DNA from: Myxococcaceae bacterium JPH2
Lineage (GTDB): Bacteria; Myxococcota; Myxococcia; Myxococcales; Myxococcaceae
NCBI GenBank assembly: GCA_016458225.1
Contig: JAEMGR010000001.1
Coordinates: forward strand, 620,001-684,000
Length of the DNA stretch: 64,000 bases
Reading direction: 5' to 3'
The position numbers were made by a program, and so were the translations under genes. Below, piece after piece: positions 1-64,000 of the stretch. Every line of letters begins with the position of its first letter. Position 1 is the first letter of the stretch. Under the pieces are notes generated by a model. That model did no database searches, was not told the DNA's origin, and saw only the letters and a program-made list of their open reading frames with translations.

Positions 1-521
1 TGGTGCAGTACGTGGATGACAACAAGGACGGCGTCCCCGACGACGCCAACCGCGACAACGTGGGCGACCTGTGGCCCAAGGTGGTGGTGCGCAAGCTGGC
101 CGGCACCGTGGGCGTGCTCGACGAGAACGACCTGGACCACAACGGCATCCCAGACGCCGAGGGCGTGGACTACGTGCACACCGACGGGATGCGTGACGGT
201 CAGCCGGACGTCGTGGTGCTCGCCGCGGGGCTGGTGCCGGATCCGCTCATCACCGCGCTCACCGACGAGTCGGGCGCTCCGCGCATGAAGCCCATCATCG
301 TCCCCGAGTTGGACATCGCCATCCGGCCCATCGCGCTGGACGCACGCAACCCGGCCGCTCCCGCGCCGCTGGCGACGCTGCCCTCGGGCCGCTACTCCAT
401 CACCCTCATCACCTCCACGGGCCAGACGTGGCGCGTGCCCAACGAGTTGGACCCAGCCCTGGCCCCCACGCTGGGACTGCCCTCGGTGGAGACGCAGTCG
501 TTCACCATCGAGGTCCCCTAG
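1..521 (+). CDS. C-terminal part of a secreted protein with Asp-rich calcium-binding-like loops
   Basis: The reading frame is open at the left edge, so the gene starts outside the window; about 172 residues are visible, ending in a TAG stop. The visible part starts with acidic loops of the DxNxDGxxD type (for example DDNKDGVPDD and DHNGIPD), as in thrombospondin type-3 or EF-hand-like calcium-binding repeats of exported bacterial proteins. It ends in a beta-rich segment with no membrane helix. I infer an extracellular or surface protein; the N-terminus that would show a signal peptide or lipobox is missing. The stop lies 3 bases from the stop of the convergent M4 protease gene. No specific family can be named. 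Confidence 0.7.
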   Translation, partial: VQYVDDNKDGVPDDANRDNVGDLWPKVVVRKLAGTVGVLDENDLDHNGIPDAEGVDYVHTDGMRDGQPDVVVLAAGLVPDPLITALTDESGAPRMKPIIVPELDIAIRPIALDARNPAAPAPLATLPSGRYSITLITSTGQTWRVPNELDPALAPTLGLPSVETQSFTIEVP

Positions 522-524
522 CCG

Positions 525-2156
525 CTACGTGATGCCCACCGCGTCGAACGCGGCCTCGAGCGCCTGCAGTCGGTCGCTCCGGGCCGCGTCCGCGCGGAAG
601 AGGCTCCGGGCGGACAGCAGCATGCCTCGGCGGCTGTCGCTGAACGTGGACGTGCGCGACAGCCGCTGCGTCAGCGTCAGGTAGAACAGGGCCGCCACCT
701 CCGCCGGCGTGAAGAGGGGGCGCCCGGACGCGTCCTTCGCCGTCAGGATGAGGTACGCGGCGCGGTTGTGGATGCCGCTGTAGCGATGCACGCCGCCCCA
801 GTCGTGGAGCGCGTCCAACGGCAGCGGCACGAAGTCGCGCATGTGCTCGGGCTGACCGTACTTGGATGGCTGGCTCAGGTCGCGCAGCGGCACGCCTGTT
901 TCACTCAGCTCCTCGCCCATGCGCCAGTCCCAGCGGCTCACGTCCGGCTCGTGACGATTGGCCACGAGGATGCCGAAGATGTCCGAGTACGACTCGTTCA
1001 ACGCGCCCGTCTCGCCCTGGTATTGGAGCCGCGCGGTGAAGCCCGTGAGGCCGTGGGTGATTTCGTGTGCCACCACGTCCTCGGCCACCGCGTAGCTGAG
1101 CAGCCGCCCCTCCAGCAGACGCTGCCCGTACACCATCTGCGTGCCGATCCACGCGGCGTTGCGCCACTCGTGGCCGCCGGGGCTCTCGCCATAGGTGCAG
1201 TTGATGCTGGAGACGAACGAGCCCCCGCGGTTGTCCAACCCCTCGCGCTTGAGCACGTCCTTGAGGAACAGCGCCACCTCCGCCGCGTTCGCGTGGGCGC
1301 TCACCGCCCCGGGGTCCCACGGCGCCACGCACGCGAGGCCCGGCAGCCCCGTCTCCAAGCTCACGTCCTGGAAGCCGAAGTCATACGTGCGCACGTTGCG
1401 CTCCACGTCGTAGAGCTGGGTGGTGTCCCCTTCCTGGCTGCAGCCGATGAGCCGCTCCTGCCCGCGCGCATCCACGGCGTGGATTTGAAGTGGCTGGCCG
1501 GTGCTCTGCGTCCGGGGCAGCTCGCCGACGAACTCCCCCGTCTGCGCGTCCACGACGAAGTCCGACAACTGCGGCATCGCGCTCGCGGGCGCGGAGTGCT
1601 TGGGCACGTCCTGCGTGATGTAGACGAGCCGCCAGCGCTGCGCCGACGCGTCGAAGTAGAACCGGAGCTGCGGCACCACCTCCAACGCGACATCGCCGTA
1701 GCCCGCCTCGCGGCGCACCACGTCCAGGGCCTGACTTGGCGCGATGTGAGCCACCGCGTCCACCTGGGCGGGCTCGCCCATCGCGGAGCTGATGGAGAGC
1801 AGCTCGTTGTTCTCATCCAGCTCCACCGTCACCAGCGAGCCGTAGATGGGAATCTTCCGGTACACCTGCCGGAACTTCACCGTCCGCGTCCCGGTCAGCG
1901 GCAGCGCCTCCGTCCCCAGCGAGCGAAACTCGCTCTGCCCCTCTGCCAGCGGCTCGAGCGTGAAGGTGGGCAACTTGTCGCTGGCCAGCGCGCCCGACAG
2001 GTAGCGCCGCGCCACCATCTCCGCGGAGAGCGCCTTGAGCTCCTCGCCGGGCGGCGCTTGCACATCCACGCCCACCAACGGCCTCAGCGCGCGCGCCGTC
2101 GGGGCGCTCTCATCCTGGCTCGTGAAGGCAAAACGCTTCAGTCCATTCCGCGACAT
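525..2156 (-). CDS. M4 (thermolysin-family) metalloprotease without an obvious signal peptide
   Basis: 543 residues. Zinc-protease motif HEITH at about residues 364-368, third zinc ligand Glu at about 388 in GALNESYSD, and the M4 C-terminal active-site region HRYSGIHNRAAY. The N-terminal ~200 residues look like an FTP/PepSY-type propeptide (conserved RQVYRKIPIYGS region). The ATG at 2156 is preceded by a GGGGGG-rich ribosome binding site at suitable spacing. The frame stays open to 2579, but that extension is Arg/Pro-rich and does not look like protein. From this start the N-terminus (MSRNGLKRFAFTSQDE) has no hydrophobic signal segment and no lipobox, which is odd for a family normally secreted as a zymogen. 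There is no PPC domain, unlike the second M4 gene at 48154. Family certain; export route unclear. Confidence 0.9.
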   Translation of the reverse strand: MSRNGLKRFAFTSQDESAPTARALRPLVGVDVQAPPGEELKALSAEMVARRYLSGALASDKLPTFTLEPLAEGQSEFRSLGTEALPLTGTRTVKFRQVYRKIPIYGSLVTVELDENNELLSISSAMGEPAQVDAVAHIAPSQALDVVRREAGYGDVALEVVPQLRFYFDASAQRWRLVYITQDVPKHSAPASAMPQLSDFVVDAQTGEFVGELPRTQSTGQPLQIHAVDARGQERLIGCSQEGDTTQLYDVERNVRTYDFGFQDVSLETGLPGLACVAPWDPGAVSAHANAAEVALFLKDVLKREGLDNRGGSFVSSINCTYGESPGGHEWRNAAWIGTQMVYGQRLLEGRLLSYAVAEDVVAHEITHGLTGFTARLQYQGETGALNESYSDIFGILVANRHEPDVSRWDWRMGEELSETGVPLRDLSQPSKYGQPEHMRDFVPLPLDALHDWGGVHRYSGIHNRAAYLILTAKDASGRPLFTPAEVAALFYLTLTQRLSRTSTFSDSRRGMLLSARSLFRADAARSDRLQALEAAFDAVGIT

Positions 2157-2406
2157 GGTTCCCCCCCGGGACCCACGCGCCCCAAGCGAAGACGTGCCTC
2201 TCGCGCGCGGCCAATCCCCTCCTGGAAACATGCACCGCATCGCCGTCCCCGCCCGCCCTGCGGCGGGCTCTTTCCGCCGTGCGCGAGGCAACCGGACAGG
2301 CAGGCGATATCCTGCGCGCCCGGCTTCACGCGGGTGACAACTGAACCCAGGAAATCGATCTGTACGGGATGTCCTGACTTTGACTTCGAGGGGGGGTTCC
2401 GACAAC

Positions 2407-2925
2407 ATGCATGCGTTCCACGGGGGGCTGTTCCTCCGGGTTCGCCCTCGTATGAAGTCAGGCCCCCTCCCCACTCCCGAAGCGCCATCCCCTCGTCTGT
2501 CCGGGAGTACGCCTGCGGTGCGCCCGACCTCTGGAATCTCGCCCCAGCGGGTCCTGCTGGTGGATGACAGCCGCTCCATCCGGACGCTGCTGAAGATCTA
2601 CCTGATGGCCCGCAGCTTCGAGTTCCTCGAGGCGGAGTCCGCCGAGGAGGGACTGAAGGTCGCCGAGGCGGGACCGGTGGACCTCATCCTCACGGACTTC
2701 CACATGGATGGAATGAACGGGGCGGACTTCGCGGCGCAGATTCGCGCCAGCGCGAACGTGCGACTCGCCAAGGTTCCCATCCTGATGATGACGGGCGACC
2801 CCAACGTCGCCGAGGTGCGTGCCCTGGGCCAGAAGGCCGGCATCAGCGCCTTCGTCCGCAAGCCGGTGAGCTGTGCACAGCTCATGACGCTGGTGGACAC
2901 CATCCTCCCGCTGCCCCGCAAGTAG
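2407..2925 (+). CDS. Single-domain CheY-like response regulator
   Basis: About 173 residues: a ~50-residue Pro/Ser-rich N-terminal extension, then one receiver domain with no output domain. All receiver landmarks are present: acidic pair in VLLVDDS, phospho-acceptor Asp in LILTDFHMDGMNG, Thr in ILMMTGD, and Lys in FVRKPVS. It should therefore accept phosphate from a histidine kinase and act by protein contact, as in chemotaxis or phosphorelay modules; no kinase gene is nearby. The start is uncertain. ATG 2407 has a GAGGGGGG site about 10 bases upstream; ATG 2452 has none; GTG 2518 has GGGAG about 10 bases upstream and would remove most of the extension. The receiver begins after that point in every case. 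It is divergent from the M4 protease and convergent with msrQ. Confidence 0.88.
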   Translation: MHAFHGGLFLRVRPRMKSGPLPTPEAPSPRLSGSTPAVRPTSGISPQRVLLVDDSRSIRTLLKIYLMARSFEFLEAESAEEGLKVAEAGPVDLILTDFHMDGMNGADFAAQIRASANVRLAKVPILMMTGDPNVAEVRALGQKAGISAFVRKPVSCAQLMTLVDTILPLPRK

Positions 2926-2982
2926 CGCGCGTCCGCGTCAGGCCACGTGCCTCGCTGCAGGCGCGCGTGTCCGCTTCAGGCC
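2925..2982. repeat. Imperfect ~20-base direct repeat at the 3' end of two convergent genes
   Basis: Bases 2925-2944 and 2961-2982 are near-copies (GCGCGCGTCCGCGTCAGGCC against the same with GT inserted and one G-to-T change). The second copy overlaps the stop codon of msrQ. Directly after it, bases 2983-3004 form a perfect 8-base-pair stem (GCGCGTCT/AGACGCGC, 6-base loop) inside the last codons of msrQ, which could serve as a terminator for the response-regulator transcript. No T-run follows. Confidence 0.45.
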
Positions 2983-3599
2983 GCGCGTCTTGCTTGAGAC
3001 GCGCGTGCCCGGCGCTGACGCAGCGCTTCGCCCACGCGCACGGCCAGCAGCAACGCGAGCACCGCGCCGTAGACGAGCGGCTCGGTGACGTCGCGCTTCA
3101 CCCGCCACACGAAGTGCACCACGCCCAACGCGGCGGCCACGTAGGCCAGTCGGTGCAGCCGCTGCCATCGAGGAAAGCCCAGCCGACGCACCGACGCCTT
3201 CGTTGACGTCACGGCCAGCGGAACGAGCAGCACCAGCGCGGTGAAGCCCACGGTGATGAAGGGACGCTTCACCACATCCGCGACGAGCGCGGACAGCGCG
3301 AGGTTTTGATCCAACACGACGTACGTGAGGAAGTGGGCCACGACATACGTGAAGCCCAGGAGCCCCAGCGTGCGACGCACGCGCGCGGGCCAGGTCCACC
3401 CGGAGAGCAGCCGCAGCGGCGTGCACGCGAGCGAAGCCAGCAGCAGCACCAGGGCCGTGAGCCCCGTCTGGTTCAAAGCGCGCTCGATGGCGTTGGCGCC
3501 GAGCGAGCCCTGAGTGCCCTGGAGGACCAAGATCGCCAAAGGAGCGAGACCGCCGACAGTGAGGGCGGGGTTGAGCCACGGATGCGGAGGCGAAGCCAT
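2976..3599 (-). CDS. msrQ: MsrQ-type haem b membrane subunit of periplasmic methionine sulfoxide reductase
   Basis: 207 residues with about six hydrophobic segments, the length and layout of the MsrQ (YedZ) family in the ferric-reductase-like transmembrane superfamily. Recognisable features are CTPLRLLSGW after the second segment, the histidine in YVVAHFLTYV and the RLHRLAYVAAALGVVHF region carrying haem-ligand His residues. MsrQ passes electrons from the quinone pool or a flavin reductase across the inner membrane to MsrP. The gene follows msrP with a 10-base gap on the same strand, the usual msrPQ operon order. The C-terminus ends in a basic tail. Confidence 0.93.
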   Translation of the reverse strand: MASPPHPWLNPALTVGGLAPLAILVLQGTQGSLGANAIERALNQTGLTALVLLLASLACTPLRLLSGWTWPARVRRTLGLLGFTYVVAHFLTYVVLDQNLALSALVADVVKRPFITVGFTALVLLVPLAVTSTKASVRRLGFPRWQRLHRLAYVAAALGVVHFVWRVKRDVTEPLVYGAVLALLLAVRVGEALRQRRARASQARRAA

Positions 3600-3609
3600 G
3601 GTGCGTCCC

Positions 3610-4599
3610 TCAGAAGTCCCGCGTCAGGTCCATGCCCTGGTAGAGCGAGGCCACCTGCTCCGCGTAGCCGTTGAAGGGCAGCGTGGGCCGGCGACGGAAC
3701 TCACCGAGGCGGCGCTCGTAGGCCTGACTCCAGCGCGGATGATCCACCGCCGGGTTCACGTTCGCATAGAAGCCATACTCGCGAGGCGCCGCGAGGTTCC
3801 ACGTCGTGGGTGGCTGCTCGCGCGTGAGCGTGATGCGGACAATGGACTTGATGCCCTTGAAGCCATACTTCCACGGGACGACGAGCCGCAGCGGCGCGCC
3901 GTTCTGAGGTGGGAGCTGCTTGCCATAGAGCCCCGAGGCCAAGAGCGTCAGCGGATTCATCGCCTCGTCGAGCCGCAGGCCCTCGACGTAAGGCCAGTCC
4001 AACACGCCGCGCCGTTGGCCGGGCATCTGCTCCGGATCATTCAGCGTGGTGAAGGCCACGTACCGAGCCGAGCCCGTAGGCCGAGCGCGCTCCAGCAACC
4101 GGGCCAGCGGAAAGCCCAGCCACGGAATCACCATGGACCAGGCCTCGACACAGCGCATGCGGTAGACGCGCTCCTCCAACTGGAACGCCGCGAGGAGCGC
4201 ATCGATGTCCCACGTGCGCGGCTCGTGCACTTCGCCGTCCACGACCACGGTCCAGGGCCGCGTTCGCAGCGTGCCCGCGTGGCGAGCGGGGTCGCTCTTG
4301 TCGAGGCCGAACTCGTAGAAGTTGTTGTACGTGGTGACGACGTCGTAGGGCGTGCGCGGCTCGTCCGTGTCCGCGGTCCCTGCCGCGCGCGCCACGGGCT
4401 GAGGCACTGCCCCCGCGTCAGGCACGAGCCCCTCCGAGGGAGGCGCCTGCCGCGCGCCCAGCAGGTACAGGCCTCCGCCCACGCCCACGGCCGTGCTCGT
4501 GAAGAGGGCGACGTTCCGGATGAACTCGCGGCGACGGAGGTAGAGCTTCTCGGGGGTGACCTCGGAAGCGGGTGGCTCGGGCGGAAGCGTGTCGGCCAT
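3610..4599 (-). CDS. msrP: MsrP molybdopterin catalytic subunit of periplasmic methionine sulfoxide reductase
   Basis: 329 residues, the expected size of MsrP (YedY). The N-terminus has a twin-arginine signal ([12 protein letters not shown], about residues 24-35, followed by a hydrophobic stretch), consistent with export of a folded Mo-cofactor enzyme. The sulfite-oxidase-type Mo-binding fold is recognisable: Cys150 in YRMRCVEAW is the expected molybdenum ligand, and the [18 protein letters not shown] signature is present. The enzyme reduces oxidised methionine in envelope proteins using electrons from MsrQ. It lies 34 bases downstream of the CrtW-like gene on the same strand and 10 bases upstream of msrQ, so the three genes are probably one transcript. 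Usual length; no missing key residue noticed. Confidence 0.95.
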
Positions 4600-4633
4600 G
4601 GCCCAGGCTATAACGCCCGAGCCCGCCGCGCGG

Positions 4634-5383
4634 TTACCGCCCCGACGCGAGACTCCCCGCCCGCCGCGCGTCCTTCAGCCGCCACAGCCGCCACCACGGC
4701 GTGCCAGGCGACGCGTGGTGCTCCCAGTGGTAGCCAAAGAAGTAGCAGGACAGCAGGGCCCACGCGTGGTTGCGAGCCAGCGAGCGCGCCTGGTGCGGCG
4801 CCATGTCCTCGGTGTGCGGACGCCGGTGCGGCAGGTAGGTGCCGAAGAAGAAGAGCTGGAGTGTGCTCAGGACCGAGGGCACCACCCAGAAGACCAGCAG
4901 GCGCTCGCGCGTCGCCCCGGCGAGCAAGAGCAGATTGAACTGGAGCGCCATGAGCACCCACTGCCCCCACGTGGTGTAGCGGGCCATGAAGAGCGCCAGC
5001 CACGGCACGAAGGCCTGCGAACGGGTGGAGAAGTCGGGGTCGCTCGCGCCCGTGGGTGTCGCGTGGTGGGCCGCGTGGTGGACCACGAGCCGTCGATAGG
5101 ACAGGCCCGCGAAGAGGAAACACGCGGCCATGCCCACCGCGTCGTTCACGTGTCGGTGGCGCGACACCGCGCGGTGCATGGCGTCATGCGCGGTGATGAA
5201 GAGGCCAGTGCACAGGTACGCCTGAAGCGCGCCATGCAACCACGCCGAAGGAGCCGTCCACGACAGCTCCGGCGCGCGCAGCAACCAGACGAGGTGCGCA
5301 CACCAGGCACCCATCAGGCCGAGCGCGATGACGAGGCCCCACGGCCCGGGAGACTCCGGACGCTGACGCGGCAGTGTGTCCAT
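4634..5383 (-). CDS. CrtW-type beta-carotene ketolase-like membrane di-iron oxygenase
   Basis: 249 residues with four hydrophobic segments and three histidine boxes: HDAMH (66-70), HHAAHH (102-107) and HWEHH (219-223). The boxes alone would give the label fatty acid desaturase, but the surroundings match the CrtW carotenoid 4-ketolase family: [13 protein letters not shown] after box two, [10 protein letters not shown] (178-187), and [16 protein letters not shown] near the C-terminus. Length also fits CrtW (~240-260 residues). Expected role from family knowledge: oxygen-dependent 4-keto group insertion on a carotenoid beta-ring in the inner membrane. Myxobacteria make keto-carotenoids, so this fits, but substrate is inference. 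It is first in an apparent operon with msrP and msrQ. A generic desaturase/hydroxylase role cannot be excluded. Confidence 0.85.
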
Positions 5384-5408
5384 CGGGTCCGCGAGGTCCG
5401 TGCCCTAC

Positions 5409-5440
5409 CCTCCGCGCTCCCGAGGAATGGAGCGCGGAGG
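5409..5440 (-). terminator. Strong hairpin terminator after the M49-type peptidase gene
   Basis: Perfect 12-base-pair inverted repeat CCTCCGCGCTCC / GGAGCGCGGAGG with an 8-base loop, placed 20 bases beyond the stop of the peptidase gene and ahead of the CrtW-like gene on the same strand. No clear T-run, which is common in GC-rich genomes. It separates the peptidase transcript from the ketolase-msrPQ operon. Confidence 0.75.
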
Positions 5441-5460
5441 AAGGGAGCACGGGCGGCGCG

Positions 5461-7185
5461 TTACTTCTTGCCGGCCGCGGGGCGCGCGGTGGCGGCGTTC
5501 GCCGCGTCACGCACGAGCTGATCCGCGGTGACGTAGCGGGGCTCGATGTCCACCGGCACGTTCTTCAGCTTGGCGAGGACTCGCTGGACCTCGGGGCGGA
5601 CCACGCCCTGCTTGGCGAGGAGCGCCTCGGCCGCGACGCGGTCACCGCTGGCCTGCAGCTCCATGAGCTGGCGGGTCAGCGCGGTGACGGACTCGGGCAT
5701 CTTGTCCGCGACGACGGAGAAGGTGCCGTCCGCGTTCACCTTCACGGCGCCCGTGTCCAGGAAGTGGTTGAGCTGGAGGGCGATGCCCTTGCCGTGCGCC
5801 TCGTCGACGCCGAAGCGGATGGAGCGGAACGCGGAGGCGAGGAACGTCGTGTACATGGTGCGCGACATCGACTTCTCGATGACGCCCTTGTCCACCAGCC
5901 GCTGGAGCGCCCACAGGCCCGAGATGTCGGCCTTGGCCTCCTCGATGGCGCTGGAGGCCACCTGGAGCGCCTGCCGCACCGTCGTCTCCTTGCCGCCGAC
6001 GACGATGTTGTGCGGCCCCAGGCCGTGCATCAGCTCGTGCATGAGGATGTGCGTGAAGAAGGCGTCGAAGGCCACGTCCTTGCGCTCCTTCTCCGTGAGC
6101 GCCACCTTCGCGATGGGCACGAGCACGCGCTGGAACTTGGCCTCCTGCACGTTCTTCAGCATGACGCGCTTGGTGCCCTTCTCGGCCGCCACGCGCTCAT
6201 CGTTGGGGAGGTTGAAGGCGGCGGTCTGCACGCCCCGGTTGCCATCGCCGGAGGAGTAGAGGCTGTTGATGACGCGGATGGGGGCCAGCGCGCCCAGCTT
6301 CGGGTTGCGCAGCTTGGCGTCGATGGGGAGGTTGTTCTCCAGCTCCTGAAGCTCGGAGCTGAACTTGGTCAGCTTCTGCGTCTCCGCGTCATCGCGCAGG
6401 CCGATGAAGGACTCGAAGGCGGCCTTGTAGTTGAACCAGTTGTCCTCGTAGACCTCGTAGGGCCCGATGGTCGGGTCGATGCTCGCGTCCAGCTCCATCC
6501 ACGCCACTTCGCTGGCGTAGTAGTCGTTGGAGAGGAACGCGTCCGCGCGCTTGGTGAGGAAGGCCTTCAGCGTGGGCTGCTGGGTGAGCGCCGCGGCCTC
6601 GCGCAGGCGCTGCGCCGCGATGGCCAGCTCGCCCTGGTACTCGACGCTGTAGGGCACGGTGACGAACTTGCCGTCGGGTCCGCGCCGGATGGTGGTGAAG
6701 AAGCCCGTGGCCTGGTGCTGCTGGGCCTCGGGCAGCGACTTCACCCAGGCCTCCACCTCCGCCTTGGTGGCGCCGGCCGGGTAGAAGTTGCCTTCGTCGA
6801 GCTTGGCGGGCACGCCGGGCATGAAGGGCTGCGCCTCGTCCAGGCGAGACCACGGGCCCTTGTTGAGCAGGAACGCGTGCAGGCGCGCGCGGCCCAGGGC
6901 CGAGTCGTCATGCACGAGGTCGAGCAGGAGCGTCTCGTTGCCCGCCCAGGCCTGCCGCAGGAAGAGCGGATCCATCACGCGGGCGGCCTCGACGATCTTC
7001 GCGAGGGCGAGCTTCTCCTCGGAAGGCAGCGCCTTGACGTCCACCTTGAGGTCCACCGGCGCGAAGCGCGCGGTCATGCGCTGGAGTTCGACGGCATCCG
7101 GGAAGCGCTCGGGGCTCTTTTCCGCGGCGGGGGCGGCGCTCCCCACGAGCAGCGCGCCCAACAGGGGCAGGAAGGTTCGGGTCAT
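5461..7185 (-). CDS. Secreted M49-like (dipeptidyl-peptidase III type) zinc metallopeptidase
   Basis: 574 residues. The ATG at 7185 is chosen because AGGGAGGG lies just upstream and it begins a clean signal peptide (MTRTFLPLLGALLVGSAAPA, cleavage probable before AEK). The catalytic region reads HILMHELMHGLGP, a HExxH motif, followed about 30 residues later by SSAIEEAKADISGL, the EExxAD motif that supplies the third zinc ligand in M49-like bacterial peptidases. Classical DPP III has a HExxGH variant, so this belongs to the bacterial branch often annotated as Zn-dependent hydrolase. Predicted location is the periplasm or outside. Single-gene unit: divergent from htpG, with a strong terminator downstream. 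Substrate unknown. Confidence 0.82.
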   Translation of the reverse strand: MTRTFLPLLGALLVGSAAPAAEKSPERFPDAVELQRMTARFAPVDLKVDVKALPSEEKLALAKIVEAARVMDPLFLRQAWAGNETLLLDLVHDDSALGRARLHAFLLNKGPWSRLDEAQPFMPGVPAKLDEGNFYPAGATKAEVEAWVKSLPEAQQHQATGFFTTIRRGPDGKFVTVPYSVEYQGELAIAAQRLREAAALTQQPTLKAFLTKRADAFLSNDYYASEVAWMELDASIDPTIGPYEVYEDNWFNYKAAFESFIGLRDDAETQKLTKFSSELQELENNLPIDAKLRNPKLGALAPIRVINSLYSSGDGNRGVQTAAFNLPNDERVAAEKGTKRVMLKNVQEAKFQRVLVPIAKVALTEKERKDVAFDAFFTHILMHELMHGLGPHNIVVGGKETTVRQALQVASSAIEEAKADISGLWALQRLVDKGVIEKSMSRTMYTTFLASAFRSIRFGVDEAHGKGIALQLNHFLDTGAVKVNADGTFSVVADKMPESVTALTRQLMELQASGDRVAAEALLAKQGVVRPEVQRVLAKLKNVPVDIEPRYVTADQLVRDAANAATARPAAGKK

Positions 7186-7413
7186 GCATCCCTCCCTAGC
7201 GCATTGTGTTCCCCCCTCCCAGCGCCCGATGGGCCCCGCATCCCCGAACGTCCACCGTCCGCATTCGGCGCGGCGCATCAACGGATCCCGAGGCGGCCCC
7301 CCCGGGGGTAGAGAAACACCTACACCGATGGCCCGGACGAGGACTCGACAAACCGGCGTGCATGGTTATGGGGGAAGCGTCGGTGGCGTCCGCGGTGACG
7401 CCCGGAGGTCCTC

Positions 7414-9348
7414 ATGTCCGTTGAATCGCAGCCCCAGCGCGAAACCCATGCCTTCCAGGCGGAGATCAACCAGCTCCTGAGCCTGGTCATCAACTCGCTC
7501 TACAGCCACAAGGAGATCTTCCTCCGGGAGCTGGTGTCGAACGCGTCCGATGCGCTCGACAAGCTGCGCTTCCGCACCATCACCGAGACCGAGCTGCTGG
7601 CCAACGAGCCGGAGCTGGAGCTGCGCATCATCCCCAACGCGGCCCAGGGAACCCTCACCATCGAGGACACCGGCATCGGGATGACGCATGACGAGCTGGT
7701 GAAGAACCTGGGCACCATCGCCCACTCCGGCTCGCGCGAGTTCATCCAGACCATGGCCCAGAAGGGCCAGAAGGACATGCAGCTCATCGGCCAGTTCGGC
7801 GTGGGCTTCTACAGCGCCTATCTGGTGGCGGACCGCGTGGAGGTGGTGAGCCGCGCGGCCGGCCCCGACCCGACGGCGTGGCGCTGGGTCTCCGAGGCCC
7901 ATGGCACCTTCACCGTGGAGCCGGCGGAGCGAGCGTCGCGCGGCACCGCCATCACCCTGCACCTCAAGGAGGACCAGAAGGAGTTCCTCGAGGAGTGGCG
8001 GCTGCGCACGCTCATCACCCAGTACTCGGACTACGTGGGTCACCCCATCAAGCTCCAGGTCGCCAAGAGCACCGGCACGGGGGACGACAAGAAGACCGAG
8101 GTCTCGCTGGAGGTGGTGAACAAGGCGAGCGCCCTGTGGCAGCGCTCCAAGTCGGACATCACCGACGAGCAGTACACCGAGTTCTACAAGCACCTGACGC
8201 ACGACTTCGACGCGCCGCTCGCGTGGACGCACTTCAAGACGGACGGGCAGCAGCAGTTCACCGGGCTGATGTTCGTGCCCAAGCACCCGCCCTATGACCT
8301 GAACGCGCAGCAGCAGCGCGGCGTGCGCCTGTTCGTCAAGCGCGTGTTCATCATGGACCGCTGCGAGGAGCTGGTGCCGCAGTGGCTGCGCTTCGTGCGC
8401 GGCGTCATCGACTCGGACGACCTGCCGCTGAACGTGTCGCGCGAGATGCTGCAGGACTCGGCCGTGGTGCGCGCCATCCGCAAGCACGTCATCAAGAAGT
8501 CGCTGGAGATGCTGGAGAAGCTCGCCAAGGACAAGCCCGAGGAGTACCGCACGTTCTGGCAGTCCTTCGGCACCGTGCTGAAGGAAGGCCTGGCGACGGA
8601 GAGCGAGCACCGCGAGAAGCTGGGCGGCCTCTTGCGCTACGAGAGCTCGCGCGAGGAGGGCCTGACGTCCCTCACCGACTACGTGTCGCGGATGAAGGAG
8701 GGCCAGGAGGCCATCTATTACGTCTACGGCGAGTCTCGGAAGGCCGTGGCGGACAGCCCGCACCTGGAGGCGCTCAAGCAGCGCGGCTACGAGGTGCTGT
8801 TCATGACGGATCCGGTGGACGAGTGGGCCGCGCAGGGCCTGCGCGACTTCCAGGAGAAGCCGCTGGTGTCCGCGCTCAACGCCGACCTCAAGCTCCAGAG
8901 CACCGACGAGCAGAAGCGCGAGAAGGAGCAGCAGTCCGAGGGCTTCAAGGCCCTGACGGACAAGATGAAGGACGTGCTGAGCGACACGGTGCGCGAGGTG
9001 CGCGTGTCGGACCGGTTGACCGAGTCTCCCGTGTGCCTGGTGCTGCCCGAGGGCGGCTCGCCGGCCTACCTGGAGAAGCTCCTGCGTGAGCGCGGCAAGG
9101 GCATGCCGCACATGAAGCGCATCCTCGAGGTCAATCCCAAGCACCCCGTCATCGAGCACCTGCGCTCCGTCTACACGAACGACCCCACCGCCGCGCAGGT
9201 CGGCGAGTGGATCGAGCTGCTCCATGACCAGGCGCTGCTCACCGAGGGCAGCCCGCTCAGCGACCCCAACCGCTTCGCCAAGCGGATGACGGCGCTGCTC
9301 ACGCAGGTGGCCTCGCACACCGCGCCGGCCCAGCCTCGTCCGAGCTGA
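7414..9348 (+). CDS. htpG: HtpG, bacterial Hsp90 chaperone
   Basis: 644 residues, close to the 624 of E. coli HtpG. GHKL ATPase features are in order: [17 protein letters not shown] near residue 40 (catalytic Glu and Asn), [15 protein letters not shown], and [15 protein letters not shown]. The middle domain follows ([21 protein letters not shown]) and then a C-terminal dimerisation domain. The protein is a cytosolic ATP-dependent chaperone that remodels client proteins, often with DnaK. The start ATG has GGAGG five bases upstream. No CIRCE element or obvious heat-shock promoter can be seen in the 228 bases shared with the divergent peptidase gene. Single gene, ended by a hairpin at 9365. Confidence 0.97.
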
Positions 9349-9364
9349 CACGCCGTCGTGACTC

Positions 9365-9398
9365 GGCGCGTCCCTGGCATCGTGGCCGGGGACGCGCC
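9365..9398. terminator. Bidirectional hairpin between htpG and the FAD oxidoreductase gene
   Basis: Perfect 10-base-pair stem GGCGCGTCCC / GGGACGCGCC with a 14-base loop in the 66-base gap between two convergent genes. Position and symmetry fit a shared intrinsic terminator; no T-run. Confidence 0.7.
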
Positions 9399-9414
9399 CA
9401 GGCGCGCGGGTGGG

Positions 9415-10662
9415 TTATCGCCCCAGGTCTTGCAAGACGGCCTCGGCCGCGCGACGCCCGGAGGTGAGCGCCCCATCGATGGACGCGTTGTCCCGATGGT
9501 CTCCGCAGACATACAGGCCCGGGGAGAGGCGCACCGCGCGATGGGGCTCACTCAGCGCGGACGGAGGCTGAGCCGGCAATGCGTGGGCAATCCCATCCGT
9601 GCGCAGCAGGCGCCACGCCGTCACCGTCGAACCAAACCACTCCGTGAGCTGCGCCCGTGCGCGCGCCTCCAGCGTTCCATCGTCCGCGGCGGTCCCCAGC
9701 ACCGTGGCGCAGATGAGGGATTGGCCCGGGGGCGCGGAGTCCGGTGACACTTCGCTCATCACCGCGACGTGGTTCACCGGACCGTGACCTTCGCCGTCGA
9801 GCACCAACCAAGGGCCCTCCACCGGCGGCTCCGGCGCGGCGAAATACAGGCTCGTCACCGGGTGCATGGCGGGCTCGGGCATGCCCAGCAAGAGGCCGCT
9901 GGCGGTGCGCGGATCCGTCGCCACCACCACCGCGTCGGCGCGAAGCTCCTCGCCATCCTCCAGGCGCACGCGGTGGCCCCACACCTCCGCCACCTTCACG
10001 TGCATGCGCAACGTGCCCGTGGGCAGCGGCGCCGCCAGCTGCTCCGCGATGGCGCCCATCCCGCGCGCCGGCACCGCCGCGTGTCCACTCGCGAACATCC
10101 GAAAGACGAACTCCAGCATGCGGCTGGAGGTCTCCAGTGAGCGCTCCAGGAAGACGCCCGCGAAGAAGGGCCGCAGGAACGACTCCAGCATCTCGTCGGA
10201 GAAGCCCATGTCGGTCAGGTAGCGCAGCGAGGTCCGCTGCGGCCGATGCCACAGGTCTTCCAGCTCGCCCGAGTGAGCTTGCTGCCGCAGTTCCAAGACG
10301 CGCAGCTTGTCGCCCAGGTCTCCCACGGGCTCGAACAGGTGCCCCAGGGCCTGGAGCGGATGACGCGCGGGATCCACCAGCGTGCGCAGCTTGCCGCCGC
10401 GCCAGACTCGGGCCCCGGGATGGAAGGCACGCAACGAGAGCGCCTCCAGGTCCAGCACCCGCCGCCCTTCCGGGTAGGCCGTGAGGTAGACCTGGAAGCC
10501 CCGGTCGAGCAGGAAACCTTCATGCGCGTCCGTGCGCACGCGACCGCCTGGTGCGTCCCCTGCTTCCAGGAGCTGAACTCGAACCCTCGATTGCCTGAGC
10601 GCCCGGGCACAGGCCAGGCCCGCGAGCCCCGCGCCCACGACGATGACCTCGGGATTCGTCAC
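9415..10662 (-). CDS. FAD-dependent amine oxidase / phytoene-desaturase-like oxidoreductase
   Basis: 415 residues. A Rossmann dinucleotide-binding motif sits at the very N-terminus (VIVVGAGLAGLACARAL) and continues with an acidic residue after the second strand (LLEAGDAPGGRV), the GG-R-x motif of amine oxidases and carotenoid desaturases. The C-terminal FAD motif is GLYVCGDHRDNASIDGALTSG. The GTG start at 10662 is preferred because GGAGGG lies 7 bases upstream; an in-frame ATG at 10680 overlaps that site. The substrate cannot be deduced; flavin-dependent oxidation or desaturation of an amine or isoprenoid is the family expectation. It diverges from aroF with 196 bases between. Not adjacent to known carotenoid genes apart from the CrtW-like gene 4 kb away. 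Confidence 0.85.
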   Translation of the reverse strand: MTNPEVIVVGAGLAGLACARALRQSRVRVQLLEAGDAPGGRVRTDAHEGFLLDRGFQVYLTAYPEGRRVLDLEALSLRAFHPGARVWRGGKLRTLVDPARHPLQALGHLFEPVGDLGDKLRVLELRQQAHSGELEDLWHRPQRTSLRYLTDMGFSDEMLESFLRPFFAGVFLERSLETSSRMLEFVFRMFASGHAAVPARGMGAIAEQLAAPLPTGTLRMHVKVAEVWGHRVRLEDGEELRADAVVVATDPRTASGLLLGMPEPAMHPVTSLYFAAPEPPVEGPWLVLDGEGHGPVNHVAVMSEVSPDSAPPGQSLICATVLGTAADDGTLEARARAQLTEWFGSTVTAWRLLRTDGIAHALPAQPPSALSEPHRAVRLSPGLYVCGDHRDNASIDGALTSGRRAAEAVLQDLGR

Positions 10663-10804
10663 GTGGTTGCCCTCCCACATCCGCGCAGTGTCGAGACCCT
10701 CACTTGTCATGAGCCGCAAGTGCAAGGGAGAGTGGTGGGCCGGTTGCCGGGCACCGAGAACTTGGTGCAGAACCGTACCCGTGCAGCCGTTACTGTAGAG
10801 CCCC

Positions 10805-10828
10805 CGTGCCGGTCCTTCGACCGGCACG
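10805..10828 (+). promoter_or_regulatory. Perfect hairpin in the leader of the aroF-trp operon
   Basis: Ten-base-pair perfect inverted repeat CGTGCCGGTC / GACCGGCACG with the 4-base loop CTTC, ending 30 bases before the aroF start codon. There is no T-run after it and no tryptophan-rich leader peptide before it, so a classical ribosome-mediated attenuator is not supported. It could be a transcription pause or attenuator element, an RNA stability element, or a protein-binding palindrome. Structure is seen directly; function is inference. Confidence 0.55.
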
Positions 10829-10858
10829 CCAATCCGGAGAGAGAGAACAGGTACTCCC

Positions 10859-11884
<1,026 letters not shown>

Positions 11885-11887
11885 GCC

Positions 11888-12904
11888 ATGACCCTCAAAG
11901 AAGCGCTGGGCAAGGTGGTGAGCCGGCGCGACCTGACTCGCGAGGAGATGGCCTCTGTCATGGGCCAGATGCTCGCGGGAGAGGCGTCGCCTGCCCAAGT
12001 GGGCGCGCTCGCGGCCGCGCTGCGCATGAAGGGCGAGACCGAGGACGAAATCCTCGGCGCGGCGGAGGCCATGCGGGCCTGCGCGGCGCGCATCTCGCCG
12101 ACGGCGGAGGTGGTGCTCGACACCTGCGGTACCGGGGGTGATGGGGCGCACACCTTCAACATCTCCACCGCGGTGGCCTTCGTGGCCGCCGGGGCGGGCG
12201 TCACCGTGGCGAAGCACGGCAATCGAGCGGTCTCCAGCCGCTGCGGAAGCGCGGACGTGCTGGCCGCGCTCGGCGTGTCCATGGAGCGTCCGCACGCGCA
12301 CGTGGCGCGGGACATCGACGAGCACGGCGTGGGCTTCCTCTTCGCGCCCTCGCATCACAGTGCCCTCCGGCACGTGGCGCAGGCGCGGAGGGACCTGGGG
12401 TTCCACAGCGTCTTCAATCTGCTGGGGCCCCTGACGAACCCGGCGGGCGCGCGGTACCAGTTGCTCGGCACGTTCGACGGCAAGCGCGTGGAGCAGACCG
12501 CGCGCGTGCTGGGGCGGCTGGGCAGCCGTCGTGCGTGGGTGGTGCACGGCCACGACGGCCTGGATGAAATCAGCCCCTGCGGCCCCACCGAGGTCGCGGA
12601 GCTGCGCGAGGACGGCACCGTGCGCATCTTCACCGTGTCTCCCACGGACGCGGGCCTGGACACGGTGCCCCGCGAGGCCATCGCGGGCGGCGACGCGGAA
12701 GAGAACGCGCATCGGCTGAAGGCGCTGCTCGCCGGCGAGCGCAACGGGCTGCGAACGGCGGTGCTCCTCAACGCCGCCGGCGCGCTCGTGGTGGTGGGCC
12801 ACGCGAACGACCTCACCGAGGGCGTGCGCAAGGCCGAACACGCCATCGACTCGGGCGCTGCCGCGCGCAAGCTCGCGGCGCTCGTCCAGGGCGGTGTGCG
12901 GTGA
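11888..12904 (+). CDS. trpD: Anthranilate phosphoribosyltransferase
   Basis: 338 residues, normal for TrpD. Contains the PRPP/pyrophosphate-binding motif CGTGGDGAHTFNIST near residue 80, KHGNRAVSSRCGSADVL, and the HHSALRHVAQARRDLG and NLLGPLTNPA regions that line the anthranilate channel. It transfers the phosphoribosyl group of PRPP to anthranilate. The anthranilate supplier TrpEG is encoded not upstream but on the opposite strand at 17.1-19.2 kb. The start is 3 bases after the aroF stop; the TGA stop overlaps the GTG start of trpC. Confidence 0.97.
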   Translation: MTLKEALGKVVSRRDLTREEMASVMGQMLAGEASPAQVGALAAALRMKGETEDEILGAAEAMRACAARISPTAEVVLDTCGTGGDGAHTFNISTAVAFVAAGAGVTVAKHGNRAVSSRCGSADVLAALGVSMERPHAHVARDIDEHGVGFLFAPSHHSALRHVAQARRDLGFHSVFNLLGPLTNPAGARYQLLGTFDGKRVEQTARVLGRLGSRRAWVVHGHDGLDEISPCGPTEVAELREDGTVRIFTVSPTDAGLDTVPREAIAGGDAEENAHRLKALLAGERNGLRTAVLLNAAGALVVVGHANDLTEGVRKAEHAIDSGAAARKLAALVQGGVR

Positions 12905-13713
12905 GCGCGCCTCTGACTGGCAGTTCCGCCGAGGGCACGTTGGAGCTGATCATGGCGCGCAAGCGTCGTGAGCTGGCCCAGCGTGCGCCCTTGGCTCCGC
13001 GCCCGCGGCTTCCTTCGCGCGACTTCGCCGAGGCACTCCGGAAACGGCGCGCACCCGAGCACCCGGTGAGCGTCATCGCGGAGGTGAAGCGCAAGAGTCC
13101 TTCGGGCGGTGCGTTCCCGCACCCCGACGTGGTGGCGGTCGCGCGTGCCTACGAGGCCGCGGGAGCCAGCGCCATCAGCGTGCTGACCGACGGGCCAGAC
13201 TTCGGCGGCAGCCTGGAAGACCTCGTGGCGGTGCGGGCGGCCGTGGCGCTGCCCGTGCTCCGCAAGGACTTCCTGGTGGCCGCGCGCGAAGTGGAAGAGA
13301 GCGCGCTCTGGGGCGCGGATGCGGTGTTGCTCATCGCGGATGCGCTCTCCGACACGGAGCTTCGAGAGATGCTGACTACGGCGCGCGAGGTGCGCGTGGC
13401 CGCGCTGGTGGAAGCCCACACCGCGGAACATGCGGAGCGGGCGCTCGCCGCGGGCGCGGTGCTGGTCGGCATCAACAACCGCAACCTCGCCACGCTCAAA
13501 ACAGACACGGGCACGGCGCTTCGAGTCATGCCCGGGCTGCGAGCCCGAGCCGGAGCGCTGGTGGCCGAGAGCGGTCTGCGCTCGGTAACGGACCTGCGCG
13601 CCGCACGCGACGCGGGCGCCGACGCGGTGCTCGTGGGCGAGTCCCTGCTTCGCGATGTGGATCCGGGTCGCGCGCTGCGCCGTCTGCTCGGCCTGGAAGG
13701 TGGCTCGGCGTGA
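12901..13713 (+). CDS. trpC: Indole-3-glycerol phosphate synthase
   Basis: 270 residues, single function (not fused to TrpF). TIM-barrel motifs: [13 protein letters not shown] with catalytic Lys and Glu, [56 protein letters not shown], and VAESGL. It closes the pyrrole ring of CdRP to make indole-glycerol phosphate. The GTG start overlaps the trpD stop (GTGA), and its own stop overlaps the GTG start of trpF, so translation is coupled throughout. Extended by about 10 residues at the N-terminus relative to compact homologues. Confidence 0.97.
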
Positions 13714-14357
13714 GCGTGAAGGTGAAGGTCTGTGGTGTCACCCGGCTCGAGGACGCGCGCGCGACGTGGGCCGCGGGCGCGGACGCACTGGGGCTCAACT
13801 TCTATCCTCGCTCACCGCGCTGCGTGGACGTGGCCACGGCCGCGGCGCTCGCGGCCACGCGCCCTCCGCTCGGCGCGGTGGTGGGCGTGTTCGTGAATGC
13901 CTCTCCGGAGGACATCCGCCTGCGCGTGCGCGAGTGCGGCCTCACGGCGGTGCAGCTCCACGGCGACGAGCCACCCGAGGCCTGCGGTGGCTTCGGCGTG
14001 CCTGTCATCAAGGCGCTCCAGGTGCGCGGTCCCGACGACGTGGCTCGGGCGCGCACGTACGTGGGCGCGGGCGAGGTGGCCGGTCTACTGCTGGACGGCG
14101 CCGCACCGGGCTATGGCGGCGGTGGCGTCACCTTCGACTGGTCGCTGGTGGCGCGACTCACGGGCGAAGGGCTGCCGGTGCTGGTCGCGGGCGGACTGAA
14201 GCCCTCCAACGTGGCCGAGGCCGTGCGGGCCACGCGGCCTTACGGCGTGGACGTGGCCAGCGGCGTGGAGTCCGCCCCTGGCATCAAGGATCTGGACGCG
14301 GTGCGCGCCTTCGTGCGGACCGCCAAGTCCCTCAATCTGTTTGGAGCCATTCCATGA
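13710..14357 (+). CDS. trpF: Phosphoribosylanthranilate isomerase
   Basis: 215 residues, TIM barrel. Motifs: [13 protein letters not shown] with the catalytic Cys near residue 7, [26 protein letters not shown], and near the C-terminus [10 protein letters not shown] and [16 protein letters not shown] with the catalytic Asp. It performs the Amadori rearrangement of PRA to CdRP. GTG start overlapping the trpC stop; ATGA overlap with trpB. The standard KICG motif reads KVCG here, a conservative change. Confidence 0.96.
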
Positions 14358-15559
14358 AGTCGGAGACTGTCGCCGGACGCTTCGGGCGTTACGGCGGACG
14401 CTATGTCCCGGAGACGTTGGTGCCCGCGCTCCTGGAGCTGGAGGAGGCCTACGCGGCCGCGCGCGCGGACCCGGCGTTCGGCGAAGAAGTGGCGCGCGTG
14501 CTGCGCGAGTTCGTGGGACGGCCCACCGTGCTCACCCCCGCGCACCGGCTCACGGAGTCGTGGGGCGGCGCCACCGTGTGGCTCAAGCGCGAGGACCTCG
14601 CGCACACGGGCGCGCACAAGATCAACAACACCGTGGGCCAGGTGCTGCTGGCGCGCCGCATGGGCAAGAAGCGCGTCATCGCGGAGACGGGCGCGGGCCA
14701 GCACGGCGTGGCCACGGCCACCGCGTGCGCACTGTTCGGCCTGAGCTGCGAGGTGTTCATGGGCGCGCTGGACGTGGAGCGCCAGGCGCTCAACGTCTTC
14801 CGCATGCGCGCGCTCGGCGCCGTGGTGCGGCCCGTCGAGTCGGGCTCGCGCACCTTGAAGGACGCGATGAACGAGGCCATGCGCGTCTGGGTGTCGCAGG
14901 TGCGTGACACCTACTACGTCATCGGCAGCGCGGCGGGTCCGCACCCCTACCCCACCATCGTGCGCGACTTCCAATCCATCATCGGACGGGAGATTCGCGC
15001 GCAGACGCAGGCGGCCATCGGTCGCCTGCCCGACGCCATCATCGCGTGCGTGGGCGGCGGCTCGAACGCCATCGGCGCGCTGCACCCGTTCATCGAGGAC
15101 GCGAGCGTGCGACTGGTGGGCGTGGAGGCGGCGGGCCATGGCCTCCAGTCCGGCCAGCACGGTGCGTCGCTCACCCTCGGCACCGAGGGCGTGCTGCACG
15201 GCTCGCGCTCGCTCGTGCTGCAGGACGAGAACGGCCAGATTCAAGAGGCGCACAGCATCTCCGCCGGTCTGGACTATCCGGGCGTGGGGCCGGAGCTGGC
15301 GCATCTGGCCACCACCGGGCGCATGGAGGTGCGCACCGCCACGGATGACGAGGCGCTCGCGGCCTTCTACGAGGTCGCGCGCACCGAGGGCATCCTGCCC
15401 GCGCTGGAGACGTCGCACGCGTTCGCGGCGGCGCGAGCGCTCGCGCGAGACATGGGTCGCGGCAAGCACCTGGTCATCAACTGCTCGGGACGCGGCGACA
15501 AGGACGTGGCGACCATCTCGGCGCGCGGCGTGCCTGCGGCGGTGGGGGTGAAGGCGTGA
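14354..15559 (+). CDS. trpB: Tryptophan synthase beta chain
   Basis: 401 residues, the length of the classical TrpB1 type. The PLP lysine is in HTGAHKINN (near residue 90). Also visible are [31 protein letters not shown], the phosphate-binding [10 protein letters not shown], and [15 protein letters not shown]. It condenses indole with serine in the alpha2-beta2 complex. The ATG overlaps the trpF stop (ATGA) and the stop overlaps the GTG of trpA. The frame is open far upstream, but the ATG at 14354 matches the family N-terminus. Confidence 0.98.
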
Positions 15560-16347
15560 GCGGGGAAATCGCGAAGGCATTCGCTCGGGCGAAGTCCCGA
15601 GGAGAGGGCGTGCTCGTGGGGTACGCCATGGCGGGCGACCCGAACCTCGAGCGCTCGGTGGAGGTGTTCGCCGCGCTGATAGAGGGCGGCGCGGACATCG
15701 TGGAAGTGGGCGTGGCGTTCAGCGATCCCATCGCGGACGGCCCCATCATCCAGGCCGCCTCGGAGCGAGCCCTGCGCGCCGGCGCCACGCTGCGCCGCGT
15801 GCTCGACGAGGTGGTGCCCCCGCTGCGCCAGCGGTACCCGGAAACGCCGCTCGTCATCATGACGTACGTCAACGTGGTGCTGGCGATGGGCGAGGCGCGC
15901 TACGCGAAGCTGGCGCGTGAGCGCGGCGTGGCAGGCACCATCCTCCCGGACCTGCCGCCCGAGGAGAGCGAGTCCCTGCGGGCGACCTTCGACGCCGAGG
16001 GACTGGACCTCATCCCGCTCTGCGCGCCGACGACCTCCGCCACGCGCGCGCAGTCCATCGCGCGAGATGCACGCGGCTTCGTGTACTGCGTGTCCGTGGC
16101 AGGCGTGACCGGCATGCGAGCGGAGCTGCCGCCGGACCTCTCGGACCGCCTGGAGCTGGTGCGGCGAGTGTCTCCGGTCCCCGTGGTGGCGGGCTTCGGC
16201 ATCTCCAATGAGGAGCAGGCCCGGACGCTGGCCTCGCACGCGGATGGCGTCGTGGTGGGCAGCGCGTTGGTGCGCGCGGCCCACGCGGATGGCCCCGCGG
16301 CAGCGAAGCGGCTGTGCGCGGACATCAAACGTGGACTGAAGCGCTAA
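15556..16347 (+). CDS. trpA: Tryptophan synthase alpha chain
   Basis: 263 residues. Signature regions: [29 protein letters not shown] with catalytic Glu and Asp, [26 protein letters not shown], and [12 protein letters not shown]. It cleaves indole-glycerol phosphate and channels indole to TrpB. GTG start coupled to trpB; last gene of the aroF-trp operon. An 82-base gap to the phosphatase gene holds no strong terminator, so read-through into that gene is possible. Confidence 0.97.
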
Positions 16348-16429
16348 GCGCGCCCCTATCTGTCCAGCGCAGAGCGGAGCACGCGACAGGGCGCACGCGG
16401 AGGGGGCGCTCCTGGCACAATCCGCCGCC

Positions 16430-17029
16430 ATGGCCAGGACATCCCCCCCCGTCGTCGTGCTCGTGCGGCACGGCGAGACGGCATGGAGTCGCAGCGGACA
16501 GCACACGGGCCGCACGGACATGCCGCTCTTGGACGAGGGGCGGAAGATGGGCGAGTTGCTCGGCGCCCCGCTCCACCGCTGGCGCTTCGCCGCCGTGTGG
16601 ACCAGTCCACTCAGCCGCGCCGCGGAGACGTGCGCACGCGCGGGCTACGGTGACGTCGCCCGCGCGCGCGAAGACTTGCTGGAGTGGGACTACGGGGCCT
16701 ACGAAGGCCGCAAGGGCGCGGAGATCCGCGCCGAGCGCCCTGGCTGGACGCTCTGGCTGGATGGCGCGCCCAACGGAGAGAACGCGCAGCGCGTGGGAGA
16801 GCGAGCGGATCACGTCATCGCCGATGCGCAGGCCCTCGACGACAACGTCCTCATTTTTTCCCACGGCCACTTCCTGCGCGTGCTCGCCGCCCGGTGGCTG
16901 GCGCTCCCGCCCGACGCGGGGCGCCTGTTCCTGCTGAGCACCGGCTCCATCAGCTCACTCAGCGCGGACGGGGAAGGAACCCAGCCCGCGCTGGCCTGTT
17001 GGAACGACACCACGCACCTGCGCGAGTGA
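16430..17029 (+). CDS. Histidine phosphatase family protein
   Basis: 199 residues of the phosphoglycerate-mutase-like superfamily. The catalytic phospho-His motif is LVRHGETAWSRSGQHTGRTD (near residue 10), with the second Arg in TSPLSRAAETC, the Glu in LLEWDYGAYEGRKG, and the second catalytic His in ILIFSHGHFLRVLAARW. These features indicate an active phosphatase rather than a degenerate member. The substrate is unknown; small relatives act on phosphosugars, cobalamin precursors or phosphoproteins. It sits between the convergent trp operons, with the terminator at 17080 behind it. It is not a known tryptophan-pathway enzyme. Confidence 0.9.
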   Translation: MARTSPPVVVLVRHGETAWSRSGQHTGRTDMPLLDEGRKMGELLGAPLHRWRFAAVWTSPLSRAAETCARAGYGDVARAREDLLEWDYGAYEGRKGAEIRAERPGWTLWLDGAPNGENAQRVGERADHVIADAQALDDNVLIFSHGHFLRVLAARWLALPPDAGRLFLLSTGSISSLSADGEGTQPALACWNDTTHLRE

Positions 17030-17079
17030 GCACGGGCGCCGCCCCAGCGATCGCTCACGTAGCTCGAGTGGCAGGTGGA

Positions 17080-17107
17080 ATCCGCGGCCCAAGACTCGGC
17101 CGCGGAT
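17080..17107. terminator. Bidirectional hairpin between the two convergent trp transcription units
   Basis: Perfect 10-base-pair stem ATCCGCGGCC / GGCCGCGGAT with an 8-base loop in the 106-base gap between the phosphatase stop and the trpG stop. A shared intrinsic terminator is the natural reading. Confidence 0.75.
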
Positions 17108-17135
17108 CCATCACCCAGGCATCGTGACGTCTGGC

Positions 17136-17699
17136 TTAGAGCGTCCCCTCCAGGAAGTTGCGCACCAGCCGAGGCCCCTCGGGCGTGAGCACGCTCTCGG
17201 GATGGAATTGCAGGCCCACCATGGGCCGCGCGCGATGCCGCAGCGCCATGATGAGTCCGTCCTGGCTCCACGCCGTGGCCTCCAGCTCCGCGGGCAGCGA
17301 CTCCTTCTCGACGATGAGCGAGTGGTAGCGCGCGGCCTGGAAGCCAGGACTCATTCCGGAGAACACCCCCGTGCCGCCATGTTGGATGTGCGCCGCCTTG
17401 CCGTGCACGGGCACCGGCGCGCGCACCACCCGCCCACCGAAGGCCGCGCCGATGGACTGGTGCCCCAGACACACACCCAGCACCGGGATGCGCGCGTGGG
17501 TGATGGCCGCCACGCTGACGCCCGCCTCGTGCGGCGTGCACGGCCCGGGAGAGATGACCAGGTGCGAGGCGCCCGTCGCCGCGACGCCCGCCACATCCAG
17601 GTCATCGTTGCGCACCACCTTCACCTCGGCGCCCAACGTGAAGAGCAGCTGCACGAGGTTGAAGGTGAACGAGTCGTAGTTGTCGATGACGAGAATCAC
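17136..17699 (-). CDS. trpG: Anthranilate synthase component II (glutamine amidotransferase)
   Basis: 187 residues. Class-I glutamine amidotransferase with VIDNYDSFTFNLVQ at the N-terminus, oxyanion motif ISPGPCTPHEAG, nucleophile Cys in GVCLGHQSIG, and the His-Glu pair in GLQFHPESVLTPEG. It supplies ammonia from glutamine to TrpE; it might also serve PabB, as amphibolic TrpG/PabA proteins do. The GTG start at 17699 overlaps the TGA of trpE, indicating stoichiometric coupled synthesis. Length is normal. Confidence 0.97.
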   Translation of the reverse strand: MILVIDNYDSFTFNLVQLLFTLGAEVKVVRNDDLDVAGVAATGASHLVISPGPCTPHEAGVSVAAITHARIPVLGVCLGHQSIGAAFGGRVVRAPVPVHGKAAHIQHGGTGVFSGMSPGFQAARYHSLIVEKESLPAELEATAWSQDGLIMALRHRARPMVGLQFHPESVLTPEGPRLVRNFLEGTL

Positions 17700-19189
17700 G
17701 GGGTGCCTCCCGCGCGCGCCAGCCGCAAGGCCGCGGCCATGGCGCCCGCCTTGGCCTCCGTCTCGTCCGACTCCTTGGAAGGCACCGAGTCCGCCACCAC
17801 GCCGGCACCCGCGGTCCACATCGTGCGGTCCCCATCCAGGAAGAAGGTCCGCAGCGCGATGGCCACGTCCAGCGTCCCGCAGAAGGACAGGTAGCCCACC
17901 GCGCCCGAGTAGGGCCCGCGACGCAGGGGCTCCAGCGCGTCGATGATCTGCATGGCGCGAATCTTCGGCGCGCCGGACACCGTGCCCGCGGGGAACGTGC
18001 TGGCCAGCGCGTCGAGCGCGTCGTACTTCGGATCCAACCGCCCGCGCACCTGCGAGACGATGTGCATGACGTGGCTGTAGCGCTCGATGACCATCAGGTC
18101 CTCGAGCCGCACGGAGCCCGGCGCGGCCACGCGGCCCACGTCGTTGCGGCCCAGGTCCACGAGCATGATGTGCTCGGCCCGCTCCTTCTCGTCCGCGAGC
18201 AGCTCCTTCTCCAGCGCCTGATCCTCGGCCTCGCTCGCGCCACGTCGGCGCGTGCCAGCGATGGGGCGCACCACCACGTCCCCATCGCGCACCTGCACGA
18301 GCAGCTCCGGAGACGCGCCCACCAACGCGCGCGCCTCGCCCAGATCCACCAGGAAGAGATACGGAGAGGGATTGACCCGCCGCAGCGCCCGGTAGAGCGC
18401 CAGCGGCGGCATGTGCCCGCGTGCCTCGAAGCGGCGCGCCAGCACCACCTGGAAGCAGTCGCCCGCCAGGATGTACTCCTGCGCGCGGCGCACCGCCTCC
18501 TCGTAGCCCGCGCGATCCCACGTCACCTCGGGAGGTGCCCCCCCGGACAGCGGCGGCGCGGGAGCGTAGGCCTCGGGAGGCAGCGGCTTGCGCAGCGCAT
18601 CCGCCATGGCCTGCGCGCGAGCCTCCGCGTCTTGGAGCGCCTGCGCCACGCTGGCGTGGAGCGCGGGACGGGCAATGGCCGTGGCCCGCAGGCGCTGCGT
18701 GCGCGTGTCGTGGGTGACGAAGTCCTCGCACACCAGCCATTCCGCGTCGGGAAAGCCGATGTCCGGCGCGTGCCTGTCCGGCACGCTCGGCTCCAACCAC
18801 GAGATGGTGTTGTAGCCCATGTAGCCCACGAGCCCGCCCAGGAAGGGCGCCTCGCCCGGCAGGGGCGTCACGGCCAGCTCGCGCCACACACTGCGCAGGA
18901 TCTCCAGGGGCTTGCCCTCGCGCCGCTCCTCGTGCGCGCCTCGCCACAACGTCGCGCCGTCGCGGTCGAGCCGCACGCGGCCCACCGGGTTGACGCCCAC
19001 GTGGCTGTAGCGCCCGAAGCGCTCGCCGCCGTGGCACGACTCGAGGATGAAGCCGCGCGAGCCTCCGCCCAGCTTCAGGTACGCCGACAGCGGCGTGTCG
19101 AGGTCCGCAGGCAGGTCCACCGACACCGGGACCGCCTCGCCCTTCTCCGCGCGCCGGCGATATGCCGCCCTTCGCTCCTGTGCATCCAT
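17696..19189 (-). CDS. trpE: Anthranilate synthase component I
   Basis: 497 residues. N-terminal regulatory half carries FILESCHGGERFGRYSHVG, the LLES-type region that binds feedback tryptophan. The C-terminal chorismate-binding half has the IAGTRRRG motif, RAEHIMLVDLGRNDVGRV, MHIVSQVRG, FPAGTVSGAPKIRAMQIID, and AVGYLSFCG. It makes anthranilate from chorismate with ammonia from TrpG. Leftward trpE-trpG unit, head to tail with the SH3-domain gene (61-base gap) and convergent with aroF-trpDCFBA. No leader peptide or attenuator is seen upstream. Confidence 0.97.
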   Translation of the reverse strand: MDAQERRAAYRRRAEKGEAVPVSVDLPADLDTPLSAYLKLGGGSRGFILESCHGGERFGRYSHVGVNPVGRVRLDRDGATLWRGAHEERREGKPLEILRSVWRELAVTPLPGEAPFLGGLVGYMGYNTISWLEPSVPDRHAPDIGFPDAEWLVCEDFVTHDTRTQRLRATAIARPALHASVAQALQDAEARAQAMADALRKPLPPEAYAPAPPLSGGAPPEVTWDRAGYEEAVRRAQEYILAGDCFQVVLARRFEARGHMPPLALYRALRRVNPSPYLFLVDLGEARALVGASPELLVQVRDGDVVVRPIAGTRRRGASEAEDQALEKELLADEKERAEHIMLVDLGRNDVGRVAAPGSVRLEDLMVIERYSHVMHIVSQVRGRLDPKYDALDALASTFPAGTVSGAPKIRAMQIIDALEPLRRGPYSGAVGYLSFCGTLDVAIALRTFFLDGDRTMWTAGAGVVADSVPSKESDETEAKAGAMAAALRLARAGGTP

Positions 19190-19250
19190 GATGATCGCTC
19201 GAACCCCTCGCTCGACCCGGAGGGGTACCGGGTGCCCGTCACCGCGGGCG

Positions 19251-20174
19251 CTAAGGCTTGTCTTGGGAAACGGCCCCGTCCGCGCCGGGCCGCACCAGCG
19301 AGTAGACCCCTTCGCCGTACTGATACACGTCGCGATTCTTCTCCAACTCCTTCACCGACTTGCCGTCCTCCGAGTCCTCGCTCCGCACCCAGTCCACGAG
19401 CACCCGCCGCGTCGCGGGCTGGAAGGTCGCCTTGTAGTTGGAGTGCTCGGGCGCATCGTCGATGCCCACCAGCGACAGGGCCACCTGCCCCTTGCCCAGG
19501 ACGCCCTTCTTGCGCCCCGGCACCACGTAGCTCACGTAGTTGGTGAGGTACGCGCCGCAGCTGTCCGGATGGGAATCCAGCTGGAGCAGCTCCACGCCCG
19601 CCTTCTTGCCCGGGACGAGCCGCGCGACCACCGGCCCGCCCACCGAGGCCACCTCCCCCGTGGAGGGGACGTCCATGTCCACGTTGGTGACACGGCGCGG
19701 AGGCTTCAAGCCCGGCTCCAAGATGCGCACGCGCATCTTGAACTCATTGCTCATCACCACCGTGGCCACTTCCTTCTCCCCATCGCCGTCCAGGTCCGCC
19801 TCGAACCGATAGGGCGTCAGCGTGTTCCCGAAGAGCCACCCCGTCTGTCGCGCGCCGTCCGCCCCAGCCTGGGGGGACACGACTTCCACCTGGTACCAGG
19901 TGTTGACATAGTCGCCGACCTTCACCTGCCCCTCCTGGGCCTTCAGCACCCGGACCGAGGAGCCCAGCGTCAACGTGGTCACCGCCGCGGCGTCCGGGGT
20001 CGGCTCGCGCCGGAGGTTGGCCTCGTCCACGCCCACATAGAGAGGCTGCTCGGACGGCGCGAAGCGGGTGAATGCATACGCTTCCAGGGTGCGCTCCGAG
20101 GGCTCGACCGGGGCGGAGTACTCGAGCGACGGGTGCGCCTGGCCCAGGGCCAAGGACAGCAGGAGGGTGAGCAT
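19251..20174 (-). CDS. Secreted protein with a bacterial SH3 domain and an FG-GAP-like segment
   Basis: About 307 residues from the ATG at 20174, which begins a short signal-peptide-like segment (MLTLLLSLALGQA). An SH3b-like module follows (EANLRREPTPDAAAVTTLTLGSSVRVLK and WYQVEV), then a WLFGN turn and an acidic FEADLDGDGEKEVATVV segment typical of FG-GAP/VCBS-type calcium-binding repeats. No catalytic motif. Likely a periplasmic or surface protein that binds peptidoglycan or another envelope component; this is inference. The frame is open to 20300, but residues before 20174 do not look coding. The ribosome binding site is weak, so the start is provisional. It lies upstream of trpE on the same strand without an obvious terminator. 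Confidence 0.78.
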   Translation of the reverse strand: MLTLLLSLALGQAHPSLEYSAPVEPSERTLEAYAFTRFAPSEQPLYVGVDEANLRREPTPDAAAVTTLTLGSSVRVLKAQEGQVKVGDYVNTWYQVEVVSPQAGADGARQTGWLFGNTLTPYRFEADLDGDGEKEVATVVMSNEFKMRVRILEPGLKPPRRVTNVDMDVPSTGEVASVGGPVVARLVPGKKAGVELLQLDSHPDSCGAYLTNYVSYVVPGRKKGVLGKGQVALSLVGIDDAPEHSNYKATFQPATRRVLVDWVRSEDSEDGKSVKELEKNRDVYQYGEGVYSLVRPGADGAVSQDKP

Positions 20175-20324
20175 GGTCAGGATGAGCGAGGTGAAGGGAA
20201 TCCTGTTTATCCCCCGTCCCCCTACGCCATCCAAGGGGGGGCCCGGCGCGTCCGACGCGCGGCGAACAGGCAGGGCGGGCCCTGGTGGGCACGCCCACAT
20301 CCCTCGCTATGGCTGGGGGCGTCC

Positions 20325-20717
20325 GTGAGCCGGCTGCGCCGCCGCCGCATCCTCGACGTCATCGCCACCGACACCACGTTCGAGCGCGTCCCGCACCGCG
20401 GCCTGGAGGTCTGGCAGGGCAAGTGCCTCCACTGCAACGCGCACCTCGTGGTGGGGCTGGATGGCGAGCCCATCAGCCGCGCCACCCTCGAACACATCAT
20501 CCCGCGCACCGCGGGCGGCACGAACGCGCCGGAGAACCTGGCGCTGGCGTGCGCGCGCTGCAACCAGGGCAAGGGCGTGCGCCATGACCGCCACTACCCC
20601 CGCGACGCGCGGGCGCGCGAACTGGTGGAGCGGTTGCTGGCGCGCCGCCAGGAACGGTGGCGCGGCCCGGATGCGGAGGACGACGAACCCGCACCCGACG
20701 AGGAGGAGACGCCGTGA
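20325..20717 (+). CDS. HNH endonuclease
   Basis: 130 residues from a GTG with GGGGGC just upstream. Zinc-finger Cys pairs CLHCN (N-terminal half) and CARCN flank the HNH core LEHIIPRTAGGTNAPENLALA, giving the C-x2-C ... H-I-P ... N ... C-x2-C order of the HNH_1/HNH_5 type. The C-terminus is a basic then acidic tail. A small, single-domain nuclease of this kind is often chromosomal with unknown target; there is no phage, intron or toxin partner nearby, so function is not assigned. It is divergent from the SH3-domain gene (150-base gap). Confidence 0.85.
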   Translation: MSRLRRRRILDVIATDTTFERVPHRGLEVWQGKCLHCNAHLVVGLDGEPISRATLEHIIPRTAGGTNAPENLALACARCNQGKGVRHDRHYPRDARARELVERLLARRQERWRGPDAEDDEPAPDEEETP

Positions 20718-21188
20718 TTCCTGTACGGGCCTGTAGCAAGACATCGCGTGAGACGTGCGCGTTCCGACGAGAGGCCCGTCCCGTGGGGATGGAGTTCCGT
20801 CGAGTTGATCCGTCTCGGAGCCCGCCTCACTGCAAATGCCCCTTCCGCTCGCCAGAAGCCGGATTCATCGCGCGCGTGTCGCGACATTCGGTCCATGCGT
20901 CAGGAAGTGGTATCCCCCGTCCGCAACTGCAGAATTGGTTGACACTGTCGTATCGATGGTTGATGGTCCCGCGCCGCGTTGGGTGGGGAGGTGGAGGAGT
21001 GGCCCGCCCGCGGCTCACCTAGAGGTTTCGTTGGACGTGACTGCCTTGCCTTCCGAGTGCCAGGAGCCGCCGCCCGCCCGCCCCACCCGGGCCGGGATCG
21101 CCGCTCTGCTCTCCGCATCAGGCGGCCTTCACGCTTCCTCCTCCGCTGTCATGTCACTCCCTGAAGTCCTCTTGCCCCTGGTCCTGGT
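20718..21188 (+). other. Intergenic region upstream of the alternative complex III operon
   Basis: 471 bases without a convincing gene. It must hold the promoter of the act-cox operon. A TTGACA hexamer lies at 20939-20944, but the bases 16-18 further on (TGATGG, GATGGT) are a poor -10, so no promoter is claimed. Short open frames here have no ribosome binding site and atypical composition. Confidence 0.5.
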
Positions 21189-21847
21189 ATGAGCGGCCCT
21201 CTCTTCCCACGCTGGACGAATACGGTGTCGCGCCTGTCGGCTGCGACGCTCCTCGCCGTGCCCGCCATCGCCATTGGCGGTCTCATGGCTTACGTGCGCT
21301 CACCGGCCGTCACCTTCCAGCAGCATCCGGTGGAACAGCCCATCGAGTTCGATCACCGGCACCATGCCGGCGACGAGCAGATTGACTGCCGGTACTGCCA
21401 CTGGACGGTGGAGAAGGCCCCGTCCGCGGGTATCCCCTCCACCACCGTGTGCATGTCGTGTCACGCGCAGGTGTGGAACAAGAGCCCGTACCTCACCGAG
21501 GTCCGCAAGGCGTTCTTCACCGACTCGGCCATTCCCTGGGTCCGCGTCCACAACCTGCCGGACTTCGTCTACTTCAACCACTCCATCCACGTGAACAAGG
21601 GCGTGGGTTGCGCCACCTGCCACGGCCGCATCGATCAGATGGCCGCCGTCCAGCAGTTCGCGCCGTTGACGATGAGCTGGTGCCTGGATTGCCACCGCGA
21701 CCCGAAGCCGAACCTCCGGCCCGCGGAGTTCATCACCAGCATGACCTGGACCCCTCCGGCGGATAAGGCCGAGGCCGCTGAGCTCGGCAACAAGCTGGCG
21801 GAAGAGTACGACGTTCACTCGCGCACGAGCTGCTCCACATGCCACCG

Positions 21848-21851
<4 letters not shown>
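21189..21851 (+). CDS. actA: ActA, pentahaem cytochrome c subunit of alternative complex III
   Basis: 220 residues: one N-terminal transmembrane anchor (about residues 15-35), then a periplasmic domain with exactly five CxxCH haem-binding motifs (CRYCH, CMSCH, CATCH, CLDCH, CSTCH), the hallmark of ActA. Several extra His residues (HRHH, FNHSIH) can serve as distal ligands. Alternative complex III oxidises membrane quinols in place of cytochrome bc1; ActA carries electrons from the quinol side to ActE or the oxidase. First gene of the act operon; its stop overlaps the start of actB (ATGA). Confidence 0.96.
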
Positions 21852-25081
<3,230 letters not shown>

Positions 25082-25086
25082 CCGCC

Positions 25087-26493
<1,407 letters not shown>

Positions 26494-26497
26494 CGTC

Positions 26498-27043
26498 ATG
26501 GAAGCCAAGGTCCTCGATTCCTGGGTGCTGGCCGAGTTCGCCACGCCAGACATCCTGGTGGATGCCACCAACCAGATGCGCGAGAAGGGCTACCAGGGCA
26601 TGGATACCTACTCTCCGTACCCGCTCCATGGCGGCTCGGAGGCGCTGGGTCTGCCCCCGTCGCGCGTCCCCTTCATCGCGTTGGGCGGTGGTCTCACGGG
26701 CATGTGCACCGCCCTGGCCATGCAGACGTGGATGAACACCATCGACTATCCGCTCAACATCGGCGGTCGTCCGCTGCTCAGCCTTCCGGCGTGGATTCCC
26801 ATCACGTTCGAGCTGAGCGTGCTCTTCGCCGCGTTCGGCATCTTCTTCGGTCTGCTCGGCCTCAGCCGCCTGCCGCAGCCCTACCACGTGGCCTTCGAGT
26901 CGGAGGCGTTCCGCACCGCCTCCACCCACGGCTACTGGCTGGGCGTGCCGTTCGCGGCCGGGACGGACAGCGCCGAGACCATGAACCAGCTCAAGGCCCT
27001 GGGCGCCACCCAGGTGACCATCGTCACGGGAGAGAAGGAATGA
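26498..27043 (+). CDS. actD: ActD, DUF3341 membrane subunit of alternative complex III
   Basis: 181 residues of the DUF3341 family: a soluble N-terminal part (VLAEFATPDILVDATNQMREKGY), two transmembrane helices forming a hairpin (about residues 62-80 and 97-122), and a soluble tail. Conserved DTYSPYPLHG and RVPFIALGGGL are recognisable. ActD has no cofactor and is structural, packing against ActC. The stop overlaps the actE start (ATGA). Confidence 0.94.
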   Translation: MEAKVLDSWVLAEFATPDILVDATNQMREKGYQGMDTYSPYPLHGGSEALGLPPSRVPFIALGGGLTGMCTALAMQTWMNTIDYPLNIGGRPLLSLPAWIPITFELSVLFAAFGIFFGLLGLSRLPQPYHVAFESEAFRTASTHGYWLGVPFAAGTDSAETMNQLKALGATQVTIVTGEKE

Positions 27044-27600
27044 GGTGGCTCATCCCCGCCGCGGGACTCGCCGCGCTCACGGGCTGCGAGGTCAGCTCCG
27101 AGTTCCTCCAGCGCATGGAGGTCCAGGCGAAGTACGAGAACTACGAGGCGTCCGAGTTCTGGCCGGACGGCCGCTCCATGCGCGTGCCTCCCGCGGGTTC
27201 CATCCCGCGTGAGCGCCCGGTGGGCAACCCCGGCATCAGCACCGGCCGCGCCAATGGCCAGCCGGTGGCGACCATCCCCATGTCGGTGGACAAGCCGCTC
27301 ATCGCCCTGGGTCAGAAGAAGTACAACATCGTCTGCGCGCAGTGCCACGGCGTGCTCGGCGACGGCAACAGCATCGTCGCGGAGAACATGGGCATGCGCC
27401 TGCCTCCGTCCCTGCTGGAGCTGGCGAACAAGCCCGCGGGCCACTTCTACACCGCCATCAACGAGGGCTACGGCGTGATGCCGTCCTTCTCGGGCGAGCT
27501 GGACACGCGGGAGCGCTGGGCCGTGGTCGCCTACGTGCGAGCGCTCCAGGCCGCCCGCAGCCCCCAGGGCCAGCAGCCCGTCCCTCAGGAGAACCGATGA
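27040..27600 (+). CDS. actE: ActE, monohaem cytochrome c lipoprotein of alternative complex III
   Basis: 186 residues. A short signal with lipobox LTGC (Cys17) indicates lipid anchoring on the outer face of the inner membrane. One haem motif CAQCHG, followed by GDGNSI and a distal Met region (GYGVMPSF), is the standard monohaem cytochrome c fold. It is the likely exit point of electrons from the complex to the caa3 oxidase. ATGA overlaps on both sides (actD and actF). Confidence 0.95.
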   Translation: MRWLIPAAGLAALTGCEVSSEFLQRMEVQAKYENYEASEFWPDGRSMRVPPAGSIPRERPVGNPGISTGRANGQPVATIPMSVDKPLIALGQKKYNIVCAQCHGVLGDGNSIVAENMGMRLPPSLLELANKPAGHFYTAINEGYGVMPSFSGELDTRERWAVVAYVRALQAARSPQGQQPVPQENR

Positions 27601-28820
27601 GTTCCGCGACTTCCACTGCCACTGAGCCCATGGGGCGGTTCGCCGGCAGTTCCAAGATGGGCCTGGCCTTTGGCGTGGGGGCCGTGTGCCTCATCGCCGC
27701 GCTGGCGGGCTTCTTCGTCGGTGACGCGAGCGCCGCCGCGCACAGCTACCTCATCGCCTTCGCCTACTGGGTGGGCATCAGCGTGGCCAGCACCATCATG
27801 CTGGCCATCTTCCACACCGCGAAGGCCAAGTGGCCCATCGTGCTGCGCCGCACCATGGAGACCATGGGCGCCACGGTGCCCGTGTTCATCGTCCTCTTCG
27901 TGGGCGTGGCGCTGGGCCTCAAGCAGCTCTACTCGTGGTGGCCGGAGTCCCCGCTGGCCGCCCACATCGAGGGCATCGAGAAGGTCCACCTGGGCCACAA
28001 GCAGCACGGGTACCTGTTCCCGACCTTCTTCTGGGTCCGCCAGGCCATCTACTTCGCGGTGTGGACGCTGGTGTCCTGGCGGCTGCGCTCGTGGAGCATG
28101 AAGCAGGATGAGACGGGCGAGCTGGAGCTCACCGTCAAGCAGCGCAAGTTCGCTCCGGGCGCGCTGCCCTTCCTTGCCCTCACCATTACGTTTGCTGCTT
28201 TCGACTGGCTGATGAGCCTCACGCCGCTCTGGCAGTCGACCATCTACGGCGCCTATTACTTCGCGGGCAGCTTTCTCGCGGCCTTCTGCCTGCTGACGGT
28301 GGTCACCGTCCTGGCGCAGGGCAAGGACCTGTACGGCAGCGTGGTGACCCCGGCGCACTACCACAACCTGGGCAAGCTGATGTTCGCCTTCACGGCGTTC
28401 TGGGCCTACATCGGGTTCTCCCAGTTCCTGCTGGTCTGGATCGCCAACCTGCCGGAAGAGGCGCCCTGGTACGGCATCCGCATCTTCGGTGCGTGGCGCC
28501 CGCTGTCCATCGCGCTGGTGCTCCTGCACTTCGTGCTGCCCTTCTTCACCCTGCTGTCGCGCAACCTGAAGCTGCAGCCGCGCAAGCTGATGGTCGTCGC
28601 CGTCTACCTGCTGCTGATGCACTGGCTGGACCTGTACTGGCTCGTGTGGCCGTCCATGACGGGCAAGGCGGGTCCGTCGTTCCACTGGACGCTGCCGGTC
28701 GCGTTCGTGGGCGTGGGCGGAATCGCGGTGGGCTTCGCGCTGATGCTGGCCCGCAACAAGTTCACGCTCCCGGTGAAGGACCCCTACATCACCGAGTCGA
28801 TGAGGTACGTGCAGCCATGA
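27597..28820 (+). CDS. actF: ActF, membrane subunit of alternative complex III
   Basis: 407 residues, about ten hydrophobic segments, a shorter paralogue-like relative of ActC in the NrfD superfamily. Recognisable stretches: YLIAFAYWVGISVAS, HGYLFPTFFWVRQ, FAAFDWLMSLTPLW, YYFAGSFLAAF and HYHNLGKLMFAFTAFWAYI. The start is the ATG overlapping the actE stop; the frame is open upstream of it but only this start fits the operon pattern. It completes the membrane core; the stop overlaps the next start (ATGA). Confidence 0.95.
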   Translation: MSSATSTATEPMGRFAGSSKMGLAFGVGAVCLIAALAGFFVGDASAAAHSYLIAFAYWVGISVASTIMLAIFHTAKAKWPIVLRRTMETMGATVPVFIVLFVGVALGLKQLYSWWPESPLAAHIEGIEKVHLGHKQHGYLFPTFFWVRQAIYFAVWTLVSWRLRSWSMKQDETGELELTVKQRKFAPGALPFLALTITFAAFDWLMSLTPLWQSTIYGAYYFAGSFLAAFCLLTVVTVLAQGKDLYGSVVTPAHYHNLGKLMFAFTAFWAYIGFSQFLLVWIANLPEEAPWYGIRIFGAWRPLSIALVLLHFVLPFFTLLSRNLKLQPRKLMVVAVYLLLMHWLDLYWLVWPSMTGKAGPSFHWTLPVAFVGVGGIAVGFALMLARNKFTLPVKDPYITESMRYVQP

Positions 28821-29287
28821 GCAAGCCAGTCAAGGAGGAGTCGCGCATCATCGTGGGCGCGCATGGCGTGGCGGCTGAGGAAGACCACATCGACATGCCG
28901 AAGGTTGTCGGCATCGGCGTGGGCGCCATCGTCATCTTCATCATGGGCGGCGTGTGGGCCTGGCGCATCCAGGTCGCCACCATGAACGAGGCGCAGCCCG
29001 ACGGTCCTCCCCCGCGTCCCGCGGCGGTGGGCCAGTACGAGGTGGGCATCGTCAACCAGCGCCTGTTCGACCAGGACTGGCACGCGACGGACAAGCTGAG
29101 CGGCCAGCACCAGGCGCTGCGCAACGGCTGGGGTGACCAGCCGGGCGTGGCGGTCCACCCGGGCATCGAGCAGGTGTACGACCGCGTCATCGCGGACCAG
29201 AAGCGCGCCCCCGAGCCCGCGCCCACCCCTACTCCCGCTCCGGGCGCGCAGACGCCCCCGGCGCCGGCCCCGGCCCCCAAGAAGTAG
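28817..29287 (+). CDS. Small membrane-anchored protein between ActF and Sco, candidate extra subunit
   Basis: 156 residues: a short N-terminal cytosolic segment (MSKPVKEESRIIVGAHGV), one transmembrane helix (VVGIGVGAIVIFIMGGVWAW, about residues 33-52), then a ~70-residue soluble domain (FDQDWHATDKL, GWGDQPGVAVHPGIEQVYDRV) and a Pro/Ala-rich tail. It has no haem, iron or copper motif. The ATGA overlap with actF makes co-translation likely. Known complexes of this type contain additional small subunits (ActG/ActH) that vary between lineages; this could be one, or an assembly factor linking complex III to the oxidase. I do not recognise the family. Confidence 0.85.
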   Translation: MSKPVKEESRIIVGAHGVAAEEDHIDMPKVVGIGVGAIVIFIMGGVWAWRIQVATMNEAQPDGPPPRPAAVGQYEVGIVNQRLFDQDWHATDKLSGQHQALRNGWGDQPGVAVHPGIEQVYDRVIADQKRAPEPAPTPTPAPGAQTPPAPAPAPKK

Positions 29288-29320
29288 TCCCCTTCCCCCT
29301 CTCACCCGAGCCGTCCTCCG

Positions 29321-30205
29321 ATGCGGTCCCTCTACGTGCACACCACCCCGCGCACCCTGCGTGCCCTGGGGTTCCTCGCGGCGGCGGCGCTGGTGCTGGC
29401 CCATGCCACGCCCGCGTCCGCGCTGCCGGGCGGCGGCAAGACGCCGCGCGCCATCGTGGAGGCGGACTCGGACGCACCCCTTCCGGTGCGGGGCGTGGAC
29501 GTGGAGGAGCACCTGGGGGAGCCCGTCCCCATGGAGACGCGGTTCACGGACGAGCAGGGCCAGGAGGTGCGGCTGGGCGACGTGATGCCGAAGACGCGCC
29601 CCACGGTCCTCACGCTGGTGTACTACTCCTGCCCCATGCTCTGTAACCTGGTCATCAACGGGCAGGTCAGCGTCATGCGCGAGCTGGGCCTGGAGCTGGG
29701 CAAGGACTACGAGGCGGTGACGCTGAGCATCGACCCGCAGGACACCCCGGAGCTGAGCAGCGAGCGCCGGCGGAAGTACCTGCAGGGCATGGGCAAGCCG
29801 GAGACGGCCCCCTGGCGGTTCCTCACCGGCACCGAGGAGAACATCCGCAAGGTCGCCGATGCAGTGGGCTTCAAGTATGTGTATGACGCGAGCACGAAGC
29901 AGTACGCCCACCCCGCGGTGGTGATGGTGCTCACGCCGGAGGGGAGCATCTCGCGCTACCTCTACGGCACGACGTTTCCGGCCAAGGACGTGAAGTTCGC
30001 GTTGCTGGAGGCGGCCGGCGGAAGGGTGGGAACGAGCTTCGATCGCATCGTCCTGTCCTGCTTCAAGTATGACACCGCCACGCGGCGGTACGGTTTCTAC
30101 ATCTTCGGGTTCATCCGCCTGGGCTCCCTCGCCGTGTTCGGAGCCCTGGCCACGATGCTGATCTATTTCTGGAGGCGCGAGCTGAAGAAAGGCGCGACTA
30201 CATGA
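29321..30205 (+). CDS. Sco1/SenC-type copper chaperone for cytochrome oxidase
   Basis: 294 residues. Signal peptide at the N-terminus (AAAALVLAHATPASA), a thioredoxin-like Sco domain with the copper Cys pair CPMLC (Cys104, Cys108), the third ligand His in YAHPAVV, and an unusual C-terminal transmembrane helix (FIRLGSLAVFGALATMLIYF) instead of the more common N-terminal anchor. Sco proteins deliver copper or reduce cysteines for the CuA centre of subunit II, which is the very next gene (4-base ATGA overlap). The start codon lacks a strong ribosome binding site, so it may shift slightly. Confidence 0.93.
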   Translation: MRSLYVHTTPRTLRALGFLAAAALVLAHATPASALPGGGKTPRAIVEADSDAPLPVRGVDVEEHLGEPVPMETRFTDEQGQEVRLGDVMPKTRPTVLTLVYYSCPMLCNLVINGQVSVMRELGLELGKDYEAVTLSIDPQDTPELSSERRRKYLQGMGKPETAPWRFLTGTEENIRKVADAVGFKYVYDASTKQYAHPAVVMVLTPEGSISRYLYGTTFPAKDVKFALLEAAGGRVGTSFDRIVLSCFKYDTATRRYGFYIFGFIRLGSLAVFGALATMLIYFWRRELKKGATT

Positions 30206-31248
30206 GCGACCTGGCCAACAAACTGTTGTTCCTCCCGGAGCGCGCGTCCACGTTCGCGGACCGGATCGACTTCCTGCACTACTTCGTCGTCGGCACGACG
30301 ATGGTTGCGTCCGCGGGCGTCGGCCTGGCGGCGCTGTTCATGTTCTTCCGCTACCGCCGGCGGGTAGAGAACCAGGCGACGGAGTACGTCGTCCCGAACC
30401 TGAAGACGGAGTTCCTCTTCGTCTCGGTTCCGCTGGTGTTCTTCCTGGCGTGGTTCGCCATCGGGTTCCGGGACTTCACGTGGTTCACCACGCCGCCCAA
30501 GGACTCGATGGATGTCTACGTCATGGGCAAGCAGTGGATGTGGAAGTTCTCCTATCCGGAGGGCCCCAACGGCGTGAACGTGCTGCACGTGCCGGCCAAC
30601 CGCCCGGTGCGCCTGCTCATCACGTCGCGCGACGTCATCCACTCCTTCTTCGTGCCGTCCTTCCGCATCAAGATGGATGCGCTGCCGGGCCGCTACACGC
30701 AGGCCTGGTTCGAGGCGACGAAGCCGGGCACGTACCAGGTGCTGTGCACCGAGTACTGCGGCCTGTCGCACTCGAAGATGCTCGCGGAGGTCGTGGTCAT
30801 GGCCCCCGAGGAGTACGACAACTGGATCAAGGAGCAGCGCCGCGGGCGGCTCCAGGACCGTCAGGACGCGCTCGCGGACAACTCGCTGGTGCCGGGCACC
30901 GCGCGCATGGCGGAGCAGGGCCAGAAGCTGGCCGGCACGCAGGGCTGCCTCAAGTGCCACTCCGTGGACGGCTCGCAGCACATCGGCCCCACGTTCCTTG
31001 GCATGTATGACCGGCTGGAGCACCTCCAGGACGGCCAGAACATCCGCGTGGACGAGGCCTACATCACCCAGTCCATGATGGACCCGGGCGCGCACATCGT
31101 CGCCGGCTACCAGAATGTGATGCCGACCTATCAGGGCAAGCTGCAGGGCCCCGAGTCGGCCGCCATCGTCGAGTACATCAAGTCGCTGCGCACCGCGAAC
31201 GTTCGCGAGGGCGCCTCCGAGGGACCCGCTTATGACCCCATCCAGTAG
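30202..31248 (+). CDS. coxB: Cytochrome c oxidase subunit II with fused haem c domain (caa3 type)
   Basis: 348 residues. Two transmembrane helices in the first ~95 residues, then a cupredoxin domain with CuA ligands: the His of DVIHSFFVPSF and the CTEYCGLSHSKM cluster. A haem c domain is fused to the C-terminus (CLKCHSVDG with the distal Met region QNVMPTYQG), making this a caa3-type subunit II that can take electrons directly from ActE. No N-terminal signal cleavage site is obvious. The stop lies 17 bases inside coxA. Confidence 0.96.
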   Translation: MSDLANKLLFLPERASTFADRIDFLHYFVVGTTMVASAGVGLAALFMFFRYRRRVENQATEYVVPNLKTEFLFVSVPLVFFLAWFAIGFRDFTWFTTPPKDSMDVYVMGKQWMWKFSYPEGPNGVNVLHVPANRPVRLLITSRDVIHSFFVPSFRIKMDALPGRYTQAWFEATKPGTYQVLCTEYCGLSHSKMLAEVVVMAPEEYDNWIKEQRRGRLQDRQDALADNSLVPGTARMAEQGQKLAGTQGCLKCHSVDGSQHIGPTFLGMYDRLEHLQDGQNIRVDEAYITQSMMDPGAHIVAGYQNVMPTYQGKLQGPESAAIVEYIKSLRTANVREGASEGPAYDPIQ

Positions 31249-32905
31249 CATCGCCGCGCCGGGGGCTGCTCCCGGCCACGAGGCGCACCACGAGCACGGG
31301 GACCACCCGAGCTATCTGGTCGACGGCACCACGGTGAAGTCGTGGCTGCTCACCGTGGACCACAAGCGCATCGGCATCATGTACATGTTCTGGGTGCTGC
31401 TCTTCTTCCTCGTGGGCGGCATCTTCGCGATGATGATTCGTCTGGAGCTGTTGACTCCAGGTCCGACCATCATGGACGCGATGACGTACAACCGGACGTT
31501 CACGCTGCATGGCGTGGTCATGATCTTCTTGTTCATGATCCCCGCCATCCCGGCCATCTTCGGCAACTTCATGCTGCCGCTGATGCTGGGCGCCAAGGAC
31601 GTGGCCTTCCCCCGGCTGAACCTGCTGTCCCTGTACGTGTACCTGGCGGGCGCGGGCTTCGCGCTCTGGGGCATGCTCAACGGCGGCCTGGACACCGGCT
31701 GGACGTTCTACACGCCGTACAGCGCGCACACGACGACGACGGTGGCGCCGGTGCTCTTCGGCGCGTTCATCATCGGGTTCAGCTCCATCCTCACCGGTAT
31801 GAACTTCATCGTGACGGCGCACACCATGCGCGCGCCGGGCATCACGTGGTTCAAGATGCCGCTGTTCGTGTGGGCGCTCTACGCCACGAGCTGCATCCAG
31901 GTGCTCGCCACGCCGGTGATTGGCCTGCTGCTCCTGCTCGTGTCGGCGGAGAACCTGTTCAACCTGGGCATGTTCGACGTGGCCCGCGGCGGTGACCCGG
32001 TCCTCTTCCAGCACCTGTTCTGGTTCTACAGCCACCCGGCCGTGTACATCATGGTGCTGCCGGCGTTCGGCGTGATGAGCGAGGTGGTCAGCACCTTCAG
32101 CCGCAAGAACATCTTCGGCTACCGCGCGGTGGCGTACTCCAGCGTGGGCATCGCGTTCGTGGGCTTCTTCGCCTGGGGCCACCACATGTTCGTGTCCGGT
32201 CAGTCGACCTTCGACGCGGGCATCTTCGGCGCGCTCAGCATGCTGGTGGGTGTGTTCACCGCCATCAAGGTCTTCAACTGGGTGGGCACCGTCTACAAGG
32301 GCGCGGTGGAGTTCACCACGCCGTTCGCCTACTTCTGCGGCTTCCTGTTCTTCACCGTGTTCGGTGGCATGACGGGCATCGCGGTGGCGACGGTGTCGCT
32401 GGACGTGCCGTGGCACGACACCTACTTCGTCGTGGCGCACTTCCACTTCATCATGGTCGGCGCGACCATCATGGCCTTCCTGGCGGCGCTCCACTACTGG
32501 TTCCCCAAGATGTTCGGGAAGACCTACCACGAGGGCTGGGGCCTGGTGTCCGCGGCGCTCATCATCCTGGGCTTCAACGCGACCTTCATCCCCCAATTCC
32601 TCCTGGGCAACGCGGGCATGCCGCGCCGGTACTATGAGTACCCGGAGCGGTTCCAGGCCCTGAACGTGGCCTCCACGGCGGGCGCGTCCCTGCTGGCGTT
32701 CGGCTTCGTCATCATCGCCCTGTACCTGGTGTGGGCCCTGATTTATGGGAAGCGCGTGGACAACCCGTGGGGCAGCAAGGGCTATGAGTGGCTGACGGCG
32801 TCTCCGCCGCCGACCCACAACTTCGTGGGCCCGCAGCCGACGTACCCGGAAGAGCCCCACTTCTACGTGGATCCGAAGAAGGCCGAGGTCTCCGATGCAG
32901 TCTAG
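31232..32905 (+). CDS. coxA: Cytochrome c oxidase subunit I, A2-type haem-copper oxygen reductase
   Basis: 557 residues, about 12 transmembrane helices. CuB and haem ligands are present: FTLHGVVMIF, FYSHPAVYIMVLP, the HH pair in GHHMFVSG, and HDTYFVVAHFHF. At residues 266-268 the sequence is Tyr-Ser-His, and the Glu of the classical HPEVY motif is Ala here; this YSHP signature marks A2-type oxidases in which the Tyr-Ser pair replaces the D-channel Glu. It reduces O2 to water and pumps protons. The ATG at 31232 gives a 17-base overlap with coxB; 11-base overlap with coxC. Confidence 0.96.
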   Translation: MTPSSSIAAPGAAPGHEAHHEHGDHPSYLVDGTTVKSWLLTVDHKRIGIMYMFWVLLFFLVGGIFAMMIRLELLTPGPTIMDAMTYNRTFTLHGVVMIFLFMIPAIPAIFGNFMLPLMLGAKDVAFPRLNLLSLYVYLAGAGFALWGMLNGGLDTGWTFYTPYSAHTTTTVAPVLFGAFIIGFSSILTGMNFIVTAHTMRAPGITWFKMPLFVWALYATSCIQVLATPVIGLLLLLVSAENLFNLGMFDVARGGDPVLFQHLFWFYSHPAVYIMVLPAFGVMSEVVSTFSRKNIFGYRAVAYSSVGIAFVGFFAWGHHMFVSGQSTFDAGIFGALSMLVGVFTAIKVFNWVGTVYKGAVEFTTPFAYFCGFLFFTVFGGMTGIAVATVSLDVPWHDTYFVVAHFHFIMVGATIMAFLAALHYWFPKMFGKTYHEGWGLVSAALIILGFNATFIPQFLLGNAGMPRRYYEYPERFQALNVASTAGASLLAFGFVIIALYLVWALIYGKRVDNPWGSKGYEWLTASPPPTHNFVGPQPTYPEEPHFYVDPKKAEVSDAV

Positions 32906-33554
32906 TCACTCCGCCTCCGCCCAGGGCGGCGCCAAGCTGGCGGCGCACTTCGCGTCGCTGGATGTGCAGAAGCACGCGGCGCGTCTGGGCATGTGGCTGT
33001 TCCTTGCCACGGAAATCCTGCTCTTCGCCGGTCTCTTCGCCTGCTACGCGGCCTACCGCTTCCTGTTCCCGGAAGCGTGGGCGGCGAGCAGCCGGAGCCT
33101 GGACCTGCTGATGGGCAGCATCAACACCATCGTGCTCATCACCTCCTCGTTCACCGCCGCCATGGCGGTGCACTACGCGAAGGAGGGGAAGAACAAGATG
33201 GTGGGGCACATGTTCTTCCTCACGCTGCTGATGGCGGGCGCGTTCCTCGTCATCAAGTACTTCGAGTACAAGCACAAGTTCCACATCGGGACGCTGCCGG
33301 GCCGGTACTACTTCTACGACGGCATCCAGGTGCCGGGCGCGCCGATGTTCTTCACGGTGTACTTCGCGTCCACCGCCCTGCACGCCTTCCACGTCATCAT
33401 CGGCATGACGGTGCTGGCCATCATCATGGTCCGCGCCTACCGCAAGGGTGACTTCGGTCCGAACAACTACACCGCGGTCGAGCTGGGCTCCATGTACTGG
33501 CACCTCGTCGACCTGGTGTGGATCTTCCTCTTCCCGATGCTGTACCTCGTTTAA
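32895..33554 (+). CDS. coxC: Cytochrome c oxidase subunit III
   Basis: 219 residues with five to six membrane segments: HAARLGMWLFLATEILLFAGLF, FTAAMAVHYA, FHIGTLPG, YFASTALHAFHVIIGM and YWHLVDLVWIFLFPMLYLV. The last two are the strongest family signatures (FASTALHAFHV and WHLVDLVWIFLF). The short form lacks the first two helices of the seven-helix version, as is usual for caa3 operons. It overlaps coxA by 11 bases and is followed 9 bases later by subunit IV. Confidence 0.95.
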   Translation: MQSSHSASAQGGAKLAAHFASLDVQKHAARLGMWLFLATEILLFAGLFACYAAYRFLFPEAWAASSRSLDLLMGSINTIVLITSSFTAAMAVHYAKEGKNKMVGHMFFLTLLMAGAFLVIKYFEYKHKFHIGTLPGRYYFYDGIQVPGAPMFFTVYFASTALHAFHVIIGMTVLAIIMVRAYRKGDFGPNNYTAVELGSMYWHLVDLVWIFLFPMLYLV

Positions 33555-33563
33555 GGGTCGACC

Positions 33564-34004
33564 ATGGCTTCCGTTGCCAACGAATCGCGTCAGGAAGAGC
33601 ACAACATGCAGGGGCACCATGGCGCCGGCCGTTACGTCGCCATCTGGCTCATCCTGTCCGTGTTGACGGTGGTCACGGTCCTCACGGGCCGCATGCACCT
33701 GCCCAGCTTCGGCCTCTTGCTGGCGCTCGTCATCGCCAGCGTGAAGGGCACGCTGGTGGCGCTGTACTTCATGCACCTGTCCGAGCACCGAGGCGCCAAC
33801 CGCCTGGTGTTTGGCGTGTCCATCTTCTTCGTGGTGCTGCTCATCAGCTTCGTGCTGATGGACTTCGGCACCCGCTTCCGGCTGGCCAACCCGCCGGGCT
33901 CCCAGTACAGCGACCTGCAGGCCGTGGACATCGGCGCCAACAAGGCCGAGGGCCGCTTCGGGGGGAACACCCACGAGAAGCAGGACCACGAGAAGCACGA
34001 GTAG
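33564..34004 (+). CDS. coxD: Cytochrome c oxidase subunit IV (CoxD/CyoD-like)
   Basis: 146 residues with three transmembrane helices (ending around residues 45, 72 and 105), flanked by a His-containing N-terminus (HHGAGRYVAIWLILSVLT) and a charged C-terminal tail (KQDHEKHE). KGTLVALYFMHLSEHRG is the family signature. This small subunit stabilises the oxidase and carries no cofactor. Last gene of the respiratory operon, with a strong terminator 26 bases downstream. Confidence 0.92.
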   Translation: MASVANESRQEEHNMQGHHGAGRYVAIWLILSVLTVVTVLTGRMHLPSFGLLLALVIASVKGTLVALYFMHLSEHRGANRLVFGVSIFFVVLLISFVLMDFGTRFRLANPPGSQYSDLQAVDIGANKAEGRFGGNTHEKQDHEKHE

Positions 34005-34029
34005 GACTCGCCTTCTCCTCGCAGTTCCC

Positions 34030-34067
34030 GCGCGGCGCCTGGGTCTCCCCGGCGCCGCGCTTCATTT
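34030..34067 (+). terminator. Intrinsic terminator of the act-cox operon
   Basis: Perfect 10-base-pair stem GCGCGGCGCC / GGCGCCGCGC, 11-base loop, followed by TTCATTTT. The best T-tailed terminator in the window, right after coxD and before the convergent DUF481 gene. Confidence 0.88.
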
Positions 34068-34086
34068 TGCGGCGACCGCGGAGGGA

Positions 34087-35142
34087 CTACAGGGCCACGG
34101 AGAGGTTGAACGACAGGGCCGTGTCCGTGGACACCTTGCCCGCGGGCGGCTCGCTGTCGCTCTTCACGAGGAAGCCCACGCCCAACGAGAGGGACTGGGT
34201 GAGCTTGGCGCTGAGCTGCGTCTGGCTGCTGAGCAGCACGCGCGAGTCGCCGATGACACTCAGCAGGACCTCCACGTCCTCCTGGAAGATGATGTCCTGC
34301 GACAGGCCGTAGCGCAGCAGGGCTCCGAAGCGCGGGCCGCCCAGGTCCACGTCCGGCAGGTCCATCCGCGTGGGGTAGTACTGGAAGCGCGTCTCGCGCG
34401 CGTAGCGGAAGGCGATATCGGTGCGCAGCGTGGAGTCACGCCCGTCCGCCGTCTTCCCATCCCACCAGAGGATGCTTCCTCCGCCTTCGCCGAAGGGACG
34501 CGACTCCACGCTCTTCACGTGGTCCGTGTCCGCGCCGGCCAGCAGGTAGCCGCTGAGGAGCTGGGTGAAGCGCCGGTCACCGCGCAGCTCCAGGCCGGCG
34601 TTGAGCGCCACCACCTGGGACTCCATCACCTCTCCCCCCTGCACCTCGGGCGGACGGCTGCGGCCGTAGGCGCCGTAGCCCTTGACCGAGTAGATCCAGT
34701 GCTCCGTCTTGCGCTGCGCGCTGGCCAGTCCGCTGAACGTCAGCGTGGACGCGTTGCCCGTCAGCGAGATGAGGCCCAGGCCGATGGAGACATCCCACTG
34801 CCCCGACTTGGGCGACGTCACCTCGTTGGCCTTCGCGGTCTCCACCGGAGGCGGCGGCGTGGTGGCGGTGCCCTGGTTCTTGGCGGCGGCCTCGGCGAGG
34901 CGCTCCATCGCCTCGGCGAGACGGGCGCTGGCCTCGGCGGACTTCTCGGCGGCGGCGGCGGCGCGCTCGGCGGCGACCGCGGCGCGCTCGGCGGCCGAGG
35001 CATCCGCGCTCGAGGCCGCGGGGGCCGAGGACTGGGCCACGACGGCGCGCGCGGCCTTGTCATCACGCGCGGGCTCCTTCGGCGCGGGAGCGGGGGTCTG
35101 GGCCTGTAGCGATGTGGCGAGCAACAGTGCGGCGGAAAGCAT
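34087..35142 (-). CDS. Outer-membrane DUF481 beta-barrel with an N-terminal Ala/Glu coiled coil
   Basis: 351 residues. ATG 35142 has GGAG at good spacing and starts a signal peptide (MLSAALLLATSLQAQ). Residues ~45-100 are an Ala/Glu/Arg heptad-like stretch (AERAAVAAERAAAAAEKSA), probably a coiled coil. The remainder is a DUF481-type barrel domain (WDVSIGLGLISLTGNAS, YSVKGYGAYG, FEGGG-like turns) that ends with the phenylalanine-rich strand SFNLSVAL. DUF481 proteins are outer-membrane porin-like proteins of unknown role, sometimes salt-induced. The coiled coil could span periplasm or peptidoglycan. Convergent with coxD. Confidence 0.83.
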   Translation of the reverse strand: MLSAALLLATSLQAQTPAPAPKEPARDDKAARAVVAQSSAPAASSADASAAERAAVAAERAAAAAEKSAEASARLAEAMERLAEAAAKNQGTATTPPPPVETAKANEVTSPKSGQWDVSIGLGLISLTGNASTLTFSGLASAQRKTEHWIYSVKGYGAYGRSRPPEVQGGEVMESQVVALNAGLELRGDRRFTQLLSGYLLAGADTDHVKSVESRPFGEGGGSILWWDGKTADGRDSTLRTDIAFRYARETRFQYYPTRMDLPDVDLGGPRFGALLRYGLSQDIIFQEDVEVLLSVIGDSRVLLSSQTQLSAKLTQSLSLGVGFLVKSDSEPPAGKVSTDTALSFNLSVAL

Positions 35143-35312
35143 GGTGACTCCGTGAAGGCAGTGAGTGGAGGAAGTGGTGGGAGGACTGGCGAGCGCAAGC
35201 CCCCTCGCCCGAGGAGTCTTTCTTAGCGCAACGCAGCCAGCATCGGTCCCCTCCTTTTGGCGGACCGCGCGACCTGCTGCGCCCCGGCATGTCCACGGGT
35301 ACCCTGGGCCCC

Positions 35313-36272
35313 ATGCACCTGGTCCTCGCCACCGAAGCGCAGAAGACACAGCGCGACGCTGTCACCCACGCCGCCTGGGGCTCACCTCTCACCGTCGCGC
35401 AGTTCCAGGGACGCGAGCTGCGGCTGCGCTCCCACCCCTGGTGCCGCGCGGGCATGAAGACCTGGCTGTGGGTGGCGGACGACGGCGCCGTGCTCAGCTC
35501 GTGTGAGTCCTTCTCCAATCACAGCCAACTGCGCGCCTCGGACGGCTCGCGCGAGGCGGGTGAGAGCTTCTCCATCGCGAGCGTCTATACGGAGCCCCAC
35601 CTGCGCGGCCATGGACACGCCACGCGGATGATGGACGCGGTGGCCCACGAGCTGGGGCGACTGGCTCCGCGCGCGCACGCCGCGGTCCTCTTCTCCGACG
35701 TGGGCGCCCCGCTCTACCGCCGCTCCGGCTACGTGGAGTCAGCCGCTTGGGATTGGACGGCGCCGTCGGAGGGCGCCTCGGCTGGACGCGCGGAGCGGCT
35801 GGGTGAGCACGACGTGCCCTCGGCGCTGGCGCGGCTGCGCGCCCCGGACGCGCCCTTCTTCCTCTGGCCCAGCGCTGGGCAGCTCGACTGGCATCTGGAG
35901 CGGGAGCGCATCTACGCGGCGCTGCTCGAGCGGCCCCGCCCGGAGGCGTGCGGCGCGGTGGTGGGCGACTCCACGGCGCTGTGGTGCATGATGGCCCGCT
36001 ACGGCGAGCTGGTGCTGCTGATGCTGGACGCGCGCTCGCCCGCCGACGCCGAGGCGCTCCTCACCGAGGCCCGCCGCGTGGCGCATGCGGCCCGACTGCC
36101 TCGCGTGGTGGTGTGGGAGGAGCCGGGCACCGCCGAGGTGCTCGCCGCCGTGGCCGGACGGGTGGGGCTCACCCGCTCGGCCCGCGATGGCTCCCTGCCC
36201 ATGCTGCGGCCCCTGCACGCCCGCCTTCCCGCCGTGGAGACCGTTCCCTTCTCGCGCGCCCTCTGGGTGTGA
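35313..36272 (+). CDS. GNAT acetyltransferase resembling fungal LYC1 lysine acetyltransferase
   Basis: About 319 residues. N-terminal half matches the LYC1-like GNAT layout: MHLVLATEAQ..., LTVAQFQGREL, a VLSSCESF strand, the acetyl-CoA pocket SVYTEPHLRGHGHATRMM (Q/RxxGxG/A type at RGHGHA), then AAVLFSDVGAPLYRRSGY. The C-terminal half (after residue ~150) is a second alpha/beta domain with FFLWPSAGQLDWH. LYC1 acetylates lysine for catabolism in yeasts; bacterial members have unknown substrates. Start uncertain: ATG 35289 gives eight more residues; neither has a clear ribosome binding site, and 35313 fits the family better. Divergent from the DUF481 gene. Confidence 0.8.
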   Translation: MHLVLATEAQKTQRDAVTHAAWGSPLTVAQFQGRELRLRSHPWCRAGMKTWLWVADDGAVLSSCESFSNHSQLRASDGSREAGESFSIASVYTEPHLRGHGHATRMMDAVAHELGRLAPRAHAAVLFSDVGAPLYRRSGYVESAAWDWTAPSEGASAGRAERLGEHDVPSALARLRAPDAPFFLWPSAGQLDWHLERERIYAALLERPRPEACGAVVGDSTALWCMMARYGELVLLMLDARSPADAEALLTEARRVAHAARLPRVVVWEEPGTAEVLAAVAGRVGLTRSARDGSLPMLRPLHARLPAVETVPFSRALWV

Positions 36273-36291
36273 CGACGGGTAGGATGCGCGC

Positions 36292-37431
36292 ATGGCCAAG
36301 CGGACCCGCATCATCGAGGGCACCTGGAACTGCACGTCCTGCGATGCGAAGAAGATTCTCGCGCGTCACAAGCGCTGCCCCTCTTGCAAGAACCCTCGCG
36401 AGCTGACGGGCAAGGAGTCCGAGTTCGACTTCGGCGACGTGGACCACGCCTCCGGGAAGTTCCTGCGCGAGGGTGTCACGGACGAGAAGGCCCTGGACCT
36501 GGCGGGCGCGGGAGCCGACTGGTTCTGCTCCTTCTGCGAGGCCTCCAACCGCGGTGACGGCAAGCAGTGCTCGCACTGCGGCGCCGAGCGCGACTCGGAT
36601 GCCAAGGAGGCCCAGGCCGACCCCGACGAGGACGAGAAGCCGTCCGAGGAGGCCCCGGCACCTCGGCGCTTCAGCCGCAAGACGATGTTCCTCGTCGTGG
36701 GTGCCCTCTTCTCCTGCTGCTTCGGCTCGTGCCTCTTCTCGCAGTGGGCCCGCGCGACGCACGAAGAAGACGCCGAGGTGGCGCGGAGCACGTGGCAGCA
36801 GGTCATCATCCGCGAGCGCTTCACGCCCACCACCCGAGAGGACTGGCAGGGCAACCTGCGCCTCACGGCCGCGGTGATGCCCGTCAATGGCACGGGCGAG
36901 GTGCCGGGCGTCGCGGACATCCGCGCCTGCACTCGCAAGCAGCGCACGACCCGCCGGGTCGCCGACGGCACCGAGCGCGTGTGCTCGTCCAAGACGCGCC
37001 GGGTGGCATGCGGCACGGAGGAGAAGTGCACCCGCCGGAGCAAGGGCAACGGCTTCTCCGAAGAGGTCTGCCACGACGTGACGAAGTACTGCAGCGAGAG
37101 CTACCAGGACTGCCACGACGAGACGCGCTACCGCACCGAGCCTGTCATGGATATCGCGTGCACCTATGACACGCATGAGTGGACGCAGGTGGATCGCTCC
37201 GAGACGTCGGGCTCGACGGAGGAGCCGCGCTGGCCCGAGGTGACGCAAGGCCCGCTGGAGCGGCTGCGCCGCGAGGGCACCTACAGCGTCACGCTGCGCT
37301 ACGCGCAAGGCAAGAAGGAGTACGAGCTCACGCCGAAGAGCGAGGCGGAGTACCTCCAGTGGCGCAAGGCCCCCGGAGCTCGCGTCACGGTGACGAACAT
37401 GGGCAAGGCGCTCAGCGCGGTGCCTCGCTGA
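36292..37431 (+). CDS. Single-pass membrane protein with two N-terminal zinc ribbons, one RanBP2-type
   Basis: 379 residues. First module: GTWNCTSCDAKKI with CPSCKNPR (C-x2-C ... C-x2-C). Second: DWFCSFCEASNRGDGKQCSHCG, which has the W-x-C-x2-C-x3-N-x6-C-x2-C pattern of RanBP2 zinc fingers. After an acidic linker a Cys-rich membrane helix (MFLVVGALFSCCFGSCLFSQW, from about residue 126) leads to a ~230-residue C-terminal domain rich in Cys and charged residues (CTRKQRTTRRV, RVACGTEEKC, EVCHDVTKYCSESYQDC). Zinc fingers should be cytosolic and the Cys-rich part periplasmic, perhaps disulfide-bonded. Function not recognised. Directly upstream of the YkgJ-like gene (7 bases), probably co-transcribed. 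Confidence 0.85.
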   Translation: MAKRTRIIEGTWNCTSCDAKKILARHKRCPSCKNPRELTGKESEFDFGDVDHASGKFLREGVTDEKALDLAGAGADWFCSFCEASNRGDGKQCSHCGAERDSDAKEAQADPDEDEKPSEEAPAPRRFSRKTMFLVVGALFSCCFGSCLFSQWARATHEEDAEVARSTWQQVIIRERFTPTTREDWQGNLRLTAAVMPVNGTGEVPGVADIRACTRKQRTTRRVADGTERVCSSKTRRVACGTEEKCTRRSKGNGFSEEVCHDVTKYCSESYQDCHDETRYRTEPVMDIACTYDTHEWTQVDRSETSGSTEEPRWPEVTQGPLERLRREGTYSVTLRYAQGKKEYELTPKSEAEYLQWRKAPGARVTVTNMGKALSAVPR

Positions 37432-37438
37432 GGGCTAC

Positions 37439-37744
37439 ATGGAATGCACCCGCTGTGGCGCCTGCTGCGTGGCGCCAGACATCGCCGCGTTGGACAAGCC
37501 GCTGGGCCTGCGCTGCCCGCACCTCACCGAGGACAACCTCTGCTCCGTCTATGAGCGGCGCCCCCAGGTGTGCCGCGACTACGAGGCGGACGAGGTGTGC
37601 CAGCGCATCGAGGCCCCCACGTTGGAAGAGCGCGTGCGCAAGTACCTGGACCTCTTCGGGCTCTCGGAGGAGGCAGACGCCGTGAAACAGGGCGGCTGCG
37701 CCTCCATGCGCGCGGCTCGGAAGCTTCGCCCAGGCGACGCCTGA
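37439..37744 (+). CDS. YkgJ-family cysteine-cluster protein
   Basis: 101 residues, the CxxCxxCC family (PF03692). The N-terminus MECTRCGACCVAPDIAAL carries the first four Cys, then LRCPHL, CSVYERRPQVCRDY and later a Cys near the end. Such proteins are thought to bind zinc or an Fe-S cluster; no reaction is established. Position directly behind the zinc-finger membrane protein suggests a shared transcript. Normal length for the short form of this family. Confidence 0.9.
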   Translation: MECTRCGACCVAPDIAALDKPLGLRCPHLTEDNLCSVYERRPQVCRDYEADEVCQRIEAPTLEERVRKYLDLFGLSEEADAVKQGGCASMRAARKLRPGDA

Positions 37745-37803
37745 GTGAACGCGAGCGCCCTGCTGGCTTGTGCCCCGCTGGCGCGGGCGCTATCTGACGC
37801 GAG

Positions 37804-38790
37804 GTGAGCTTCGAGCCGACCGAGCCCTTCGTCCCCGCGTCCGGATTGAGCAACACGCACGCGCAGACCATCTACGCGTCGCTCGTGCGCCCCACCCACG
37901 TGCCACCTCTGCGGCGTGAGCGGCGCGAGCTGCCCGACGGCGACTTCGTGGACCTGGACACCTTCGACGGGGCTCGCGGCGCGCCCCACGTGGTGGTGCT
38001 GCACGGGCTGGAGGGCTCGTCCCGAGCGGGCTACGTCACCGAGGTGCTGCGAGGCGCCGCGAAGCGCGGCTGGGGCGCCACCGCCCTCAACTTCCGCTCG
38101 TGCAGCGGCGAGCCCAACCGGCTGGCGCGCTCGTATCACTCCGGCGAGATTGGGGATGCGCTGACCATCATCCAGGACGCCCGCACGCGTGCCACGGGGC
38201 CGCTGCTCGCGGTGGCCTTCTCGCTGGGCGCCAACGTGCTGTGCCGGCTGTTGGAGGAGCTGGGGGATGACTCGCCGGTGGACGCGGCCACGGCCATCAG
38301 CGCGCCGTACGACCTGGACGCGTGCTGCCGCAAGCTCGATGGCGGCGGGCCCTTCCATCTGATTTATCGCCAGCGGTTCCTCAACACGCTGAAGGTCAAG
38401 GCGCGCGACAAGCTGCGGCGCTTCCCCGGCGCCTTCGATGGTCGAGCCATGGAGGCCGCGCGCACCATCCGCGGCTTCGATGATGCCGTCACCTCGGTGC
38501 TGCACGGCTTCCGCGACGCGGCCCACTACTACGCCGAGGCGTCATCGGGCCCTCGGCTGCACGCCATCCGACGGCCCACGCTGCTGCTCAGCGCCGAGGA
38601 TGACCCCATGCTCGAGTCCCCCGTGATTCCGCTCCAGGCCCGGGACAATCCGCACCTGAGCGTGGCGCTGACGCGGACGGGCGGGCACGTGGGTTTCGTC
38701 GGCGGCAGCCCGTGGCGCCCCCGCTTCTGGGCGGAGGCCCAGGCGTTCGCCTTCTTCGAGTCCCAGCTCGGACTCGCCGCCTCGGCGTAG
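37804..38790 (+). CDS. YheT/EMB8-family alpha/beta hydrolase
   Basis: 328 residues from a GTG. Typical opening: FVPASGLSNTHAQTIYASL, then ELPDGDFVDLD, the oxyanion strand HVVVLHGLEGSSRAGY, NFRSCSGEPNR, nucleophile elbow FSLGANVL with catalytic Ser, DAATAISAPYDL, and late EDDPML and GGHVGFVGG supplying Asp and His. The family includes E. coli YheT, presumed esterases or lipases with unknown natural substrate. Start with only a weak ribosome site (GCGAG). Followed after 6 bases by a convergent gene. Confidence 0.92.
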   Translation: MSFEPTEPFVPASGLSNTHAQTIYASLVRPTHVPPLRRERRELPDGDFVDLDTFDGARGAPHVVVLHGLEGSSRAGYVTEVLRGAAKRGWGATALNFRSCSGEPNRLARSYHSGEIGDALTIIQDARTRATGPLLAVAFSLGANVLCRLLEELGDDSPVDAATAISAPYDLDACCRKLDGGGPFHLIYRQRFLNTLKVKARDKLRRFPGAFDGRAMEAARTIRGFDDAVTSVLHGFRDAAHYYAEASSGPRLHAIRRPTLLLSAEDDPMLESPVIPLQARDNPHLSVALTRTGGHVGFVGGSPWRPRFWAEAQAFAFFESQLGLAASA

Positions 38791-38796
38791 CCGCGC

Positions 38797-39405
38797 TCAG
38801 AAGAAGAAGAGCGCGAAGCCCAGCTTCGCCGAGGGGCGCAGCTCGATGAGCCCCCAGGGTTTCTCCTCCGCTGGAGACACCGCGTGGCGGAACGGCTCAT
38901 CCAGCCCCGCGAGGCCTCGGGATTGGAGCTGCACGCAGCTGACGCCTCCTCGCACGAAGAAGGTGAGCCGGCGCGAGGCGTGCAGCTCGAAGCCCACGAG
39001 CGCGCTGGCGTACGTGTAGCCCACGCCTTCCATGGACGAGGAGGGCGGCTGGGTCCGGTCCTCCAACCGTCGCGACAAGGCTTGCGCATCGGCTGGCTGT
39101 GCGTGCCCTGCCTCCAGGGTCAGCGAGGGCGACAGGTTGCCTCGCAGCGGCAGCAGCGTGAGGCCCGCGCGGGCCGCGCCTCGCAGGCCGTTGTGCGCGG
39201 CCCCCAGATGAAGCTGGAGATGCGGCGAGGGACGGAACGCCACCGAGAAGCCAGCGCCTCCTGGCATGCCCGCGTCCAACATCAATCCGAATGGAGACAA
39301 CCGCTCCGGGTCCTGCGGAGAGCGCCCGGGCTCTCGATTTTGCGACTGCAGTCCTTGTCCCGCGAGGACCATCACCACCGTGGCGAGCACGGACACCGGC
39401 CCCAT
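38797..39405 (-). CDS. Small outer-membrane beta-barrel protein, family not recognised
   Basis: 202 residues with a signal peptide (MGPVSVLATVVMVLAGQGLQS). The mature part alternates hydrophobic and polar residues in short strands (GAGFSVAFRPSPHLQLHLGAA, AGLTLLPLRGNLSPSLTLEAG, ASALVGFELHASRRLTFFVRGG) and ends in an aromatic C-terminal residue (LGFALFFF), the classical signal for outer-membrane barrel insertion. About eight strands would fit. No recognisable enzymatic motif. Convergent with the YheT-like gene and upstream-bounded by the C-rich intergenic region. Confidence 0.75.
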   Translation of the reverse strand: MGPVSVLATVVMVLAGQGLQSQNREPGRSPQDPERLSPFGLMLDAGMPGGAGFSVAFRPSPHLQLHLGAAHNGLRGAARAGLTLLPLRGNLSPSLTLEAGHAQPADAQALSRRLEDRTQPPSSSMEGVGYTYASALVGFELHASRRLTFFVRGGVSCVQLQSRGLAGLDEPFRHAVSPAEEKPWGLIELRPSAKLGFALFFF

Positions 39406-39916
39406 GAGCCCATCCCCCCGTCCATGGCGTCACGCAAGGCGTGACGCTCCCCCCTCCCCCATCCCCGAGGACGCACCGGACTCCCCAACCCCACCGCCAT
39501 CAGAGCCCGGCGCCGCTCCCCGCCCGCGCTACCGCGTCGCTCCCGCCCATCCCCCGCACAGCGAGCCCCTACTGCCCCGCCCAACCTCGCTGCACCGCCC
39601 TGCCCCACCCGACCTCACCGCGCCTGCCCCGCCCAACTTCGCCGCACGCAGCTGACCTGCCCGCCCTCGTCGCCACCCGACCTGCCTGCCCTCGCTGCTT
39701 GCGGCTGCGCTGCTCGCTCTCGCTCCCGAGAGCGGCACCGCATGACTTGGGTCCTAGCAGCCGCCATGCCGTTCTCTTCGGCTGAGAAGCGCTCCACTTT
39801 CCAGGGGGTTGCACTGTCTGGCGGCGCGTCCTGTGCCCCATTTCTTGAGCGTCCGGAAAAAAGTCCTGCCCCTCCAGGTGACCGTCTTAACGTCTGGCGC
39901 GTCCGTTGAGGGGAGG
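39406..39916. other. C-rich intergenic region with degenerate repeats
   Basis: 511 bases between a leftward and a rightward gene. The + strand is strongly C-biased (long CCC runs) and G-poor, unlike the rest of the window. It holds the degenerate tandem array listed at 39573. Open frames in it are Pro/Arg-rich and lack ribosome binding sites. The promoters of both flanking genes must lie here, but none can be read with confidence. Confidence 0.6.
39573..39647. repeat. Degenerate ~24-28 base tandem repeat
   Basis: Copies of the pattern TGCCCCRCCCRACYTCRCYGCRC start at 39573, 39601 and 39625; the first and third differ at 2 of 23 positions, and the middle copy differs from the first at 5. Two weaker relatives (TGCCCGCCCTCGTCGCCAC and TGCCTGCCCTCGCTGC) follow. 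Copies are directly repeated with no unique spacers, so this is a minisatellite, not a CRISPR array. Confidence 0.65.
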
Positions 39917-40705
39917 ATGGAGAAACCCGTGCGCCTGCTCGCGACCGTTGCCGTGCTGCTCCTGTCCGCTTGCTCGCGGTCAATGGAAGGCCCTCAACCC
40001 ACGCTGCGGGGCGTCATCAATCCCCTGCAACGAGCCGAGACACCCGCACGTGTCTGCAATGCCCAGGGCGGCCCACATGGCTGGCCCATCGAGCTGGTGG
40101 GAACGCGCTTCATGCCCGTGCCTCGCGACGCGCTCACCGACTCGCCCGCGGTGGAGCTGCCCGAGGTCACCCTGCGCGGGCCCGCCGTCCTCACGCTGGA
40201 CAGCGCGTGGATCCACATCGACAGCCCTGAGCTCCTGCGCGTGGACCTTCCCACCCGAGACACATCACCCGCGCAGGAGCTGCCCCCGGGCCTCTACGCC
40301 GTGGACGTGGTGAACCCGCTGGGCGGCGCCGCATCGCTGGACGAAGCGCTGCGCGTGGTGCCCCCGCCCACGGTGACGCGCGTCACAGCGCCTCAAGGCT
40401 TCACGCGCGCCACGGGCGGACCGCTCGTCATCGAGGGCACGGACTTCCAGCCCGGCGCCCCACCCACCGTGGTCCTTCGCCGCGCGGGAGCGCCCGACGT
40501 GCCCGTCGCGGTCTCGGGAACGCCCTCCACCACGCGACTGGACGCGCAGGTCCCTCCGGAAACATCGGAAGGCGTCCACGACCTCGTCCTCACTCGCGCG
40601 GAGGGCTGCGCCGTTACCCTGGCCCGGGCTGTCGACGTCGCCTATGCGCACATCGGGCCGCTCAACAGCCGCGCGTCGGCGCCCGAGTCCGAGGCTGCGC
40701 CATGA
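39917..40705 (+). CDS. Lipoprotein with an IPT/TIG-like domain
   Basis: 262 residues. GGGGAGG directly precedes the ATG at 39917. Lipobox LLLSAC (Cys19) after a basic and hydrophobic leader. The region around residues 155-235 has the IPT/TIG immunoglobulin-like form: PPPTVTRVTAPQGFTRATGGPLVIEGTDFQPG, then AQVPPETSEGVHDLVLTRAEG. No catalytic motif. Likely an outer-membrane-anchored surface or periplasmic adhesion/structural protein. The stop overlaps the start of the barrel gene (ATGA), so the two are produced together and may form one envelope complex; that is inference. Confidence 0.85.
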   Translation: MEKPVRLLATVAVLLLSACSRSMEGPQPTLRGVINPLQRAETPARVCNAQGGPHGWPIELVGTRFMPVPRDALTDSPAVELPEVTLRGPAVLTLDSAWIHIDSPELLRVDLPTRDTSPAQELPPGLYAVDVVNPLGGAASLDEALRVVPPPTVTRVTAPQGFTRATGGPLVIEGTDFQPGAPPTVVLRRAGAPDVPVAVSGTPSTTRLDAQVPPETSEGVHDLVLTRAEGCAVTLARAVDVAYAHIGPLNSRASAPESEAAP

Positions 40706-41316
40706 GCGCGTTGGGCTGGCTGCTCGTCGCCGCGCTCGCGGCCTCTCCCCGGACTCCGAAGCGCACTCCCGAGGAGAGCGCGTCCAGCTTCGCCTTCCTC
40801 GCGCCCAAGGTGGGCCTCTTCAAGTCCACCACGCGGCTGTCGGGCGATCTCTTCATGGGCCTGGAAGTCGGCTACCTCCTGCCCGTGCTCCAGCGCCGGC
40901 TCGCCCTGGTGGCGGAGGTCAACTACCACCGGCCCGAGCACACCGGCACGCTGGACGATCCACGCCTCTCCGCTTCGAGCGACCACCGCTACACGCTGGC
41001 CGAGCGCGAGGTGGGGCTCCTCGTGTCCGCCGTCTTCCGCTTCGATGAAGCGTGGGGTCCCATCACGCCCTACGTGGGCGCGGGCCCGGGGCTGTACCTG
41101 CACCGCGCCACGGTGGAGGTCCTCGGAGAGACGGCCTCGGAGAGTGGCGGACGCTGGGGCCTGCAGTTGCTCGGTGGCGCGGAGGTGACGGTGGGCCCCG
41201 GTGGCCTCTTCGTGGAGACTCAGTACCACCTCGCCCCGCTGCACTTCCTCACCACCGGCGATGTGAACGTCGGTGGATTCCTCGCGGCCAGCCTGGGCTA
41301 CCGCATTCGTCTGTGA
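40702..41316 (+). CDS. Outer-membrane beta-barrel protein (OmpA/OprF-barrel-like)
   Basis: 204 residues with a short signal peptide (MSALGWLLVAALAASP). The mature chain is made of amphipathic strands: FAFLAPKVGLFKSTT, LFMGLEVGYLLP, LALVAEVNYHRPEH, VGLLVSAVFRF, ITPYVGAGPGLYLHRA, GLQLLGGAEVTVG, LFVETQYHLAPL, and the last strand FLAASLGYRIRL. PYVGAGPGL is the motif of small 8-10 strand barrels of the OmpW/OMP_b-brl type. ATGA coupled with the upstream lipoprotein gene. Function unknown. Confidence 0.82.
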   Translation: MSALGWLLVAALAASPRTPKRTPEESASSFAFLAPKVGLFKSTTRLSGDLFMGLEVGYLLPVLQRRLALVAEVNYHRPEHTGTLDDPRLSASSDHRYTLAEREVGLLVSAVFRFDEAWGPITPYVGAGPGLYLHRATVEVLGETASESGGRWGLQLLGGAEVTVGPGGLFVETQYHLAPLHFLTTGDVNVGGFLAASLGYRIRL

Positions 41317-41322
41317 AGGCGC

Positions 41323-41727
41323 TCAGGCCTTCCCCACGGGCGGCTTCAGCGCACCGAGGAGCGCCTGCGCGCAGACGTCGCTGACCGCGCGCTTGAGGGA
41401 AACGAGCATCAGGTGCAAAGCCTCGGCGGAGTCGCCGGGTGCGTCGATGACTCGCTCCTCACGGCCGTCGAAGACGCGCAGGCGCCCGGGGATCAGCGCG
41501 ATGACAGGCAACGTCGGGTGTCGCTTGCGCAGCAGTCCGAGGAACAGCGCGGGGTCCTCATCCGGCCGACGCACGTCCACCACGACGAGCGCGGGGCGCT
41601 GCGCCGAGATGGCCGTGAGGGCGTCATCCACGTCGCCCGTCGCACGGACGGTCAGGTGGGTGTCCGCGAGGATGCGGCTCAACAACTCGCGCGAGGCCGT
41701 GTGGCCGCTGACGATGAGCAGGTTCAC
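41323..41727 (-). CDS. Receiver-like protein with lost acidic pair and Lys (pseudo-receiver)
   Basis: 134 residues, GTG start. The fold is a single receiver domain, but at LLIVSGHTASREL the acidic Asp-Asp pair has become Ser-Gly. The phospho-acceptor position is kept (VVVDVRRPD), while the Thr and Lys positions read ALIPGR and VIDAPGD without Lys. Mg2+ binding and phosphorylation are therefore doubtful; phosphorylation-independent regulation is more likely. It follows the DMT transporter gene with its GTG start only 1 base past that stop, so the two are co-expressed. No kinase or output domain. Confidence 0.8.
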   Translation of the reverse strand: MNLLIVSGHTASRELLSRILADTHLTVRATGDVDDALTAISAQRPALVVVDVRRPDEDPALFLGLLRKRHPTLPVIALIPGRLRVFDGREERVIDAPGDSAEALHLMLVSLKRAVSDVCAQALLGALKPPVGKA

Positions 41728-41728
41728 G

Positions 41729-42178
41729 TCAGCCCTTCCAGACCGCGATGGCGGCCCCCACGAAAGCCACCACCGAGCCGACGATGCGCGCGGCGGTAGC
41801 GGGACGGTTCTCCACGAGCGCGTCCCAGCAGAGCCCGGCGACGAGCTGCGCGGCGATGAGCAGCAGCACGGACTGCACCGCGCCCAGGCGGCTGATGGCC
41901 AGCGGCATGCCCGCGACGATGACGACGCCGCACAGCCCCGGCAACACGTGCCACGGGGTGAGGCTCCCGAAGCGCGTGAGCACCGAGCCGCCCCCCGGCA
42001 ACACGCCCGGGGCCCAACGCAGCACCGCGTACACCGAGAACGTGGCCACGAGCGCGACCGTCATGTTGAGCAGGGCCGCGCTCCACAGGCCCCACTGGCC
42101 CGCGAACCGACGATTGAGACCGCCCTGCGTCACCACGGCGAGGCCGCAGAGCAGGGGGACAAGCGGTATCCAACGCAT
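41729..42178 (-). CDS. DMT-superfamily transporter of the YdcZ (DUF606) type
   Basis: 149 residues with five transmembrane helices, half the length of ordinary DMT exporters, as in the YdcZ/DUF606 family, which works as dimers or pairs. Family signature at the N-terminus: GLAVVTQGGLNRRFAGQWG, with LPGLCGVVIVAGMPLAISRLGAVQSVLLLIAAQL in the middle. Substrate unknown. First gene of a two-gene leftward unit with the pseudo-receiver. Divergent from the XPB-like helicase gene (about 100 bases). Confidence 0.88.
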   Translation of the reverse strand: MRWIPLVPLLCGLAVVTQGGLNRRFAGQWGLWSAALLNMTVALVATFSVYAVLRWAPGVLPGGGSVLTRFGSLTPWHVLPGLCGVVIVAGMPLAISRLGAVQSVLLLIAAQLVAGLCWDALVENRPATAARIVGSVVAFVGAAIAVWKG

Positions 42179-42279
42179 GCCCGGCTGCTATCGCGAACGG
42201 CCCCGCCGCCGCAAGACGGCCCGCGTCCCGGGGAACGGTGGCGGCCCGGAAGACAACCAGATACTTCCCCCCTGTCCCC

Positions 42280-43683
42280 ATGACTCCCGCCTCCGCCGGG
42301 CCCCCGCCCACCGAACTCCACTTCGACTGTGGCACCCTGGTGGCTCCGACGCTGCCGGAGGACTCGCGCCTGCGCGCCCTCTTCCAGAGCGACCCGCGCA
42401 CGGGCGTCCACCGCGCCCCCGCCTGGCACTACCGCGAGGTGGTGCTGCGCCTGCGCGAGCGAGGCCTCCCCTACGAAGACAAGGCGCGGCGCTTCGAGCC
42501 GCTCGACCTGGCCCTGACCACGCCGATTACCCCCTTCCCCCACCAGCGCGCGGCCCTCGAGGCCTGGACGAAGGCGGGCGGCCGAGGCCTGGTGGAGCTG
42601 CCCACGGGCGCGGGCAAGACACTGCTCGCGGTGCTGGCCATCGCCTGGGCGAAGCGGCCTACCCTGGTGGTCGTGCCCACCCTGGACCTGATGGCGCAAT
42701 GGCAGGGTGTGCTGGCGCGGCACTTCGCGGTGCCGGTGGGCATGGTGGGAGGCGGCGTCACGGACCGGCAGCCGTTGACCGTCACGACGTACGACTCGGC
42801 GGCGCTCCAGATGGAGTTCACCGGCAACCGCTACGGCCTGCTCGTCTGCGACGAGTGCCATCACCTGCCCGCGCCTCGCTACCGCTTCATCGCCGAGGGC
42901 GCGCTGGCGCCGTTCCGCTTGGGCCTCACCGCCACGCTGGCCCGAGCCGACGGCGGCGAGCGCGTCTGCGAGGAGCTGCTCGGGCCCCTCGTGCACCACA
43001 CCGGCATCCAAGAGCTGCAGGGCCAGTACCTGGCGCCCTACGAGGTGCGACGCATCGAGGTGGAGCTGACGCCGGAGGAGAAGACGCGCCACGACGAGGC
43101 CCGCGCGCGCTACCTGGCGTTCGTGCGGAAGCTGAGCGTGCCCTTGGCCTCACCGGATGGCTGGGCCCGCTTCCTCGCGCAGAGCCAGCGCAGCGACGAA
43201 GGCCGCGCGGCCTACCAGGGCTACCGCGAGCAGCGCCGCATCGCGCTCACCTCCAGCGGCAAGCTGCACGCGCTGTGGCGCATCCTGGTGGAGCACCGCG
43301 AGGACCGCGTGCTCGTCTTCACCGACGACAACGAGACCGTCTACACGCTCGCGCACCGACTGCTGCTGCCCGCGCTCACGCACCAGACGCCCATCCCCGA
43401 GCGCAAGGCGCTCCTGGCCGCCTTCGCCAAGGGCGAGCTGCCCGTGCTGCTCACCTCGCGCGTGCTCAACGAGGGCGTGGACGTGCCCGAGGCGCGCGTG
43501 GGCGTGGTGCTCAGCGGCAGCGGCAGCGTGCGCGAGCACGTGCAGCGCCTGGGGCGCATCCTGCGCAAGCAGCCCGGGAAGCGCGCCCTCTTGTACGAGG
43601 TGTGCACCGCGCAGACCGCGGAGAGCGGCATCAGCGAGCGGCGGCGCCAGCACAGCGCCTACCAGGAGGGTGGCGAGTGCTGA
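42280..43683 (+). CDS. XPB/RAD25-like superfamily 2 DNA helicase
   Basis: About 467 residues. SF2 motifs: Walker A LPTGAGKT (107-114), DECHH (191-195), GLTATLARADGG after it, VLVFTDDNETV (motif IV), SRVLNEGVDVPEA (motif V), and HVQRLGRILRKQPGKRAL (motif VI). The N-terminal 90 residues look like the damage-recognition-like domain of XPB. The XPB-type RED motif position reads Arg-Ala-Asp. Start ATG 42280 is chosen on family grounds; GTG 42238 with GGGGAACG upstream would add 14 residues. It is translationally coupled to the Bax1-like nuclease gene, the usual archaeal partner, which supports a DNA repair or bubble-incision role. Confidence 0.9.
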   Translation: MTPASAGPPPTELHFDCGTLVAPTLPEDSRLRALFQSDPRTGVHRAPAWHYREVVLRLRERGLPYEDKARRFEPLDLALTTPITPFPHQRAALEAWTKAGGRGLVELPTGAGKTLLAVLAIAWAKRPTLVVVPTLDLMAQWQGVLARHFAVPVGMVGGGVTDRQPLTVTTYDSAALQMEFTGNRYGLLVCDECHHLPAPRYRFIAEGALAPFRLGLTATLARADGGERVCEELLGPLVHHTGIQELQGQYLAPYEVRRIEVELTPEEKTRHDEARARYLAFVRKLSVPLASPDGWARFLAQSQRSDEGRAAYQGYREQRRIALTSSGKLHALWRILVEHREDRVLVFTDDNETVYTLAHRLLLPALTHQTPIPERKALLAAFAKGELPVLLTSRVLNEGVDVPEARVGVVLSGSGSVREHVQRLGRILRKQPGKRALLYEVCTAQTAESGISERRRQHSAYQEGGEC

Positions 43684-44888
43684 CGCGCGAACTCCTGAAC
43701 TTCCGCACGAAAGAGGGCGTGCTGCGCCCCACGTTCGTGAAGCGCGACGACGCGGCGCTGCTCGCCTTGGCCGCGGAGCTGCTCGCGGACCTCGAGGCCG
43801 CGAAGGGCCACCCTCGCGACGAGGTCGAGGAGGCCCTGGCGCTGAAGGCCGGCGCCTTCTCGCGCCCCAAGGTGGCGCGGGGCCTGGTGAAGCTGCTGCT
43901 CGACCGCGTCCTCTTCGATGAAGCCGAAGCCGGCGTGGCCGAGACGCGCTGGAGCCACCTGCACACCGCCGTGCAGGTGCTGCGCGCGCTGCCGCCCGAC
44001 GCGACGCTGGAGACGTATGACGCCCGGCTGGAGTCCGCGCTGGGCACGCCGCTCGGCGCCGTGCGCGAGACGCTCTACGTGGACCTCCCTGGCAGCCGCG
44101 CGCTCCTGGGCTGGGACGGCGAGCGCCTGTCCGCGCAGGAGCTGGTGGACCGCTACAACCTCGCGCTCGCACAGGGCCCGCTGATGGGCGCGCGCCGCCT
44201 CACCTTGCGCGCGTTCGCTCCGGAGCTGCTGCGGGTGCGCAAGCTGCTGCGCTGGCTGAAGTTCTGCCGGCTGGTGGCGGAGGTGCGGCGCGTGGGCGAC
44301 GACTGGACCCTGGAGGTCGAAGGCCCGGGCGCCATGCTCGCGCTCCAGAAGAAGTACGGCCTGCAGCTCGCGAGCTTCCTGTCCGTGGTGCCCGTGCTGG
44401 CGCACTGGGAGCTGACCGCCGTGGTGGACGACGCACGTCGGCGCGCCACGCTCGCGCTGAGCGACAAGGATCCGCTGCACTCGCCCCTGCCCGCCGCGCT
44501 GGGCCACGTGCCGCCCGAGGTGGCCTCGCTGGCCTCGGCCTTCGAGGACGCGGACTGGGAGCTGGACCTCACGCCGCTGCCGCGCCACATGGGCGCCGCG
44601 GGCTTGTGCGTGCCGGACCTCACGCTCCGACACCGCACGAGCGGACGCGAGGTGGCGCTGGAGCTGTTCCATGCGTGGCACGCGGCGCCGCTCGACCGAC
44701 GGCTGGAGGAGCTGCGCTCGCGTCCGGACGCGGGGCTCCTGCTCGGCGTGGATCGCGCGTTGGCGCGCGACGAGGGGCGGAAGGAGACGCTCGAGGCCCA
44801 CCCTCAAGTGCTGCTCTTCAACGGCTTCCCCTCGGCGAGGAAGCTGCGCGAGCGGCTCGCCCTGCTGGAGCCGGCTCGCGGGAAGTGA
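43677..44888 (+). CDS. Bax1-like (DUF790) nuclease, partner of XPB helicase
   Basis: 403 residues. GTG start with AGGAGG 7 bases upstream, inside the end of the helicase gene (7-base overlap). The N-terminus LTRELLNFRTKEGVLRPTFV is the typical opening of DUF790/Bax1 proteins. The C-terminal PD-(D/E)xK-like nuclease core is PDLTLRH (Asp314) followed 15 residues later by Glu329 in VALELFHAWHAAPLDRRLEEL, as in archaeal Bax1. Known archaeal Bax1 binds XPB and incises DNA bubbles near the junction, as XPG does. Function here is inferred from the family and the overlap with the helicase. Confidence 0.9.
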   Translation: MLTRELLNFRTKEGVLRPTFVKRDDAALLALAAELLADLEAAKGHPRDEVEEALALKAGAFSRPKVARGLVKLLLDRVLFDEAEAGVAETRWSHLHTAVQVLRALPPDATLETYDARLESALGTPLGAVRETLYVDLPGSRALLGWDGERLSAQELVDRYNLALAQGPLMGARRLTLRAFAPELLRVRKLLRWLKFCRLVAEVRRVGDDWTLEVEGPGAMLALQKKYGLQLASFLSVVPVLAHWELTAVVDDARRRATLALSDKDPLHSPLPAALGHVPPEVASLASAFEDADWELDLTPLPRHMGAAGLCVPDLTLRHRTSGREVALELFHAWHAAPLDRRLEELRSRPDAGLLLGVDRALARDEGRKETLEAHPQVLLFNGFPSARKLRERLALLEPARGK

Positions 44889-44897
44889 CGGGCGCGC

Positions 44898-45263
44898 TCA
44901 GCCCTTCGGTTTGAACTGCGAGGCAAGCACGCTGAGGATGCGGATGGAGCCGCGGTCCAGCTGCTTCGCGCGGCGCAGCAGGCGGCGCAGCTCGGCGGAC
45001 TCCCCGATGTCGGACGGAGGCTCGGCGGCCCACTTCACGTCCTGCGACGGCTTGAGGCCCAGCGCCTCGTCGGCGGAGATGGACAGCACCACGCACAGCC
45101 GGCGGAAGGTCTGGATGCTCGGGAGCATGTGGCCACGCTCCAGTCGCCCGTAGACTTCACTCGCGATTCCGATGCGCTCCGCGACATCCGCCTGGGTCAG
45201 GTTCAGGCGGCTCCGAGCGCTACGCGCTGCTCCTCCAAGTCGGGTTGCGAGGGTCTTTTCCAT
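44898..45263 (-). CDS. XRE-family helix-turn-helix regulator
   Basis: 121 residues from ATG 45263 (AGG site upstream). The first ~65 residues are an HTH_XRE domain: ARSRLNLTQADVAERIGIASEVYGRLERGHMLPSIQTFRRLCVVLSIS. The C-terminal ~50 residues are basic (RRLLRRAKQLDRGSIRILSVLASQF) with no ligand-binding fold visible. Probably a DNA-binding repressor. Likely autoregulates in the 124-base region it shares with the divergent receiver-like gene. Convergent with the Bax1-like gene (9-base gap). Confidence 0.88.
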   Translation of the reverse strand: MEKTLATRLGGAARSARSRLNLTQADVAERIGIASEVYGRLERGHMLPSIQTFRRLCVVLSISADEALGLKPSQDVKWAAEPPSDIGESAELRRLLRRAKQLDRGSIRILSVLASQFKPKG

Positions 45264-45387
45264 GGTCGTTAACCTACCGGGTTCGCCCATGTCGATATGA
45301 CTTGAGAGGTTGGCATCCAAGAACTTCCGGGGTAGTCTTGAAGCGGTCCAACCCCTTGCGTTACGCCGTCCGAACCCACCCTCGCGC

Positions 45388-45774
45388 ATGGCCTCGCACG
45401 ACCTCAATCGCCCTCGGTTTCTCTTCGTCGAAGCGGATCCACGCGCGCTCGCGGCGCTGCGCCGACTGGTGCGCGAGCTTCCCGGACCCCAGCTCTTCGC
45501 GGACTGCGCGCGGCAGGCGTGCGCCCTCGTGAAGGAGCGGGCGCCTCGGGTGGTGGTGAGCGGCTACGGCCTGCCGGATGGTGACGGGCTGGCGCTGCTG
45601 GAGTGCGTGCGCGCGAGGGACCCACGCACCGCCTGCGCGCTGCACACCGCGCAGCCGCCCGCGCGCCTGCGGGAGTCGCGGGGCATCGCCTGGATGGATC
45701 GCGCCGCCCCGCCCCGGCAGGTGCTCGCGCTGCTGGATGCCCTGGCCGCCGATGGGCCGAGCGGCTCGACGTGA
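45388..45774 (+). CDS. Receiver-like protein with Asp-to-Gly change at the phospho-site
   Basis: About 128 residues from ATG 45388 (ATG 45310 would add 26 Arg-rich residues). The domain follows the receiver pattern (FLFVEADPRALAALRRLV, then RVVVSGYGLPDGDGLALLE), but the phospho-acceptor position in the usual SDYGLPDGDG motif is Gly here. The acidic pair reads Glu-Ala-Asp, and the Thr/Lys region is ALHTAQPP and WMDRAAPP without Lys. It should not be phosphorylated and probably acts as a protein-protein module. Divergent from the XRE regulator; no output domain. Confidence 0.78.
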   Translation: MASHDLNRPRFLFVEADPRALAALRRLVRELPGPQLFADCARQACALVKERAPRVVVSGYGLPDGDGLALLECVRARDPRTACALHTAQPPARLRESRGIAWMDRAAPPRQVLALLDALAADGPSGST

Positions 45775-45861
45775 CACGTCATCCCTGACCCAGGGACGCG
45801 ACAGGTGCGCCACAGCGCCATGCCGGTGAGCGAGGCCCGCGTTAAGGTGCGTGCTTGCGCC

Positions 45862-46695
45862 ATGAAGCTCTACGCCATCAGCGACCTGCACTTGCGTCAC
45901 GCCGACAACCGCGCGGCCCTGGAAGCGCTGTCCCCGCACCCGGAGGATTGGCTCATCGTCGCGGGTGACGTGGGCGAGACGCTCGCGGACATGGACTACA
46001 TGCTGCGCACCCTCACCCCGCGCTTCGCGCGACTCGTGTGGGTGCCCGGCAACCATGAGCTGTGGAGCATGCCCACGGAGAAGCCCGCGCTGCGCGGCGA
46101 GGCGCGCTACCTCCGGCTGGTGGACCTGTGCCACCAGCACGGCGCGCTCACCCCGGAAGACCCCTACCCGCGCTGGCCCGGTGAGGGGACCCACCGCGTC
46201 CTCGTCCCCATGTTCCTGGGCTACGACTACACGTTCCGCCCCGAGCACGTCGCCGCGGACAAGGCGCTCGAGTGGGCCTGGGAGGAGGACCTGATGTGCA
46301 CCGATGAGGTGCTCTTGCATCCGGACCCCTACCCCAGTCGGCAGGCCTGGTGCGCGGCGCGCGTGGAGCAGACGCGCGCCCGGCTGGAGCAGCTGCCTGC
46401 GGACGCCACCACCATCCTCATCAACCACTACCCGCTGCGCTACGAGCACGTGCGGCTGCCTCGCATCCCCCGCTTCTCCATCTGGTGCGGCACCCGCCTC
46501 ACCGAGGACTGGCACACCCGCTACCGCGCCGAGGCCGTCGTCAGCGGGCACCTGCACATGCCCGCGACCTTGTGGCGCGACGGCGTGCGCTTCGAGGAGG
46601 TGTCACTCGGCTACCCGATGCAGTGGCGCCACCGAGGCCAGGTGGACCGGTGTCTGCGCGAGGTCCTCCCCGGCCCCGCATCCCCCGCCCGGTAG
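45862..46695 (+). CDS. Calcineurin-like metallophosphoesterase
   Basis: 277 residues. All metal-binding blocks are present in order: DLHLRH at residues 8-13, AGDVGET, GNHELW, NHYPLR and GHLHMP. It hydrolyses phosphate mono- or diesters with two bridging metals; the substrate (nucleotide, protein or phospholipid) cannot be told. ATG 45862 begins MKLYAISDLHL, the classical family start; upstream GTG starts would add residues with no support. Followed by the DUF418 gene on the same strand after 48 bases. Confidence 0.93.
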   Translation: MKLYAISDLHLRHADNRAALEALSPHPEDWLIVAGDVGETLADMDYMLRTLTPRFARLVWVPGNHELWSMPTEKPALRGEARYLRLVDLCHQHGALTPEDPYPRWPGEGTHRVLVPMFLGYDYTFRPEHVAADKALEWAWEEDLMCTDEVLLHPDPYPSRQAWCAARVEQTRARLEQLPADATTILINHYPLRYEHVRLPRIPRFSIWCGTRLTEDWHTRYRAEAVVSGHLHMPATLWRDGVRFEEVSLGYPMQWRHRGQVDRCLREVLPGPASPAR

Positions 46696-46743
46696 TGGAC
46701 CCGGGAGGTTGACGACCGACATGGGTGGGCATCTTCTGCCCCC

Positions 46744-48066
46744 ATGCCCGATTCCCCTTCTCTCCCCGCTGACCCACCTCGCGCGAAAACCGAGGCCGGC
46801 CCAGTAGACACATCCGAGCGGCTCACGCTGCTGGACGCCCTGCGCGGCTTCGCGTTGTGCGGCGTCTTCGTCTCCAACTGCTTCGGCTGGTTCAGCGGCC
46901 GCGCGCTCCTGTCCCGCGAGCAGGCGCTGGCGCTGTCGGCGCCGCTCGGGGAGACCGTGGTGGCCTCGCTCTACCAGTTCTTCGTGAACCAGAAGTTCGT
47001 CACGATTTTCTCCTTCCTCTTCGGGCTCGGGTTCTCCATCCAGCTCGCCCGGGCCGAGGCGCGCGGCGCCTCGCTGGTGCCGCTCTACGCGCGGCGGCTG
47101 ACGGTGCTCCTCGCCATGGGGCTGGTGCACCTGTTCGGCCTGTGGATGGGCGACGTGCTCTCCACCTACGCGGTGGTGGGCTTCGCGCTGCTGCTGTTCC
47201 GCAGGCGCTCGAACAAGACGGTGCTCACCTGGGCCCTGGTGTTGATGGTGCTGATGACGCTGGTGGTGCCGCTCGCGCAGCGCTTCATCCCCATCCTGTC
47301 CGTGGGCGCCCAGGCGGCGCTGGAGGCGTCTCGGGCCGCGCAGGCGAAGGACCTCGCGCATCGCGCGGGCTTCCTGGCGGAGCTGGCCAGCGACTCCTTC
47401 CGAGCCACGCAGGCCGCGAACGCGCGCTTCGCGGCGAGCAACTTCCTGGGCCCGGTGCGGCTCGTGTGGATGGGCGTGGTGCTGGCGAACTTCCTGTTCG
47501 GCCTCCTGGCGGGGCGCCTGCGGGTGATGCAGGACGTGGCGGCGCACCGCGGCCTGCACCTGCGGCTCTTGCGCTGGGGATTGGGGGTGGGCGTGGTGTG
47601 CAACGGCGCCAGCGTGGTGATGATGCGCCTGCGCTCGCTGGGCATCATCGACCCGGACGTGGCGCACTGGACGGCCCTGGTCCCCTTCCTGATGGAGCTG
47701 GGCTTCCTGGGGCTCGCGTCGGCCTACGTGGCCAGCTTCGCGTTGCTGTTCCAGCGCGAGACCTGGCGCAAGGTGCTCGGGGTGCTGGCGCCCGTGGGCC
47801 GCATGGCGCTCACCAACTACCTGCTCCAGACGGTGATGGGGCTCGCCATCTATGACGGCTGGGGCCTGGGGCTCGTCGGGAAGACGCCGCCATCCTTGTG
47901 CGTGGCGCTCGCGCTGGGCGGCTTCGCGCTCCAGGTGCCCTTCAGCCACGCGTGGCTCCAGCGCTTCCGCTTTGGCCCGGCCGAGTGGCTGTGGCGCTCG
48001 CTCACGTATGGCCGCCCGCAGCCCATGCGCGTGACGGCGCCCCCCGAAGTGAGCGTGGCGACCTGA
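46744..48066 (+). CDS. DUF418 multi-pass membrane protein
   Basis: 440 residues, about ten membrane segments. Typical DUF418 opening: RLTLLDALRGFALCGVFVSN, then FVNQKFVTIFSFLFGLGFSIQL, RRLTVLLAMGLVHLFGLWMGD and the C-terminal signature MALTNYLLQTVMG. Members such as YeiB are uncharacterised integral membrane proteins, possibly transporters or acyltransferase-related. No charged catalytic motif recognisable. Ended by two hairpins between it and the convergent protease. Confidence 0.92.
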   Translation: MPDSPSLPADPPRAKTEAGPVDTSERLTLLDALRGFALCGVFVSNCFGWFSGRALLSREQALALSAPLGETVVASLYQFFVNQKFVTIFSFLFGLGFSIQLARAEARGASLVPLYARRLTVLLAMGLVHLFGLWMGDVLSTYAVVGFALLLFRRRSNKTVLTWALVLMVLMTLVVPLAQRFIPILSVGAQAALEASRAAQAKDLAHRAGFLAELASDSFRATQAANARFAASNFLGPVRLVWMGVVLANFLFGLLAGRLRVMQDVAAHRGLHLRLLRWGLGVGVVCNGASVVMMRLRSLGIIDPDVAHWTALVPFLMELGFLGLASAYVASFALLFQRETWRKVLGVLAPVGRMALTNYLLQTVMGLAIYDGWGLGLVGKTPPSLCVALALGGFALQVPFSHAWLQRFRFGPAEWLWRSLTYGRPQPMRVTAPPEVSVAT

Positions 48067-48081
48067 ACCCCGGACGTACGA

Positions 48082-48118
48082 AGCCCCGGGCGCCGCGAGG
48101 AAGCGGACACCCGGGGCT
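48082..48118. terminator. First hairpin between DUF418 and M4 protease genes
   Basis: AGCCCCGGG (48082-48090) pairs perfectly with CCCGGGGCT (48110-48118) across a 19-base loop, 15 bases after the DUF418 stop. Confidence 0.6.
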
Positions 48119-48121
48119 CCT

Positions 48122-48143
48122 CGGCGCGGCTCACGCCGCGCCG
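48122..48143. terminator. Second hairpin between DUF418 and M4 protease genes
   Basis: Perfect 9-base-pair stem CGGCGCGGC / GCCGCGCCG with the 4-base loop TCAC, 11 bases from the protease stop. Compact and very stable; the likely terminator of the leftward protease transcript and probably of the rightward one too. Confidence 0.75.
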
Positions 48144-48153
48144 GTCCAGCGGA

Positions 48154-50391
48154 CTACTTCACCTTGTACGAGGCACCCAGGACCGTCTTGATGTAGCCGT
48201 TGACGGTGGTGTCCTTCAGGCTCTTCGCGCCGAAGACCTGGATGTAGTAGCGACCGGCGGGCGCGTCCTTCAGCATGACGCGCTCGGTGGCGCTCTCGCT
48301 GACGCTGCGGCCGTCGTACGAGCTCTGGTTCGGGGCCGAGCCGCGCTGCACGTACAGGTCGGCGTTGCCCTCGCCCTCGCCCAGGACCACGGACAGGGTG
48401 TTGGTGCCGGAGCCCGTCTTGAACTCGGGCATCTCGATGACGAACACCTGCGACGAGCCCGGCAGACCTTCCAGGTTCTCGATGCGCGTCTCGTTGCCGA
48501 TGTTGATGTAGCCACCCTTCCAGGTCACGGTCAGCGTGGCGCCGGAGTAGGCGCTGAAGCCCACCAGCATCACGTACCACTCACCCTGGGCCGGAGCCGC
48601 GAAGGCGCAGGTCTCGTTGTTGCCGCTCTTGTACGGACGGCAGTCATACGAGGTCGTGGTCGGAGGCGTCCCGGCGCGAACGTAGAGGTCCGCGTCACCC
48701 GTGCCACCGGACAGCGTGAAGGTCAGGTCCGTGGCGCCCTCGGGCAGCGTGACGGAGAAGTACTGCTTCGCGCCGCGCGCACCGGAGAGGTCCGGCACCG
48801 GCACGTTCTTCTGCAGGACGACGTGCTCCGGAATCGTCACGGGCAGACCCACGCCCACGGCCTTCCAGGCGTTGCCGGCCTCGGTGGCGTCATAGCCGAG
48901 CTGCGTGGCCGCCTGCTCCGCGGCCGTCTTCGCGTTGGCGAAGGTGGAGTTGGGCAGCAGCAGGTCCACGTTCATCTTGTAGAAGATGCGCGCGGCCTTC
49001 TCGAAGCCCTGGCCCACGACAGCCTGCGTGGACTTGTTGCGCGGGTGCGTACCACCCTGCGACGTCAGGTAGAACGCCAGGTTGGAGAGACCCGAGCTGT
49101 AGTGCACGTCGACGCTGTCGTCGTAGTCGGCGTACCAGTCGAGCGAGTCCCCGTCCTGCGTGGGGTTGTTCATGTAGCGCAGGCCGTCACCCGGGATGGA
49201 CGGAGTCCAGACGTCGTCGCCGACGATCCAGGTGTTCGCGTCAACCACCTTGCCCTTGCTGTACCACTCGCAGACCGCGCCGAAGATGTCGGACATGGAC
49301 TCGTTGAGGCCGCCCGACTCGTTGTCGTACACGAGGTCCGACTCGGAGCTGGTGACAGCGTGGGTCAGCTCGTGCGCCGTCACGTCCAGCGAGTTGGCCA
49401 GGTTCGACGCGTTCACGCCGTCGCCGTCGCCGTACACCATCTGCACGTCATTCCAGTAGGCGTTGACGTAGTTGGTGCTGTAGTGCACCGAGCTGATGAG
49501 CGCGGCGCCCGCGTTGTCGTACGAGTCGCGGCCGAACAGGCTGTTGTAGCAGTTGTAGACGGTGCCCAGGTGGCCGTAGTTGTTGTTGACCACGGGGTCC
49601 GCCACCTCGGGCTGACCCTCGGAGCGCGCCAGCGTGCCGGGCAGGCTGGTGCCGTGCTTCAGGTCATACACGCGGCGAACGAGCGCCGAGTGGATGTGCG
49701 GGATGCGCTCGATGACGTCGCCGTTGAGGGCGTTGACGAGCACGGAGTCGTCGACCGGGGTCTTGTCCTCGAGCTCGCCCTTGACGCGAACCTCGTAGAC
49801 GAGGAGCAGCCGGTCGCCGTCACGCCAGTAGACGAGCTTCGCGTCGTCCGCCTTGGCGTCACGAGGAGAGCTGCGGTCCAGCGTGGCCGCCGACACCGCG
49901 GCCTCGGCCGCGATGGTGGCCTTCTCCGGCGCGGCCAAGTCGCCACGCGCGTTGGTGTTGGCCGCGAAGACCTTGCCGTTGCGCGCGTGCAGACGCACCT
50001 CGGCGCCCTTCACCTCGGTGCCGTTCTTGCGGACGCCGTAGCGGAAGTGCGTGTCCCCGTCGAAGCCGACATAGGCCTTCTTCAGGTACAGGTCGTTCGT
50101 GTCCAGGTGGAACACGGGCGCGACGTTCGCGATCGTCGCGGTCAGCTGGGAGGCCTGGAGGGACTTGATGGCCTCGGCAGTCGCCGGCGCCGTGCCCAGG
50201 TCACCCGTGATGAAGCTGGGAACCGCGTCCTTGTCGGCGGCCACCACAGTCTGGCCTCCGGCGAGGAGAGCGGCGGAAGCCTTCTGCTCCTTGGCTTCCT
50301 GGTTCGCTGCAGGGGTGCTGTCGGTGCAAGCACCCGCCATCATGGACAGCGCGATGAAACCGAGCGCGCTGCGAACTCGCTTCTCGACCAT
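48154..50391 (-). CDS. Secreted lipoprotein M4 metalloprotease with two PPC domains
   Basis: 745 residues. A near-perfect Shine-Dalgarno (TAGGAGG) 5 bases upstream of ATG. Signal ends in AGAC, a lipobox-like Cys (about residue 22), so it may be lipid anchored. FTP and PepSY propeptide follow (KAYVGFDGDTHFRYGVRKNGTEV...). Catalytic motifs: HELTH (340-344), Glu364 in GGLNESMSD, and VHYSSGLSNLAFYL with the active-site His. Two C-terminal PPC (pre-peptidase) beta-sandwich repeats each carry a GDADLYVR/GNADLYVQ turn (about residues 530-625 and 650-740). Predatory myxobacteria secrete such proteases; the role in prey digestion or matrix is inference. Convergent with DUF418. Confidence 0.95.
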   Translation of the reverse strand: MVEKRVRSALGFIALSMMAGACTDSTPAANQEAKEQKASAALLAGGQTVVAADKDAVPSFITGDLGTAPATAEAIKSLQASQLTATIANVAPVFHLDTNDLYLKKAYVGFDGDTHFRYGVRKNGTEVKGAEVRLHARNGKVFAANTNARGDLAAPEKATIAAEAAVSAATLDRSSPRDAKADDAKLVYWRDGDRLLLVYEVRVKGELEDKTPVDDSVLVNALNGDVIERIPHIHSALVRRVYDLKHGTSLPGTLARSEGQPEVADPVVNNNYGHLGTVYNCYNSLFGRDSYDNAGAALISSVHYSTNYVNAYWNDVQMVYGDGDGVNASNLANSLDVTAHELTHAVTSSESDLVYDNESGGLNESMSDIFGAVCEWYSKGKVVDANTWIVGDDVWTPSIPGDGLRYMNNPTQDGDSLDWYADYDDSVDVHYSSGLSNLAFYLTSQGGTHPRNKSTQAVVGQGFEKAARIFYKMNVDLLLPNSTFANAKTAAEQAATQLGYDATEAGNAWKAVGVGLPVTIPEHVVLQKNVPVPDLSGARGAKQYFSVTLPEGATDLTFTLSGGTGDADLYVRAGTPPTTTSYDCRPYKSGNNETCAFAAPAQGEWYVMLVGFSAYSGATLTVTWKGGYINIGNETRIENLEGLPGSSQVFVIEMPEFKTGSGTNTLSVVLGEGEGNADLYVQRGSAPNQSSYDGRSVSESATERVMLKDAPAGRYYIQVFGAKSLKDTTVNGYIKTVLGASYKVK

Positions 50392-50684
50392 TTAATCCTC
50401 CTAAGTGGAAAGATTAGGAAGAATAGTGTCACAAGGGAGCCCCAGATTTCAAGTCTATGCGAGATTTATGCTGTTTGCCTAATTATCATGACTCGATAAG
50501 GCAATCCAACTATCTGACTTAACTAGCTATTTCACACTTTAACGACCTCTCCAGTCTGGAACTTCAAAGAGGACTCTCTGGAGTGTCAGAAGTGAAGCAG
50601 CGTGGCCGGACGAGGGTCTCGGGGGTCCGGCATGGCTTCCGGCGGCGGCGGGGGTGGGCTAGGCACGAGTGCTGGAGGAGACAC
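50392..50684. promoter_or_regulatory. AT-rich divergent promoter region with a palindrome-like element
   Basis: 293 bases, the most AT-rich stretch of the window (around 50400-50560). It separates the leftward protease from the rightward quinone oxidoreductase. TTGCCT (from 50475) and AGGCAA (from 50499) form a short inverted repeat around an AATTATCATG core. No -35/-10 pair can be read with confidence. It probably holds the promoters and regulator sites for both genes. Confidence 0.45.
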
Positions 50685-51656
50685 ATGCGCGCACTACAAC
50701 TGCAGCGGCTGGAGGGGCCGGACGGGCTGGCGATGGTGAACATTCCGGAGCCCGAGGCAGGGGACGGGGTGCTCATCGACGTGGTGGCCGCGGGCGCGAG
50801 CTTCCCGGATCTGCTCCTGACGCGGGGCCTGTACCAGATGCAGCCGCCGCTGCCGTTCGTGCCCGGGGTGGAGGTGGCGGGCGTGGTGCGCAGCGCGCCC
50901 GCCGGGGCCTCGGTGCGCCCGGGGGACCGGGTGATGGCGTTCACCTTCACGCTGGGCGGCTTCGCCGAGGTGGTGGCGGTGGCCCCCGAGATGACGTTCC
51001 GCATCCCCGAGCGCTGGAGCTTCGAGGCGGCGGCGGGCGTGGTGATGAACTACCACACGGCGCACTTCGCGCTGCACCGGCGCGGACGCTTGAAGGCGGG
51101 CGAGGTGGTGGTGGTGCATGGCGCCGCGGGCGGCGTGGGCACGGCCGCGGTGCAGGTGGCGCGAGGCGCCGGGGCCAAGGTGCTGGCGGTGGTGAGCGAC
51201 GAGCGCAAGGCGGAGGTGGCCCAGCGCGCGGGCGCGCACGAGTCGCTCCTGTCCACCGGGGACTGGACTTCCCGGGTGCGCGAGCTGACGGATGGCCGGG
51301 GCGCGGACGTGGTGGTGGACCCGGTGGGCGGGGACATCTTCGACAAGAGCCTCAAGTGCCTGGCGCCCGAGGGCCGCCTGCTGGTGGTGGGCTTCGCCAG
51401 CGGACGCATCCCCGAGGTGACGACCAACCGGCTGCTCCTGCGCAACATCGACGTGGTGGGCGTGGCCTGGGGCGCGTTCCTCCTCCAGGACCCGGGCTTG
51501 ACGGCGCGCATCGCGGGCGAGCTGGAGACCCTGGCCGCGCGCGGCATCCTGGAGCCCGTGGTGGGACAGGTGTACCCGCTGGAAGAAGGAGCCCAGGCCC
51601 TGCGGGACCTGGAGGCGCGGCGCGCCACCGGAAAGCTGGTGCTGCGCATCCGTTGA
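50685..51656 (+). CDS. NADPH:quinone oxidoreductase (zinc-less MDR family)
   Basis: 323 residues from ATG 50685, which has GGAGGAG 5 bases upstream. Medium-chain dehydrogenase/reductase fold without zinc ligands: N-terminal catalytic part with VPGVEVAGVV, a VVVHGAAGGVGTAAVQ nucleotide-binding motif (GAAGGVG), SDERKAEVA for NADPH, and GADVVVDPVGGD. Expected to reduce quinones or enones with NADPH, as in QOR/zeta-crystallin. The frame continues upstream but with low-complexity sequence. Followed after 22 bases by the AlkZ-like gene. Confidence 0.92.
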   Translation: MRALQLQRLEGPDGLAMVNIPEPEAGDGVLIDVVAAGASFPDLLLTRGLYQMQPPLPFVPGVEVAGVVRSAPAGASVRPGDRVMAFTFTLGGFAEVVAVAPEMTFRIPERWSFEAAAGVVMNYHTAHFALHRRGRLKAGEVVVVHGAAGGVGTAAVQVARGAGAKVLAVVSDERKAEVAQRAGAHESLLSTGDWTSRVRELTDGRGADVVVDPVGGDIFDKSLKCLAPEGRLLVVGFASGRIPEVTTNRLLLRNIDVVGVAWGAFLLQDPGLTARIAGELETLAARGILEPVVGQVYPLEEGAQALRDLEARRATGKLVLRIR

Positions 51657-51678
51657 GGGTGAGACAGACTTCTGTCTC

Positions 51679-52875
51679 ATGCCTCGCGCCGTCTCCCCCG
51701 CCCTCCCCCCGCCCGCTTCTCTCCCCCCCGAGGAGGCCCGGCGCTACCTGGTGGGGCACCTGGGGCTGGCCCGGCCCGCGTACCCCGCTGGGGCGCGGGG
51801 GGTGCGGGCGCTGCTCCAGGGGCTGCGGTGCATCCAGTTGGATCCGCTCGATGTCATCGGCACCAACGCGGACCTGGTGGCGCTCGCGCGCGTGGATGGC
51901 ATCGCCCGGGGTGACGTGTACCGACACCTGCTGCCCGGACACGCCTTCGAGCACTTCGCCAAGGAGCGCTGTCTGCTGCCCGGCAGCGCCTTCCCATACT
52001 ACCGCGAGCGGACGGCCCTGGCCCCGTGGCGACAGGCCGAGCGGGCCCGGCGCGTGCCCGAGGCCGTGCTCAAGGCGGTGCTGGAAGAGGTGCGCGCCCG
52101 CGGCCCCGCGAGCGCCGAGGAGCTGACCGACCACGGCCGAGTGGATCCGCTGGATTGGAATGGCTGGAAGGGAACGGGCCGCGCCACCACCATGGCGCTC
52201 GAGGTGCTCTGGGCGCGCTGCCAGGTCGTGGTGTGTGGCCGAGGCGCTTCCGGCAAGGTCTACGACGTACCGGACCGCGCGCTGCCGCGGGTGGCCGAGA
52301 CAAAGCCCGCCGAGAGCTTCGAGCGCTGGGCCGTGTGCGAGCGCGTGGAAGCCGCGGGCCTGCTGTGCCGCGTGGCCGGGCCGCACTGGTCCGTGCTCTC
52401 CGACGTGCGCACCTCGCCCCTGCCGGATGCGTTGGTGCGCGAGGGCGTGCTGGAAGAGGTCGTGCTTCCGGGCTCACCTCGGCGCTTCCTGGCGCCGCGT
52501 GGCTTCCGCCAGCGCGAGGTCCCCGCGCTGGATGAGCGCATGCGGATCCTGGGTCCGTTGGATCCGCTGCTGTGGGACCGCACGCTGGTGCGACTCGCGT
52601 TCGGGTTCGACTACGTGTGGGAGGTCTACAAGCCCGCGGAGCGCCGCCAGTGGGGCTGGTACGTGTGCCCGCTGCTGTATCGCGGTGAGCTGGTGGGCCG
52701 CATCGAAGCGCGCGTGCGAGAAGACACGCTCCACGTGGAGAAGCTGTGGCGCGAGCCGAACGCGGCGTTCGATGACGCCGCGCTCGACGAGGCCCTCGCA
52801 CGACACGCGCGGGCCTGCGGCGCCGAGCGCGTGCGACGTCCGCGCTCGCGGAACGCCCCCAGACGCGCGAGCTGA
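51679..52875 (+). CDS. AlkZ/YcaQ-family DNA glycosylase (winged-helix HTH_42)
   Basis: 398 residues of the HTH_42 family that includes AlkZ and YcaQ glycosylases. The catalytic Q-phi-Q/D motif reads Gln53-Leu54-Asp55 in CIQLDPLDVI, the YcaQ-type QxD form linked to unhooking of DNA interstrand crosslinks. Other signatures: HAFEHFAKERCLLP, LDPLLWDR, and FGFDYVWEVYKPAERRQWGWYVCPLLYRG. Repair of alkylated or crosslinked DNA is expected. Ribosome site weak. Possibly co-transcribed with the quinone oxidoreductase; the pair would fit a response to reactive quinones or alkylators, which is only inference. Confidence 0.9.
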   Translation: MPRAVSPALPPPASLPPEEARRYLVGHLGLARPAYPAGARGVRALLQGLRCIQLDPLDVIGTNADLVALARVDGIARGDVYRHLLPGHAFEHFAKERCLLPGSAFPYYRERTALAPWRQAERARRVPEAVLKAVLEEVRARGPASAEELTDHGRVDPLDWNGWKGTGRATTMALEVLWARCQVVVCGRGASGKVYDVPDRALPRVAETKPAESFERWAVCERVEAAGLLCRVAGPHWSVLSDVRTSPLPDALVREGVLEEVVLPGSPRRFLAPRGFRQREVPALDERMRILGPLDPLLWDRTLVRLAFGFDYVWEVYKPAERRQWGWYVCPLLYRGELVGRIEARVREDTLHVEKLWREPNAAFDDAALDEALARHARACGAERVRRPRSRNAPRRAS

Positions 52876-53316
52876 CCGCGTCCCGGGCGCCCGCTGCTCC
52901 GAGCGCCCTTCCCGGAGCCCTTCAGGGAGACATGCGGGCGGTTCCTGGTGCGCCGCGGCACGCGACACACGAGCCCTCGCACGACCTTCCGGACACATCC
53001 GCGATGAAACACGTGCGCGCGCTCCCCCACATCCCTATCGGAAAAACACAGAACGACCGCAGCGCCGCGGCGTCGGAGGGACTTGTTGCTTCAAATACAT
53101 ACTCACACTGAAACGAAAACAAGAAAAACATGGATTAACCAGCGGGTGATGAAACGCCCAGGGGTGGAGTGAGACACCCAATTCTGGGAGAGGGGTCTCT
53201 CCAACGCCTCTCATGCGTCGCATGGGCTGACGGTCCGCCGATTGATTCATGCCTGCCATCTACTGGACAGTCATTGGCCCGGCCTCTCCCCAGCGCCTGG
53301 AATAGGAAATCCCATC
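52876..53316. other. Intergenic region upstream of the A-T-R enzyme
   Basis: 441 bases without a convincing gene. The left part is GC-rich; around 53085-53150 there is an A-rich patch (ACGAAAACAAGAAAAACATGG) unlike the neighbouring coding DNA. A hairpin of 8 base pairs with one bulge lies at 53171-53199 (GAGACACCC / GGGGTCTC). It probably carries the promoter and leader of the enzyme gene. Confidence 0.5.
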
Positions 53317-56316
53317 ATGTCCTCACCGCTCGTCCTGCGGCTTCCCGAGACTTCCCAAGTTGTTTTTGGACACACGGTGCTGAGCCAGCCGGAGTTGTTG
53401 CGGCGCGCGACGCTCATCGCCGAGCGGCTGCGTACGGACTTCGGCGTCGTGGCGGGAGACCGGGTGGGGTTGATGACCGTGCCAGGGCCAGACGTGGTGC
53501 CTGCCTTGCTCGGCATCTGGATGGCGGGGGCGGCCTACGTGCCGCTCGACCCCTTCCTCCCGGATGAGCGGTTGCTGCGCATCGTGCGCGACGCGGGCCT
53601 GCGAGGCATTGTCACGCAGCGCGAGCACCGCATCACCCTGGGCCTGCTGGAGAGCTGGTTGGGCGGGGCGCTGCCCTCGTTCGCGGTGGATGCGGAGGAG
53701 GAGTTCTCCCAGGCGCCCGCCCGCGCGCCCTCCGCGGACCTGGAGGTGCCGCCCGAGCGGCCCGCCTATCTCATCTACACCTCGGGCAGCACCGGCGAGC
53801 CCAAGGGCGTGGTCTGCACGTTCCGAGGCGTCCACAACCTCATCCAGGCCGCGCGCCCCATCATGGAGCTGGGCTCCGCGACACGTCATCTCCAGTTCGC
53901 GAGCATCAACTTCGACGCCTCGGTCTGGGAGCTGTTCCCCACCCTCTTCTGGGGTGGCACCGTGGTGCAGGGCAGCCGCGAGGAGCTGTTGCCTGGTCGC
54001 CGGCTGGCGCATGCGCTGCATCACCATCGGGTGACGCACGTGTGCTTGCCGCCCTCGGTGCTGGGGCAGCTCGGGCCGTTCGTGGACGCGCTGCCGGACC
54101 TCACCGACGTCATCATGGCGGGCGAGCGCTGCCCTCCGCCCCTGGCGGATCGCTGGCATGTCTCGGGGCGCCGCGTCTTCAACGCGTATGGCCCCACCGA
54201 GGCCACGGTGTGCGCGACGATGTACCGCGTGCGCGGAGACGAGGCGCCGGTGCCCATCGGGACCGCGCTGCCGGGCGTGCGCCTGCGCGTCATGGATGCC
54301 GAGGGCCAGGAGGTCGCCCCGGGCCAGACAGGGGAGCTGTGGATTGGAGGCGAGGGCGTGGCCGCGGGCTACCGCAACCAGCCGGAGAAGACGCGCGAGT
54401 CCTTCCCGCGCGATGCGGCGGGGGACGTCTGGTACCGGACGGGAGACGAGGTGGTGCACCGGGACGACGGCGAGCTCGTCTTCCTGGGGCGGATGGACCA
54501 CCAGGTGAAGCTGCGCGGGTTCCGCATCGAGTTGGAGGCCATCGAGCAGGCGCTGTACGCCTTCCCTGGCGTCGCGCAGGCGGCCGTGAAGGTGTTCGAG
54601 GAGACGGACGCCCAAGGGCAGGTCTCCGGGGAGCTGGTCGCCTACTACGCCGCCCATGAGGGTGTCGCCGTGTCGCGAGACGCGCTGCGGGCGCAGGTGG
54701 CCGCGGTGCTGCCGGACTACATGGTGCCGCACCACTTCCAGCCGCTGCCGCGCCTGCCGCTGATGCCCAACCTGGGCAAGGTGGACCGGCAGGCGCTGCC
54801 GCCGCCTCGGGACTGGAAGCGCGCCGACGCGGCCCGCCCCCACAGCACCGCCAGCACACCGCTGGACCGACTGTGCCGCGTGTTCGAGCAGACGCTGCGC
54901 GCGGCGCCGGGCACCATCACCGAGTCCACTCACTTCTTCCATGCCGGCGGAGACTCGCTGGGCGTGGCGCGCGTGCTGGCGCGCGTGGAGGAGGAGTTCG
55001 GCGTCTCGCTGCCCTCGCGGCAGCTCTACTCCCACCCCACGCCGGCCGCGCTGCTGCCCTTCTGCGCCACGGACGGCGGCGCGCTCCCCGAGCCCGACTC
55101 CGTGCGAGACACGCTGCTGGCGGACGCGGCCTCCGTGCCGACGCTCCAGCTCCATGCGCGGCCTCCCCAGGATGCGCGCCCGCCGCGCGCGGTGCTGCTC
55201 ACCGGGGCCACGGGCTTCCTGGGCATCCACCTGCTCGCGGCGCTGGCCTCGCGCGTGGAGCGCGTCTACTGCCTGGTGCGCGCCCGAGACACGGCGGAGG
55301 CCCAGGCCCGCGTGCGCGCCACGGCGGCCCGCTACGCCGTCACCCTGCCCTGGTGCGAGGACCGCATCCGCACGGTGCCGGGCGACATCACCCGCGAGTC
55401 CCTGGGCATGGAGCCGCTGCTGCATGACACGCTGGCGCGCGCCTGCGACGCGGTGGTGCACGCGGCGGCGAACATCAGCTACATCCTGCCGTACGCCGAC
55501 GCGGGGAGGCCCAACGTCGCGGGCACGCAGAACGTGCTCGCCTTCACCGCCTACGGCCGGCTCAAGGCGCTGCACCACGTGTCCTCGCTCAGCGTGTACG
55601 GCGCGCTGGGCACCCTGCGAGACCGGCAGGTGGTGCCCGAGGACTTCGACCTCGACGAGTCCCTGGACCTGATGCGCTACGAGAACGGCTACACCCGCGC
55701 CAAGTGGGTGGCGGAGCGGCTCGTCACGGCCGCGCGCGCGGCGGGGATGCCGGTGAGCCTCTACCGTCCCGGCTTCATCGAGGGCCACAGCCGCACGGGC
55801 ATCGGCAACGCGGATGACCTCCTGTGCCGGCTGCTGGTGGGCAACATCCAGATGGGCATCTACCCGGACTTCCCCCAGAAGTACTGGCTGCCCGTGCCAG
55901 TGGACTACGTGGCGACCGCCATGGCGCACCTCGTGGTGAATCAGCCACCGGGTGGCAATTACAACCTGGTGGCCGAGCGGAGCCAGGAGCCCTCGCACAA
56001 CGAAATCTTCGAGATGCTCGGCGGCAAGGGGCACCCGCTGTTCCGCGTGCAGCCACACGCGTGGCTGCGAGAACTCACGCGCCTGGGGCCGGACAACGCG
56101 CTGTTCCCCCTGGTGGGGTTCATGCGAGAGAAGGTCTACCACGGCACGCGAACCCTGCTGGAGCTGCACTACCGCTCCCCCATCGCCGACACGACGAACA
56201 CGCGCGCGGCGCTCGCGGGCAGCGGCATCCAGTGCCCGGATATCGACGAGGCCCTGCTGCGCCGCTACCGCACGCACCTGCTCCAGCGCCACCGCCACGC
56301 GGTCCGTGCAGCCTGA
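53317..56316 (+). CDS. Stand-alone adenylation-thiolation-reductase (A-T-R) NRPS-like enzyme
   Basis: 999 residues. Adenylation domain: A3 YTSGSTGEPKG (from residue 154), A4 FDASVWE (Asp200), A5 NAYGPTEATVCAT, A7 YRTGD, A8 GRMDHQVKLRGFRIE, A10 GKVDRQ. Carrier domain: FFHAGGDSLGV with the phosphopantetheine Ser547. Terminal thioester reductase: TGATGFLG from 629, catalytic Tyr792 and Lys796 in YTRAK. Such enzymes activate an amino or carboxylic acid, tether it, and release the aldehyde or alcohol with NAD(P)H. By alignment to GrsA the pocket residues read D-A-W-C-I-A-A-V-C-K, 8 of 10 identical to the phenylalanine code. No condensation domain, MbtH protein or transporter next to it. AGGA precedes the ATG. 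Confidence 0.93.
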   Translation: MSSPLVLRLPETSQVVFGHTVLSQPELLRRATLIAERLRTDFGVVAGDRVGLMTVPGPDVVPALLGIWMAGAAYVPLDPFLPDERLLRIVRDAGLRGIVTQREHRITLGLLESWLGGALPSFAVDAEEEFSQAPARAPSADLEVPPERPAYLIYTSGSTGEPKGVVCTFRGVHNLIQAARPIMELGSATRHLQFASINFDASVWELFPTLFWGGTVVQGSREELLPGRRLAHALHHHRVTHVCLPPSVLGQLGPFVDALPDLTDVIMAGERCPPPLADRWHVSGRRVFNAYGPTEATVCATMYRVRGDEAPVPIGTALPGVRLRVMDAEGQEVAPGQTGELWIGGEGVAAGYRNQPEKTRESFPRDAAGDVWYRTGDEVVHRDDGELVFLGRMDHQVKLRGFRIELEAIEQALYAFPGVAQAAVKVFEETDAQGQVSGELVAYYAAHEGVAVSRDALRAQVAAVLPDYMVPHHFQPLPRLPLMPNLGKVDRQALPPPRDWKRADAARPHSTASTPLDRLCRVFEQTLRAAPGTITESTHFFHAGGDSLGVARVLARVEEEFGVSLPSRQLYSHPTPAALLPFCATDGGALPEPDSVRDTLLADAASVPTLQLHARPPQDARPPRAVLLTGATGFLGIHLLAALASRVERVYCLVRARDTAEAQARVRATAARYAVTLPWCEDRIRTVPGDITRESLGMEPLLHDTLARACDAVVHAAANISYILPYADAGRPNVAGTQNVLAFTAYGRLKALHHVSSLSVYGALGTLRDRQVVPEDFDLDESLDLMRYENGYTRAKWVAERLVTAARAAGMPVSLYRPGFIEGHSRTGIGNADDLLCRLLVGNIQMGIYPDFPQKYWLPVPVDYVATAMAHLVVNQPPGGNYNLVAERSQEPSHNEIFEMLGGKGHPLFRVQPHAWLRELTRLGPDNALFPLVGFMREKVYHGTRTLLELHYRSPIADTTNTRAALAGSGIQCPDIDEALLRRYRTHLLQRHRHAVRAA

Positions 56317-56343
56317 GACCGCGTCGTATTAGAAGGCCCCCGT

Positions 56344-56718
56344 ATGCCGTCCACCTCGCCCCGACGTCGTGAGCCGCAGGCGCCACCGCGCACGTGGTGG
56401 CAACAGGCCCTGGACTTCCTGGAGCTGTCCAACCCCGAGGGCCTCAAGGGCTTTCTCCTCGTGGTGGGCCTGCTCGTCGTCGGGTTCGGGCCGCTCCTGC
56501 TGCTCGCGGTGTTGGACGTGAGCGGGCCCCTGCGCAAGGCGCTCGTCGCCCTGGGGCCCGTGTCCATCTGTCTGGGATTCGCGGGCCTCGTCCTGGTGTG
56601 TGGCTACCGGTACGGCGCGGCGCTCAAGTGGTCGCGCCGCCAGACGTGGGGGCTCGCCGCGCTGTTCGCGGGCCTGGGCGTGCTGGGCGGCCTGGGCCTG
56701 TGGTTCAGCGAGACCTGA
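56344..56718 (+). CDS. Small membrane protein, family not recognised
   Basis: 124 residues. Basic N-terminus (RRREPQAPPRTWWQQAL), then three hydrophobic helices (about residues 36-58, 65-87 and 101-120) and a short tail. No known motif. It starts 27 bases after the A-T-R gene on the same strand, so it may be co-transcribed. Its place suggests, but does not show, a role in handling or exporting that enzyme's product. Followed by a shared terminator. Confidence 0.7.
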   Translation: MPSTSPRRREPQAPPRTWWQQALDFLELSNPEGLKGFLLVVGLLVVGFGPLLLLAVLDVSGPLRKALVALGPVSICLGFAGLVLVCGYRYGAALKWSRRQTWGLAALFAGLGVLGGLGLWFSET

Positions 56719-56727
56719 AGAACAGCC

Positions 56728-56757
56728 GGCGCTCCTCTCCGACGCGGGAGGAGCGCC
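56728..56757. terminator. Bidirectional hairpin after the A-T-R unit
   Basis: Perfect 10-base-pair stem GGCGCTCCTC / GAGGAGCGCC with a 10-base loop in the 57-base gap between convergent genes. Confidence 0.72.
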
Positions 56758-56775
56758 CCGGAGGCGGGAGCGGCG

Positions 56776-57852
56776 TCAGCCCTGCTCCGCGCCCTCGAAG
56801 ACCACCTTCGCCTTGTTCATGACGTGCTCGACCGCGAGCAGGTACCAGCCCATCTCGGTCAGGCGCTTGGTCGTCTCCGGGGTCTCACGCAGGGCGGCGT
56901 GCACGTCCGCCGCGGTGAGGCCGAAGGGCTCCGTGGAGTCGCGGATCAACTGCTCCAGCTTCTCCGGAGTGAGCTGCAGCTTCTCGGCCTCGGTGACGGC
57001 CTTCAGCGCGATGCCAATGTGCAGTCCGCGCTCGGCGTCCGCGCGCGTGGTGGGGTCGGTGAGCCAGCCGCGGAGCGCCTCTTGCTGCTCCTCGACGTCG
57101 AACTGGTACGCGACCATGGCCTGGCCCTCGGCCTGGACCCAGCGGCGACGCAGCTCCTCGTCCACCAGCGCCGGGGACAGCTCCACCGGAGCGCGCCGAG
57201 CCACCTCGTCCAGCACCATGTCCTGGGCCTGCACCCAGAGCTGCGCCGCGAGCTCGTCCTCCATCTCCTCGCGGAGCTGGTTCATCACCTCATCCAGGCT
57301 GCTGCCCATGTCGAGCTTGGTGAGGAACTCGGACGAGGTCTCCGGCAGCATCGTCACCTGGTGCGCGCCGAGGATGTCCACGAGGAAGCGCGCGGGCTTC
57401 CCCTGGAGTGACTCCACGGGATAGTCGTCCGGCAGCACGAGGGCGATCTGCATCGACTCGCCCACCTTGCCCCCTTCCGCGACGCCCTCGCAGAACCCGG
57501 GCAGCGCCTCGATGGGCGCCAGCTCCGTGCGCATTCCGAAGCGCGCGGAGAACGGGATGAGCGTCCCGTCACAGTAGCCCACGATGTTGAGCTGCACGTC
57601 GTCGCCCAGCTCCAGCGACTCGCCCGCCTGACGCTCGCGCGTGGTGGCCACGGCCCGGCGCTTCTCGTGGAAGCTGCGCAGGAGGTCTTCCTCGGTCAGG
57701 TCGTCCGGAGCGGGAACCCGCACGGCGAGCCCATCCAGGGACGGGGCTTTCACACTGGGGAGCTTGAGGGCTTCGGCGGAGGCGGAACTCACCACCGGGC
57801 TCATCTTGAGAAGGCGCTCGACACCCCGACCTGATGATTGCTTGCTGCTCAC
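56776..57852 (-). CDS. Trigger-factor-like peptidyl-prolyl isomerase/chaperone lacking the ribosome-binding domain
   Basis: 358 residues from a GTG with GGGAG upstream (an in-frame ATG at 57804 would drop 16). After a ~60-residue N-terminal part (PSVKAPSLDGLAVRVPAPDDL) comes an FKBP-type domain as in trigger factor: QLNIVGYCDGTLIPFSA, PIEALPGFCEGVAEGGKVGES, DDYPVESLQGKPARF. The helical C-terminal chaperone arms follow (SSEFLTKLDMGSSLDEVMNQLREEM, ELSPALVDEELRRRW). The ribosome-docking GFRxGKxP loop is absent, so it is not the housekeeping Tig. It may chaperone a specific client, perhaps the neighbouring upstream gene product. Confidence 0.85.
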   Translation of the reverse strand: MSSKQSSGRGVERLLKMSPVVSSASAEALKLPSVKAPSLDGLAVRVPAPDDLTEEDLLRSFHEKRRAVATTRERQAGESLELGDDVQLNIVGYCDGTLIPFSARFGMRTELAPIEALPGFCEGVAEGGKVGESMQIALVLPDDYPVESLQGKPARFLVDILGAHQVTMLPETSSEFLTKLDMGSSLDEVMNQLREEMEDELAAQLWVQAQDMVLDEVARRAPVELSPALVDEELRRRWVQAEGQAMVAYQFDVEEQQEALRGWLTDPTTRADAERGLHIGIALKAVTEAEKLQLTPEKLEQLIRDSTEPFGLTAADVHAALRETPETTKRLTEMGWYLLAVEHVMNKAKVVFEGAEQG

Positions 57853-57973
57853 GAATGCTCCCGGGAGATAGGCGTGCCAGCGCCCGCGCCAATGGGGAAC
57901 AAAGCGACGGCTCGGCATGGACCAAAGGCTTAGTCCAGCCGAGCCGCTCTGACAAACGACGAAGGGGTGCGGC

Positions 57974-59017
57974 TTACTTGAAGAAGGCGCCCACGATGCT
58001 GGACACCGTGGAGACCGCGGCGCCGACCTGGCTGACCACCGGGATGTTGGTGGCCGCGGCGATGGAGCCCACCGCGGTGATGACCGACGTCACCTTCTTG
58101 CCCACACCCGCGTTCTTGTCCATCAGCGTCGCGCCCGCGTTGGCCACGTCGACGGCCGCGATGGCCACGTTGACGCCCGGAGCGAACCGGCCCAGCGCCT
58201 TGGCGGCGGTGCCAGCGGCGGCCTTCGCGCCAGCCTTGACCGCGACCTCACCGGCCTCCTTGCCCACCGCGGAGAGCGCGGCCTTGGCGGCCGAGCGCGT
58301 GCCGCTGCCCAGGATGCCCTTGGCCAGGGAGCTGCCCGCCTTCGCGGCGTCGCCCGCGGCGGTGCTGATGGCGCGGCCCACGGTCTTCGCCGTGCCGGAC
58401 TCGAAGATGCCCTTGGTCGCCGCGCCCTTCACGGCCTTGAGCACATCCTCGCTGGCGTGCGGCAGGGCCTTCTTGAAGGTGTCGAGCGCCTTCTTCCCGG
58501 CGTCGAGCTTCCCCTTCATGATGTTGCCGCCCAGGATGCCGCCCATCACCTTGCCGCCGACGATGCCGCCCGTCGTGGCCGTGATGCCCGCCTTGGCCGC
58601 GTCCATGGTCGAGCGGGTGGCCGCGAGGATGTCGTCCTTGCTGCCCGTGCGGATGGCCTGACGGATGTCCTTGAACGCCGTGGCGCCCGCCATCGCCGCG
58701 CCGGGGATGCCCGCGTAGCGCATGGCCGCGTTCAGCTTCGCGCCGAACTTGGTGACGCCCTTGAACGTGCCCTCGGCGAACGTCGGGTTCCGGACGAAGT
58801 CCAGGTTCGTCTTCCCCAGCAGCCCCTCAGCGCCCTGCTTGAGGTTCTTGATCTGCTGGAACGCGTCCTTGCTGAAGGTGAAGCCCTTCACGCTCTGGCT
58901 GGCGACGGCGACGCCGCCCTTGATGAGTTCCTTGTTCTCCGACAGCGTCTTCTCGACGGTCTTCTGAACGTTGGTGCGGACGGTGTTGAAGGTCTTCTTG
59001 ATGTCGGGGAAACCCAT
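57974..59017 (-). CDS. Ala/Gly-rich hydrophobic protein, unknown function (membrane-active or secreted candidate)
   Basis: 347 residues; ATG 59017 preceded by GAGG. The N-terminal ~60 residues are charged and helical (GFPDIKKTFNTVRTNVQKTVEKTLSENKEL). The rest is dominated by Ala, Gly, Lys and Thr with repeated small-residue stretches (AAMRYAGIPGAAMAGATAF, TTGGIVGGKVMGGILGG with glycine-zipper spacing, AAKAGAKAAAGTAAKALG). The C-terminus is a hydrophobic hairpin-like segment (FAPGVNVAIAAVDVANAGATL and VITAVGSIAAATNIPVVSQVGAAVSTVSSIVGAFF). No Cys. This resembles pore-forming or membrane-inserting effector proteins, but no family is recognised. It is upstream of the trigger-factor-like gene (121-base gap), same strand. 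Confidence 0.75.
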   Translation of the reverse strand: MGFPDIKKTFNTVRTNVQKTVEKTLSENKELIKGGVAVASQSVKGFTFSKDAFQQIKNLKQGAEGLLGKTNLDFVRNPTFAEGTFKGVTKFGAKLNAAMRYAGIPGAAMAGATAFKDIRQAIRTGSKDDILAATRSTMDAAKAGITATTGGIVGGKVMGGILGGNIMKGKLDAGKKALDTFKKALPHASEDVLKAVKGAATKGIFESGTAKTVGRAISTAAGDAAKAGSSLAKGILGSGTRSAAKAALSAVGKEAGEVAVKAGAKAAAGTAAKALGRFAPGVNVAIAAVDVANAGATLMDKNAGVGKKVTSVITAVGSIAAATNIPVVSQVGAAVSTVSSIVGAFFK

Positions 59018-59173
59018 GGGGGGCCTCGCGAATTGGCAGAATGGATGGAACTTGCCTGGATTCTCGTCCCCGAATTCTGAGAGTTGCTTAGGGATTCTCA
59101 AGGCACATTGGCTGAACGCGTCATCCCCACACTCCTGGAGCCACTTGTTGAGGGCTCAACAAATCGAGTGCGG

Positions 59174-59195
59174 TCCGGGCGCAAGACTCCGCCCG
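59174..59195 (-). terminator. Hairpin after the EEP-family gene
   Basis: Seven-base-pair stem CCGGGCG / CGCCCGG with an 8-base loop, 31 bases past the stop of the leftward EEP gene. Modest stability; it may terminate that transcript before the Ala/Gly-rich gene. Confidence 0.5.
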
Positions 59196-59225
59196 GGCTG
59201 TTCTCGCGATGGTGAAGGATGCGTG

Positions 59226-60470
59226 TCAGTGCTGCCCGGACGGCGCGCCCGCGGCCTCGCGGAGTCGGTAGTGGGCCAGCACGGGCTGGTGATCCGAGGA
59301 CTCGGTGGAGCGATCCACCTCGAACATCACGGGCTCCAGGCCGGGGCTCGCGTAGAAGTTGTCGAACCGCTTGCCCGTGGCGGGAACCAGGCCCGCTTCG
59401 TCCGGCAGTGACGACAGCGTGGCGGAGTCCGCCACGTCCTGGAGTCTCAGCCACTCCTGGCCACCGCGAGGGATGTCACCCGAGCGCAGCGCCTCGCGCG
59501 CCGCGTGTGGCGTCATCACCGAACCATCCGCGAGCCGCACGTGCACCTGCGCCGCGTGCGCGATGCTCTCCGGCAGCGCGTGCTCCAGGTCGTGGAGCGC
59601 GTGGCGGAGTCGTGGATCCGCGATGTTGCCCACGCCCCAGTCACCCACCGTGGCCCTCGGCGTGCCGTACCGGGCGCGGTACTCCTCCACCGTGTCCGTG
59701 TCGTCGTAGGCCCCCCAGTGGGCCCACAACCACGAGCCACCGCGCTTGATGGCGGTGTTCGCGTTGAAGTCCCCCAGCACCACCGCGTCCGCGTCCTCGC
59801 GGTGCCGCAGCAGCGCGTTGAGCTGCCGGAGGTTGTGCGCGTTGATGCCCGAGTCTCCCAAGGCGTGGTGCAGGTTGTAGAGAGACACCGAGCGCCCCTC
59901 CACGTCGATGCGAGCCCACAGCACGCCGCGGTCTTCCACCAGCTCACCGGGCTCGCCCTGTCGCGCGATGGCCGCCTCTCGCTCCGCGTCCGCGATGACA
60001 TACGTGAAGTGCGCCGCGTCTCGCAGCGGGTGCCGACTGAGCAGGGCCTTGCCATTCACCAGCCGCGCATCGCTGCCGCCGTCGTTCCCCTGATAGGCGA
60101 GGTGGAAGCCGAACCGGGACGCGAGGAGCGCGGCCATGGGCACGCTGGCTTCCTGCAACCCGATGACATCGGGCATCCGCCCGTCCTTCTCCAGCTGCGC
60201 GAAGTACGCGAGCAGCGGATCGCGGTACAGCCCGCCGAGCAGGATGTTGTAGCTCATGACCGTGAGGCCGGGCCCGCGCGGAGCCATCACCGAGGGGTGC
60301 TGCACCACCAGCGTGCGCCCGTCTCCCAGCCGGCGCTCTCCGGAGGGCCGAGGCAGCGCGGTGAAGGCGGTGAAGGAGACCGTCGCCTCGCGCCGAGGCG
60401 ATTCCTCGGCTCCGCGCGCGAGCCGAGGTCCCACCGCGGGCAGGTGCTCCAACAGCTCAGGGACCTTCAT
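59226..60470 (-). CDS. Endonuclease/exonuclease/phosphatase (EEP) superfamily hydrolase
   Basis: 414 residues. ATG 60470 has AGGGG upstream. N-terminal ~75 residues have no signal peptide. The EEP fold follows: MSYNILLGG (Asn), IGLQEAS (catalytic Glu), LYNLHHALGDSG (second His/Asn region), VVLGDFNANTAIK (Asp and Asn), and ESSDHQPVLAHY (final Asp-His). These are the six conserved catalytic positions of DNase I-like hydrolases. It could be a sphingomyelinase/inositol phosphatase or a nuclease; substrate not resolved. Leftward, downstream of tal-rpiA; a 212-base gap suggests its own promoter. Confidence 0.9.
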   Translation of the reverse strand: MKVPELLEHLPAVGPRLARGAEESPRREATVSFTAFTALPRPSGERRLGDGRTLVVQHPSVMAPRGPGLTVMSYNILLGGLYRDPLLAYFAQLEKDGRMPDVIGLQEASVPMAALLASRFGFHLAYQGNDGGSDARLVNGKALLSRHPLRDAAHFTYVIADAEREAAIARQGEPGELVEDRGVLWARIDVEGRSVSLYNLHHALGDSGINAHNLRQLNALLRHREDADAVVLGDFNANTAIKRGGSWLWAHWGAYDDTDTVEEYRARYGTPRATVGDWGVGNIADPRLRHALHDLEHALPESIAHAAQVHVRLADGSVMTPHAAREALRSGDIPRGGQEWLRLQDVADSATLSSLPDEAGLVPATGKRFDNFYASPGLEPVMFEVDRSTESSDHQPVLAHYRLREAAGAPSGQH

Positions 60471-60682
60471 GCGGAGCCCCTCGCGCGGCACGCGTCGGAA
60501 AGCGAGAGTCTGGCACTGCGGGCATGCGAGGGAGCGAGGAGTTCCACCGGGCCTCCGGGGTTCTTCCCTCAAGGTCGGGGCGAGGCCGCGGTCACGCCAG
60601 CGGCGAGGGCCACACGTCCTCACGTCCGGGCGTCTCCTCGCTCGCCGCCCGGCCATCCCTCCCCACGATTCGACCGTGCGGC

Positions 60683-61384
60683 TCAGCGGGAGCGCAGCAC
60701 CACGCCGTCAGGGCCCGCCACCACCACGTCCGTGGCCAGCCCCAGGAACAAGCCATGCGCCAGGATTCCCGCGCGCGACTCCAACCGCGCGGCGAGCTGC
60801 GCGGGCTGCTCGATGGGCCCGAAGGCGCAGTCCAGCACGGCGTTCCCCTGGTCGGTGAGGAAGGGCACGCCGTCCACGCTCACGCGCGGCACGACCTTCG
60901 CGCCCAGGGATTCGAGGAAGCGCGCCTCCACGCGCAGCGCCATGGGCAGCACCTCCACGGGCACCCGGGCGTGCGTGCCGAGACGCGGCGAGAGCTTGGC
61001 CGCATCCACCACGATGACCTCGCGGCGACTGGCCTGCGCGACCACCTTCTCGCGCAGCATGGCTCCGCCCGCGCCCTTGATGAGCGACAGGTCCGGGGCC
61101 ACCTCGTCCGCTCCGTCGAGGGTGAGGTCCACCTCGGGCCTCGCCTCCAGCGTGGTGAGCGGCACGCCCAGCTCGCGAGCCAGTCGCTCCGTCTCGACGG
61201 ACGTCGGCACGCCCATCACGTCGAGCAGGCGTCCCTCGGCGCGCAGCACCGCCAGCCGGCGCACCGCGAACGCGGCGGTGCTGCCCGTGCCCAGCCCCAC
61301 CACCATCCCCGGCTGGATGAGCTCCACGGCCCGCTCGGCGGCCTCGCGCTTGAAACGGGACGTGGCGCTCACGTCGAAGGTCAT
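60683..61384 (-). CDS. rpiA: Ribose-5-phosphate isomerase A
   Basis: 233 residues. RpiA motifs: VGLGTGSTAAFAVRRL for phosphate binding, LDGADEVAPDL with catalytic Asp, IKGAGGAMLREKVVA with Lys and Glu, and VNGVPF-like VDGVPFLTDQGN near the C-terminus. Interconverts ribose 5-phosphate and ribulose 5-phosphate in the non-oxidative pentose phosphate pathway. The ATG overlaps the stop of tal (ATGA), so rpiA is translated with transaldolase. Length normal. Confidence 0.96.
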   Translation of the reverse strand: MTFDVSATSRFKREAAERAVELIQPGMVVGLGTGSTAAFAVRRLAVLRAEGRLLDVMGVPTSVETERLARELGVPLTTLEARPEVDLTLDGADEVAPDLSLIKGAGGAMLREKVVAQASRREVIVVDAAKLSPRLGTHARVPVEVLPMALRVEARFLESLGAKVVPRVSVDGVPFLTDQGNAVLDCAFGPIEQPAQLAARLESRAGILAHGLFLGLATDVVVAGPDGVVLRSR

Positions 61385-62484
61385 GCGGGCGCTCCGGTGT
61401 CCAAGTGGGAAGGCAGCGCGTCCATCTTCTGCGCGATGCACTCCATCAGCCGGTCCCAGGATGCCACGAACGCCTCCGCTCCCTCGCGCTGGAGTTGGTC
61501 CGCCAGCGCGTCCACGTCCACCCCATCCGCGGCGAACGCGGCCAGCACCGCCTCCGCGTCTCCGCCATCCCTCGGCATCGGCTGCCCCACCCGGCCGTGC
61601 TCGGCGAAGGCCTTCAGCGTGGGCTCCGGCAGCGTGTTGATGGTGAAGGGCGCGGCGAGCGCCTCCACGTACAGCGTGTCTCGCGCCGCCGGGTCCTTGG
61701 TGCCCGTGCTGGCCCACAAGAGCTGCTGCATGCGCCCGCCTTTGTTCACCAGTCGACGCATCGACTCGCTCTCGCGCAGCGCCGTGTAGGCGCGGTAGAC
61801 GCGCCCCGCCATGGCGATGCCCAGCCGATTGCGCAGCGCGGGCGTCACCTTCTTCTCCACCGCGCGATCCCACCGACTGATGAACAGCGACGCCACCGAG
61901 GGCACATCCGGCGAGCGCCCCGCCGCGATCCTCCGCTCGATGCCCAGCCGGTACGCGTCCGCGGCGGCCAGGTACTGCTTGGCGGAGAAGAGGAGCGTCA
62001 CGTTGATGGGCACGCCCGCGAAGGTCGCGTCCTCGATGGCGCGCATGCCCTGCGGCGTGCCCGGAATCTTGATGAAGAGGTTGGGCAGGCCCGCCAGCGC
62101 ATGCAGCCGCACGGCCTGCTCCACCGTCCGCGCCGAGTCGTAGGCCAGGAGCGGCGAGACCTCGAGCGATACCCAGCCATCCCGCCCGCCCGTCGCCTCG
62201 TGGATGGGCCGGAACAACTCGGCCGCGCGCGTGAGGTCCTCCAGCGCCAGCGGGAAGAAGGCCGCCTCACCCGTGCGCCCTTGGTCGCGCTGCTCCAGGA
62301 TGGCGGCGTCGTAGGCATTCCCCTGCCGGATGGCCAGGTCGAAGATGCTCGGATTCGAGGTCAGTCCGCTGATGCCATACGCCTCGGCGTAGCGTGCGAG
62401 CGTCCCCTCGTCGAGCAACCCGCGGGTGATGTTGTCCAGCCAGAGGCTCTGGCCCATCTCACGAAGAATCTGGGTGGCGAGCAT
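61381..62484 (-). CDS. tal: Transaldolase
   Basis: 367 residues, matching the longer Tal type (about 360-370). AAGGAGGGGG directly upstream of ATG 62484 gives a near-ideal ribosome site. Features: SLWLDNITRGLLDEG and GISGLTSNPSIF at the N-terminus, WVSLEVSPLLAYD, Schiff-base Lys in NLFIKIPGT, NVTLLFS, and SLFISRWDRAVE. Transfers dihydroxyacetone units between sugar phosphates. First gene of the tal-rpiA operon; the pair also supplies erythrose 4-phosphate, a substrate of AroF. Confidence 0.96.
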   Translation of the reverse strand: MLATQILREMGQSLWLDNITRGLLDEGTLARYAEAYGISGLTSNPSIFDLAIRQGNAYDAAILEQRDQGRTGEAAFFPLALEDLTRAAELFRPIHEATGGRDGWVSLEVSPLLAYDSARTVEQAVRLHALAGLPNLFIKIPGTPQGMRAIEDATFAGVPINVTLLFSAKQYLAAADAYRLGIERRIAAGRSPDVPSVASLFISRWDRAVEKKVTPALRNRLGIAMAGRVYRAYTALRESESMRRLVNKGGRMQQLLWASTGTKDPAARDTLYVEALAAPFTINTLPEPTLKAFAEHGRVGQPMPRDGGDAEAVLAAFAADGVDVDALADQLQREGAEAFVASWDRLMECIAQKMDALPSHLDTGAPA

Positions 62485-62706
62485 GCGCCCCCTCCTTGTC
62501 CACGGCCGCGCGGAGCGACCTCTTGTCGCTCAAGGTGCGCACGCCGGACGCGAGGGACAGGACCCATCGCCCCCCACGTCATGGGGTGTCACGGATGACA
62601 GGGCCGCGAGAGGACGCCATGGGTTGGGTGGAGTCTTGAGATGCGGGGCCCGCAACGTCTATGACGCGCTCGCGCCCCATCTGGGGCGCTCGCTCAAGGA
62701 CCGACC

Positions 62707-63348
62707 ATGCTCAAGAAGATTCTTCTGGGTCTCGCCGCCGTGATCCTCGTTTTCGTGGGCGTCGTCGCCACGCGCCCCGCCAACTTCTCCGTCAGCCGCA
62801 CGGCCACGCTCCCGGGCACGCCGGACATCGCGTTCGCGCTGGTCAATGACTTTCACCAGTGGGGTCAGTGGTCGCCCTGGGACAAGTTGGATCCAAACCT
62901 GAAGCGCACCTTCTCTGGCGCGGAGACCGGCGTGGGCGCCGCCTACGCCTGGACCGGCAATCAGCAGGTGGGCGAGGGCCGGATGACCATCGAGGAGAGC
63001 GTCGCGGACACGTCCATCCGCATCAAGCTGGAGTTCCTCAAGCCCTTCGTGGCCACCAACACCAGCCGCTTCACGTTCAAGCCCGTGCCCGAGGGCGTGT
63101 CCGTCACGTGGTCCATGGAGGGGGAGAACAACTTCATCAGCAAGGCCTTCTCGCTCTTCTTCGACATGGACAAGCAGATCGGCGGCGACTTCGAGAAGGG
63201 CCTCGCGAGCCTGAACACCCTCGCCAAGGCCGAGTCCCTCAAGCGTGCCGAGGAGAAGGCCGCCGCCGAGAAGGCCGCCGCCGAGAAGGCCGCCGCCGCG
63301 CAGGCGCCCGCCACGGGCACGCCGGCCGTCGCCGCTCCCACGCCGTAG
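62707..63348 (+). CDS. SRPBCC (START/polyketide-cyclase-like) family protein
   Basis: 213 residues. An N-terminal hydrophobic segment (MLKKILLGLAAVILVFVGVVA) acts as signal anchor. The SRPBCC lipid-binding fold follows: FSVSRTATLPGTPDIAFALVNDFHQWGQWSPWDKLD, GVGAAYAWTGNQQVGEGRMTI, and VSVTWSMEGEN. The C-terminus has three AEKAA-type repeats (EEKAAAEKAAAEKAAAA) and a Pro/Ala tail, probably a helical linker. Ligand unknown. Divergent from tal (222-base gap that contains no clear promoter). Confidence 0.88.
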   Translation: MLKKILLGLAAVILVFVGVVATRPANFSVSRTATLPGTPDIAFALVNDFHQWGQWSPWDKLDPNLKRTFSGAETGVGAAYAWTGNQQVGEGRMTIEESVADTSIRIKLEFLKPFVATNTSRFTFKPVPEGVSVTWSMEGENNFISKAFSLFFDMDKQIGGDFEKGLASLNTLAKAESLKRAEEKAAAEKAAAEKAAAAQAPATGTPAVAAPTP

Positions 63349-63525
63349 TCCCATCCCCCTGGGCGCGCCACGACTTCGTGAGCGCGCCCGGTTCGGCTCG
63401 GCGCGAACGTTCCGCGCGCTGTTCAGCCGGTGGACCTCGTCGCGACCCGAGGGTCATGGACCTCGGGTGTCGCGCCTCGCATCGTCCGCGCTCCGCCCCA
63501 CGTGGGCGTCTCCTTGGAGCGCGCG

Positions 63526-64000
63526 GTGCGAAGGATTCCCCTCGGACGCGGCTGGGCCTTCTTGCTCGCGCTCACCTTGGCGCGCGGCGCGGCGGCGCAG
63601 GACGCGCACTACTGGACGCGCCAGTTCGGCAACCGCGCGTGGCTGCTCGGCGGTTCGCTGATGGGCGCTCCCGCGGACATCAGCGCCGTCTATTACAACC
63701 CGGGCGCGCTCGCGCTCCTCACCACGTCCGAGTTCGAGCTGTCCGGCTCCGTCGTCGAGTACTCGCGCATCACCGTGTCCAATGGGCTCGGGCCCGGTAA
63801 GGACCTCAGCACCTCGCGACTCAACGTGCCGCCCGCGCTGCTGGCCGGCACGTTGCGCTTCGACTGGTTGGGCCGAGCGCGCATGGGCTACGCCTTCATC
63901 ACGCGCGAGGGCTTCGACACGCGGCTGCAGCGGCAGGACACGTTCTCGGGAATGGACCTCCTGGGCATCGGAGGACTGCAATCCCTCTCCACCGACGTGC
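63526..64000 (+). CDS. Outer-membrane barrel protein (FadL/OmpP1-like), 3' end outside the window
   Basis: Open to the right edge; 158 residues visible. The GTG at 63526 has GGAG 6 bases upstream and starts a signal peptide (VRRIPLGRGWAFLLALTLA ... GAAAQ). Mature N-terminus DAHYWTRQFGNRAW, then the LLGGSLMGAPADISAVYYNPGALALL stretch, which matches the FadL/TodX pattern (small residues, YYNPG) of outer-membrane hydrophobic transport proteins. Alternating strands follow (FELSGSVVEYSRITV, ARMGYAFITREGF). Alternative GTG at 63502 gives 8 more residues. The substrate is not known. Confidence 0.75.
   Translation, partial: MRRIPLGRGWAFLLALTLARGAAAQDAHYWTRQFGNRAWLLGGSLMGAPADISAVYYNPGALALLTTSEFELSGSVVEYSRITVSNGLGPGKDLSTSRLNVPPALLAGTLRFDWLGRARMGYAFITREGFDTRLQRQDTFSGMDLLGIGGLQSLSTDV

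What the first reader, a model, noticed from the sequence alone, without database searches (positions are those of the whole stretch)
53317..56718. Single-module A-T-R enzyme with a phenylalanine-like pocket and no condensation partner
Seen: one complete adenylation, carrier and reductase domain set and a three-helix membrane protein just downstream, with no condensation, thioesterase, MbtH or tailoring gene nearby. By-eye alignment to GrsA gives pocket residues D-A-W-C-I-A-A-V-C-K against D-A-W-T-I-A-A-I-C-K for phenylalanine. Known: stand-alone A-T-R enzymes release amino aldehydes or alcohols, and amino aldehydes can dimerise to pyrazines. Inference: the natural product is an aromatic amino aldehyde, alcohol, or a 2,5-disubstituted pyrazine, possibly not yet described for this lineage.
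Basis: partly seen in the sequence, partly recalled or inferred. Interest (0 to 1): 0.68.

Follow-up and report, generated by a model that had tools for sequence, protein, structure and literature searches.

The report
Solo Phe A-T-R enzyme, likely dibenzylpyrazine synthase
A single bacterial enzyme that probably turns phenylalanine into a reactive aldehyde, two of which join by themselves into the small molecule dibenzylpyrazine; the chemistry is known from another bacterium, but this looks like the unassigned gene behind a compound already seen in Corallococcus myxobacteria.

Summary
Window 53317-56316 (+) encodes a 999-aa stand-alone adenylation-carrier-reductase enzyme with pocket DAWCIAAVC plus the A10 lysine (GrsA: DAWTIAAIC). 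No condensation domain lies in the window. The genome is a Citreicoccus (Myxococcaceae). Intact orthologs occur in both Citreicoccus genomes and 12 of 16 Corallococcus genomes, at one conserved site, with pocket and catalytic motifs unchanged (only I299/V varies). Four Corallococcus genomes have a clean empty site. The downstream membrane protein is not a partner. In six ATR-carrying genomes scanned, the only full thioester reductase domains are MxcG (myxochelin) and this one. Published work shows that a Phe A-T-R enzyme in Xenorhabdus (ATRed) makes a phenylalanine-derived pyrazine, and that dibenzylpyrazine is a dominant metabolite of 21 screened Corallococcus strains. Best explanation: Phe -> phenylalaninal -> spontaneous dimerisation and oxidation -> 2,5-dibenzylpyrazine. 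This would supply the missing gene for a known Corallococcus compound and predicts it in Citreicoccus. It is a new member of a known kind. The suggestion that the product is undescribed for this lineage is not supported for its closest relatives. The product assignment is inferred, not shown.

The parts
53317..56316 (+). Stand-alone A-T-R (ATRed-type) enzyme, 999 aa; proposed dibenzylpyrazine / phenylalaninal synthase
53344..54798 (+). Adenylation domain; pocket DAWCIAAVC, A10 lysine in PNLGKVDR (54766-54789)
54865..55053 (+). Carrier (T) domain; phosphopantetheine site HAGGDSL at 54940-54960
55192..56286 (+). Thioester reductase domain; TGATGFLG nucleotide-binding motif at 55201, HHVSSLSV at 55573, NGYTRAKW (Tyr/Lys) at 55684; nearest solved relative MxaA R domain (4u7w/4w4t)
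56344..56718 (+). 124-aa hydrophobic protein 27 bases downstream; NOT part of the system (unlinked in relatives, present in ATR-less genomes)

Best explanation
A single-gene pathway. The A domain activates L-phenylalanine with ATP and loads it on the carrier domain. [quoted passage not shown] Two molecules condense without an enzyme to a dihydropyrazine, which oxidises to 2,5-dibenzylpyrazine. Citreicoccus and most Corallococcus share the gene at one locus, and it accounts for the dibenzylpyrazine reported from Corallococcus. Shown here: architecture, pocket, intact motifs, conservation, synteny, and that it is the only A-T-R candidate in the genomes scanned. Inferred: substrate, two-electron release, dimerisation, product.
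For: A-T-R architecture. Pocket DAWCIAAVC in Citreicoccus and DAWCVAAVC in every Corallococcus ortholog read, at about 70% overall identity. All A, T and R catalytic motifs invariant in 13 orthologs. dN/dS 0.10 in the Citreicoccus pair and 0.20-0.33 within Corallococcus. Each of six ATR-carrying genomes scanned has only two reductase domains over the TIGR01746 cut-off, MxcG and this enzyme, and the ATR-less G031 has only MxcG. No co-conserved neighbour gene, as expected for a one-gene pathway. Precedent: Xenorhabdus indica ATRed, expressed alone in E. coli, gives a pyrazine proposed to form from two phenylalanine-derived aldehydes (PMC7586950). Dibenzylpyrazine is one of three dominant peaks in extracts of 21 Corallococcus strains (PMC6164225).
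Against: No biochemical data exist for this enzyme. Pocket codes do not separate Phe cleanly from other aromatic substrates, and the exact code was not found in the papers searched. The nearest solved R domain, MxaA, belongs to an assembly line ending in an amino alcohol (general knowledge), so four-electron release to phenylalaninol is possible. The Corallococcus report is an unpublished-data remark in a review and does not link strains to genotypes. The Citreicoccus inhibens paper passages read describe pyrrolnitrin, not dibenzylpyrazine.
Confidence: 0.7

Rival explanations
1. The reductase carries out four-electron reduction and the main product is phenylalaninol, an amino alcohol, with pyrazine only a by-product of aldehyde leakage.
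For: Closest solved relative of the R domain is MxaA, E 9e-57; MxcG and MxaA-type R domains in the same family release alcohols (general knowledge).
Against: Stand-alone Phe ATRed in Xenorhabdus gives pyrazine and Corallococcus extracts hold dibenzylpyrazine.
Confidence: 0.15
2. The enzyme prefers another aromatic amino acid (Tyr, Trp or a modified Phe) and the product is a different aryl pyrazine.
For: Position 278 is Cys rather than Thr and position 330 Val rather than Ile against GrsA; Xenorhabdus ATRed also takes Trp and Tyr in small amounts.
Against: All other pocket positions match the Phe code, and dibenzylpyrazine is the compound seen in the genus that carries the ortholog.
Confidence: 0.1

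Closest known systems
ATRed of Xenorhabdus indica (xind01729, Tietze et al. 2020, PMC7586950)
   Same: Monomodular A-T-R, Phe proposed as substrate, no condensation domain, works alone.
   Different: Its sequence could not be fetched, so homology was not tested. The two stand-alone A-T-R enzymes found in 394 genomes of the order of Pseudocitrobacter are only 32% identical, carry DAFFLGV-type pockets and group with other myxobacterial solo A-T-Rs, not with this one.
MxcG (myxochelin synthetase), present in the same genome
   Same: Terminal A-T-R of the same general build, 37% identical; top NCBIfam hit.
   Different: MxcG has a condensation domain and pocket DAEDIGTVV; this protein scores 533 bits against a cut-off of 2300.
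MxaA-type C-A-T-R proteins of Myxococcus
   Same: MxaA is the nearest solved reductase domain (4u7w/4w4t).
   Different: C-A-T-R-sized proteins with DLFNNALTY-type pocket; separate branch in the tree.
Other solo A-T-R proteins of Myxococcaceae (G028, G092, G094, G098)
   Same: Same layout, about 1040-1170-aa open frames.
   Different: 33-38% identity, other pockets (DAFLLGLTV, DMHSIGAIY, DVWFFGYIF, DASDVGVIC, DIYTVGGIY), different branches.
Carboxylic acid reductases (CAR)
   Same: A-T-R logic.
   Different: Only 174 bits against a cut-off of 1300 (NF041592); the A domain here is the amino-acid type (TIGR01733, 377 bits over a 317 cut-off).

Membership tests
ATRed-type minimal NRPS (aminoaldehyde / pyrazine synthase) | Single A-T-R module with no C or TE domain | tested here: met
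ATRed-type minimal NRPS (aminoaldehyde / pyrazine synthase) | Amino-acid-type A domain with an aromatic pocket | tested here: met
   DAWCIAAVC plus lysine against GrsA; TIGR01733 over cut-off
ATRed-type minimal NRPS (aminoaldehyde / pyrazine synthase) | Intact carrier serine and reductase nucleotide-binding and Tyr/Lys motifs | tested here: met
   GGDSL, TGATGFLG, NGYTRAKW invariant in 13 orthologs
ATRed-type minimal NRPS (aminoaldehyde / pyrazine synthase) | Two-electron release giving a pyrazine in vivo | not testable with these tools
   needs expression and LC-MS; indirect support only
Xenorhabdus ATRed orthology | Common descent as an A-T-R unit | not tested
   X. indica sequence not obtained; the two enterobacterial A-T-Rs found fall in another branch
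MxcG | NF038078 equivalog cut-off and C-A-T-R layout | tested here: not met
   533 bits against 2300, no C domain
Carboxylic acid reductase | NF041592 equivalog cut-off | tested here: not met
   174 bits against 1300

The most novel reading that the evidence does not exclude
A separately evolved Phe A-T-R lineage, confined to Citreicoccus and Corallococcus, whose product (phenylalaninal or dibenzylpyrazine) serves as a signal or predation chemical, so that natural presence/absence among Corallococcus species marks a chemical polymorphism.
Probability: 0.2. Interest if true: 0.55.

Novelty: new member of a known kind. Interest (0 to 1): 0.36.

Why it matters
It proposes a gene for dibenzylpyrazine, a dominant metabolite of Corallococcus for which the papers searched here name no gene. 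It predicts the compound in Citreicoccus, and it provides a natural control: related species with a clean empty site that should not make it. One deletion or one E. coli expression would settle it.

Tried and rejected
Membrane protein as exporter or partner: rejected, because in relatives it lies on other contigs or far from the enzyme and occurs in genomes without the enzyme. MxcG, CAR and condensation-line membership: rejected. Direct comparison with X. indica ATRed through genomes of the order of Pseudocitrobacter: the search found no close relative of this enzyme in 394 sampled genomes, so homology is untested. Literature search for the exact pocket code: no hit for DAWCIAAVC or DAWCVAAVC. 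The 991-aa reverse-strand ORF under the gene (53323-56298) is taken as a GC-rich shadow frame. The first codon analysis put one ortholog, L036, on the wrong strand; the motif alignment was redone, and the dN/dS pairs quoted do not use L036.

Full report
What is there. The frame at 53317-56316 (+) encodes 999 aa with an adenylation domain (AMP-binding 10-352, AMP-binding_C 409-483), a carrier domain (517-579) and a thioester reductase domain (about 626-990), scored above Pfam and NCBIfam domain cut-offs. Its best full-length model, MxcG, scores 533 bits against a cut-off of 2300, so it is not MxcG. Against the GrsA segment checked against 1AMU, the pocket reads DAWCIAAVC, with the A10 lysine in PNLGKVDR. 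As a check of method, the same script reads MxcG as DAEDIGTVV and MxaA-like proteins as DLFNNALTY-type, which from general knowledge are lysine and alanine codes.

Surroundings. No condensation domain lies in the window. Neighbours are housekeeping-like: DUF418, M4 peptidase, quinone oxidoreductase and AlkZ-like glycosylase upstream; downstream a small hydrophobic protein, a trigger-factor C-domain protein, an Exo_endo_phos protein, RpiA and transaldolase. In Corallococcus the enzyme sits between the same quinone oxidoreductase and Exo_endo_phos genes, without the hydrophobic protein, AlkZ and trigger-factor genes. The hydrophobic protein occurs in 35 of 96 family genomes, including many without the enzyme, and in Corallococcus it lies elsewhere. 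It is not a partner.

Distribution. The window's genome is close to Citreicoccus inhibens M34, whose ortholog is 96% identical. Of 96 family genomes, 14 carry an ortholog: both Citreicoccus and 12 of 16 in the Corallococcus genus group (genus names inferred from the matching named contigs). Four genomes of that group (G031, G075, G078, G082) lack it and have a gap of about 555 bases between the two flanking genes. About 440 bases of that gap match the ATR-bearing locus at 86-87%, and no remnant of the enzyme was found beyond short matches of the kind expected by chance in GC-rich DNA. A Pyxidicoccus contig holds an N-terminal fragment that matches only the first 152 residues, apparently a decayed or truncated copy. 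Catalytic motifs are invariant in 13 orthologs; the only pocket change is I299/V. dN/dS is 0.10 for the Citreicoccus pair and 0.20-0.33 within Corallococcus. In a tree of 18 A-T-R proteins this group is one fully supported branch with a long stem, apart from other solo A-T-Rs; deeper joins are uncertain because of long branches.

Only candidate. In the seven genomes scanned, the reductase profile finds two domains over cut-off in each of the six that carry the enzyme, MxcG and this one, and one (MxcG) in G031, which lacks it. No other stand-alone A-T-R candidate was seen in them.

Link to chemistry. Tietze et al. (PMC7586950) showed that a solo A-T-R enzyme from Xenorhabdus indica yields a pyrazine when expressed alone in E. 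coli, proposed to form from two phenylalanine-derived aldehydes. [quoted passage not shown] Joining these, the enzyme is most likely the dibenzylpyrazine synthase of Corallococcus, and Citreicoccus should make the same compound. This link is inference: strains and genotypes are not matched, and the review reports unpublished data.

Limits. Substrate, two-electron release and product are not measured. Four-electron release to phenylalaninol, or a different aromatic substrate, remain possible. The genome-contig scan used patterns from this protein and would miss distant A-T-Rs. A passage on Citreicoccus inhibens M34 lists complete biosynthetic clusters with none on scaffold 4, but the gene is near a contig end there, so its absence from a list of complete clusters says little.

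Noticed in passing
L023:5354-5824: Pyxidicoccus caerfyrddinensis contig with a fragment matching only the first 152 residues of the enzyme (62%), followed by unrelated reading; looks like a decayed or truncated copy.
   Followed up: partly
L110, L111, L112, L113, L114, L116: Other solo A-T-R proteins in Myxococcaceae with different pockets (DAFLLGLTV, DAFLLGVTI, DMHSIGAIY, DVWFFGYIF, DASDVGVIC, DIYTVGGIY); four of them group with two enterobacterial A-T-Rs (DAFFLGV-type).
   Followed up: partly
window 56776-59101 (-): Trigger-factor C-domain protein and a 375-aa protein without Pfam match lie between the enzyme and the Exo_endo_phos gene in Citreicoccus but not at this site in Corallococcus.
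   Followed up: no
window 60686-62484 (-): Ribose 5-phosphate isomerase A and transaldolase genes overlap slightly.
   Followed up: no
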